Part shown: positions 1 through 34,394 of the stretch, one piece after another
How the letters are laid out: every line of letters starts with the position of its first letter
Numbering within the stretch: position 1 is the first letter of the stretch
Assembly (NCBI GenBank): GCA_003142535.1
Contig: PLMQ01000023.1
Location: 39,859 to 74,252 of the forward strand
From: Syntrophaceae bacterium
Lineage (GTDB): Bacteria; Desulfobacterota; Syntrophia; Syntrophales; Smithellaceae
Length of the DNA stretch: 34,394 nucleotides
Reading direction: 5' to 3'
Translations under genes and position numbers: made by a program
Notes under the pieces: model-generated
What the model saw: only the letters and a program-made list of their open reading frames with translations
Databases searched by the model: none
Told to the model about the DNA's origin: nothing

Positions 1-106
1 TCACAAGTCGGAATTGGCTAGTTAAATCCGCCTGCGGCGGACTACGCTATCCCGCAAAGCGGAGGGTGTAATACCCCAAAGCTTGCATTGGGGTTCATAC
101 CCGTGA
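1..106 (-). repeat. Dispersed palindromic repeat, copy 1
   Basis: The copy begins TCACAAGT at base 1 and ends ACCCGTGA at 99-106, so its two ends form an imperfect 8-bp terminal inverted repeat (6 of 8 match). Its reverse complement matches the first 58 bases of the copy inside the methyltransferase gene (6206-6263) with about six differences by eye. It is a chain of short hairpins, for example CCGCC/GGCGG and CCGC/GCGG. It may extend beyond the left window edge. No coding sequence is seen in it. Confidence 0.75.
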
Positions 107-214
107 TTTGTGTTTATTAAAATTATGCCGATTAAATGATCCGAAACATTTAGAGCTGTTTATTGATATGATTATTGGATTATAATAAAATTAGGTGAAT
201 TTCGGCAATATACT

Positions 215-772
215 TTATTTCTTAATGGAAACTATTGTACCTTTATTCCAAACGATAATTTTTTCGGTGCGTCCTCTAGCATCGGTATATACCCATTTCC
301 CATCGAGCTTCCAGTCTGGTGAATATTCGCCCTGAACAGCTATTTTCCCATTATCATGCCACATTGTAAATTTGCCGACTGGCATACCCGTATCAAAATA
401 GCCTTCAGATTCCTTGACGCCATTTTTATGCCAGCCCAGCCATTGGCCGTTTTGTTTCCCTTCCAGATATCTGCCTTCATCAACTTTATGCCCGGCTTCG
501 TCATAACTGATAAAGTACCATGTTTTATTACTTCTATCTTCGGGACACCAAAGGCCGGAACTGTAGCGCACGGGTAATGCCTCAGTATCTTTGCCTACTC
601 TGAATTTAACCGAATAACCTTTTTTATCCTGCGGACAGGCCACTTCCGTGTAACTCTCCATTGGATATATTCTGGGGAAATTGCCGCCGGTCGAATTCTG
701 GCAAGAAATAATAAATAGTAAACTGACAACGACTATCAGAAAACAAAGATGATTAGTTTTTAATTTTTTCAT
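215..772 (-). CDS. MORN-repeat lipoprotein (YwqK-like)
   Basis: A 185-residue exported lipoprotein of unknown role. Residues 1-24 form a lipoprotein signal: a Lys-rich start, a hydrophobic stretch, and the lipobox IISC with Cys24 as the likely lipidated residue. From about residue 100 there are repeated G-x-W/F-x-x-W/Y-x-x-N/D-G units (for example NGQWLGWHKNG and VGKFTMWHDNG), which are MORN_2 / YwqK-type repeats. This family is common in Bacteroidetes and deltaproteobacteria and is thought to bind surfaces or partners rather than catalyse. The gene starts 12 bases after the kdsC stop, with GGGGCAAG as a possible ribosome site, so it is probably the last gene of the kds operon. A link to envelope work is suggested only by this position. 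Confidence 0.8.
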   Translation of the reverse strand: MKKLKTNHLCFLIVVVSLLFIISCQNSTGGNFPRIYPMESYTEVACPQDKKGYSVKFRVGKDTEALPVRYSSGLWCPEDRSNKTWYFISYDEAGHKVDEGRYLEGKQNGQWLGWHKNGVKESEGYFDTGMPVGKFTMWHDNGKIAVQGEYSPDWKLDGKWVYTDARGRTEKIIVWNKGTIVSIKK

Positions 773-784
773 TTTGTCTTGCCC

Positions 785-1330
785 CTATATTTTTATATGT
801 TCTGAAAATTCATATCTGGCGGCAATTTCCGGCCATTTGCCCTGTGCCTGTAAGATAAGATCGCAGAGTTCCCGTACCGCTCCCCGCCCCCCTCTATGTT
901 TCGTTATATAATCAACCGATTTTTTAACTACGTCCAGCGCATCGGCCACTGCTGCGGAAAAGCCAACTGCCTTTAATACCGGGATATCAATAATATCATC
1001 GCCTAAAAATGCAACTTCTTCAGGCGCTAATTTATTCTTTTTTAATATCTTGGCAAATACTTCTTTCTTATTAAACACTTTCTGATGAATTTCTTTTATG
1101 CCCAAATCGCGCGCACGGTGCTTGACGACTTCCGATTGACGCCCGGTAAGCAGCACAACTTTTATTCCATAGCGCTGAAGTATTTTTAATCCGTGGCCAT
1201 CGCGCACATCAAAATGTTTTATCTCCCGGCCGCTGCCATCCATAATAATCCTGCCATCGGTCATCACACCATCCACATCCAAAATCAGCATTTTGATTTT
1301 CTTTAATTTTGACTGAAAACTTTTTTTCAT
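785..1330 (-). CDS. kdsC: 3-deoxy-D-manno-octulosonate 8-phosphate phosphatase
   Basis: KdsC removes phosphate from KDO 8-phosphate to give KDO, the inner-core sugar of lipopolysaccharide, in the cytoplasm. The 181 residues are normal for this cap-less HAD family. Motif I is LDVDGVMTDG, with the nucleophile Asp18 and Asp20. Motif II is the Thr of LLTGR. The metal-binding motif is LGDDIIDIPVL at about residues 109-119. The start overlaps the end of kdsA by 4 bases (ATGA), which suggests translational coupling. It works directly after KdsA in the pathway. The next step, CMP-KDO synthetase (KdsB), and the upstream isomerase KdsD are not in this window. The call is secure because both the motif set and the neighbour fit. 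Confidence 0.95.
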   Translation of the reverse strand: MKKSFQSKLKKIKMLILDVDGVMTDGRIIMDGSGREIKHFDVRDGHGLKILQRYGIKVVLLTGRQSEVVKHRARDLGIKEIHQKVFNKKEVFAKILKKNKLAPEEVAFLGDDIIDIPVLKAVGFSAAVADALDVVKKSVDYITKHRGGRGAVRELCDLILQAQGKWPEIAARYEFSEHIKI

Positions 1331-2157
1331 CTCTTTATTTTCCCCTTCACCAATCCATCAATTTGTTTTAGTGTCGTCAGCAATTCTTCCAGAGAATCCA
1401 GATAAAGTGAGTTGGGGCCATCGCAAAGCGCTTTTTCGGGATTGCGATGAACTTCCAAAAATATTCCGTCCACACCGGCTGCCACAGCCGCCCGTGCCAG
1501 ATATGTGACCATCTCCCGCTGACCGCCGGAGGCTGTACCTGCGCCGCCGGGCAACTGCACTGCATGCGTAGCATCAAAAATCACGGGGTATCCCATATCC
1601 TTCATGATCGGCAGTGAACGCACATCAAATACCAGATTATTATAACCGAAAGATGTGCCGCGCTCGGTAATCATAATATTTTTATTCCCGGCAGATTCGG
1701 CCTTGGCGATAATATTGGCAATATCCCACGGCGCCAGAAACTGGCCCTTCTTGACATTGATCACTTTTGCCTTTTTAGCTACTTCCAAGATAAAATCTGT
1801 CTGCCGGCATAAAAATGCTGGCACTTGCACAACATCCAACACTTCTGCCGCTGCTTCAATTTCGGCAAAGCGATGTACGTCGGAAAGTAGCGGAACATTG
1901 AACTTCTTTTTTATTTGTTTTAAAAGAGCCAATCCTTCCTGTAAACCGGGCCCGCGATAAGAATTAATGGAAGTCCGGTTGGCTTTGTCATAGGACGCTT
2001 TAAAAATATAAGGGATGTTCAATTTTTCCGTGAGCTTTTTCAGATACTGGGCAATATCTTCCGCCGTCTCCTGATTTTCCAGCACACACGGTCCGGCAAT
2101 CAAAACAAAACCGGCATTATCTCCAATAACAAAGTTACTCAATGCAATTTGCTTCAT
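1327..2157 (-). CDS. kdsA: 3-deoxy-8-phosphooctulonate synthase (KDO-8-P synthase)
   Basis: KdsA condenses phosphoenolpyruvate with arabinose 5-phosphate to form KDO 8-phosphate, the committed step of KDO synthesis. The 276 residues are full length for the family. Recognisable parts are AGPCVLEN at the N-terminus, SYDKANRTSINSYRGPGLQ (the PEP/A5P-binding loop), LSDVHRFAE, QVPAFLCRQTD, and FDATHAVQLPGG near the C-terminus. The gene overlaps the upstream TPR gene by one base (TAATG) and kdsC by four, so the three are almost surely one transcript. The Cys of GPCV is a residue associated with metal-dependent KdsA enzymes in this family, which I note as an inference only. Confidence 0.96.
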   Translation of the reverse strand: MKQIALSNFVIGDNAGFVLIAGPCVLENQETAEDIAQYLKKLTEKLNIPYIFKASYDKANRTSINSYRGPGLQEGLALLKQIKKKFNVPLLSDVHRFAEIEAAAEVLDVVQVPAFLCRQTDFILEVAKKAKVINVKKGQFLAPWDIANIIAKAESAGNKNIMITERGTSFGYNNLVFDVRSLPIMKDMGYPVIFDATHAVQLPGGAGTASGGQREMVTYLARAAVAAGVDGIFLEVHRNPEKALCDGPNSLYLDSLEELLTTLKQIDGLVKGKIKR

Positions 2158-4178
2158 TATTTTTTCTCCTTATCTGTTTTTTGCGATTTCTGTTGCAAAA
2201 GGAGGATTTTTAGCTTCGGTATTCTCTTGGCCGCTCTCGGTGTTTCGGGATTAATTTCGTACGCGCTTGTATAAGCTTTGAGCGCCTCTTTATAAAGGCC
2301 TTTCTTTTCATAGGCCTCACCCAGATTGGCATATACCTCATCATCTTCCCGATCATACTTCAAAGCGATGAGATAATTATCGATAGCTTTATTCCAATCG
2401 GCACGCACTGAATATACATACCCCAAACTGGCATAAGAAGCAGCTTTTTTCGGCTCCAGCGCGATGATTTTTTTATAATATTTTATTGCCTGATCGTACT
2501 TCTTTTCTTTTAAATAATACTGCCCGAGGATAGTCAATACTCCTTTGGTGAGCGGCGATATTTTTTCGTACTCGGCAATGGAATCCTTTTCCCGGCCTAA
2601 CTTCCCATAGGTATAAGCTAAATTGTAATGCAAGTTGGAGCTTTTTCCGCCCGCTGCAATCGCCTTCTCGTAATTTTCCGCTGATGCCTTATAATTTTTC
2701 AATTCCCCATAGGCAAAACCCAAATTGGCTAAAATGGAAGAATTTTTAGGAGACAATACCAATAATTTTTCATAATATTTGATAGCCTGATCGAATTTTT
2801 TATTTTTAAAAAAAAGATCGGCCAGCCGCTTTGTAGCATCATAATCATCGGGCTTTATTTTCAAAATATGCTCGTATTCTTTAATAGCTTCTGCATCCAG
2901 TTTTCTTCTTTCATAAGCGACGCCAAGATTGAAGCGGATTGTGGGTTCATCCGGACTGAGTTCAACAGCCTTTTTTAAATTATCGAGCTCTTCCTGAAAC
3001 TTCCCTTTTCCGGCATAGGCAAAAGCTAAATTGGCATATGCAACGGCAAACTTCGGTTGATTCTTGATTACTTCCTTATAATATTTGATGGCATCATTAT
3101 ACTTTTTCGTCTTGAGATAAACGTCACCCAGAGCTATCCTGGCGGCATCCGCATTGCTGGAATGCTCAACAATATACTGGTACTGTTCAATAGCCAGATT
3201 TATTTTCTTTTTATGAACATAGGCATCTCCCAGCTTAAACCTGACCGGATAATTATCGGGATCGATTTTAACGGCCTGCAGATAACTCTCGATTGCCTGA
3301 TCCCAACGCCCTTTTTCTTCCAGAGAATATCCCAGACTGGCATAAGCTTCAACATCACGGGGGCTTATTTTAATGAGTTTTCTGGATGTCTCCATGGCAC
3401 TGTCATATTCCTTTTTTCTGATATAGCATTTGGTTAATTCGCCCAAAGCTACTGTATCATCCGGTTTGATGGCCAGAACATCATTATACTGGACGATGGC
3501 ATCATCGAACCTCCCCAACCGAAGATATATTCCGGCCAGGAGTTTGCGCACGCCTGTATCTTCCTTATTGAGGACAATTGCTTTCTTCAGGTATTCGATT
3601 TGCACTTTAACATTGGTCGAATCTTTGGCGTAACGCAGCCAATCCTGCGGTGTAATCACAACCAAAATCGGAACAGTGGCCAGTAGTTCGTTTTTGTAAT
3701 TGACAAGAATTTTGTAATCGGAATTTGTGCCAGCTCCATGATTCATTGCACCATGGAGCATTATTTTATTAACCAGATCAATACCCCGAAATAATACTCC
3801 ACGATCATTGCCGCCTTTGCCCAGAACTTCAATTTTTACAGTCATATATTTTCCTGTCAGACTATCGCTGACAACCGATTTCACCACAAACTCATCACGG
3901 TAAGTAATCTCCAGCACTTCTTCAGCGCTTGCCCGAATATCCTTGCCGTTTTTTTCCATCTCCAAATAATAAAAATGCGGTTTGGATTGTAATATATAAT
4001 AGGAAAAAGTATTTTTAACGCGATTAACCTGAAAAGAAAAAGTTTTGAGTATTTGCGGCCGGAAAAAATATATTAAAACAGAAACAAGAATAATAACAAC
4101 GGTGCACCACACCATAACCGATACAATGGCGGATCTTTCTTTGTTCTGTTTGTCGTCTCTAATGCGGCGATTTGTCAC
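2157..4178 (-). CDS. Membrane-anchored TPR-repeat protein
   Basis: A protein of about 673 residues with a short basic N-terminus, one strong transmembrane helix (AIVSVMVWCTVVIILVSVLI, about residues 18-37), a non-repeat domain to about residue 195, and then roughly fourteen tetratricopeptide repeats to near the C-terminus. The repeats show the usual spacing, such as YASLGYSLEEKGRWDQAIESY followed by x-x-x-DP. The C-terminal tail is Lys/Gln rich. The orientation is probably with repeats outside the cytoplasm, but this is not certain. I choose the GTG at 4178 because GAGGTG (4187-4182) is correctly placed for it; a GTG at 4184 would lack a ribosome site. Its position before kdsA suggests a scaffold role in envelope assembly; no specific function can be assigned. 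Confidence 0.85.
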   Translation of the reverse strand: MTNRRIRDDKQNKERSAIVSVMVWCTVVIILVSVLIYFFRPQILKTFSFQVNRVKNTFSYYILQSKPHFYYLEMEKNGKDIRASAEEVLEITYRDEFVVKSVVSDSLTGKYMTVKIEVLGKGGNDRGVLFRGIDLVNKIMLHGAMNHGAGTNSDYKILVNYKNELLATVPILVVITPQDWLRYAKDSTNVKVQIEYLKKAIVLNKEDTGVRKLLAGIYLRLGRFDDAIVQYNDVLAIKPDDTVALGELTKCYIRKKEYDSAMETSRKLIKISPRDVEAYASLGYSLEEKGRWDQAIESYLQAVKIDPDNYPVRFKLGDAYVHKKKINLAIEQYQYIVEHSSNADAARIALGDVYLKTKKYNDAIKYYKEVIKNQPKFAVAYANLAFAYAGKGKFQEELDNLKKAVELSPDEPTIRFNLGVAYERRKLDAEAIKEYEHILKIKPDDYDATKRLADLFFKNKKFDQAIKYYEKLLVLSPKNSSILANLGFAYGELKNYKASAENYEKAIAAGGKSSNLHYNLAYTYGKLGREKDSIAEYEKISPLTKGVLTILGQYYLKEKKYDQAIKYYKKIIALEPKKAASYASLGYVYSVRADWNKAIDNYLIALKYDREDDEVYANLGEAYEKKGLYKEALKAYTSAYEINPETPRAAKRIPKLKILLLQQKSQKTDKEKK

Positions 4179-4208
4179 TGTCACCTCAACAATTAATTCT
4201 TACCCGTT

Positions 4209-5096
4209 TCAACCCCGCGGATGATATTTTTGATGGATTTCCTTTAATCTATCACGCGTTATATGGGTATATATCTGCGTCGTGGAAATGTCGGCATGCC
4301 CGAGCATTACCTGTACTGTCCGCAAGTCCGCCCCGCCATCCAGAAGATGGGATGCAAAAGAATGGCGGAAAGTATGGGGATGAACTTTCTTGTGCAATCC
4401 CGCTTTTCGGGCATAACGGACAACTGTTTTCCAAAAACCCTGCCTCGTGAATTTATTTCCGAAACGATTTAAGAAAAGGACATCGGTACTTTTCCCTTGC
4501 ATCAATTGCGGCCTTGCCTTTTCGATATAAAGTTTGGCGCAATCATAGGCTGTCCTGCCTATCGGCACGATTCGCTCCTTACTGCCCTTGCCCATAACGA
4601 CCAGAAAACCTACTTGCCAGTTAATACTGTTCATTGTCAACCCGATTAATTCGGAAACACGAATTCCAGTCGCATATAAAAGTTCCAGCATGGCACTGTC
4701 GCGTATTGTGACCGCTGTTTCCACACCCGGCTGGGCTAAAATCAGATTCATTTCTTCCTTACTGAGAGTATCCGGCAGCCGCATCCAGACTTTGGCAAGC
4801 TCAATGTTCAAAAGCGGTGATTCCTGCAGGAACTTTTCCTGCAGGAGATATTTATAAAAACCGCGGAGTGCGGCAAGTGAACGGTTCATCGAATTAGCCG
4901 AAAGACCATCCCCTTTTATACGCACCAAATATTCAATAATCACTTCCGGTGTAACTTCATTTAATTGAACCAATCCTTTTTCCTGAAGAAATTGCATATA
5001 GCGGTGCAGGTCTCGCCCATAGGCCTCCAGCGTATTTTGCGCCATACCACGTTCAATTAGCAGGTAATTTAAATATCTTGCCGTTAATTCTTGCAT
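4209..5096 (-). CDS. xerD: Tyrosine site-specific recombinase XerD
   Basis: XerD works with XerC at the chromosomal dif site to resolve chromosome dimers. The 295 residues are standard. The N-terminal SAM-like core-binding domain spans about 1-85 and the catalytic domain about 105-290. All catalytic residues are visible: Arg146 in ATGIRVSEL, Lys170 in MGKGSKER, His241 and Arg244 in HPHTFRHSFASH, His267 in LGHADISTTQ, and the nucleophile Tyr276 in IYTHIT. Length and motif wording fit XerD better than phage integrases, and no integrated element or att site is seen near it. It is the first gene of the minus-strand group and is divergent from rpiB. XerC versus XerD assignment is likely but was not tested by alignment. 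Confidence 0.92.
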   Translation of the reverse strand: MQELTARYLNYLLIERGMAQNTLEAYGRDLHRYMQFLQEKGLVQLNEVTPEVIIEYLVRIKGDGLSANSMNRSLAALRGFYKYLLQEKFLQESPLLNIELAKVWMRLPDTLSKEEMNLILAQPGVETAVTIRDSAMLELLYATGIRVSELIGLTMNSINWQVGFLVVMGKGSKERIVPIGRTAYDCAKLYIEKARPQLMQGKSTDVLFLNRFGNKFTRQGFWKTVVRYARKAGLHKKVHPHTFRHSFASHLLDGGADLRTVQVMLGHADISTTQIYTHITRDRLKEIHQKYHPRG

Positions 5097-5212
5097 GTAT
5101 ATTTTTAACGCAAATAAGTTTGCAAAGCAAAGATTTTTTATTGACTTATTTTACAATATCGTAAAAATTGAAGCTAAGATAATTAATTAAAACACTTTTG
5201 CGGAGAATACTA
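5097..5212. promoter_or_regulatory. Divergent promoter region of xerD and rpiB
   Basis: This 116-bp AT-rich gap separates two divergent genes and must hold both promoters. A TTGACT box lies at 5141-5146. An inverted repeat, TTTTAC (5149-5154) and GTAAAA (5161-5166) around aatatc, lies just downstream and could be an operator. No good -10 box stands at 17 bp from TTGACT, so the exact promoter is uncertain. For rpiB, GGAGA at 5202-5206 is six bases ahead of the ATG at 5213, which decides its start. Confidence 0.4.
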
Positions 5213-5659
5213 ATGAAAAAGATAATCATCGCCTCCGATCATGGCGCTATAGTTCTGAAAGATATTATAATATCTTTTCTAAAAACTAAGAATTGCGAAA
5301 TTAAAGATATGGGCGTCAACACTGAGGACTCAGTAGACTACCCCGATATCGCTATTCTGGCCTGTCAGGAATTTAACAAAGGCGGCTACGATTTCGGCAT
5401 CCTGCTTTGCGGCACCGGAATAGGCATGTCTCTGGCGGCAAATAAAATCAAAGGCATCCGTTGCGCGCAGGTTTATGACTTGTTTACCGCGGAAATGGCC
5501 AAGGCTCATAATAATGCCAATTTTATTGCTTTTGGCGGCAGAGTAAATTATTCTGTACCTGTCACGGAAATGATTGATAAATTTATGAACGCGACTTTTG
5601 GGGAAGATCGTCATATCAGAAGAGTAAATAAGATCATGGACATTGAACGCAAATGCTAA
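5213..5659 (+). CDS. rpiB: Ribose-5-phosphate isomerase B
   Basis: RpiB interconverts ribose 5-phosphate and ribulose 5-phosphate in the pentose phosphate pathway. The 148 residues match the RpiB/LacAB family. Visible motifs are the start ASDHGA (Asp9, His10), DYPDIA, GILLCGTGIGMS with the catalytic-base Cys66, and AHNNANFIAFGGR with His99. A longer frame beginning with TTG at 5198 exists, but the ATG at 5213 has GGAGA in the right place and gives the conserved N-terminus MKKIIIASDHG. The methyltransferase gene follows after 31 bases. RpiB members can also act on allose 6-phosphate; the pentose role is the default inference. Confidence 0.93.
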   Translation: MKKIIIASDHGAIVLKDIIISFLKTKNCEIKDMGVNTEDSVDYPDIAILACQEFNKGGYDFGILLCGTGIGMSLAANKIKGIRCAQVYDLFTAEMAKAHNNANFIAFGGRVNYSVPVTEMIDKFMNATFGEDRHIRRVNKIMDIERKC

Positions 5660-5690
5660 TTTGCATTAACCTGCGAGGTTAGAAAGCTAT

Positions 5691-6662
5691 ATGGCGGAAG
5701 TTTTTGACAAAAAGAGAATTCGCAAAGTATTCCGCAATGTTCAAAAGCACCGGCTTATCGAGCAATTAATCCGCCAATTTTCCACCAATAAAGAAGATAT
5801 CAGAAAAAATGCCCTGCTGCCTGCGGATATATCCTCCTGTCAAAATATCCTGGAATTAGGCTGTGCTTTCGGTTCCTTTACTGAATCCTTGAAAGGCAGG
5901 CTGCACCCGGAGGCAAGAATTAACGGATGGGATATTGTCCCTGAATACAAACCTTTCTTTTTGGAAGCATGTAAACGCGCGGGATATGAGGGAACATTTT
6001 CCTCATCCGGCGTTAATAAAATCAAGAAATATCCCGCTCATTCTTTTGATTTGGTCATTTGCAGTTTCGCTTTATACTTTTTTGCCGATATGATTCCGGA
6101 GATTGCCCGTGTTTTAAAAAAAGACGGCAAATTCATCACTATCACCCATTGCCAGTCCAATATGAGAGAGCTAATTGCTATTACCAGGAGTATTCTGGAG
6201 CAAAATCACGGGTATGAACCCCAAAGCAAGCTGCGGGGTATTATACCCTCCGCTACGCGGGATTGTTCACCTTACCAATCCCGTCGTGCTGCGCACACGG
6301 TATTGGAGTTTCACAATAAATTACTCGCCGAAAATGAGCCCCTGCCCATTGAAGTTATTATCCGCCAATTTTCTGCCGAAAACGGCCGGGAACTTCTGAA
6401 TAAAAACTTCGGACAGATTATTTCCATTGATTTTAAAAACACGCTGATTTTTCAACCGCATGAAATTAATTTTTTCATCGAATACTTTCATTTTAAAAGC
6501 CCCTTTTTCCTGATTGGGACTAAGACAGATAGCAACATTATTACCACTCAACTTGTCCATAAGCTGCAAGGCATTGCGGCTAAGGAAAAAGTCATCAACA
6601 TGTGTAAGGATGATCGAATTTTCATTTGCTCTGACCCTTTTCCGACAAAGGAGCAAACATGA
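5691..6662 (+). CDS. Class I SAM-dependent methyltransferase with in-frame repeat insertion
   Basis: A 323-residue Rossmann-fold methyltransferase. Motif I is [11 protein letters not shown] (residues 53-63), the acidic end of strand 2 is Asp81 in GWDIVPEY, and motif IV is [13 protein letters not shown] (119-131), followed by the helix and strand [12 protein letters not shown]. It resembles BioC-like and general Methyltransf_11 enzymes; the substrate is unknown. Residues 173-208 are not of the family type: they are the translation of a dispersed palindromic repeat (6206-6314). Removing 105 bases between the two TCAC flanks would restore a continuous 288-residue frame reading [11 protein letters not shown]. 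The stop overlaps the next gene's start (ATGA), so the two are coupled. Whether the enzyme is still active is unknown; the frame is intact after the insert. Confidence 0.85.
6206..6314 (+). repeat. Dispersed palindromic repeat, copy 2, inside a reading frame
   Basis: The copy runs from TCACGGGTATG (6206) to GGAGTTTCAC (ends 6314). The first 58 bases match copy 1 at about 90 percent by eye. The right half is a palindrome around 6274-6306 (accaat-cccg / cacacgg-tattgg), and the last ten bases recur in copies 4 and 5. The distance between its two TCAC flanks is 105 bases, exactly 35 codons, so the host frame stays open. The inserted peptide starts [11 protein letters not shown] and ends HTVLEF. 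Confidence 0.85.
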
Positions 6663-7657
6663 AAAAGCAGCGCCAATTTTGTTTATATTGCGGTGAGGGC
6701 ATTATCAAGAAGCATGAGGACGGCGTCCTGAGAGATTTTTGTCCGGCCTGCCATTCATTTTTTTATGTAAATCCATTACCGGTGGTTTCTTCCATTCTTG
6801 ATTCGGAAAGAGAGATACTATTGGTCAAACGCGACCGGCCGCCTTCCAAAGGATCCTGGTGCCTGCCTTCCGGCTTTGCTGAAGCCGGCGAAAGTATTGA
6901 AGATGCGGCGCTGCGTGAGCTCGAAGAAGAAACGGGCATCAAGGGTAAAATTGTCCGGCTGCTTGATGTAGATTCTTACAAAAGCCGCTTTTATGGCGAT
7001 CTTCTTTTTTTAACTTTTATTGTGGAACAAACCGGCGGAAAGCTCGCAGCGGGAGATGACAGCGCCAAAGCCCAATTCTGGCCGGTGAATAAAATACCTC
7101 CTCTGGCTTTCCGTCCCAACAGACGCGCGCTTGATGCCTATATAAAAAGTAAAAGGGATTACTGGGCGATATTTGATTCTATTGAACACGCGGATAAGAA
7201 AAAGCTGCAGCCCGGAGTCGCGAAAAATTCTCTAACGCGCCGTCTGGTCAATGTAATACTTAAAAATAAGGAAGAAATCATCAATCAATGGATGGAAGAT
7301 GTGGCGGTAAATCCGTCAACCATCGAATACCACAGTGTGGAGAGGCGCACGCTATATAATATCTGCGATAAGATACTTTCCCAGATTACCCTCTGGCTGG
7401 GTGGCCTCTATGATGTAAATCGGCTTAAGAGTTTTTATACCAAACTCGGCCGTGAAAGAAAAAAAGAAGATTTCAAGATTAGCGAGGTGCTCAGCGCGCT
7501 AAGCCTTATCCGCAAGCATATTTGGGAGTTTGCGCTCGCTCAGGATGCCCTGCAGAAAAATCTTGGGCTTTACATGACTTTTGAACTGCAAAGGCAAATG
7601 ACTATTTTCTTTGATCTGGCCACTTTTTATTTAACGCGGGGGTACGAGGAAAAATAG
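6659..7657 (+). CDS. Nudix hydrolase with N-terminal zinc ribbon and C-terminal helical domain
   Basis: A 332-residue protein in three parts. Residues 8-31 form a zinc ribbon (Cys8, Cys11, Cys28, Cys31). Residues 40-165 are a Nudix domain whose box is complete: Gly72-x5-Glu78-x7-RELEEETGI, which binds Mg and hydrolyses nucleoside diphosphate-linked compounds. The zinc ribbon plus Nudix order is like NudC-type or ADP-ribose/NADH pyrophosphatases. Residues about 185-332 are a separate helical domain ([53 protein letters not shown]) that resembles the RsbRD N-terminal-type helical sensor domain. That last match is from memory of the family pattern. Substrate and signal are unknown. Translation is probably coupled to the preceding methyltransferase by the 4-base overlap. 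Confidence 0.85.
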
Positions 7658-8173
7658 ATTTGATAGAATTTTAATTTGCTAGTGATCTAATAATTTCATT
7701 GATAAATTATAAGATTGTGCTATCAAAAAACATGAGCAATTTATATAAGCACCCAGGTGGTAAACTGCGAAGACTAGGACCAAACGCCTGTAAGGAAACT
7801 GATAATAACCAATTGGAGTTTGAATTATAAACTAAGGATAATTAGGAACAGCTGTAAATGCTCAGTAATTAGGCAATTAAAAATTTCAATATCATTATGA
7901 GCAAAGCAAAGCAATATCTTGATTCCCGCGTAACCTGAGCTTGATCAATTTTCAAAAAAAATGCAGCACATTTTTATTCTTTTCTTTAATGTCAAAAATA
8001 GGGATTGAATTCAGGGTTAACCCGGATAATTTAATTGACAGAAGCGACTTATATATGCTAGTAGAACACAACAACTGAAATAAGTTGAATTATTATTTTT
8101 CTTAGTTATATCGGTAACATCCGGCATTACAAAAATTGCCGGTTTTGTTTTGTATACTAATAAGGAGTTAACA
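7658..8173 (+). other. Gene-free leader of the hydrogenase locus
   Basis: This 516-bp gap has no convincing reading frame on either strand; a minus-strand frame reaching into it (8017-8457) is antisense to the DRTGG gene. It holds a TTGACA box at 8035-8040, a GGGTTAACCC palindrome at 8024-8033, and a terminator-like hairpin at 8121-8151. The middle part (about 7740-7860) is purine-rich and could be part of a structured leader RNA. I did not recognise a known riboswitch in it. Confidence 0.5.
8121..8151 (+). terminator. Terminator-like hairpin (possible attenuator) ahead of the hydrogenase locus
   Basis: CCGGCA (8121-8126) pairs with TGCCGG (8137-8142) and is followed at once by the T-rich run TTTTGTTTT. 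The hairpin ends 20-odd bases ahead of the TTG start of the first DRTGG gene. It could end an upstream leader RNA or act as a regulated attenuator. The stem is only six base pairs, so the call is tentative. Confidence 0.4.
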
Positions 8174-8548
8174 TTGAAACTGAGAGAAGTAAAAGAAATC
8201 CTCAATGCTGAAGTTATTGTCGGTGAAGATAAACTGGACATGGAGGTAAAGACGGCTTTCGGGGCTGACTTAATGAGTGATGTTCTGGCTTTTGCCAAAG
8301 CCGGCAGTATTCTGCTGACCGGTCTCACCAATGACCAGGTCATTAGAACTGCCGACATCCTTGATATTGCCGCAATAGTCCTGGTCAGAGGCAAGAAAGC
8401 CAATACCGAAACCATCAGCCTGGCCAAAGATCTGAAAATTCCTATAATGACAACCAAATATATTCTCTTTGAAACAGCGGGACGCCTTTATGCCAAAGGC
8501 ATGGTTGGTTGTGTAGAAAAAGTTGACAATGCCAACGCAAGAAACTGA
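8174..8548 (+). CDS. DRTGG-domain protein (first copy)
   Basis: A 124-residue protein made almost wholly of a DRTGG-type domain. It begins KLREVKEILNAEV, continues with the conserved ADLMSDVLAFAKAG turn, then LLTGLTNDQVIRTADILD and a C-terminal strand-helix with IPIMTTKY. DRTGG domains occur in HPr kinase-related proteins, phosphotransacetylase and CBS pyrophosphatases, where they can be part of a nucleotide-sensing unit. The TTG at 8174 is chosen because AAGGAG (8162-8167) sits six bases ahead; a longer frame from 8150 has no ribosome site. It overlaps the next gene by 20 bases. A second, shorter DRTGG protein lies one gene further. The role is probably sensory or regulatory for the hydrogenase, inferred only from position. 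Confidence 0.85.
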   Translation: MKLREVKEILNAEVIVGEDKLDMEVKTAFGADLMSDVLAFAKAGSILLTGLTNDQVIRTADILDIAAIVLVRGKKANTETISLAKDLKIPIMTTKYILFETAGRLYAKGMVGCVEKVDNANARN

Positions 8549-8981
8549 TCATATTTCTTATCAGCGGAGCTTTTATGTAGAAGGCGGTAATTTTAATTAC
8601 GCGGGAACGGTTTCCACAAGTATAAAATCTATTCTCAAACAAATGGACCTTCCCAACGACGTGGTCAGAAAATCCGCCCTTGTTTCTTACGAATCAGAAA
8701 TTAATATTGTTTCCTATGCGAGAAAAGGAGTGATTAAACTTTCGATATATTCTGATATTATTCAGATAGAGGCGATTGATGAAGGCCCCGGTATTCCGAA
8801 TATTGAACTGGCCATGCAGGAGGGTTATTCCACAGCCACCCAGCAAATCAGGGAGATGGGGTTCGGCGCGGGCATGGGGCTTTACAATATTAAAAGTTTT
8901 TCTGATAAGTTTGATATTTCTTCAGAAGTCGGCAAGGGTACATATTTAAAAATGATTATTAATAAGTTTTCATCCCGCTAG
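8529..8981 (+). CDS. Anti-sigma-factor-type HATPase (RsbW-like kinase)
   Basis: A 150-residue GHKL ATPase of the small serine-kinase/anti-sigma type. The N-box is SYESEINIVSYA (residues 53-64, Asn59 as the Mg ligand), the G1 box is DEGPGIPN (84-91), the G2 glycine run is GFGAGMGL (111-118), and GKGTYL follows at 135-140. There is no histidine phospho-acceptor or membrane part, which fits RsbW/SpoIIAB-like proteins rather than two-component kinases. The ATG at 8529 lies inside the end of the first DRTGG gene; a TTG at 8523 is an alternative. No sigma factor or anti-anti-sigma (STAS) gene is visible nearby, so its target is unknown. Its place between two DRTGG genes suggests they form one signalling unit. 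Confidence 0.85.
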   Translation: MPTQETDHISYQRSFYVEGGNFNYAGTVSTSIKSILKQMDLPNDVVRKSALVSYESEINIVSYARKGVIKLSIYSDIIQIEAIDEGPGIPNIELAMQEGYSTATQQIREMGFGAGMGLYNIKSFSDKFDISSEVGKGTYLKMIINKFSSR

Positions 8982-8993
8982 AGATTTTCAATT

Positions 8994-9335
8994 ATGGACA
9001 TAGAAACAATAGTAAAAAAATTGAATTTAAAAGTCAGGTGTGCCGCCGCCAACCTGAAAAAAACCGTATCAGGAGGATATACGGGGGATCTCTTAAGTGA
9101 TGTCATGGCAAAATCACACGAAGGAGATATCTGGATAACGAGACAGGTTCACCAGAACATCGTCGCTGTAGCCAGTCTTAAGGATCATGCGGGTATAATC
9201 CTTGTAAATTCCTGCGAGCCAGCACCCGACACATTGGAAAGAGCAATTCAGGAAAATATACCAATCATGGTTTCTGAAATGAACGCCTTTGAGTTGACAG
9301 GAAAAATTTTCCACCTACTGACAACAAAAGATTAG
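8994..9335 (+). CDS. DRTGG-domain protein (second copy)
   Basis: A 113-residue protein with the same fold pattern as the first DRTGG protein: an N-terminal IETIVKKLNLKV helix-strand, the GGYTGDLLSDVMAKSHEGD core (compare ADLMSDVLAFAKAG in copy one), then a strand ending in IILVNS and a final IPIMVSEMNAFELTGKI element. The two proteins share the LLSDVMA/LMSDVLA core and the C-terminal IPIM motif, so they are probably ancient duplicates. The gene starts 12 bases after the HATPase stop. The protein is likely a ligand-binding regulator; nothing catalytic can be seen. Confidence 0.82.
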   Translation: MDIETIVKKLNLKVRCAAANLKKTVSGGYTGDLLSDVMAKSHEGDIWITRQVHQNIVAVASLKDHAGIILVNSCEPAPDTLERAIQENIPIMVSEMNAFELTGKIFHLLTTKD

Positions 9336-9346
9336 CCGATAGTAAT

Positions 9347-9379
9347 TGCGTAAGGGCTGATAAACTCGGCCATTACGCA
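9347..9379 (+). other. Intercistronic hairpin before the PHP gene
   Basis: TGCGTAA (9347-9353) pairs perfectly with TTACGCA (9373-9379), and GGC (9355-9357) with GCC (9369-9371) after one mismatch. The hairpin ends just before cGGAaaaaaaATG, the weak ribosome site of the PHP gene, so it could affect translation or mRNA processing. No T-tract follows, so it is not a normal terminator. Confidence 0.4.
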
Positions 9380-9389
9380 CGGAAAAAAA

Positions 9390-10136
9390 ATGCTTAAATT
9401 TTTCAACTGTGATCTTCATATTCACACGTGCCTTTCGCCCTGTGCCGATCTGGATATGCACCCGGCAGCCTTAGTAGAAAAGGCACTGGAATCAAGACTC
9501 GACATCATTGCCATCTGTGACCACAACTCGTCCGAAAACGTTCCCTACATAATAAAAGCCGCGCAGGGAAGAAAGCTACATGTTCTGCCCGGAATGGAGA
9601 TAACAACGAGTGAAGAAGTGCATGTCTTAGCCGTTTTCGATTCCCTTGAAAATCTAGCCGGAATGCAGAGCACGATTTACCAGCATCTGCAAGGAGAAAA
9701 CGATGAAAGGCGCTTCGGTATTCAGGCAATTGTTAATGAAAAAGGTGAAGTGGAAGGAATAAATAATAAATTATTAATTGGTGCAACTGATTTACCACTG
9801 AACGAAGTAATAAATTGCATACATAAGTGGAATGGCCTGGCTATAGCCGCACACATTGACCGGGAAAGTTTCAGTGTGCTGGGCCAGCTTGGTTTTATTG
9901 ATAAAAAGATAAAATTTGACGCTCTGGAAATAACACCGGCTATGGGATTTAAAAAGGCGAGAATTAAATATCGGGAACTGTGTAATTATACATTCATAAT
10001 ATCATCGGATTCTCATTATTTAAAAGACATCGGAATGGCAGCAACAAGAGTCCTTCTGGAAGAAGCATCAGTTGCCGAATTGAAAATGGCCTTTGCCCGG
10101 CAAAACTGCCGCTGTGTCCTGGAGGAAGAGTGTTAG
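9390..10136 (+). CDS. PHP-domain metal-dependent phosphoesterase
   Basis: A 248-residue PHP-family hydrolase. The metal-ligand motifs are DLHIHTCLSPC (His10, His12), CDHNSSEN (Asp44, His45), PGMEITT (Glu70), VHVL (His78), AAHIDRES near residue 155, and SSDSHY near residue 210. Such stand-alone PHP proteins are phosphoesterases acting on nucleotides or phosphohistidine/phosphoserine-type substrates; the substrate here is unknown. The gene overlaps the following HATPase gene by 7 bases, so the two are made together. Its place among kinase-like and DRTGG proteins would fit a phosphatase or second-messenger hydrolase in the same circuit, but that is an inference. Confidence 0.87.
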   Translation: MLKFFNCDLHIHTCLSPCADLDMHPAALVEKALESRLDIIAICDHNSSENVPYIIKAAQGRKLHVLPGMEITTSEEVHVLAVFDSLENLAGMQSTIYQHLQGENDERRFGIQAIVNEKGEVEGINNKLLIGATDLPLNEVINCIHKWNGLAIAAHIDRESFSVLGQLGFIDKKIKFDALEITPAMGFKKARIKYRELCNYTFIISSDSHYLKDIGMAATRVLLEEASVAELKMAFARQNCRCVLEEEC

Positions 10137-10678
10137 AGCTTGCCCAACACATTCTTGATATCGCGGAAAACTCAATTCGGGCCGGCGCCAAATTGATTGC
10201 TATTTCCATCAATGAAAACTCTAAAGATGATTTGCTGACAATTGAAATCAGTGATGACGGTTGCGGAATGAAGGAAAAGGAAATCAATAAAGCACTGGAT
10301 CCGTTTTATACGACAAAAACTGTGAGGCGTGTTGGTTTAGGACTGCCTCTTCTAACAAATGCGTCCCAAACTTCCGGCGGCAAGCTTCAATTGAGCTCGG
10401 AGCCGGGTAAAGGGACAAAGGTTACCGCCACTTTTCAACTCAGTCACATTGACAGGCAACCACTGGGCAATATCAATTCCTCATTAATAAGTCTTGTTGC
10501 TACTAATTCAGATGTTGATTTTTTTTACAATCATAGGCATAATGACCGGCAGTTTAAATTTGATACGCGCTCCATACGTAAAGAAATCGGGGATGTGCCA
10601 ATGCAGCATCCTGAAATAATAAAGTATATCCGGGGAGTTATTGAAGAGGGGCTACGCAAAATCAAGACGGAAGCATAG
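10130..10678 (+). CDS. Histidine-kinase-like ATPase (stand-alone HATPase domain)
   Basis: A 182-residue GHKL ATPase. The N-box is DIAENSIRAGA (residues 10-20, Asn14), followed by SDDGCGM (41-47), FYTTKT (59-64), RVGLGLPLL (67-75) and PGKGTKV (92-98). This reads like the catalytic domain of a sensor kinase, but there is no dimerisation/phospho-acceptor helix, no sensor and no membrane part. The last 60 residues form an extra helical tail. The GTG start at 10130 is supported by GGAGGAA just upstream within the PHP gene. The next gene is the first hydrogenase subunit, 28 bases on. It may phosphorylate a partner or act as an ATP-dependent switch; no response regulator is in the window. Confidence 0.85.
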   Translation: MLELAQHILDIAENSIRAGAKLIAISINENSKDDLLTIEISDDGCGMKEKEINKALDPFYTTKTVRRVGLGLPLLTNASQTSGGKLQLSSEPGKGTKVTATFQLSHIDRQPLGNINSSLISLVATNSDVDFFYNHRHNDRQFKFDTRSIRKEIGDVPMQHPEIIKYIRGVIEEGLRKIKTEA

Positions 10679-10706
10679 CCAACCCTGAGGATCGAGGAGG
10701 AATTGG

Positions 10707-11201
10707 ATGACAATGGACGAAACTGAAATTTTAAAAGAATTTTCACCGGAACAGATAGTCAAACTCAATGAAATCATAAAAAAGCACAAAGGCAAACCGG
10801 GCGGATTAATTCCAGTTCTGGAGGAAGCACAAGTATCCCTGGAATATCTGCCGATGTCCGTGCAAAAAAAGATTGCCCGGGAATTGAATCTGCCGTTGAG
10901 CCGTGTTTACGGAGTTGTTACTTTTTATTCTTTTTTTACGATGACTCCGCGCGGCAAATACACAGTGCGTGTTTGCCTGGGAACAGCATGTTATGTCCGC
11001 GGCGGCAAAGCTATTTCGGAAACAGTGGAAAAAGAACTCGGCATCAATGAGGGTGAAACCACTCCTGATAGAATGTTTACTCTGGAAACAATTCGTTGTC
11101 TGGGAGCATGCGGTCTGGGGCCTGTGGTTGTCGTCAATGAAGATGTTCACGGCCGGGTTAAGTCTTCAAAAGTCAGAGAAATATTAAGCCAGTACAAATA
11201 A
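10707..11201 (+). CDS. hndA: NAD(P)-linked [FeFe] hydrogenase, NuoE-like [2Fe-2S] subunit (HndA/HydC type)
   Basis: A 164-residue thioredoxin-fold [2Fe-2S] protein of the NuoE/24-kDa family. The four cluster ligands are Cys90 and Cys95 (VCLGTACYVRGG) and Cys131 and Cys135 (RCLGACGLGPV). The N-terminal helical bundle with LIPVLEEAQ and the VYGVVTFYSFF strand are standard. GAGGAGGAA lies eight bases or less ahead of the ATG. In HndABCD-type and HydABC-type hydrogenases this subunit relays electrons next to the flavin subunit. It is followed by a ferredoxin-like HndB and a NuoF-like subunit, the gene order of the Desulfovibrio hnd operon, so I use hnd names. The family call is secure; the electron donor pair is not. 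Confidence 0.93.
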   Translation: MTMDETEILKEFSPEQIVKLNEIIKKHKGKPGGLIPVLEEAQVSLEYLPMSVQKKIARELNLPLSRVYGVVTFYSFFTMTPRGKYTVRVCLGTACYVRGGKAISETVEKELGINEGETTPDRMFTLETIRCLGACGLGPVVVVNEDVHGRVKSSKVREILSQYK

Positions 11202-11236
11202 TCTCGCTAGGATTTTGAAAACAGGAGGAAACGCCG

Positions 11237-11620
11237 ATGGCGAAATTGACTATAAATGATCTGAAAAAAATTAAAGAAAAAGTACATGCAGAAATGGCTC
11301 TGAGAGATGGCGACCGTCGGGTCAAAATTACCGTACATATGGGAACATGTGGTATTGCTTCCGGTGCTAGAGAAGTTCTCGATACGCTCTTACAGGAGAT
11401 AGAAGCCGCCAAAGTGAACGACATTATCGTAACCACTTCCGGATGCATGGGGCTTTGCAGCCGCGAGCCACTGGTCACCGTAGAAATATTAAATCAGGAC
11501 CCCATAAAATACGAATACATGAATCCCAATAAAATGAGACAGGTTTTCAAGAAACATATTCTGGAAGGAGAAATTCAAACTCCTTTCGTTTTAGCGCGGG
11601 GCGCGGAAATAATTAAATAG
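11237..11620 (+). CDS. hndB: Thioredoxin-like [2Fe-2S] ferredoxin subunit (HndB type)
   Basis: A 127-residue thioredoxin-like ferredoxin. Cys ligands are in HMGTCGIASGA and in TTSGCMGLCSREPLV, with one Cys in the first group and two in the second. That is one fewer than the usual four, so either an unusual ligand is used or the cluster is degenerate. The C-terminal helix carries the usual NPNKMRQVFKKHIL. The ribosome site ACAGGAGGAAA precedes the ATG. It sits between hndA and hndC exactly as HndB does in Desulfovibrio. HndB is thought to assist electron transfer in the complex; that role is carried over by homology. Confidence 0.88.
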   Translation: MAKLTINDLKKIKEKVHAEMALRDGDRRVKITVHMGTCGIASGAREVLDTLLQEIEAAKVNDIIVTTSGCMGLCSREPLVTVEILNQDPIKYEYMNPNKMRQVFKKHILEGEIQTPFVLARGAEIIK

Positions 11621-11686
11621 TATTAAAACTGACCGGGCTCGCATACCGTCAACCCGAGTCATTATGTTTAGGAGGATGTTGGTTAA

Positions 11687-14600
11687 ATGAAGGTTTTTCG
11701 TTCACATTTATTGATCTGCGGAGGCACCGGTTGTCAATCTTCCGGAAGCCTTGCTGTAAAAAAGGCCTTATTACAGGAACTGGATACACGAGCCTTAACC
11801 AGCGAAATAAAAGTTGTGGAAACTGGCTGCAATGGCTTTTGCGCCTTAGGGCCAATTATGGTTGTTTATCCTGAAGGTGTTCTTTATGTCTCCATCAAGG
11901 TAACTGATATTCCCGAACTGGTCGAAGAGCATCTCATTAAAGGCAGAGTCCTGGAGCGTCTCTTGTATCGGGAACCTGTTACGGACAAAATTATCCCCAC
12001 TATGCAGGATATCCCCTTCTTCGCCCTTCAGGAACTTCGCGTCCTGAGGAATCGCGGCCTGATTGACCCGGAAAAAATCGAAGAATATATCGCCCGTGAT
12101 GGCTATGCCGGCATGGCCAAAGCACTCACAGAGATGAAGCCGGAGCAAATTGTCAAAGAAATGCTTGATTCCGGATTACGTGGACGAGGCGGAGCTGGTT
12201 TCCCCACCGGTTTAAAATGGCAATTTGCCGCTCAGTCCAAAGGCGATATAAAATATGTTTTATGTAATGCCGATGAAGGCGATCCCGGCGCTTTTATGGA
12301 CAGGAGTGTATTGGAGGCGGATCCCCACGCTGTTCTGGAAGGAATGGTTATCGCAGCAAAAGCAATCGGTTCACATCAGGGTTATATCTACTGCCGCGCT
12401 GAATATCCATTGGCTATCCATCGTTTAAATATAGCTATTGCCCAGGCCAAAGAAGCCGGACTTCTGGGTAAAAATATTCTTGGTACAGGATTTGATTTTG
12501 ATCTGGAAATTTATCAGGGTGCCGGAGCCTTTGTTTGCGGTGAAGAAACGGCGCTGATGACTTCTATCGAAGGTAAAAGAGGCATGCCCCGTCCGCGTCC
12601 ACCCTTCCCCGCTGTCGCCGGTCTGTGGCAAAAACCCAGCATACTGAATAACGTGGAGACACTGGCCAATATCGGCCAAATTATTTTACGAGGCTCTCAG
12701 TGGTACGCATCCGTAGGTACGGAAAAAAGCAAAGGAACAAAAGTTTTTGCTCTCACCGGAGATGTTTCCAACGTAGGCCTGGTCGAAGTTCCTATGGGTA
12801 CTAAGTTAGGAACTATCGTTTATGATATTGGCGGTGGCATTCCTAAAGGCAAGAAATTCAAGGCCGCCCAGTTAGGCGGACCATCCGGCGGTTGTATCCC
12901 GATTCAATATTTGAATGAACCTATCGATTATGAAAAGGTTGTGGAACTGGGCGCCATCATGGGTTCCGGCGGCCTGATTGTTATGAACGAAGACAAGTGC
13001 GCCGTCGATATGGCGCGCTTCTTTATGGATTTCTGCCAGGATGAATCCTGCGGTAAGTGCACCCCCTGCCGTGAAGGAACAAAACGCATGCTGAACATAT
13101 TAACCAATATCACCCAGGGCAAAGGCAAAGAAGGAGATATTGAACTGCTCGAAGAAATGGCCGGTGTTATTAAAAACGCCGCATTGTGCGGATTGGGGCA
13201 AACCGCTCCCAATCCCGTTTTGAGCACAATCCGTTATTTCCGCAAGGAATATGACGATCATATTCGTAACCATCGATGCAGTGCCGCTGTTTGTTCGGCG
13301 CTGTTCAAATCGCCCTGTCAGCATACTTGTCCTATCGAAATGGATATTCCGTCCTATATCGCCTTGATCAGAGCGGAAAGGTTTGAAGATGCCTATAAAA
13401 TTTTAATGCAAACCAATCCCTTCCCGTCTGTCTGCGGCAGAGTCTGCGATCACAAGTGTCAGTCAAAATGCCGCCGCGGCAATATGGATGAACCGCTGGC
13501 TATTAAATTCTTAAAGCGCTTCATCACGGATAACGCCCCCCGACCGAAAATTGATCCGGTTCCAGTTACCCGCAAAGAGAAGATTGCCGTTGTCGGTGCC
13601 GGCCCGGCCGGTTTGACGACAGCTCGCGATCTGGCCCTGCGCGGCTATAAAGTTACAGTTTTCGAAGAACTGGAGAAAGCAGGTGGAATGCTTTCCTGGG
13701 GTATTCCGGCATACCGTTTACCCCGGAATATCCTGGATAAAGAAATAGCCGATATTCAGGCACTGGGTATCGAGATTCGGTTAAACACGAGAGTAGGCCG
13801 CGATATATCTTTTGCCCAATTGGAAAAAGATTTTAATTTCATTTATCTCGCTTGCGGCGCCCATAAGAGCCAGAAGATGGGCGTACCCGGTGAGGATCTT
13901 AAAAATGTTTACGGCGGCGTTGAATTTTTACGTGATTTCAATGCCAACGAAGAAAAGTGGTCGAGGGGCGAAAAGACTTTAGGCAAAAAAGTAGCCGTTA
14001 TCGGCGGCGGTAATTCCGCCATAGATGCCGCGCGCGTTGCGCTGCGTCTCGGCAATGATGTAACCATCCTCTATCGTCGCTTACGTCAGGACATGCCGGC
14101 AGCTGAAGAGGAAATTCTGGCAGCCGAACACGAAGGAATCAAAATCGAATATCTGGTTGCCCCATTGAAGATTGCAGGCACAAAAGGCAAGGTCAGTTCT
14201 ATTTCCTGCCAGCGCATGAAACTGGGTGATTTTGATTCCAGCGGCCGCAAGAAACCGGTCACCATTGTCGGTTCAGAATTTAACCTGAATGTCGATGCTG
14301 TTATCGCCGCTATCGGTCAGGTTCCGGATATGAGTTTTGTTGATCCAGCCTGCGGTATTAAAGTTAACAAATGGGATTGTTTTGATATTGGTAACGATTA
14401 CAAATCGCGAACACCAAATCCCCGCTATTTTGCCGGTGGAGATGCTGTAACCGGACCGGACACCGTAATTGGCGCAATCGCGGCCGGACATCAGGCGGCT
14501 GACGATATTGATTCAGCTATCCGGAAGAAAAACGGCGAACGTCCCTATGAAAAACCGGCACTGGAAAAAATTGATGTGCCTCTCATCATTGATGAAGAAA

Positions 14601-14743
14601 CTGTTGAAACTCCGCAAATGGCCATGCCGGAAATGGATAACGCCATTCGTAAAAACGGCTTTGCGGAAGTGGAGCTTGGTTTCACACCTGAAAATGCTAT
14701 TAAGGAAGCATGCCGCTGCCTGCGGTGCGATGCTTCGGTTTAA
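11687..14743 (+). CDS. hndC: NuoF-like hydrogenase flavin subunit fused to a GltD/NfnB-like flavoprotein
   Basis: A 1018-residue fusion. Residues 1-105 are a thioredoxin-like [2Fe-2S] domain (CGGTGC, TGCNGFC). Residues about 130-520 are NuoF: the FMN/NADH-binding GLRGRGGAGFPTGLKW (about 163-178) and the [4Fe-4S] site Cys455, Cys458, Cys461 and Cys501. Residues about 530-1018 are a second flavoprotein of the GltD/NfnB family: Cys-rich N-terminal motifs (CQHTCP, CGRVCDHKCQSKC), an FAD Rossmann motif GAGPAG (637-642), a second Rossmann motif GGGNSA (773-778) followed by YRRLRQDMPA, and the typical C-terminus CRCLRCD. The YRR..MPA pattern is usual in NADP(H)-binding members. The protein could thus bind FMN, FAD and two pyridine nucleotides. 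The normal HndC has about 490-600 residues. The frame is open throughout, so this is a real fusion. Confidence 0.93.
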   Translation: MKVFRSHLLICGGTGCQSSGSLAVKKALLQELDTRALTSEIKVVETGCNGFCALGPIMVVYPEGVLYVSIKVTDIPELVEEHLIKGRVLERLLYREPVTDKIIPTMQDIPFFALQELRVLRNRGLIDPEKIEEYIARDGYAGMAKALTEMKPEQIVKEMLDSGLRGRGGAGFPTGLKWQFAAQSKGDIKYVLCNADEGDPGAFMDRSVLEADPHAVLEGMVIAAKAIGSHQGYIYCRAEYPLAIHRLNIAIAQAKEAGLLGKNILGTGFDFDLEIYQGAGAFVCGEETALMTSIEGKRGMPRPRPPFPAVAGLWQKPSILNNVETLANIGQIILRGSQWYASVGTEKSKGTKVFALTGDVSNVGLVEVPMGTKLGTIVYDIGGGIPKGKKFKAAQLGGPSGGCIPIQYLNEPIDYEKVVELGAIMGSGGLIVMNEDKCAVDMARFFMDFCQDESCGKCTPCREGTKRMLNILTNITQGKGKEGDIELLEEMAGVIKNAALCGLGQTAPNPVLSTIRYFRKEYDDHIRNHRCSAAVCSALFKSPCQHTCPIEMDIPSYIALIRAERFEDAYKILMQTNPFPSVCGRVCDHKCQSKCRRGNMDEPLAIKFLKRFITDNAPRPKIDPVPVTRKEKIAVVGAGPAGLTTARDLALRGYKVTVFEELEKAGGMLSWGIPAYRLPRNILDKEIADIQALGIEIRLNTRVGRDISFAQLEKDFNFIYLACGAHKSQKMGVPGEDLKNVYGGVEFLRDFNANEEKWSRGEKTLGKKVAVIGGGNSAIDAARVALRLGNDVTILYRRLRQDMPAAEEEILAAEHEGIKIEYLVAPLKIAGTKGKVSSISCQRMKLGDFDSSGRKKPVTIVGSEFNLNVDAVIAAIGQVPDMSFVDPACGIKVNKWDCFDIGNDYKSRTPNPRYFAGGDAVTGPDTVIGAIAAGHQAADDIDSAIRKKNGERPYEKPALEKIDVPLIIDEETVETPQMAMPEMDNAIRKNGFAEVELGFTPENAIKEACRCLRCDASV

Positions 14744-14770
14744 TATTTATTGCAAAAGGAGAATGTTTCT

Positions 14771-16531
14771 ATGTCAACTGTTAAATTGACTATTGATAAT
14801 CGTCAGGTAGAAGTAAAAGTGGGCGCAACCATTCTGGAAGCTGCCCGTAGCGTTGGAATCAAAATCCCTACTCTTTGCGCCTGGACAGAAATTAATCACA
14901 CACCGGGTGCTTGCCGGGTTTGCATGACTGAAGTAGAAGGTCAGCGTGGCTTAATTGCTGCCTGCGTTTTCCCGGTGAGTGACGGCATGGTCGTCCACAC
15001 CAATACGGAAAAGGTACGCATGGCCAGAAAAATGGTTGTGGAGCTGTTACTGGCCAATCATCCACAGGAGTGCAACTATTGCGTGAGAAACGGTAATTGT
15101 GAATTACAGAAAGTTGCCGAATTTGTCGGGCTCAAAGAAGTCCGTTTTGATTACACTCAATTCCCCAAGGAAGGAATGATCGACCATTCCAGCCCGTCTA
15201 TTGTCCGCGATAGCCGTAAATGTATTGAATGTCACCGCTGCGTGGCGGTTTGCGAGCAGATTCAGACGGTCAGCGTTTTAACTCCGGCCCATCGCGGCAG
15301 CAAAGTTAAAGTCGTTCCGGCATTCGATTTACCTTTAATTGAATCCAATTGCATCGCCTGCGGCCAGTGTATTCTGGCTTGTCCTGTCGGCGCTCTTTAT
15401 GAAAAAGATGATGTTGATTTAGTCTGGAAAGCGCTGCAAGACCCGACCAAGCATGTTATCGTACAGGAAGCACCGGCTATCCGGGCGGCACTTGGTGAAG
15501 AATTCGATATGCCTCCGGGAAGCCTCGTCACCGGAAAGATGATTGCCGCCTTAAGGAGATTGGGATTTGATAAAGTATTTGACACAAATTTTACCGCCGA
15601 TCTCACCATTATTGAAGAAGGCAATGAATTGCTCAAAAGAGTCAAAGAAGGCGGCACGCTGCCGATGATCACTTCGTGCAGTCCCGGCTGGATAAAGTTC
15701 TGCGAGCATTTTTATCCCGACCTGCTTGATCATCTTTCTACTTGTAAATCACCGCAGCAGATGTTCGGTGCGTTGGCCAAAACATATTATGCGGAACTAT
15801 CAGGAATTGACCCGAAAGACATTGTCTCCGTATCCATTATGCCCTGCACGGCCAAAAAGTTTGAAGCCCAGCGGCCGGAAATGAATAGCAGCGGTTTCCG
15901 TGATGTTGATTATGTTCTCACCACTCGTGAATTAGGCCGCATGATTAAAGAAGGCGGTATTGATTTTGTCAACCTGCCCGACGAAGATTACGATGCCCCG
16001 ATGGGTGAATACACCGGGGCGGGCACCATTTTCGGCGCTACCGGCGGTGTTATGGAAGCTGCCCTGCGTACTGTCTATGCGGTAGTAACCGGAAAAGACC
16101 TGCCCAGTCTGGATATCACGCCTGTGCGTGGCCTGGAAGGCGTTAAAGAGGCAACGGTTAAGGTGGGACCTCTGGGTGATGTAAAAATTGCGGTTGCCCA
16201 CGGCTTGGGCAACGCCCGCAAACTCATGGACAAAATCCGCGAGGGAAAAGCCGATTACGCCTTCATCGAAATTATGTGTTGCCCGGGTGGCTGCATCGCC
16301 GGTGGCGGAGAGCCCATTCCTACCAACAACGAAATTAGAGTTTTGCGTTCAGCGGCTCTTTATAAAGATGACGGAAAAGTGCAGAAGAAACGTCAATCTC
16401 ATGAAAATGAATCGGTTAAAAAACTATATGACAAATTCTTGAAGGAACCTTTGGGACACAAATCCCACCAACTCCTGCATACTCATTATGAGAAACGGGG
16501 AACTGAAGTTCCACATAAGAAAAACGCCTGA
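14771..16531 (+). CDS. hndD: [FeFe] hydrogenase catalytic subunit (HndD/HydA type)
   Basis: The 586-residue H2-activating subunit. The N-terminus holds a [2Fe-2S] domain (CAWTEINHTPGACRVC), a His-Cys3 [4Fe-4S] site (HPQECNYCVRNGNC) and two ferredoxin [4Fe-4S] sites (CIECHRCVAVC, CIACGQCILACP). The H-cluster motifs follow: TSCSPGW with Cys303, MPCTAKKFE with Cys359, and EIMCCPGGCIAGGG with Cys504 and Cys508. The first motif has Ser304 where the standard is TSCCP. The ATG at 14771 has AAAGGAG upstream; the longer TTG frame from 14750 is not needed. The last 60 residues form the small-subunit-like tail (KRQSHENESVKKLYDKFLK). With HndA-C it would couple H2 with NAD(P)H and ferredoxin, as in electron-bifurcating hydrogenases. 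Confidence 0.95.
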   Translation: MSTVKLTIDNRQVEVKVGATILEAARSVGIKIPTLCAWTEINHTPGACRVCMTEVEGQRGLIAACVFPVSDGMVVHTNTEKVRMARKMVVELLLANHPQECNYCVRNGNCELQKVAEFVGLKEVRFDYTQFPKEGMIDHSSPSIVRDSRKCIECHRCVAVCEQIQTVSVLTPAHRGSKVKVVPAFDLPLIESNCIACGQCILACPVGALYEKDDVDLVWKALQDPTKHVIVQEAPAIRAALGEEFDMPPGSLVTGKMIAALRRLGFDKVFDTNFTADLTIIEEGNELLKRVKEGGTLPMITSCSPGWIKFCEHFYPDLLDHLSTCKSPQQMFGALAKTYYAELSGIDPKDIVSVSIMPCTAKKFEAQRPEMNSSGFRDVDYVLTTRELGRMIKEGGIDFVNLPDEDYDAPMGEYTGAGTIFGATGGVMEAALRTVYAVVTGKDLPSLDITPVRGLEGVKEATVKVGPLGDVKIAVAHGLGNARKLMDKIREGKADYAFIEIMCCPGGCIAGGGEPIPTNNEIRVLRSAALYKDDGKVQKKRQSHENESVKKLYDKFLKEPLGHKSHQLLHTHYEKRGTEVPHKKNA

Positions 16532-16559
16532 TAACATTGTGTTAACGATAAATTAGTCT

Positions 16560-16597
16560 CAAAAGGGGTTTGTTCGCAGAGGAATAAACCCCTTTTG
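16560..16597 (+). terminator. Intrinsic terminator-like hairpin between hndD and aspA
   Basis: A perfect 12-bp stem: caaaaggggttt (16560-16571) pairs with aaaccccttttg (16586-16597), with a 14-base loop. The run of T lies inside the 3' arm and only ATTT follows, so it may be a weak or partial terminator, or a 3' end-protecting hairpin. It separates the structural genes from aspA and the maturation genes. Confidence 0.6.
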
Positions 16598-16627
16598 ATT
16601 TCCAGCAAACAGATATATAAGATCTCT

Positions 16628-18037
16628 ATGAACGAAAAACGAATTGAACATGACTTCCTGGGAGAATTGGAAGTGCCTGCTGATGCTTACTGGGGAATCC
16701 ACACCCAGCGGGCAGTGCAGAATTTCCCGATCAGCGGATACAAAGTAAACTCCTCCCTGATTAAAGCATTAGCCCTGGTCAAGAAAGCCTGCTGCCTCGC
16801 TAATGCCGAGCTTGAATTTCTCGGCAAGGATAAGGCTCGGGCAATAATCAGCGCCTGCGAGGAAGTTGCCGCAGACGGGTTTAGCGATCAATTTCCAGTT
16901 GATGCCCTGCAAGGCGGAGCCGGCACTTCCACCAATATGAATATGAACGAAGTTATCGCCAACCGCGCCATCGAAATCCTGGGCGGGAAAAAAGGCGACT
17001 ATCATCTTGTCCATCCGCTGGCAGATGTTAATCTTCATCAATCCACAAACGACACCTATCCGACGGCAGTCAAGATTGCCGCAATTTATGGTTTGCGCCG
17101 TCTCAGCCAAATCATTTCAAAACTGCAGGGAACATTTCAGGAAAAGGAAAAATCCTTCGGCCAGATAGTCAAGATGGGCAGGACCGAGTTGCAAGAGGCG
17201 GTCCCCATGACTATGGGCGCGGAATTCGCCGCTTTTGCCGAAGCAATCTCGCGTGATCGCTGGCGGACTTTCAAGGGCGAAGAACGTTTACGCGTCGTTA
17301 ATTTAGGCGGCACGGCAATTGGCACAGGTATCGCAGCACCGCGTGATTACATTTTTCTCGTCATTGAAAAATTGCGGGAAGTAACCGGCATGGGGCTTGC
17401 TCGCGCAGATATTCTGACCGGTGAAACAGCCAATGCCGATTCGTTTATCGAGGTCTCCGGAGTTCTCAAGGCTCATGCTTCCAACCTGATTAAAATTTCC
17501 GGAGATTTACGACTCTTGAATTTCATCGGTGAAATTCATCTTCCCCATTTGCAAGCCGGATCGTCTATTATGCCGGGGAAAGTTAATCCCGTTTTAATGG
17601 AAGCGGCAATTCAAACGGGCATCAAGGTCTCGGCAAATGATTTGATTGTCTCTGATGCCGTCAGCCGCGGTACTTTACAGATCAGTGAATTTTTCCCATT
17701 GATTGCTCATGCCTTTCTCCAATCCATTGATCTTCTGGTCAATATAGATACTCTGCTGGCTGCCCACATCAGCCAGATCACGGCTGACGAAAATGTCTGC
17801 CGTTATTATTTTGATCGCAGCCCGATGATTGTGACAGCTCTCCTGCCATTTATTGGTTATGATAAATCCGCTGCCTTACTTACCGAATATGAAAAATTAT
17901 TTAAGCATAATGCCGCAGCGAAAAAAAGTATCCGCGAATTTCTTGAAGAAAAATTAGGGAAAAATATAATCAAAAAAGCTTTCTCCCCGTATCAACTGAC
18001 TGCACTGGGATATAGAAATAATGGAACAGACTCCTAA
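16628..18037 (+). CDS. aspA: Aspartate ammonia-lyase
   Basis: AspA splits L-aspartate into fumarate and ammonium. The 469 residues are full length. The N-terminus DFLGELEVPADAYWGIHTQRA, the GGAGTSTNMNMNEV loop, HQSTNDTYPTAV and the family signature GSSIMPGKVNP (residues 311-321, catalytic Ser in the loop) are all present. These point to aspartase rather than fumarase, whose residues around the TNMN and N-terminal motifs differ slightly; class II fumarase is the alternative. The frame from a TTG at 16595 is longer, but the ATG at 16628 gives the conserved start. There is no strong ribosome site. It overlaps hydF by 17 bases, so it belongs to the maturation operon, where it may supply ammonium for the H-cluster bridge; that link is a hypothesis. 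Confidence 0.9.
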   Translation: MNEKRIEHDFLGELEVPADAYWGIHTQRAVQNFPISGYKVNSSLIKALALVKKACCLANAELEFLGKDKARAIISACEEVAADGFSDQFPVDALQGGAGTSTNMNMNEVIANRAIEILGGKKGDYHLVHPLADVNLHQSTNDTYPTAVKIAAIYGLRRLSQIISKLQGTFQEKEKSFGQIVKMGRTELQEAVPMTMGAEFAAFAEAISRDRWRTFKGEERLRVVNLGGTAIGTGIAAPRDYIFLVIEKLREVTGMGLARADILTGETANADSFIEVSGVLKAHASNLIKISGDLRLLNFIGEIHLPHLQAGSSIMPGKVNPVLMEAAIQTGIKVSANDLIVSDAVSRGTLQISEFFPLIAHAFLQSIDLLVNIDTLLAAHISQITADENVCRYYFDRSPMIVTALLPFIGYDKSAALLTEYEKLFKHNAAAKKSIREFLEEKLGKNIIKKAFSPYQLTALGYRNNGTDS

Positions 18038-19283
18038 AGGGAACAGACTGCACGTTGCCATTTTTGGACGAACCAACGTCGGTAAATCCAGCCTGCTCAA
18101 TTATCTTATCGGACAGGATATTGCCATTACATCTCCTGTTGCCGGAACAACAACTGATGTTGTAGAAAAAGCAACAGAGCTTCTTCCGCTCGGCCCCGTT
18201 CTTTTTCTGGATACGGCGGGACTTGACGATACCTCGGAGCTATCTACGCTGCGTCTGAATAAATCAAAAAAAATATTTGATCGCGCCGATGTTATCATCC
18301 TCGTTATTGAACCGGAAATATGGACAAATTATGAAATTGCAGTTGTGGAAGAAGCGGCTAAACGAAAAATTCCTGTACTGGCTGCCATCAATAAAATTGA
18401 TCTGCAAAAACCTACACCGGCTTTTATCCAACGAATTAAAGAAAAGGCAATGCATGTCATTTCGTTATCCAGTATAGATGCCGGCAATAGAGATATTTCT
18501 ATTGAAGCATTAAAAGCTCATTTGTTTGAATTGGCTCCTGCTGATTTTATCGCCGCTCCATCGCTCATTGGCGATTTGCTCCCGCCGGGCGGCATGGCGC
18601 TGCTTGTCGTCCCCATTGATCTGCAAGCGCCTAAAGGCAGATTAATCCTGCCCCAGGTACAAACAATTCGCGATGCGCTTGATAACGACGCTGCCGCGCT
18701 GGTTGTAAAAGAAAGAGAACTGGCAGCGGTGCTCACCAATTTAAAGCAGCCGCCCAGCATAGTCGTTTGTGATTCGCAGGCAATATTGAAGGTCAGCGCC
18801 GATATCCCCAAAACAATTCCCTGCACTACTTTTTCTATTCTCTTTGCCCGGCAAAAAGGAGATTTAACCGCAATGGCCGAAGGCGCAGCAAGCATTGACG
18901 ACTTGCAGCCCGGGGATAAAATTTTGATTGCCGAAGCCTGCTCCCATCATGCCCTGCAAGACGATATCGGCAGGGTAAAGATTCCCCGCTGGCTTAGGCA
19001 ATATGTTGGCGCAGAAATTCAGACAGATGTTTACAGCGGCAGGGATTATCCGGCCAACTTATCTGATTACAAATTGATCATTCACTGCGGGGGCTGCATG
19101 CTGACGCGCAGAGAAATGCTCAACCGTTTGCAAAAAGCGCGTGAAGCAAATATCCCTGTAACCAACTACGGTGTGGCTATCTCCTTTTTACAAGGTGTAA
19201 TTAAAAGAACCTTAGAACCTTTCCCGGCCGCACTTTCTGCTTTGGAAAGGCAAATGAAGTCAAAGAAAAAAAGGAATATTTAA
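18021..19283 (+). CDS. hydF: [FeFe] hydrogenase H-cluster maturation GTPase
   Basis: HydF is the scaffold on which the 2Fe subcluster is finished before transfer to apo-hydrogenase. The 420 residues show a TrmE-like GTPase domain with P-loop GRTNVGKS (residues 16-23), AGTTTD, DTAGLDD and NKID, then a dimerisation domain, and a C-terminal cluster-binding domain with Cys307-x-His309 and His355-Cys356-x-x-Cys359. This matches the family pattern CxH...HCxxC. The ATG at 18021 lies inside the aspA 3' end. The next gene, hydG, follows after 75 bases that are wholly occupied by a repeat element. The call is secure. Confidence 0.96.
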   Translation: MEQTPKGNRLHVAIFGRTNVGKSSLLNYLIGQDIAITSPVAGTTTDVVEKATELLPLGPVLFLDTAGLDDTSELSTLRLNKSKKIFDRADVIILVIEPEIWTNYEIAVVEEAAKRKIPVLAAINKIDLQKPTPAFIQRIKEKAMHVISLSSIDAGNRDISIEALKAHLFELAPADFIAAPSLIGDLLPPGGMALLVVPIDLQAPKGRLILPQVQTIRDALDNDAAALVVKERELAAVLTNLKQPPSIVVCDSQAILKVSADIPKTIPCTTFSILFARQKGDLTAMAEGAASIDDLQPGDKILIAEACSHHALQDDIGRVKIPRWLRQYVGAEIQTDVYSGRDYPANLSDYKLIIHCGGCMLTRREMLNRLQKAREANIPVTNYGVAISFLQGVIKRTLEPFPAALSALERQMKSKKKRNI

Positions 19284-19356
19284 TCACGGGCTTATGACCT
19301 CTCGCCACCTTCAGGTGGTTAGGTTATACGCTTCGCTTGCGAGATTGGAGTTTCAC
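19284..19356 (+). repeat. Dispersed palindromic repeat, copy 5, supplying the hydG ribosome site
   Basis: The copy starts TCACGGG directly after the hydF stop and ends GGAGTTTCAC two bases before the hydG ATG. Its last 52 bases (19305-19356) match copy 4 (30833-30884) with about five differences by eye. It contains the hairpin CCACC-ttca-GGTGG (19305-19318). The GGAG at 19347-19350, eight bases from the ATG, is the only Shine-Dalgarno candidate for hydG, so the repeat provides the ribosome binding site. Confidence 0.75.
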
Positions 19357-19358
19357 TA

Positions 19359-20756
19359 ATGAACAAAGATTTTATCATTGATGAACAAATAGAAAAGCTG
19401 CTCGCTTGCGCTATCGCGCCGGATAAAAGCAGAGTCCTCGAAATTATCGCCAAAGCCGAAAAGCTCAAAGGCCTTACTCCCGAAGAAACAGCAGTGCTTT
19501 TACAAACCGAAGATGAAGAACTAATCGAGATAATCTCGCATACAGCACGAAAGATCAAAGAGGCTATTTACGGCAACCGTCTTGTTATCTTTGCTCCGCT
19601 TTATATCGCCAATCTCTGCGCTAATAATTGCCTTTACTGCGGATTCCGCCGCGACAATAAAGAACTTCAGCGCGTAGCTTTAAGCATGGAACAAATTGCC
19701 AACGAAGTGCGTGTTCTGGAACGCGAAGGCCACAAGAGGCTTCTGATGCTTTGCGGTGAGCACCCTACCCGTTCCAGCCTTGATTATTTTATGGAGGCAA
19801 TTGAAACAGCTTATGCCGTAAAAACAGAACACGGCGGCGAGATTCGCCGGATTAATGTCGAGGTTGCTCCGCTCGAAGTCGAAGAGTTCAAGCGTTTAAA
19901 GAAAACAGGCATCGGAACTTATGTCTTATTTCAGGAAACATATCATCATGCAACTTATAAAACGATGCACCCCAGCGGCCCCAAGAAAGATTTTGCCTGG
20001 CGGCTTACAGCCATGCACCGCGCGCAGGAAGGCGGAATTAATGACGTCGGCATCGGCGCTCTCTTCGGACTTTATGATTACAAATTTGAAGTTTTAGGTT
20101 TACTTACCCACGCGCTGCAACTGGAAAAAGATTGCGGTATCGGCCCACATACTATTTCCATCCCCCGGCTGGAACCGGCCTTTAATGCTCCTGCCGCCAT
20201 CAAACCGCCGCATCCGGTCAGCGATCATGATTTCAAAAAACTCGTCGCCATCATCCGCCTGGCCGTTCCCTATACGGGCATGATTCTGTCCACGCGGGAA
20301 ACAGCCGCTATCCGCAGAGAAGTGTTTGAATTGGGCGTCTCGCAAATCAGCGCCGGGTCGCGCACGAATCCCGGCGGATATCAGCAGGATTCCAGTGAGG
20401 CTTTCCGCGCTGCGCAATTTAATCTCGGCGATACCAGAACTCCGGATGAAGTAATTATGGATATCAGCACACATGGGCATATCCCCAGTTTCTGTACCGC
20501 CTGCTACAGGCTGGGACGCACAGGAAAAGATTTTATGGAATTAGCCAAACCCGGATTAATTCAGAAATTCTGTCAGACTAATGCCCTTTTCACGTTCAAG
20601 GAATACCTGATGGATTACGCGAGCCCCGCCACACGCAAGATCGGTGAAAAGTTGATTAACCAAACCGTGGAAGATAAATTTAAACCCCGAATGAAAAAAT
20701 CAATTCTTACCCGCCTGCAGAGTATTGAAGAAGGCAAACGAGATGTCTATATCTAA
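19359..20756 (+). CDS. hydG: [FeFe] hydrogenase maturase, tyrosine lyase
   Basis: HydG is a radical SAM enzyme that cleaves tyrosine to p-cresol plus dehydroglycine and from the latter makes the CO and CN ligands of the H-cluster on its auxiliary cluster. The 465 residues show the radical SAM motif Cys87-x3-Cys91-x2-Cys94 (CANNCLYC) and the C-terminal auxiliary-cluster motif Cys379-x2-Cys382-x22-Cys405, which separates HydG from the thiamine enzyme ThiH. The following TRDE-type strands (GEHPTR, NVEVAPLE, YVLFQETYH) are typical. It overlaps hydE by 14 bases. The order aspA-hydF-hydG-hydE identifies the maturation operon. Confidence 0.96.
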   Translation: MNKDFIIDEQIEKLLACAIAPDKSRVLEIIAKAEKLKGLTPEETAVLLQTEDEELIEIISHTARKIKEAIYGNRLVIFAPLYIANLCANNCLYCGFRRDNKELQRVALSMEQIANEVRVLEREGHKRLLMLCGEHPTRSSLDYFMEAIETAYAVKTEHGGEIRRINVEVAPLEVEEFKRLKKTGIGTYVLFQETYHHATYKTMHPSGPKKDFAWRLTAMHRAQEGGINDVGIGALFGLYDYKFEVLGLLTHALQLEKDCGIGPHTISIPRLEPAFNAPAAIKPPHPVSDHDFKKLVAIIRLAVPYTGMILSTRETAAIRREVFELGVSQISAGSRTNPGGYQQDSSEAFRAAQFNLGDTRTPDEVIMDISTHGHIPSFCTACYRLGRTGKDFMELAKPGLIQKFCQTNALFTFKEYLMDYASPATRKIGEKLINQTVEDKFKPRMKKSILTRLQSIEEGKRDVYI

Positions 20757-21822
20757 AGCTAATAATCACTCAAAAGATTTAATCGAAAAAGCCGTTGCCG
20801 GTCATGACCTGACTCGTGACGATATTGTCCAGCTTCTTTCACTCGTCGGCAAAGATGCGGAAATACTTTTGGCGGCCGCGGACACTGTAAGAAAACAATA
20901 TGTCGGAGACGAAGTATATCTGCGCGGCATCATCGAATTCTCCAATTACTGCGAACGCAACTGCCTCTATTGCGGATTGAGAACCGGGAATTCAAAACTG
21001 CGGCATTACCGGATGACGGAAGATGACATTATCGCCACTGCAAAGCAAGTTAAGAAAATGCAGGTGCCGACAGTTGTTCTGCAATCCGGAGAAGATTCGT
21101 TTTTCACCACCGCTATAATTTGCCGTATCATTCAAAGAATCAGAAAAGAAACCGGATTGATCATAACTCTGTCTATCGGCGAAAGATCATATGAAGATTA
21201 TCAGGCATTCAAAAAGGCGGGGGCCGACCGTTACCTTTTGAAACATGAAACGGCATCCGCTGAATTATTTCAACAAATGCGTCCCGGCTGCAAACTGGAA
21301 AGCCGCGTTCAATGTTTGCAGTGGCTCAAAGAGTTGGGATTTGAAGTTGGAACTGGCAACATGGTCGGCCTGCCTAAACAGACGCGAGAAACACTGGCCG
21401 ACGATCTTCTGTTTATGAAAGACATGGATGCAGATATGCTCGGCATCGGCCCTTACATTGCGCATCCCGAAACACCTCTTGCCGCTTCGCCGAACGGCGA
21501 TGTTGAACTTACTTTAAAAGTATTGGCTATTGCCCGACTAATCACCCGTAACGCAAATATCCCGGCAACCACTGCCTTAGGCACACTTGATCCTGAAGGC
21601 CGCCTGAAAGCATTGCAAGCCGGAGCTAATGTGGTTATGCCTGATTTCACCCCTCTGAAATATAAGAATCTTTATGACATCTATCCCGGTCGAACGGATG
21701 TCGGCTCACCGGCAGATATTATTGCCAAACTCAAAAATGATCTTGCTTCTATTGGCAGAACAATTCTTTTCGGCGATGGTTACCGACCGGGCAAGACAAT
21801 TAATAGCCAGACCAATATTTGA
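20743..21822 (+). CDS. hydE: [FeFe] hydrogenase maturase, radical SAM
   Basis: HydE is a radical SAM enzyme that acts on the iron-cysteine synthon made by HydG during assembly of the H-cluster dinuclear site. The 359 residues carry the motif Cys70-x3-Cys74-x2-Cys77 (CERNCLYCGL) in a BioB-like barrel with VLQSGED, GERSYEDY, LKHETASAELFQQMRPG and the family end FGDGY. The ATG at 20743 is chosen over a TTG at 20725; a purine-rich stretch (AGAAGG) in the hydG tail is its ribosome site. It is the last gene of the locus. No terminator hairpin is obvious in the following 165 bases. BioB or PylB are the nearest other families, but neighbours make HydE clear. Confidence 0.95.
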   Translation: MSISKANNHSKDLIEKAVAGHDLTRDDIVQLLSLVGKDAEILLAAADTVRKQYVGDEVYLRGIIEFSNYCERNCLYCGLRTGNSKLRHYRMTEDDIIATAKQVKKMQVPTVVLQSGEDSFFTTAIICRIIQRIRKETGLIITLSIGERSYEDYQAFKKAGADRYLLKHETASAELFQQMRPGCKLESRVQCLQWLKELGFEVGTGNMVGLPKQTRETLADDLLFMKDMDADMLGIGPYIAHPETPLAASPNGDVELTLKVLAIARLITRNANIPATTALGTLDPEGRLKALQAGANVVMPDFTPLKYKNLYDIYPGRTDVGSPADIIAKLKNDLASIGRTILFGDGYRPGKTINSQTNI

Positions 21823-21989
21823 CTTTACAAACACTGGCAGATTAAGTTTCGTCACTTTTAACGCCTTCATCTACAAATCAATAGATTCAATAAGCATAGT
21901 AAACTGAACATTACGAATTGAAAGAGATTGAACGCAAGAATTGAGCCGCTTGTCGACTCGAATGATTTGTTATGGGGTTTTTTATAAAT

Positions 21990-22319
21990 TCATTTTTTAG
22001 TAATATTCGGCTGTTTATTTTGCTGTGTTTGTTCTGTTTTGAAATGATTATTTTGGTCTATTTTTTTATTCTCCGTGCGGAATTCGAAAAAGACGAGTAC
22101 GGAAGTAAGAAAAGCGATAACAATAGTAAGACCGATAAGAACATTGGTAAGTTTTGCTATCTTCTTTGCATTTTTTTCAGATTCTTCCGCAAGAAGAACA
22201 AGGAGATCAGCCATGTCGATCGAGAGCCCCGTTATAGTCCGGTATTCACTGCTACCAATGGGGCCAGCTTTCGGTCTTTGTTTCATGCTTTCAAGGATTT
22301 CATTGATCTTCGGATTCAT
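21990..22319 (-). CDS. Small single-span membrane protein of unknown function
   Basis: A 109-residue protein that I do not recognise. Residues 1-55 are soluble and mostly helical (GLSIDMADLLVLLAEESEKNAKKIAKL), residues about 58-79 form one transmembrane helix (NVLIGLTIVIAFLTSVLVFF), and the tail is rich in Lys, Gln and Asn. AAGGAAAA lies eight bases upstream of the ATG. Two frames on the plus strand overlap it (21972-22352 and 22075-22371), but their translations look like reverse-strand shadows. It is followed on the other side by hydE, convergent. The secreted TPR gene (22374-23873) lies just upstream in the same direction, so the two may be a unit. Confidence 0.6.
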   Translation of the reverse strand: MNPKINEILESMKQRPKAGPIGSSEYRTITGLSIDMADLLVLLAEESEKNAKKIAKLTNVLIGLTIVIAFLTSVLVFFEFRTENKKIDQNNHFKTEQTQQNKQPNITKK

Positions 22320-22373
22320 GCTATTTTCCTTTATAATGTCTTTTTCCTATAACAATTATTGGAGGTTATGAGT

Positions 22374-23873
22374 TCACCATTCGATACCTTTTTTATTTAG
22401 CAAGGTTTGTGCACTTTTGTTGCCAAGTTTGGCGGCAGATTTCCAATCACGAATTGCTTGTTCTTCATTACCTATTTTGTAATGGGCATTCCCTAGCACG
22501 ACATAGAGCACTGTATTTATTTTGTCATCATTTGGATCCAGCTTAATAGCTGTATTAAGATCACTAATAGTTTGTTTATAATTTCCTAATGGAAAGTAAG
22601 CTATACCTCGATTTGCGTATGCATGTGAATATTTTGGCGCAATGTCAATTGCTCTGTTTAGCTCAATGACTGCTTGGCTATAATCCTTTTTTCTAAGATA
22701 TAACACGCCTATGTTATGATAGGCCTGTGCATTATATGGATCCAATTTAATTGCTCTATTAGTATAATCTAATGCCTCCTCATAATTGCCTTGGGTATAC
22801 TCAAATAGTCCCCGCACATTATAAACTTCCGCAGAATCGGGATCGAGATTGATAGCTTTTTTCATATCTAGATAGGCTCTAATCTTATTTCCTAATCCAA
22901 AGTGAGCATCACTCCGACATAAATAAGCTAACGCATTATCTGGACTCAATTTAATGGCTTTCTCGGCATCTTCCATCTGTCTTTCATGATTGCGTATACA
23001 GGAAAAAAGTGCCCCTCGAATCACATATGCATATGAATAATTAGGGTCCAGTTCGATAGCTCTATTGGCATCTATCAGACCTTTTTCATAATCACGAAGT
23101 CTAAAGTAAATATAGCTACGTCCAACATATGCAAATGCAGAATTCGGATCTAGTTCTATAGCCTTATTCGAATCTTCAATTGCGTTGTCATTTTTACCCA
23201 ATTTCGTATAAAGGTGCCCACGAATAGCATAAGCTAAGGCATACTGAGGATTTTTGTGTATAGCATCGGTTAGTTCATTGATTGCTTCTGGAAGCTTTCC
23301 GGAAATTGATAGCTCAATACCTTTCCGAAACATTTCTACGGCGTTCATTCCTTCTATGGCTTTCATGTACTGAGCAATTTTCTTTTCGTTTGTTGGATCT
23401 GTTTTTAATTCATTTTTCAACTTTTCTATTTCCGCAAATTGTTCCTTAAGCATTTTCCTTGCTTCTTCTAACTCTCTCGCATTTTGCAAATCTTTGTGTA
23501 GAGAATTAACTTTATCAACCACGTCCTGCGGGTCTGCGGCAATTTTCGCTTTAAGCCAGTATACTTTGCCATCCCAAGTTTCTTCTATCCTCTCAGCGCT
23601 CACTATTCCGGCAGTCAGGGTGGTAATCTGGTCTTTTGTCATTTGAAAGTTTTTTACTTCTGTTTGGCTTTCCAGATATGTACCCAATTCTTCCAGAAGA
23701 AGCCTTTTCACTTGTTCCAATGCTAATGCCCTGCAAGATACTTTACTGTCATATTCGCTTGCCTGATACGTGTATTCCTTAATGAAGGTTTTGGTTTCAG
23801 CAAATGTTAGATTGGGAATGAATAACAGAAATAAAAAAGAAAAAAGGATGATCCTTGCCAATGTGGATGTCAT
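22374..23873 (-). CDS. Secreted TPR-repeat protein
   Basis: A 499-residue exported protein. Residues 1-25 form a signal peptide (ARIILFSFLFLLFIPNLTFA, cleavage after TFA). Residues 26-115 form a globular domain rich in SCRALALEQVKRLLLEELG-like helix, resembling domains at the start of some periplasmic LPP20/FlgT-like proteins; that similarity is only a visual impression. A short coiled-coil region (about 125-155, LHKDLQNARELEEARKMLKE) leads to about nine tetratricopeptide repeats to the C-terminus, each with the pattern A-Y-x-x-R-G...AI-x-x-DP. AAAGGAGAC precedes the ATG. A periplasmic scaffold is likely. The region is more AT-rich by eye than the hydrogenase genes. Confidence 0.82.
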   Translation of the reverse strand: MTSTLARIILFSFLFLLFIPNLTFAETKTFIKEYTYQASEYDSKVSCRALALEQVKRLLLEELGTYLESQTEVKNFQMTKDQITTLTAGIVSAERIEETWDGKVYWLKAKIAADPQDVVDKVNSLHKDLQNARELEEARKMLKEQFAEIEKLKNELKTDPTNEKKIAQYMKAIEGMNAVEMFRKGIELSISGKLPEAINELTDAIHKNPQYALAYAIRGHLYTKLGKNDNAIEDSNKAIELDPNSAFAYVGRSYIYFRLRDYEKGLIDANRAIELDPNYSYAYVIRGALFSCIRNHERQMEDAEKAIKLSPDNALAYLCRSDAHFGLGNKIRAYLDMKKAINLDPDSAEVYNVRGLFEYTQGNYEEALDYTNRAIKLDPYNAQAYHNIGVLYLRKKDYSQAVIELNRAIDIAPKYSHAYANRGIAYFPLGNYKQTISDLNTAIKLDPNDDKINTVLYVVLGNAHYKIGNEEQAIRDWKSAAKLGNKSAQTLLNKKGIEW

Positions 23874-24100
23874 AGATTGTCTCCTTTTTATAAACCGACG
23901 ACATTTTTTATATCAACCCTGAACAATCCGCAATATATATTATCGATTTCCGATTGAAAGGACGGATGAAATTACCGACTTAGGGAAACAACATTTCAGG
24001 AAGCAGTGCTTGCTAAAAGTATATAGACGGCATCAGAGATGGTGATTCATACAACTGGGGATTACTTCCGCTACTTCTCAGCAAAAATATTTGCTCGTAG

Positions 24101-24263
24101 TCACAAGTCGGAATTGGTAAGTTGTAATGAGTCCCACGCTTCAGAAACAAAGTGTACTGAAGCCTGTAGGACGAATTATCCCGCCTGAGAAGCAAGGCGG
24201 GGAACAATCCCGCGCAGCGGAGGGTAAATACCCCAAAGCAAGTCTTAGGGTATTTACCCGTGG
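24101..24263 (-). repeat. Dispersed palindromic repeat, copy 3
   Basis: It begins TCACAAGTCGGAATTGG, identical to the first 17 bases of copy 1, and ends in ACCCGTGG. Read on the minus strand it has the core TTTACCCTCCGC-tgc-GCGGGATTGTT, nearly the same as in copy 2 (6245-6266). It is longer than copy 1 because an extra hairpin block is inserted (CTTCAG...CTGAAG and CCGCCT...AGGCGG). No frame of note is present. Confidence 0.75.
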
Positions 24264-24371
24264 TTTCCGGTTCTGCTTACCGTTGCGTCAAGTTATGATA
24301 TGCCTTTCTAATTGACAAATTCACTCTCTTTAACTAAAGTTAAAAAGATATAAGCATTCATAAATATAAAC

Positions 24372-24393
24372 ATTATGTCATTATTGACATAAT
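24372..24393. promoter_or_regulatory. CRP/FNR-type inverted repeat upstream of fdhA
   Basis: A perfect inverted repeat, ATTATGTCA (24372-24380) and TGACATAAT (24385-24393), with a 4-base spacer. The 5-4-5 core TGTCA-N4-TGACA has the geometry of CRP/FNR-family operators. It lies about 37 bases ahead of the fdhA ATG. The right arm also contains TTGACA (24384-24389), which could be a -35 box, so binding might block or position polymerase. The regulator is unknown. Confidence 0.45.
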
Positions 24394-24429
24394 TGTAATA
24401 GTTACGTCTCTGGAGAATAGGAGCATCCT

Positions 24430-27129
24430 ATGGAAAAAAAGATATTAATAACAATTGATGGGAAAGAAATAGCAGCAAAGCCCGGCCAAACCATTTTGGA
24501 ATGTGCCCGAGATAACGGCATTTTCATACCGACGTTATGCCATTATTCCCATACAACCAATGTTGGAGCATGCCGTGTTTGTATGGTGGAAGTGGAAAAA
24601 GCCAGGTCGCTTGTCTCATCATGCTGCATGCCGGTGAGTCCGGGCATGGTTATTCATACGGATACAAAGCAAGTGCGCGACGCCCAAAAAATGATAGTTG
24701 AGCTTCTCTGGTCATCAGGCGATCATAACTGTCTTACCTGCGAACAAAACGGACAGTGCGAACTGCAAAATTTAATATATTGGCTTAAAATCGAAAAGCC
24801 CCGTTTCACAATACAACCTCCGGGTTATGCTCTGGAAGACACCAACACCATGATCCAGCGTGATCTCAACAAATGTGTCCTTTGCGGACGCTGCATAAGA
24901 GCCTGCAACGAGATACAGGTCAATGAAGTGCTTGATTTCTCGATGCGCGGCTCCCACGCAAAAGTGGGGCCGGCTTTCGATGCCGATTATATCGACTCTT
25001 CCTGCGTCTTTTGCGGAGAATGTCTGCAAGTTTGTCCCACAGGCGCAATCACCTACCGGCAGGCAAAGTTTGCCGGCAGGCCGTGGGAAATGGATAAAGT
25101 AAAAACGACCTGTACTTATTGCGGCGTCGGCTGTCAGATGGATCTCTTTGTTCATGAAGGGAAAATAGTAAAAGTTTCGGGCAACCGGGAATACGGCAAA
25201 CCTAACGAAGGAAGCCTCTGCGTTAAGGGACGTTTCGGTATGGATTTTATTTCGCATCCTGACCGTCTGAAAAAACCATTAATCAGACATAATAAAAACG
25301 AAGAATTAAAAGAAGCAAGCTGGGATGAAGCATATAAGTTCATCGCCGATAAATTAACGGCTGTCAAAAAAACATGTGGCGCGGATAGCATTGCCGGACT
25401 TGCTTCGGCACGTTGCACTAACGAAGAAAATTATCTCTTCCAAAAATTTATGCGCGCGGCTATCGGCACCAACAATGTCGATCACTGCGCCCGTCTCTGA
25501 CACTCCGTAACCGTGGCCGGTCTGGCCGCAGCATTCGGTAGTGGTGCAATGACTAATTCCATTGAAGAGCTGGAATACACAGATTTGATTCTGGCAACTG
25601 GAACCAACACAACGGAAAATCATCCTATTATCGGCATGAAAGTAAAAAGGGCTGTCCGCCAACAGGGGACAAAGCTGATTGTTATTGATCCGCGAAAGAT
25701 TGATTTGGTTAAATATGCCGATATCTGGCTTTGCCAGAAACCGGGAACAGATGTGGCTGTACTCAACGGCCTGATGAATGTAATAATAGCTGAAGGCCTT
25801 TATGCAAAACAATACGTAGAAGAACGCACTGAGGGTTTTGATGCTCTGAAAACAACAGTAGAAAAATATACTCCTCAATATGTTGAAAAAATATCCGGCG
25901 TACCCGCTGAAGATTTAAAAAAAGCGGCACGTTTATACGCCAAAGCCAATAGAGCCAGCGTTATCTATGCAATGGGTTTGACCCAGCACATAACCGGTAC
26001 GGATAATGTCAAAACTATTGCCAACCTTTCTATGCTTTGCGGCAACGTTGGTATTGAAGGAGGCGGTGTCAATCCGCTGCGCGGCCAGAATAATGTTCAG
26101 GGCGCCTGCGATATGGGTGCATTACCTAATGTTTATCCTGCTTATCAACCAGTTGCCAATGAAGATACCCGCAAAAAATTTGAAACTGCCTGGAAAGCAA
26201 CATTATCACCAAAACCGGGATTGACACTGGTGGAAATGATGAATGCTGCCGGTACCGGCCAGATTAGAGCTCTTTATATTATGGGTGAAAACCCGCTAAT
26301 ATCCGACCCTGATCTGCACCATGTGGAAAAAGAACTGAAAAAACTGGATTTATTGATTGTTCAGGATATCTTTCTGACGGAAACAGCAAAACTCGCTGAT
26401 GTTGTCTTGCCCTCTGCCAGCTTCGCCGAAAAAGACGGCACATTCACCAATACCGAACGGCGTGTTCAAAGAATCAGGAAAGCAATTGAGGCTCCGGGAG
26501 AAGCAAAACCGGACTGGGAAATTATCTCCGCCCTTGCTTCGCAGATAGGTTATCCCCTGCAATATTCCTCCGCCCAGCAAATTTTTGAAGAAATCACCAG
26601 CTTAACGCCCAGCTATGCCGGCATTACCTACAGAAGGCTGGAAAAAGAAGGTCTGCAGTGGCCTTGCCCCACACATGACCATAAGGGAACAAAATTTTTA
26701 CACAAAGACAGATTTTCCCGTGGGCGCGGCCTTTTTCATGCTATCGAATTTATACCGCCGGCCGAGCTTCCTGACGCAGAATTTCCTTTAATTCTTTCCA
26801 CGGGCCGCGTGCTTTATCATTATCATACCGGCACAATGACGCGCCGCGCTTTGGGCCCCAGTGAACGGTATCCGGAAAGCCTGGTGGAAATTAATCCTGT
26901 TGACGCTAAAAAGTTCGGCATCGCGGACGGTCAAATGGTTAAAGTAACATCACGCCGCGGCATGGTCGAAGCCAAAGCCCAGATAACGGAAAAAAGTCCG
27001 GTCGGAATAATATTTATGAATTTCCATTTTGCGGAAGCGGCTGTTAATATTTTAACCAATCCCGCATTGGACCCGACGGGCAAAATTCCCGAATATAAAG
27101 TATGCGCAGTTAAACTTCAGGCTGCTTGA
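24430..27129 (+). CDS. fdhA: Formate dehydrogenase alpha subunit, selenocysteine-containing, NuoG-like N-terminus
   Basis: This is one 899-residue frame read through an in-frame TGA at 25498-25500. Selenocysteine is residue 357, in HCARL-U-HSVTVAG, the active-site motif of formate dehydrogenases. The N-terminus has a [2Fe-2S] site (Cys37, 48, 51, 65), a His99/Cys101/104/110 [4Fe-4S] site, two ferredoxin sites (Cys149-159 and 192-202), and the molybdopterin-domain [4Fe-4S] site (Cys228, 231, 235, 264). The rest is a bis-MGD domain (YIMGENPLISDPD, NVQGACDMGALPN, LSTGRVLYHYHTGTMTRR). It oxidises formate or reduces CO2 in the cytoplasm; there is no Tat signal. GGAG at 24420-24423 lies ahead of the ATG. 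No NuoE/NuoF partner genes follow, so its redox partner lies elsewhere, possibly the hnd subunits. An OFA transporter gene follows. Confidence 0.95.
25501..25543 (+). promoter_or_regulatory. Bacterial SECIS element directly after the selenocysteine UGA
   Basis: The stem starts at once after the UGA: CACUCCG (25501-25507) pairs with CGGUAGUG (25536-25543) with one bulged U. After an internal loop, the apical stem GGCC (25515-25518) and GGCC (25524-25527) closes the loop GGUCU (25519-25523). The GGUCU apical loop is the same as in E. coli fdhF, where SelB binds. This supports true selenocysteine insertion instead of a nonsense mutation. Confidence 0.9.
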
Positions 27130-27160
27130 TATTTTAAAAATTTATTAAGGAGAAATAGTT

Positions 27161-28453
27161 ATGGTAAATGAAAATTTGGAAAGTAAGCGGTGGTGGATTG
27201 CGGGTGCCGCTGTTGTCATTCAGCTCTGCCTTGGCACAGTCTATGCGTGGTCGGTTTTTAAAAACCCTTTAATGAATATGCATGGTTGGGATGGCAAGAC
27301 GGTTCAGTACACTTTCATGATTCTCATGGGTATCATCGGGCTGTCTGCTGCCTTTGGCGGCATGCTGGTCGATAAAAAGGGCCCCCGTTTCGTGGCCACG
27401 ATTGGCGGCTTCCTTTTCGGCATCGGTACTCTGATCGCCGGTTATGCTGACCAGGTGGGAAGCATTGCTCTTCTTTATCTTGGTTTTGGGGTAATCGCCG
27501 CCTTGGGAAATGGTTTCGGCTATGTAACTCCCATTGCCACCTTGATCCGCTGGTTTCCCGACAAACGCGGCCTGGTAACTGGTCTTGCAGTTATGGGCTT
27601 TGGCGCCGGCGCTTTTTTCATGGGGAAAATTGCTCCCAGCATGATTGCTGCATTCAAACAAATTGACGCTACCGGAAAAGTTATCGCCTCCGGTGTGTCC
27701 ACTACCTGGTATATATGGGGTGTCATCTTTCTGATCCTTGTCACTGGAGCCGCACAGTTGTTCAAAAATCCCCCTAAGGGATGGTTGCCTGCTGGTTTCA
27801 AACCCGCTGCATCCACTGTTTCTGCGGCTGATTCTTTCACCTTGAGCGAAGCCGTAAAAAGGCCTCAGTGGTGGATGCTCTGGGCCATGCTGTGCCTCAA
27901 TGTTTCCGCCGGTCTTGGCCTCATTTCCCAGCACTCCCCACTGGCCCAGGATATTTACAAAAATACCATGGGATTAACTGGTAATTTAACTCCGGAACAA
28001 ATCGCTATTATTGCAGCCGCTGGTGGAGCCGTTGTAGCTTATGCAGCAATATTCAATGGTCTGGGAAGACTCTTTTGGGCGAAAATATCCGACAATATCG
28101 GCCGTAAGATGGTTTTCATGATCATGTTCGCCACTCAGGCTGTTTTGTATGTGCTTGTTGCCAAAGGCTATGTGGCCAGCTACTATCTTTTCATGGTGGT
28201 ATCCTGTTACCTTCTAGCCTGTTATGGTGGAGGCTTCGCTACCATGCCCGCCTTTGCTGCTGACTCATTCGGTCCGGCTTATATCGGAAAGGTATATGGT
28301 TTCATGCTGACGGCATGGAGCGCCGCTGGCCTCATCGGCCCCTATGTATTCGAGGTTTTCAAAGCTCAGGCGCTGTTTATTGCGGCTGGATTGCTTACCG
28401 TTGGTTTTTTCGTAGCCTTGGCCTATAAACCGCCGAAAGGTAAAAATGCTTAA
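27161..28453 (+). CDS. MFS transporter, oxalate/formate antiporter (OFA) family
   Basis: A 430-residue, 12-helix major facilitator protein of the OFA family. The start RWWIAGAAVVIQLCLGTVYAW, the loop DKKGPRFVATIGG after helix 2, and the later GRLFWAKISDNIGRK loop are typical. The substrate of OFA proteins can be oxalate, formate or other monocarboxylates and is not certain from sequence. AAGGAG lies eight bases ahead of the ATG, and the gene follows fdhA by 31 bases on the same strand, so co-transcription is likely and formate (or a related acid) is a reasonable guess. A strong terminator follows. Confidence 0.88.
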   Translation: MVNENLESKRWWIAGAAVVIQLCLGTVYAWSVFKNPLMNMHGWDGKTVQYTFMILMGIIGLSAAFGGMLVDKKGPRFVATIGGFLFGIGTLIAGYADQVGSIALLYLGFGVIAALGNGFGYVTPIATLIRWFPDKRGLVTGLAVMGFGAGAFFMGKIAPSMIAAFKQIDATGKVIASGVSTTWYIWGVIFLILVTGAAQLFKNPPKGWLPAGFKPAASTVSAADSFTLSEAVKRPQWWMLWAMLCLNVSAGLGLISQHSPLAQDIYKNTMGLTGNLTPEQIAIIAAAGGAVVAYAAIFNGLGRLFWAKISDNIGRKMVFMIMFATQAVLYVLVAKGYVASYYLFMVVSCYLLACYGGGFATMPAFAADSFGPAYIGKVYGFMLTAWSAAGLIGPYVFEVFKAQALFIAAGLLTVGFFVALAYKPPKGKNA

Positions 28454-28471
28454 TTTTATATTGATTTGATT

Positions 28472-28513
28472 AGCTACCCCCTTCGGTTTTAAAAAACCGA
28501 AGGGAGCTTTTTA
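28472..28513 (+). terminator. Rho-independent terminator of the fdhA-transporter unit
   Basis: CCCTTCGGTTTT (28479-28490) pairs with AAAACCGAAGGG (28493-28504) with a 2-base centre, extended by AGCT on both sides, and followed by TTTTT. It is a strong stem with a T-run, 18 bases after the transporter stop. Confidence 0.92.
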
Positions 28514-28569
28514 TTTGGCAAAACGAACTTTGATTGGACTCAGTGTCAGATAATTCTATTTGATTAAGA

Positions 28570-28752
28570 CTATTTCTTACAGGTATTAATCTTCAACGGT
28601 ATATAGAGAGCGCAATGCCCCATAATCGCCGTCGCAATGGGAATTATGGCAATTAATCCCCACCAACTTTGATAGTATATGCCTAAAGCTGCTATAACAA
28701 TGCCTATTACCCAGCGAATAATTTTGTCCGTCTTTCCGACATTACATTTCAT
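28570..28752 (-). CDS. DUF2892 / YgaP-like small membrane protein
   Basis: A 60-residue inner-membrane protein with two hydrophobic segments (IIRWVIGIVIAALGIYY and WWGLIAIIPIATAIMGHCALYIPL) and the start MKCNVGKTDKIIRW. The pattern NVGKxDRxIR...G..GHCxLY fits the DUF2892 family, which in other proteins accompanies rhodanese (YgaP) or sulfur-handling modules. Here it stands alone. The strong ribosome site GGGGAGGT is six bases ahead of the ATG. Function is unknown, perhaps small-molecule or sulfur stress related. Confidence 0.8.
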   Translation of the reverse strand: MKCNVGKTDKIIRWVIGIVIAALGIYYQSWWGLIAIIPIATAIMGHCALYIPLKINTCKK

Positions 28753-28878
28753 GATATACCTCCCCGAAAATCATTGTTTTTTAACATTCCTACCGATATT
28801 ATGATAATCCTTATTTGACGAAAAACAATACTTAGCAATGCTTAAGTTAAAAATATTTATAAAATATCTTAAAAAAAA

Positions 28879-28907
28879 TTGACAAGTACACGTCTTTTAA
28901 GTAAGTT
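28879..28907 (+). promoter_or_regulatory. Candidate sigma-70 promoter for the 28963-29675 gene pair
   Basis: TTGACA (28879-28884) is followed after 17 bases by TAAGTT (28902-28907). The -35 is perfect and the -10 weak. It lies about 55 bases ahead of the ATG at 28963 in a gene-free AT-rich stretch. Confidence 0.4.
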
Positions 28908-28962
28908 TTATGACATGAAGTAATTATTTGAATTTGCTGAGCAGTCATTCTGAGGGTAATCT

Positions 28963-29214
28963 ATGAATAGGCCTAAATTATTATTATCAGCCGCTTTTTT
29001 TCTCATTGCCACCTTTGCTTTTGCCGCACCGCCGGAAATCAAACTGCAAAGATGGGTTTCACTCTCCTCCGATTCCCGAGATGCCGTACGGGAAACAATT
29101 CTCTCCGAGGTAGATAAGCGCGAAGGTTTCTCTACATTGTCGAAACAAAAAGCGAATCTCAAAGCTGTCGAAGAAGAGAAAGTAAAACAATATTTACGGA
29201 GGAAACATTTATGA
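28963..29214 (+). CDS. Small exported protein of unknown function
   Basis: An 83-residue protein that I do not recognise. Residues 1-21 are a signal peptide (KLLLSAAFFLIATFAFA, cleavage after AFA). The rest is charged and predicted helical (SSDSRDAVRETILSEVDKREG, LKAVEEEKVKQYLRRKHL). GAGGG stands ahead of the ATG. Its stop overlaps the next gene's start (ATGA), so it is translated with the glutaredoxin-like protein and probably works with it in the periplasm. Confidence 0.7.
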   Translation: MNRPKLLLSAAFFLIATFAFAAPPEIKLQRWVSLSSDSRDAVRETILSEVDKREGFSTLSKQKANLKAVEEEKVKQYLRRKHL

Positions 29215-29675
29215 TAAAATATCTATTAGTACTGATGGCTTTTGTTTTCTTTTTATCCGGAACGGCAAACGCCGATTATTATAAATGGGAGGATAAAGAC
29301 GGAAACGTCCACATCACTGATTATCCGCCGCCAACCAAATCCGGTAAAAACATAAAGATTCACAAAGATGAATCCGGCAATGCCCAGTTACTGCAAAGCG
29401 ACGAGGAGCAAGCGGAATCAGCTAAAGAAAAAAAAGCCCCGGAAGTCGCCCTTTATACTAAAAATTCCTGCGATGAATGCGACAAAGCCCGTGAATTTCT
29501 GAAATCGAAAAAAATAAATTTTACTGAATATAATATGGATAACGACAAAAAAGCCTCCAAGAAACGTAAAGAGATTGACGATAGTGAAGATGTCCCCTTT
29601 GCCATCATCAATAAAAATCACGTTTATGGATTTTCGGAAAACGTATATAATAGGTCATTAAAAGCCAAACCCTGA
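29211..29675 (+). CDS. Exported DUF4124 plus glutaredoxin-like protein
   Basis: A 154-residue exported redox protein. Residues 1-21 form a signal peptide (LLVLMAFVFFLSGTANA). Residues 22-50 are a DUF4124 segment (YYKWEDKDGNVHITD). After a charged linker, residues about 77-150 are a glutaredoxin-like thioredoxin fold: VALYTKNSCDECDKAREFL with Cys87-x-x-Cys90, and the cis-Pro in VPFAIIN (Pro129). The CDEC motif differs from the usual CPYC, so redox potential may differ. It likely reduces or shuffles thiols outside the cytoplasm. The DUF4124 plus glutaredoxin order is seen in proteobacterial exported proteins. Its partner may be the preceding small protein. Confidence 0.85.
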   Translation: MIKYLLVLMAFVFFLSGTANADYYKWEDKDGNVHITDYPPPTKSGKNIKIHKDESGNAQLLQSDEEQAESAKEKKAPEVALYTKNSCDECDKAREFLKSKKINFTEYNMDNDKKASKKRKEIDDSEDVPFAIINKNHVYGFSENVYNRSLKAKP

Positions 29676-29774
29676 TTAACAATATTAAAATTTACTCGAA
29701 ATTAATGCCACATTTTTTCACTGTCATATTTAAATACTATTTCTAAGCGAAAGGTAAGAATAACACCGAAACAA

Positions 29775-30578
29775 ATGAAAAATACTATATATATCTACAC
29801 AGGAACAGGCAATTCCCTATGGACTGCCCGGAAATTGGGAGAAAAATTAGATAATACGGAATTGATTCCCATCACTCTTGCCGGGAGCGGGTCAATTCAT
29901 TCCGAGTCACAAAGAGTTGGCCTAATATTTCCCGTTCATATCTGGGGTATTCCTGATCCGGTAATTGATTTCATCAATCGTTGGCAAACAGATCCCGCAA
30001 AATATTACTTTGCTCTGGCCGTCAATGCCGGACAGGTTGCCGCCACTCTGCTCCAACTCAAAGACCTGCTGAAGCAGCGGGGAGCAATTCTCTCTGCGGG
30101 ATTTTCTATTAGTTTGCCCAGCAATTACATTCCCTGGGGCGGTGCATTTTCCGAGGAAAAGCAGCAGGCAAGATTCACAGAATCACTCAAAAAAATTAAT
30201 CTAATCGCGAAATCTATTCTTGCTAATGAGGTTCTTCCGCCGGAGCGCGGACCATTATGGCAGAATTTTATTCTTTCAGCACTTTATCGCTTATCTGCTG
30301 CTCATGTTCCGAAAATGGATAAGTCGTTTTGGGCTGATGATAAATGCACCGGATGCAATATCTGCGAAAAAATATGCCCTGCTCAAAATATCAGTATATC
30401 GCATAGCAAGCCTGCCTGGCATCATCACTGCCAGCAGTGTTTCGCCTGTCTGCAGTGGTGCCCGGAAGAAGCAATACAATATGGTAAAAATACTGCAAAA
30501 AAGAAACGCTATCATCATCCGGAAATTAAGTTAGCTGATATGCTCGCCTGTATATCAAAAAATCAATCACAGGTATGA
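29775..30578 (+). CDS. Flavodoxin-ferredoxin fusion (EFR1 family)
   Basis: A 267-residue soluble electron-transfer protein. The N-terminal flavodoxin fold has the phosphate-binding loop YTGTGNSLWTA (residues 8-18) and IFPVHIWGIPDPV. The C-terminal part has two [4Fe-4S] sites: Cys191, 194, 197, 201 (CTGCNICEKICP) and Cys219, 222, 225, 229 (CQQCFACLQWCP). This is the EFR1-type arrangement of FMN plus two clusters, which lets the protein take one-electron and two-electron steps. Its natural partners are unknown, but a ferredoxin pool is also used by the hydrogenase. The final codons and stop (tca cag gta tga) lie in repeat copy 4, so the native C-terminus was probably altered by the insertion. 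The upstream ribosome site is weak. Confidence 0.88.
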   Translation: MKNTIYIYTGTGNSLWTARKLGEKLDNTELIPITLAGSGSIHSESQRVGLIFPVHIWGIPDPVIDFINRWQTDPAKYYFALAVNAGQVAATLLQLKDLLKQRGAILSAGFSISLPSNYIPWGGAFSEEKQQARFTESLKKINLIAKSILANEVLPPERGPLWQNFILSALYRLSAAHVPKMDKSFWADDKCTGCNICEKICPAQNISISHSKPAWHHHCQQCFACLQWCPEEAIQYGKNTAKKKRYHHPEIKLADMLACISKNQSQV

Positions 30579-30884
30579 ACCCCAAAGCGAGCTTTGGAAA
30601 CCGATTCCAAAGCTCGCTGCAGTGTATTATAGCACTGTTTATACAGTATAATTCGGCTAACAAACTTCTATTCGCTTCGCCCTGCATGCGCCGGGCTTCG
30701 CTTTTGAAGCTTCAATCTCATTACCCTTCACTGCGCGGGATTGCGTAGTCCGCCACAGGCGGATTCAACTTGCCAATTCCAACTTGTGACCTTTAGGTTA
30801 CTTGTGACCTTTAGATCACTTGTGACCTCTTGCCACCTTTAGGTGGTTAGGTTATACGCTACGCTTTCGGAATTGGAGTTTCAC
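30567..30884 (+). repeat. Dispersed palindromic repeat, copy 4 (composite)
   Basis: The copy starts TCACAGGTATGAACCCCAAAG, near-identical to copy 2, and carries the core CACTGCGCGGGATTG and CCGCCACAGGCGG. It then has an end like copy 1 (CCAATTCCAACTTGTGA), a short 18-bp tandem block and an end like copy 5 (30833-30884). It seems built from two or more units. It fills the 340-bp gap between the flavodoxin-ferredoxin gene and the amidase; I see no gene in that gap. Confidence 0.7.
30782..30830 (+). repeat. 18-bp tandem repeat inside copy 4
   Basis: ACTTGTGACCTTTAGGTT (30782-30799), ACTTGTGACCTTTAGATC (30800-30817) and ACTTGTGACCTCTTGCCA (30818-30835) follow head to tail with growing differences. 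ACTTGTGA is the same as the right end of copies 1 and 3 in the same orientation, so it may mark repeated insertion or slippage at the element end. Confidence 0.7.
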
Positions 30885-30918
30885 GAATAAAAGAGCATTA
30901 TACTGGATGTGTCCTGCG

Positions 30919-32502
30919 TCAGGGCAGCTTTATCTTCTGTCCCAATACAAGATGCTCTGATCTTTTCATGTGATTGAGTTTACGCAATTCATCGACCGTT
31001 GTCGAATTATTTACGGCCAGAGAAAACAGAGTGTCTCCCTTTTTCACTGTATAAATCATCGTTGCTTTTTTCATTGCACCGGAATTGATTTTTTGATTTG
31101 CACCATTGCCCTCGGACTTACCTACCCCTTCAACATTCTTCAGCGGTACTAATATTTTCTTTCCGACATAGAGAGGATCTTTTGTTTTCATATTGTTTAA
31201 TTCCGCAATCACTGTAGCTTTAGTATTAAGCCTCCGGGCTACCGAAAAAAATGTATCACCTCTTTTTACTTTATAATATTGAGTCATTAATTCGCTTTGA
31301 TCCGTGACCGGTTCCTGTTGTCTCTTATCATCTGTGCTGCTTGCTTTATAATCTCCCTGAATTGCATCGTTTCCTTGAGCAATTGATGCCGTACCCGCCA
31401 AGTATTCGGTAACCGAAGAGGCTACTGCCAAAGCCAGCTTTTTCTGAAAATTACTGTTTTTCAGCAACTGTTCTTCTTCGGCATTGGATATGTAGGCCAT
31501 TTCAATCAGCACAGCCGGTATATCCGGTAATTTTAATACACGAAACGGAGCTTCCTGAACGTTTTTATATTTCAGGGAATTGACCTTATCCAGTTTATTA
31601 ATCAGAGTGCTCGCGTATGTCTTGGACATATTAATAGTGTTGGTTTGAAACATATTTAAGATAATTTGGCCTGATTCGGGACTCCCCTCACCATTCGGAA
31701 CACCGCCGATAATATCGGATAAATTTTCGTTATTGGCCAGAAGTTTCGCGGCTTCATTGCTGGCAGCTCCTGTGGAAAGACAATATACTGAGCTGCCTTT
31801 TGCTTTGCGGTTTCGGGCCGCATCGGCATGCACACTTATGAAAAGATTCGCCCCTGAATCCTTCGCAATTTGCAGGCGCTTGTTAAAAGAAACATAATAA
31901 TCTCCGTCACGCGTAAGAATTGCCCGATAATCGGGAATGTTGTTTATTGCTTTTCTAATTTCGCGGCTGATTAACAGAACGATATTTTTTTCGTGTGTTC
32001 CGTATCTCCCGGAAGCGCCCGGATCATCACCGCCATGACCCGGATCAATCACAATAATTTTTTTTTGTCTTACTTTGGATATTTGCTCTTTTGCTGTTTC
32101 GTCTTGGGAAATTTGTTCCAGAAAAATATCAATCACAACACGGTCTGGTTTATCCTGAAATTTCTTTAATTTAAATACTTGTGTTTTCTGATATTTATCG
32201 AGGATAAATTCGATTTTGACATTGTCGCCAACTATATTGGAAAACATGATTTTTTTAATGCCGGGTTTATTCAAATCGAGTTCGGCGGGTATGGAATTAT
32301 GGAGAGAGGCGCCTTTAAAATTGATAATGAGGGTGTTGTTTTTTTCTTCGAATTCATAGATTGGTTCGCTGCTGATATCAATTACTATTCTCGTGTGGTC
32401 CGGCGCCGTCCAATTGCGAATATTTAAAATCTCCGCTGCGTATGCTGATTCAGCGAAAATCAAGAGAAATGCAAAAACGCTCAGTGCATACCTTATTTTC
32501 AT
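30919..32502 (-). CDS. amiC: N-acetylmuramoyl-L-alanine amidase with AMIN and LysM domains (AmiC type)
   Basis: This periplasmic enzyme cleaves the amide bond between N-acetylmuramic acid and the peptide stem, usually to separate daughter cells. The 527 residues are in order: signal peptide (ALSVFAFLLIFAESAYA), AMIN domain (about 25-125), Amidase_3 domain (about 145-365), then two LysM domains (YYKVKRGDTFFSVARRL and IYTVKKGDTLFSLAVNN). Zinc and catalytic residues appear as DPGHGG, the Glu of THEKN, SVHAD and LIEMAYISN. The frame extends upstream to 32586, but the signal peptide starts at the ATG at 32502. LysM domains at the C-terminus are unusual compared with E. coli AmiC and would add peptidoglycan binding. 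The gene is convergent with the flavodoxin-ferredoxin gene and divergent from metF. Confidence 0.92.
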   Translation of the reverse strand: MKIRYALSVFAFLLIFAESAYAAEILNIRNWTAPDHTRIVIDISSEPIYEFEEKNNTLIINFKGASLHNSIPAELDLNKPGIKKIMFSNIVGDNVKIEFILDKYQKTQVFKLKKFQDKPDRVVIDIFLEQISQDETAKEQISKVRQKKIIVIDPGHGGDDPGASGRYGTHEKNIVLLISREIRKAINNIPDYRAILTRDGDYYVSFNKRLQIAKDSGANLFISVHADAARNRKAKGSSVYCLSTGAASNEAAKLLANNENLSDIIGGVPNGEGSPESGQIILNMFQTNTINMSKTYASTLINKLDKVNSLKYKNVQEAPFRVLKLPDIPAVLIEMAYISNAEEEQLLKNSNFQKKLALAVASSVTEYLAGTASIAQGNDAIQGDYKASSTDDKRQQEPVTDQSELMTQYYKVKRGDTFFSVARRLNTKATVIAELNNMKTKDPLYVGKKILVPLKNVEGVGKSEGNGANQKINSGAMKKATMIYTVKKGDTLFSLAVNNSTTVDELRKLNHMKRSEHLVLGQKIKLP

Positions 32503-32579
32503 AATCAAGCAAAACCTCTTATTTATTGTTGAAGATACCAAATTAACACATTTACTGCAACTCTTTGCTAGAAAAGATA

Positions 32580-32608
32580 TTGACAAGCACTTTCGTTAAT
32601 GCCATTTT
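32580..32608 (+). promoter_or_regulatory. Candidate metF promoter
   Basis: TTGACA (32580-32585) is followed after 17 bases by CATTTT (32603-32608). The -35 is perfect and the -10 poor. It lies about 50 bases ahead of the metF ATG in the 155-bp gap shared with the divergent amidase gene. Confidence 0.35.
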
Positions 32609-32657
32609 CTCTGTAGAAAAGCTAAGGGTAGAAAAATGAAAATTACTGAGGATATCT

Positions 32658-34211
32658 ATGCAGGAAAATCATTTTAAAGAGGCTTTATTGAATCCCTGCG
32701 TGTTCCCGGTCACCTGGGAACTGGTGCCGGGAAGAGGTGCAAGAGAAGCGGCCCAGGAAAAAGTCCTGGCCCTGGCCAAGCAGGCCGCTGAATCGGGGAA
32801 GATATCTGCCCTGACCGTTACAGATAATCCGGGAGGAAGCCCGGCCATGTCTGCTGATTTCATGGGCAGCGAAATTTTGAAGCTGGACATCGAGCCCCTC
32901 GTCCATTTTTCCTGCAAAGACAAGAACCGCAGTCAAATCGAAAGCCAACTTTATGCCCTGGATCGGGCAGGGGTCAGAAACCTCCTGATTATGAGCGGCG
33001 ATTACCCTGTATCCGGCTACCTTGGGAGACCTGCCCCAGTCTTTGACCTGGATCCGATCCATACCCTGCAACTGATATCGGACATGAACCGGGGGCTTAC
33101 GTATCCGGGGGTCAAAGGCAATGTCCGTCATCAACCCAGCGATTTTTTCCCCGGCGCTGTCGTTTCTTCCTTCAAGGCGACCGAAGCAGAGCAGATGGTT
33201 CAGTATTACAAACTGAAAAAGAAGATCGCTGCCGGCGCCCAATTTATCGTTACGCAACTGGGATATGATGCCCGAAAATTTCATGAAGTATTTCTCTTTA
33301 TGAAGCAAAATGGTTTTAACCTTCCCCTTATCGGAAACATTTATATACTTCCTTACGGTGCGGCCAAAATAATGAACCGTAATGAACTGCCCGGCTCAGT
33401 CGTAACAGATAAACTCCTGACAGAGCTGGATCGGGAGCGAAACGATCCCGATAAGGGAGAAGGAGCCAGAATACTACGCGCCGCCCGGATGTATGCGGTC
33501 ATGAAAGGGATGGGTTATAGCGGGGTCCATATCGGCGGGCACAATATCAAATATGAACAGGTGGAAGAGATTATCCGGCAGGGGGAGGAGCTCACCTCCC
33601 AATGGGCCGACTTGGTCCGGCACTTCGATTATCCCATTGCCGACGGCTTTTATTACTTTGAGCGTGATGGGAACACTGGCCTAAACCGCGAGAAGCCTAC
33701 AGAAAGACAGTGCCGACCGCTTGAAGCTGAAGTCGAATGCTCCTATAGTTTTTCTCGGTTTTCCCATAAACTCATGTATGAGCCGGGAAAGAAACTTTAC
33801 GGCGTCATGAAGGGACTCAGCCGCAGAGTGGAAGGGACAAAGATGGAGGGGTTTTTTCACAAACTGGAACACTGGATCAAGGTCGTGCTTTTTGACTGCA
33901 AGGACTGCGGGGACTGTGCCCTCATCGATGTGGCCTACCTCTGCCCGATGTCACAATGCCCGAAGAACCAGCGCAACGGGGCCTGTGGCGGGAGTTTCGA
34001 GGGGTGGTGCGAAGTCTATCCCGGAAAGAAGCAATGCATCTATGTCCGGGCCTATGCTCGGTTGAAGAAACATGGAGAAGAAGTGCAACTCGATAATGGC
34101 ATTGTTCCGCCCTGCAACTGGGATCTTAATCAAACCTCATCCTGGATCAATTTCTATCTGGGAAAAGACCATACCTCAAAAAGACAAGGCAGTAGTTCGT
34201 CCGGAAATTAA
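32658..34211 (+). CDS. metF: Methylene-tetrahydrofolate reductase fused to MetV-like C-terminal domain
   Basis: MetF reduces 5,10-methylene- to 5-methyl-tetrahydrofolate. The 517 residues divide into an N-terminal MTHFR barrel (about 1-330, with ALTVTDNPGGSPAMS, HFSCKDKN, LIMSGDYP and the IPLP-like NLPLIGNIYILPYGA) and a C-terminal Cys-rich MTHFR_C / MetV domain (about 400-500) with CKDCGDC, CPMSQCPK, GACGGS and WCEVYPGKKQC. In acetogens MetV is a separate partner that carries iron-sulfur clusters or zinc and links MetF to electron carriers. Here both are one protein, which fits a C1 (Wood-Ljungdahl or methyl-branch) enzyme rather than only methionine supply. GAGG precedes the ATG. Direction of flow is not shown by sequence. 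Confidence 0.93.
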   Translation: MQENHFKEALLNPCVFPVTWELVPGRGAREAAQEKVLALAKQAAESGKISALTVTDNPGGSPAMSADFMGSEILKLDIEPLVHFSCKDKNRSQIESQLYALDRAGVRNLLIMSGDYPVSGYLGRPAPVFDLDPIHTLQLISDMNRGLTYPGVKGNVRHQPSDFFPGAVVSSFKATEAEQMVQYYKLKKKIAAGAQFIVTQLGYDARKFHEVFLFMKQNGFNLPLIGNIYILPYGAAKIMNRNELPGSVVTDKLLTELDRERNDPDKGEGARILRAARMYAVMKGMGYSGVHIGGHNIKYEQVEEIIRQGEELTSQWADLVRHFDYPIADGFYYFERDGNTGLNREKPTERQCRPLEAEVECSYSFSRFSHKLMYEPGKKLYGVMKGLSRRVEGTKMEGFFHKLEHWIKVVLFDCKDCGDCALIDVAYLCPMSQCPKNQRNGACGGSFEGWCEVYPGKKQCIYVRAYARLKKHGEEVQLDNGIVPPCNWDLNQTSSWINFYLGKDHTSKRQGSSSSGN

Positions 34212-34227
34212 AAGGGCATTCATAATT

Positions 34228-34295
34228 GAAGCTCTCCGCGGCAAGCCGCGGATGGAATCCCTCCCTTTTATAAAGGGAGGCTGGAGGGATTTAAG
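34228..34295. repeat. Double palindrome after metF
   Basis: TCCGCGGC (34235-34242) pairs with GCCGCGGA (34245-34252), and CCTCCCTTT (34260-34268) with AAAGGGAGG (34272-34280). The flanks AATCCCTCC (34256-34264) and GGAGGGATT (34283-34291) give an alternative outer pairing. The unit resembles extragenic palindromes found in many genomes. It lies between the metF stop and the tRNA and may end or protect the metF mRNA. Confidence 0.65.
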
Positions 34296-34379
34296 TCTTC
34301 AGTTTCCAAACAATTATCGGCTGATTAATAATTTTATTCATTGAAGATTATGACGGGATATAGTAGAAACTCGCAGCGT

Positions 34380-34394
34380 GGGCGATTAGCTCAG
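34380..34394 (+). tRNA. 5' end of a tRNA gene, cut by the window edge
   Basis: GGGCGATTAGCTCAG has the layout of a tRNA start: 7-base acceptor strand GGGCGAT, then TA, D-stem GCTC, and AG of the D-loop. The anticodon is outside the window, so the amino acid cannot be named; tRNA-Val starts in a similar way in other bacteria. Confidence 0.6.

Follow-up and report, generated by a model that had tools for sequence, protein, structure and literature searches.

The window, i.e., the whole stretch of 34,394 nucleotides analyzed here, corresponds to C57:39859-74252 in the genome of a Syntrophaceae bacterium (G000; 2.93 Mb in 70 contigs). It contains a methyltransferase gene, the first ~168 residues of which match methyltransferases in Pfam (N-terminal part), and the reading frame stays open across a repeat flanked by a pair of TCAC motifs (6206-6209 and 6311-6314), just as described in an earlier note made from the sequence alone. 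The note was also right about frame neutrality, but its figure of 105 bp (35 codons) covers no more than what the pair of TCAC copies encloses; the insert measures 111 bp, or 37 codons, and separates the methyltransferase core from the C-terminal part. The size was established because the closest homologue (L069, from genome G128, 77% identity) keeps the empty site, an uninterrupted CTGGAGCAAAATAAATTG where the window gene reads CTGGAGCAAAATCACGGG...GTTTCACAATAAATTA. Given that there is AA on both sides, the placement is ambiguous by 1 to 2 nt, and the one in Table 1 was chosen by analogy with the junction of the DsbA copy described below. Of 149 genomes in the same order, 76 have a homologue (E < 1e-20). 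As the note had expected, the alignment of the close homologues listed breaks at query residue ~172 and picks up at ~209, and in every homologue compared at the residue level, Syntrophaceae records included, 37 residues are missing at the insert. Sequence comparison demonstrated that the segment is an insertion of a dispersed element into an intact gene. An AlphaFold model of the protein, built from five sequences, had a pLDDT of 37, too low for use, and a PDB sequence search meant to place the insert in the fold gave only weak methyltransferase matches, within residues 40 to 155. Most likely, the added peptide is tolerated rather than useful.

Table 1. Features of the methyltransferase locus, element copies in the window, and in-frame copies elsewhere in the genome (window positions, or contig:position)
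Feature	Position	Strand	Basis
Methyltransferase ORF, 323 aa, interrupted in frame	5691..6662	+	Pfam match, homologue alignments
Inserted element copy, 111 bp, ATCAC...TTTCACA	6205..6315	+	L069 empty site, 37-residue gap in homologues
Left subterminal hairpin GGGTATGAACCCC...GGGGTATTATACCC	6210..6248	+	Fold
Small middle hairpin CCGCTACGCGG	6250..6260	+	Fold
Right subterminal hairpin CCAATCCC...GGTATTGG	6275..6306	+	Fold; paired arm changes in other copies
Target motif ATAA beside right end (bottom strand TTAT)	6316..6319	+	L069 empty site; conserved flank of 58 exact right ends
Element copy cut by the window edge	1..108	-	
Short element copy between two genes; GGAG 10 nt before ATG at 19359	19284..19358	+	
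Intergenic element copy with variant right end CCAATTCCGACTTGTGA	24101..24271	-	
Long composite element copy; gives ORF 29775-30578 its TGA stop	30565..30889	+	
In-frame copy, NRDE protein	C55:11657		Clean gap of ~41 residues in each of four relatives
In-frame copy, DsbA/FrnE-like protein	C25:70237		Clean gap of ~37 residues in each of four relatives
In-frame copy, HPr-kinase-like P-loop protein	C57:33738		Clean gap of ~70 residues in each of four relatives
In-frame copy, ComEC	C12:85086		Clean gap of ~46 residues in each of four relatives
In-frame copy, 5'-nucleotidase signal peptide	C21:24953		Poor alignment with relatives

The element has the ends ATCAC (left) and TTTCAC (right), with no terminal inverted repeats except for the short TCAC motif, itself in direct orientation. 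Subterminal hairpins are present near both ends, and the methyltransferase insert folds into left, middle, and right hairpins with a z of -3.2 as DNA and -3.4 as RNA. Paired changes between the arms of the right hairpin, seen in other copies that were preselected for pairing, are indicative only. The units measure ~71 bp when in tandem and reach >300 bp where modules such as GACCTTTAGGTTA are added. Right ends paired exactly 70 to 71 bp apart (C5:33972/34043, C7:7805/7876, C12:35736/35807, and others) correspond to head-to-tail dimers, the short unit of which starts with (N)ACCACCGC. At 1-23 and 24101-24123 of the window, the variant right end stands in place of GGAATTGGAGTTTCAC, and some copies elsewhere in the genome (e.g., C21:40401 and a reverse-strand copy at C7:110017) contain NN gaps, with lengths that are nominal. 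The window also holds 26-nt repeats of another location, within ORF 2157-4184 (2477-2502, 2774-2799, and 3080-3105, ~300-bp spacing), perhaps repeated protein units.

The 12-nt right end TTGGAGTTTCAC was found in 185 copies in the 2.93-Mb genome, the reversed pattern in only 1. In a 1.2-Mb sample covering 41% of the genome, profile models for the two ends detected 159 left and 148 right ends, compared with 0 in the reversed sequence. These merge into 133 intervals, or roughly 320 by extrapolation to the whole genome. Up to 81, 51, 40, and 37 right ends occur in other genomes of its taxonomic family and only 0 to 3 in those outside it, i.e., high copy numbers are confined to one bacterial family, with the placement of the carriers resting on named records of relatives (Syntrophaceae). 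In the literature searched, we found no papers on repeats in Syntrophus or Syntrophales, a weak sign of novelty.

The flanks of the copies are asymmetric. On the left they are random right up to AATCAC; on the right most copies have (N)AATAA, with A at +2 in all 58 exact right ends. Besides the methyltransferase gene, empty sites were recovered for a gene-end copy (C7:23700, against three relatives), an intergenic one (C21:40401, against G092), the one in front of rpiB in L031 (against L033), and the DsbA copy (the homologues have AAATATAAAATCG). Target duplications of 2 to 8 bp were searched for at several offsets in 53 left/right pairs and none was found; flank bases are not duplicated at any of the offsets and lengths tested (z < 1.8). 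Taken alone, the window copy is compatible with a short AT or AA duplication, having the same bases on both sides, and 1 to 2 nt stay ambiguous at single copies. Read on the bottom strand, the layout is TTAT | T(N)GTGAAACTCC-hairpin ... hairpin-CCCGTGAT |. The insertion sequences IS200/IS605 follow the same rules: they lack inverted repeats, do not duplicate their target, and insert 3' of a tetra- or pentanucleotide (PMC7290912). Their derivatives consisting only of the ends are termed PATEs (PMC7290912). Since the lack of target duplication, the insertion beside ATAA/TTAT, and the subterminal hairpins match IS200/IS605 (Y1) geometry, we consider a PATE-like reading the most likely. The family would probably be a high-copy, nonautonomous mobile element with subterminal hairpins, inserted beside ATAA by single-strand transposition of the IS200/IS605 type; the geometry is seen in the copies themselves, and the enzyme is what we infer from it.

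A MITE with a DDE transposase as its mobilizer and a 2- to 3-bp (AT or AAT) target duplication, as in ERIC, NEMIS, or RUP, appears unlikely. AT/AAT does occur on both sides of the window copy and of C7:23700 and only a single time in the empty site, and the junction dinucleotides match in most tandem pairs. However, the left and right flanks of the 53 pairs are uncorrelated beyond the shared consensus, and copies with right flanks AACAAA, TAAAAA, or AAGAAA still have AATCAC at the left, as does the L031/L033 case, in which the target is AAAA. The direct orientation of TCAC and the missing terminal inverted repeats also argue against such a MITE.

As for the mobilizing enzyme, no transposase gene with the element ends was found in G000 or in seven other genomes of the family (all drafts), and no autonomous copy lay between matching ends in the 1.2-Mb sample. 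The Y1 transposases of those seven genomes were considered as a source and rejected, their loci having no matching ends. TnpB was not found in G000, which codes for three Y1-type, RAYT-like proteins, one of them above the NCBIfam RAYT cut-off. That gene (L148, C57:20304-20975) has an element copy ~30 bp downstream, which would fit a REP-type element moved by it. Yet the sequence flanking the RAYT and its orthologues (L149 and L150) is a small palindrome of a different kind, GGGACAGCGCCC, which probably represents the REP family of this RAYT, and we rejected the protein as mobilizer. Moreover, G092 has an orthologue with 72% identity and no exact right end, G121 lacks a RAYT match but carries 37 right ends, and the element lacks the GTAG or CGTC tag, all of which makes a RAYT of G000 very improbable as the driving enzyme. 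A second Y1-type protein (L066, C1:4332-4658) is flanked by yet another palindrome, GAACAAGGGGTTGCAACCCCTTGTTC. Returning to single-strand transposition of the IS200/IS605 type, the element would have entered the intact methyltransferase gene directly beside ATAA, on the bottom strand 3' of TTAT and with no target duplication, through a Y1 transposase acting in trans that would be either absent from G000 or not recognized in it. By its length and stop-free frame, the insert added 37 residues without breaking the gene, and copies within genes would persist if frame neutral, the others being removed by selection.

The methyltransferase is not the only protein affected. As the earlier note had predicted for the same genome, more in-frame copies exist, in five further, unrelated genes within the 1.2-Mb sample (Table 1; protein names are our reading of their sequences, not database matches), i.e., six genes in 41% of the genome. 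Relatives show clean gaps for five of the six, methyltransferase included, and the copies add roughly 37 to 70 foreign residues per protein. Two of the six are antisense and four sense, and at least three frames of the element are used. Only one in-gene copy is clearly disrupting (C7:113740-113855), breaking a HepT-like gene out of frame. For full single copies, ~4.7% of the element/frame combinations are both stop free and frame neutral, compared with six of seven in-gene copies in frame (binomial, ~7e-8, bearing in mind that broken genes are harder to recognize). Using simple in-house gene calls, 79.5% of the AATAA motifs are gene interior versus ~5% of the element intervals. These counts point to strong removal of the elements from genes by selection, and from the depletion together with the excess of in-frame survivors we infer that frame-neutral copies stayed in genes and others were lost. 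The same data bear on two other explanations. The open frame and the conserved flanking protein would fit a variable loop native to the methyltransferase, but the DNA of the 37 residues belongs to a dispersed family found mostly outside genes and they are present in no aligned homologue (nor did we see a native peptide with divergent DNA, the case that the note had named as contrary to its proposal), which leaves this idea with hardly any credibility. An assembly artifact, conceivable in a genome in 70 contigs with NN gaps in some copies, is just as implausible, because misjoins would connect different genes and the copies in the methyltransferase, NRDE, DsbA, HPr-kinase-like, and ComEC genes each have both flanks in one gene, collinear with relatives.

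Many copies are located at the ends of genes. A long frame (≥80 codons) runs into 17 of 59 well-formed left ends, and in 10 of these it stops three codons in, with Ser-Arg-Val-stop or a close variant; at these 10 gene ends the element sits on the stop codon and provides TGA. In the window, the copy at 30565 overlaps the last ~14 bases of ORF 29775-30578 (30565-30578); the remaining related copies in the window are intergenic. Further stop-supplying copies were observed on contigs C5, C7, C12, C21, C25, and C55. Stop codons make up 2% of AATAA sites, and the enrichment (p ~3e-7 against all sites) becomes borderline, with p 0.06, when selection against gene interiors is allowed for. GTAG REPs also donate stop codons to flanking ORFs (PMC3733652). 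On the other side, a start codon lies ≤14 nt from 8 of 85 right ends. The short copy within 19284-19360 ends in GGAGTTTCACTA directly before the ATG of ORF 19359-20756, and the GGAG of the element may serve as a ribosome-binding site for the next gene, as at 19359. The stop-free frames in both orientations, the AATAA target (which can contain a stop), the element's own TGA after Ser-Arg-Val, and the GGAG end could be read as a family of IS200/IS605 type adapted to live at or inside genes, steadily adding peptides to its host, some kept for function, but we find this quite doubtful.

Several known repeats share part of this behavior. The note named in-frame palindromes in Rickettsia and Wolbachia, but they are not limited to these: other bacteria are reported to have intragenic repeats of the ERIC and NEMIS types as well as GTAG/CGTC REPs (PMC2229807, PMC3733652). 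RPEs are short (~100 to 150 bp), hairpin-forming repeats that occur in gaps and also within genes, where they extend unrelated conserved proteins in frame (PMC10969869, PMC2229807), as does our hairpin-rich element in six genes. In contrast, the host lineage is different and the sequence probably so, the element uses at least three frames and both orientations, and it inserts beside ATAA without target duplication; RPEs have been tabled with 12-bp terminal inverted repeats (PMC2229807). The ERIC/IRU and Correia/NEMIS MITEs (~100 to 150 bp) also have contiguous open frames fused in frame to genes (PMC2229807), like the element, but they have terminal inverted repeats and TA termini and duplicate their target (PMC2229807), and no such feature was seen here. 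With GTAG/CGTC REPs it has in common the high copy number, hairpins, some intragenic copies, and stop donation by the termini (PMC3733652). However, REPs are palindromes of 20 to 40 bp with an unpaired GTAG or CGTC tag next to a RAYT gene flanked by the same repeat, whereas these units measure 71 to >300 bp, have two or more hairpins and no such tag, and the RAYT orthologues are beside another palindrome. PATEs come closest, consisting of ends only, with subterminal palindromes, no inverted repeats or target duplication, and insertion 3' of a short motif (PMC7290912); accordingly, the element has no target duplication, a fixed motif on one side with a random flank on the other, and hairpins at both ends. 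It differs in its hundreds of copies, modular internal parts, and in-frame residence in genes, and no parental IS with a tnpA bearing the same ends was found among the draft genomes searched. By these features, PATE-like IS200/IS605 derivatives seem to be the nearest mechanistic class, parental IS aside. With RPEs and with intragenic ERIC, NEMIS, and REP repeats, the likeness is one of behavior. In-frame intragenic repeats are already known (RPE, ERIC, and REP), but this element family and its lineage appear to be new.

In-frame palindromic insertions are best known in Rickettsia, with only sparse reports from other bacteria. The present genome, which belongs to an anaerobic lineage distant from Rickettsia, has six of them in the 41% sampled. 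For five, relatives show clean empty sites, and the insertions link the in-frame insertion of peptides to single-strand, probably IS200/IS605-like, transposition. For annotation, proteins with such inserts pass for diverged or fused variants. The element family represents a natural experiment on the tolerance of proteins to inserted peptides.
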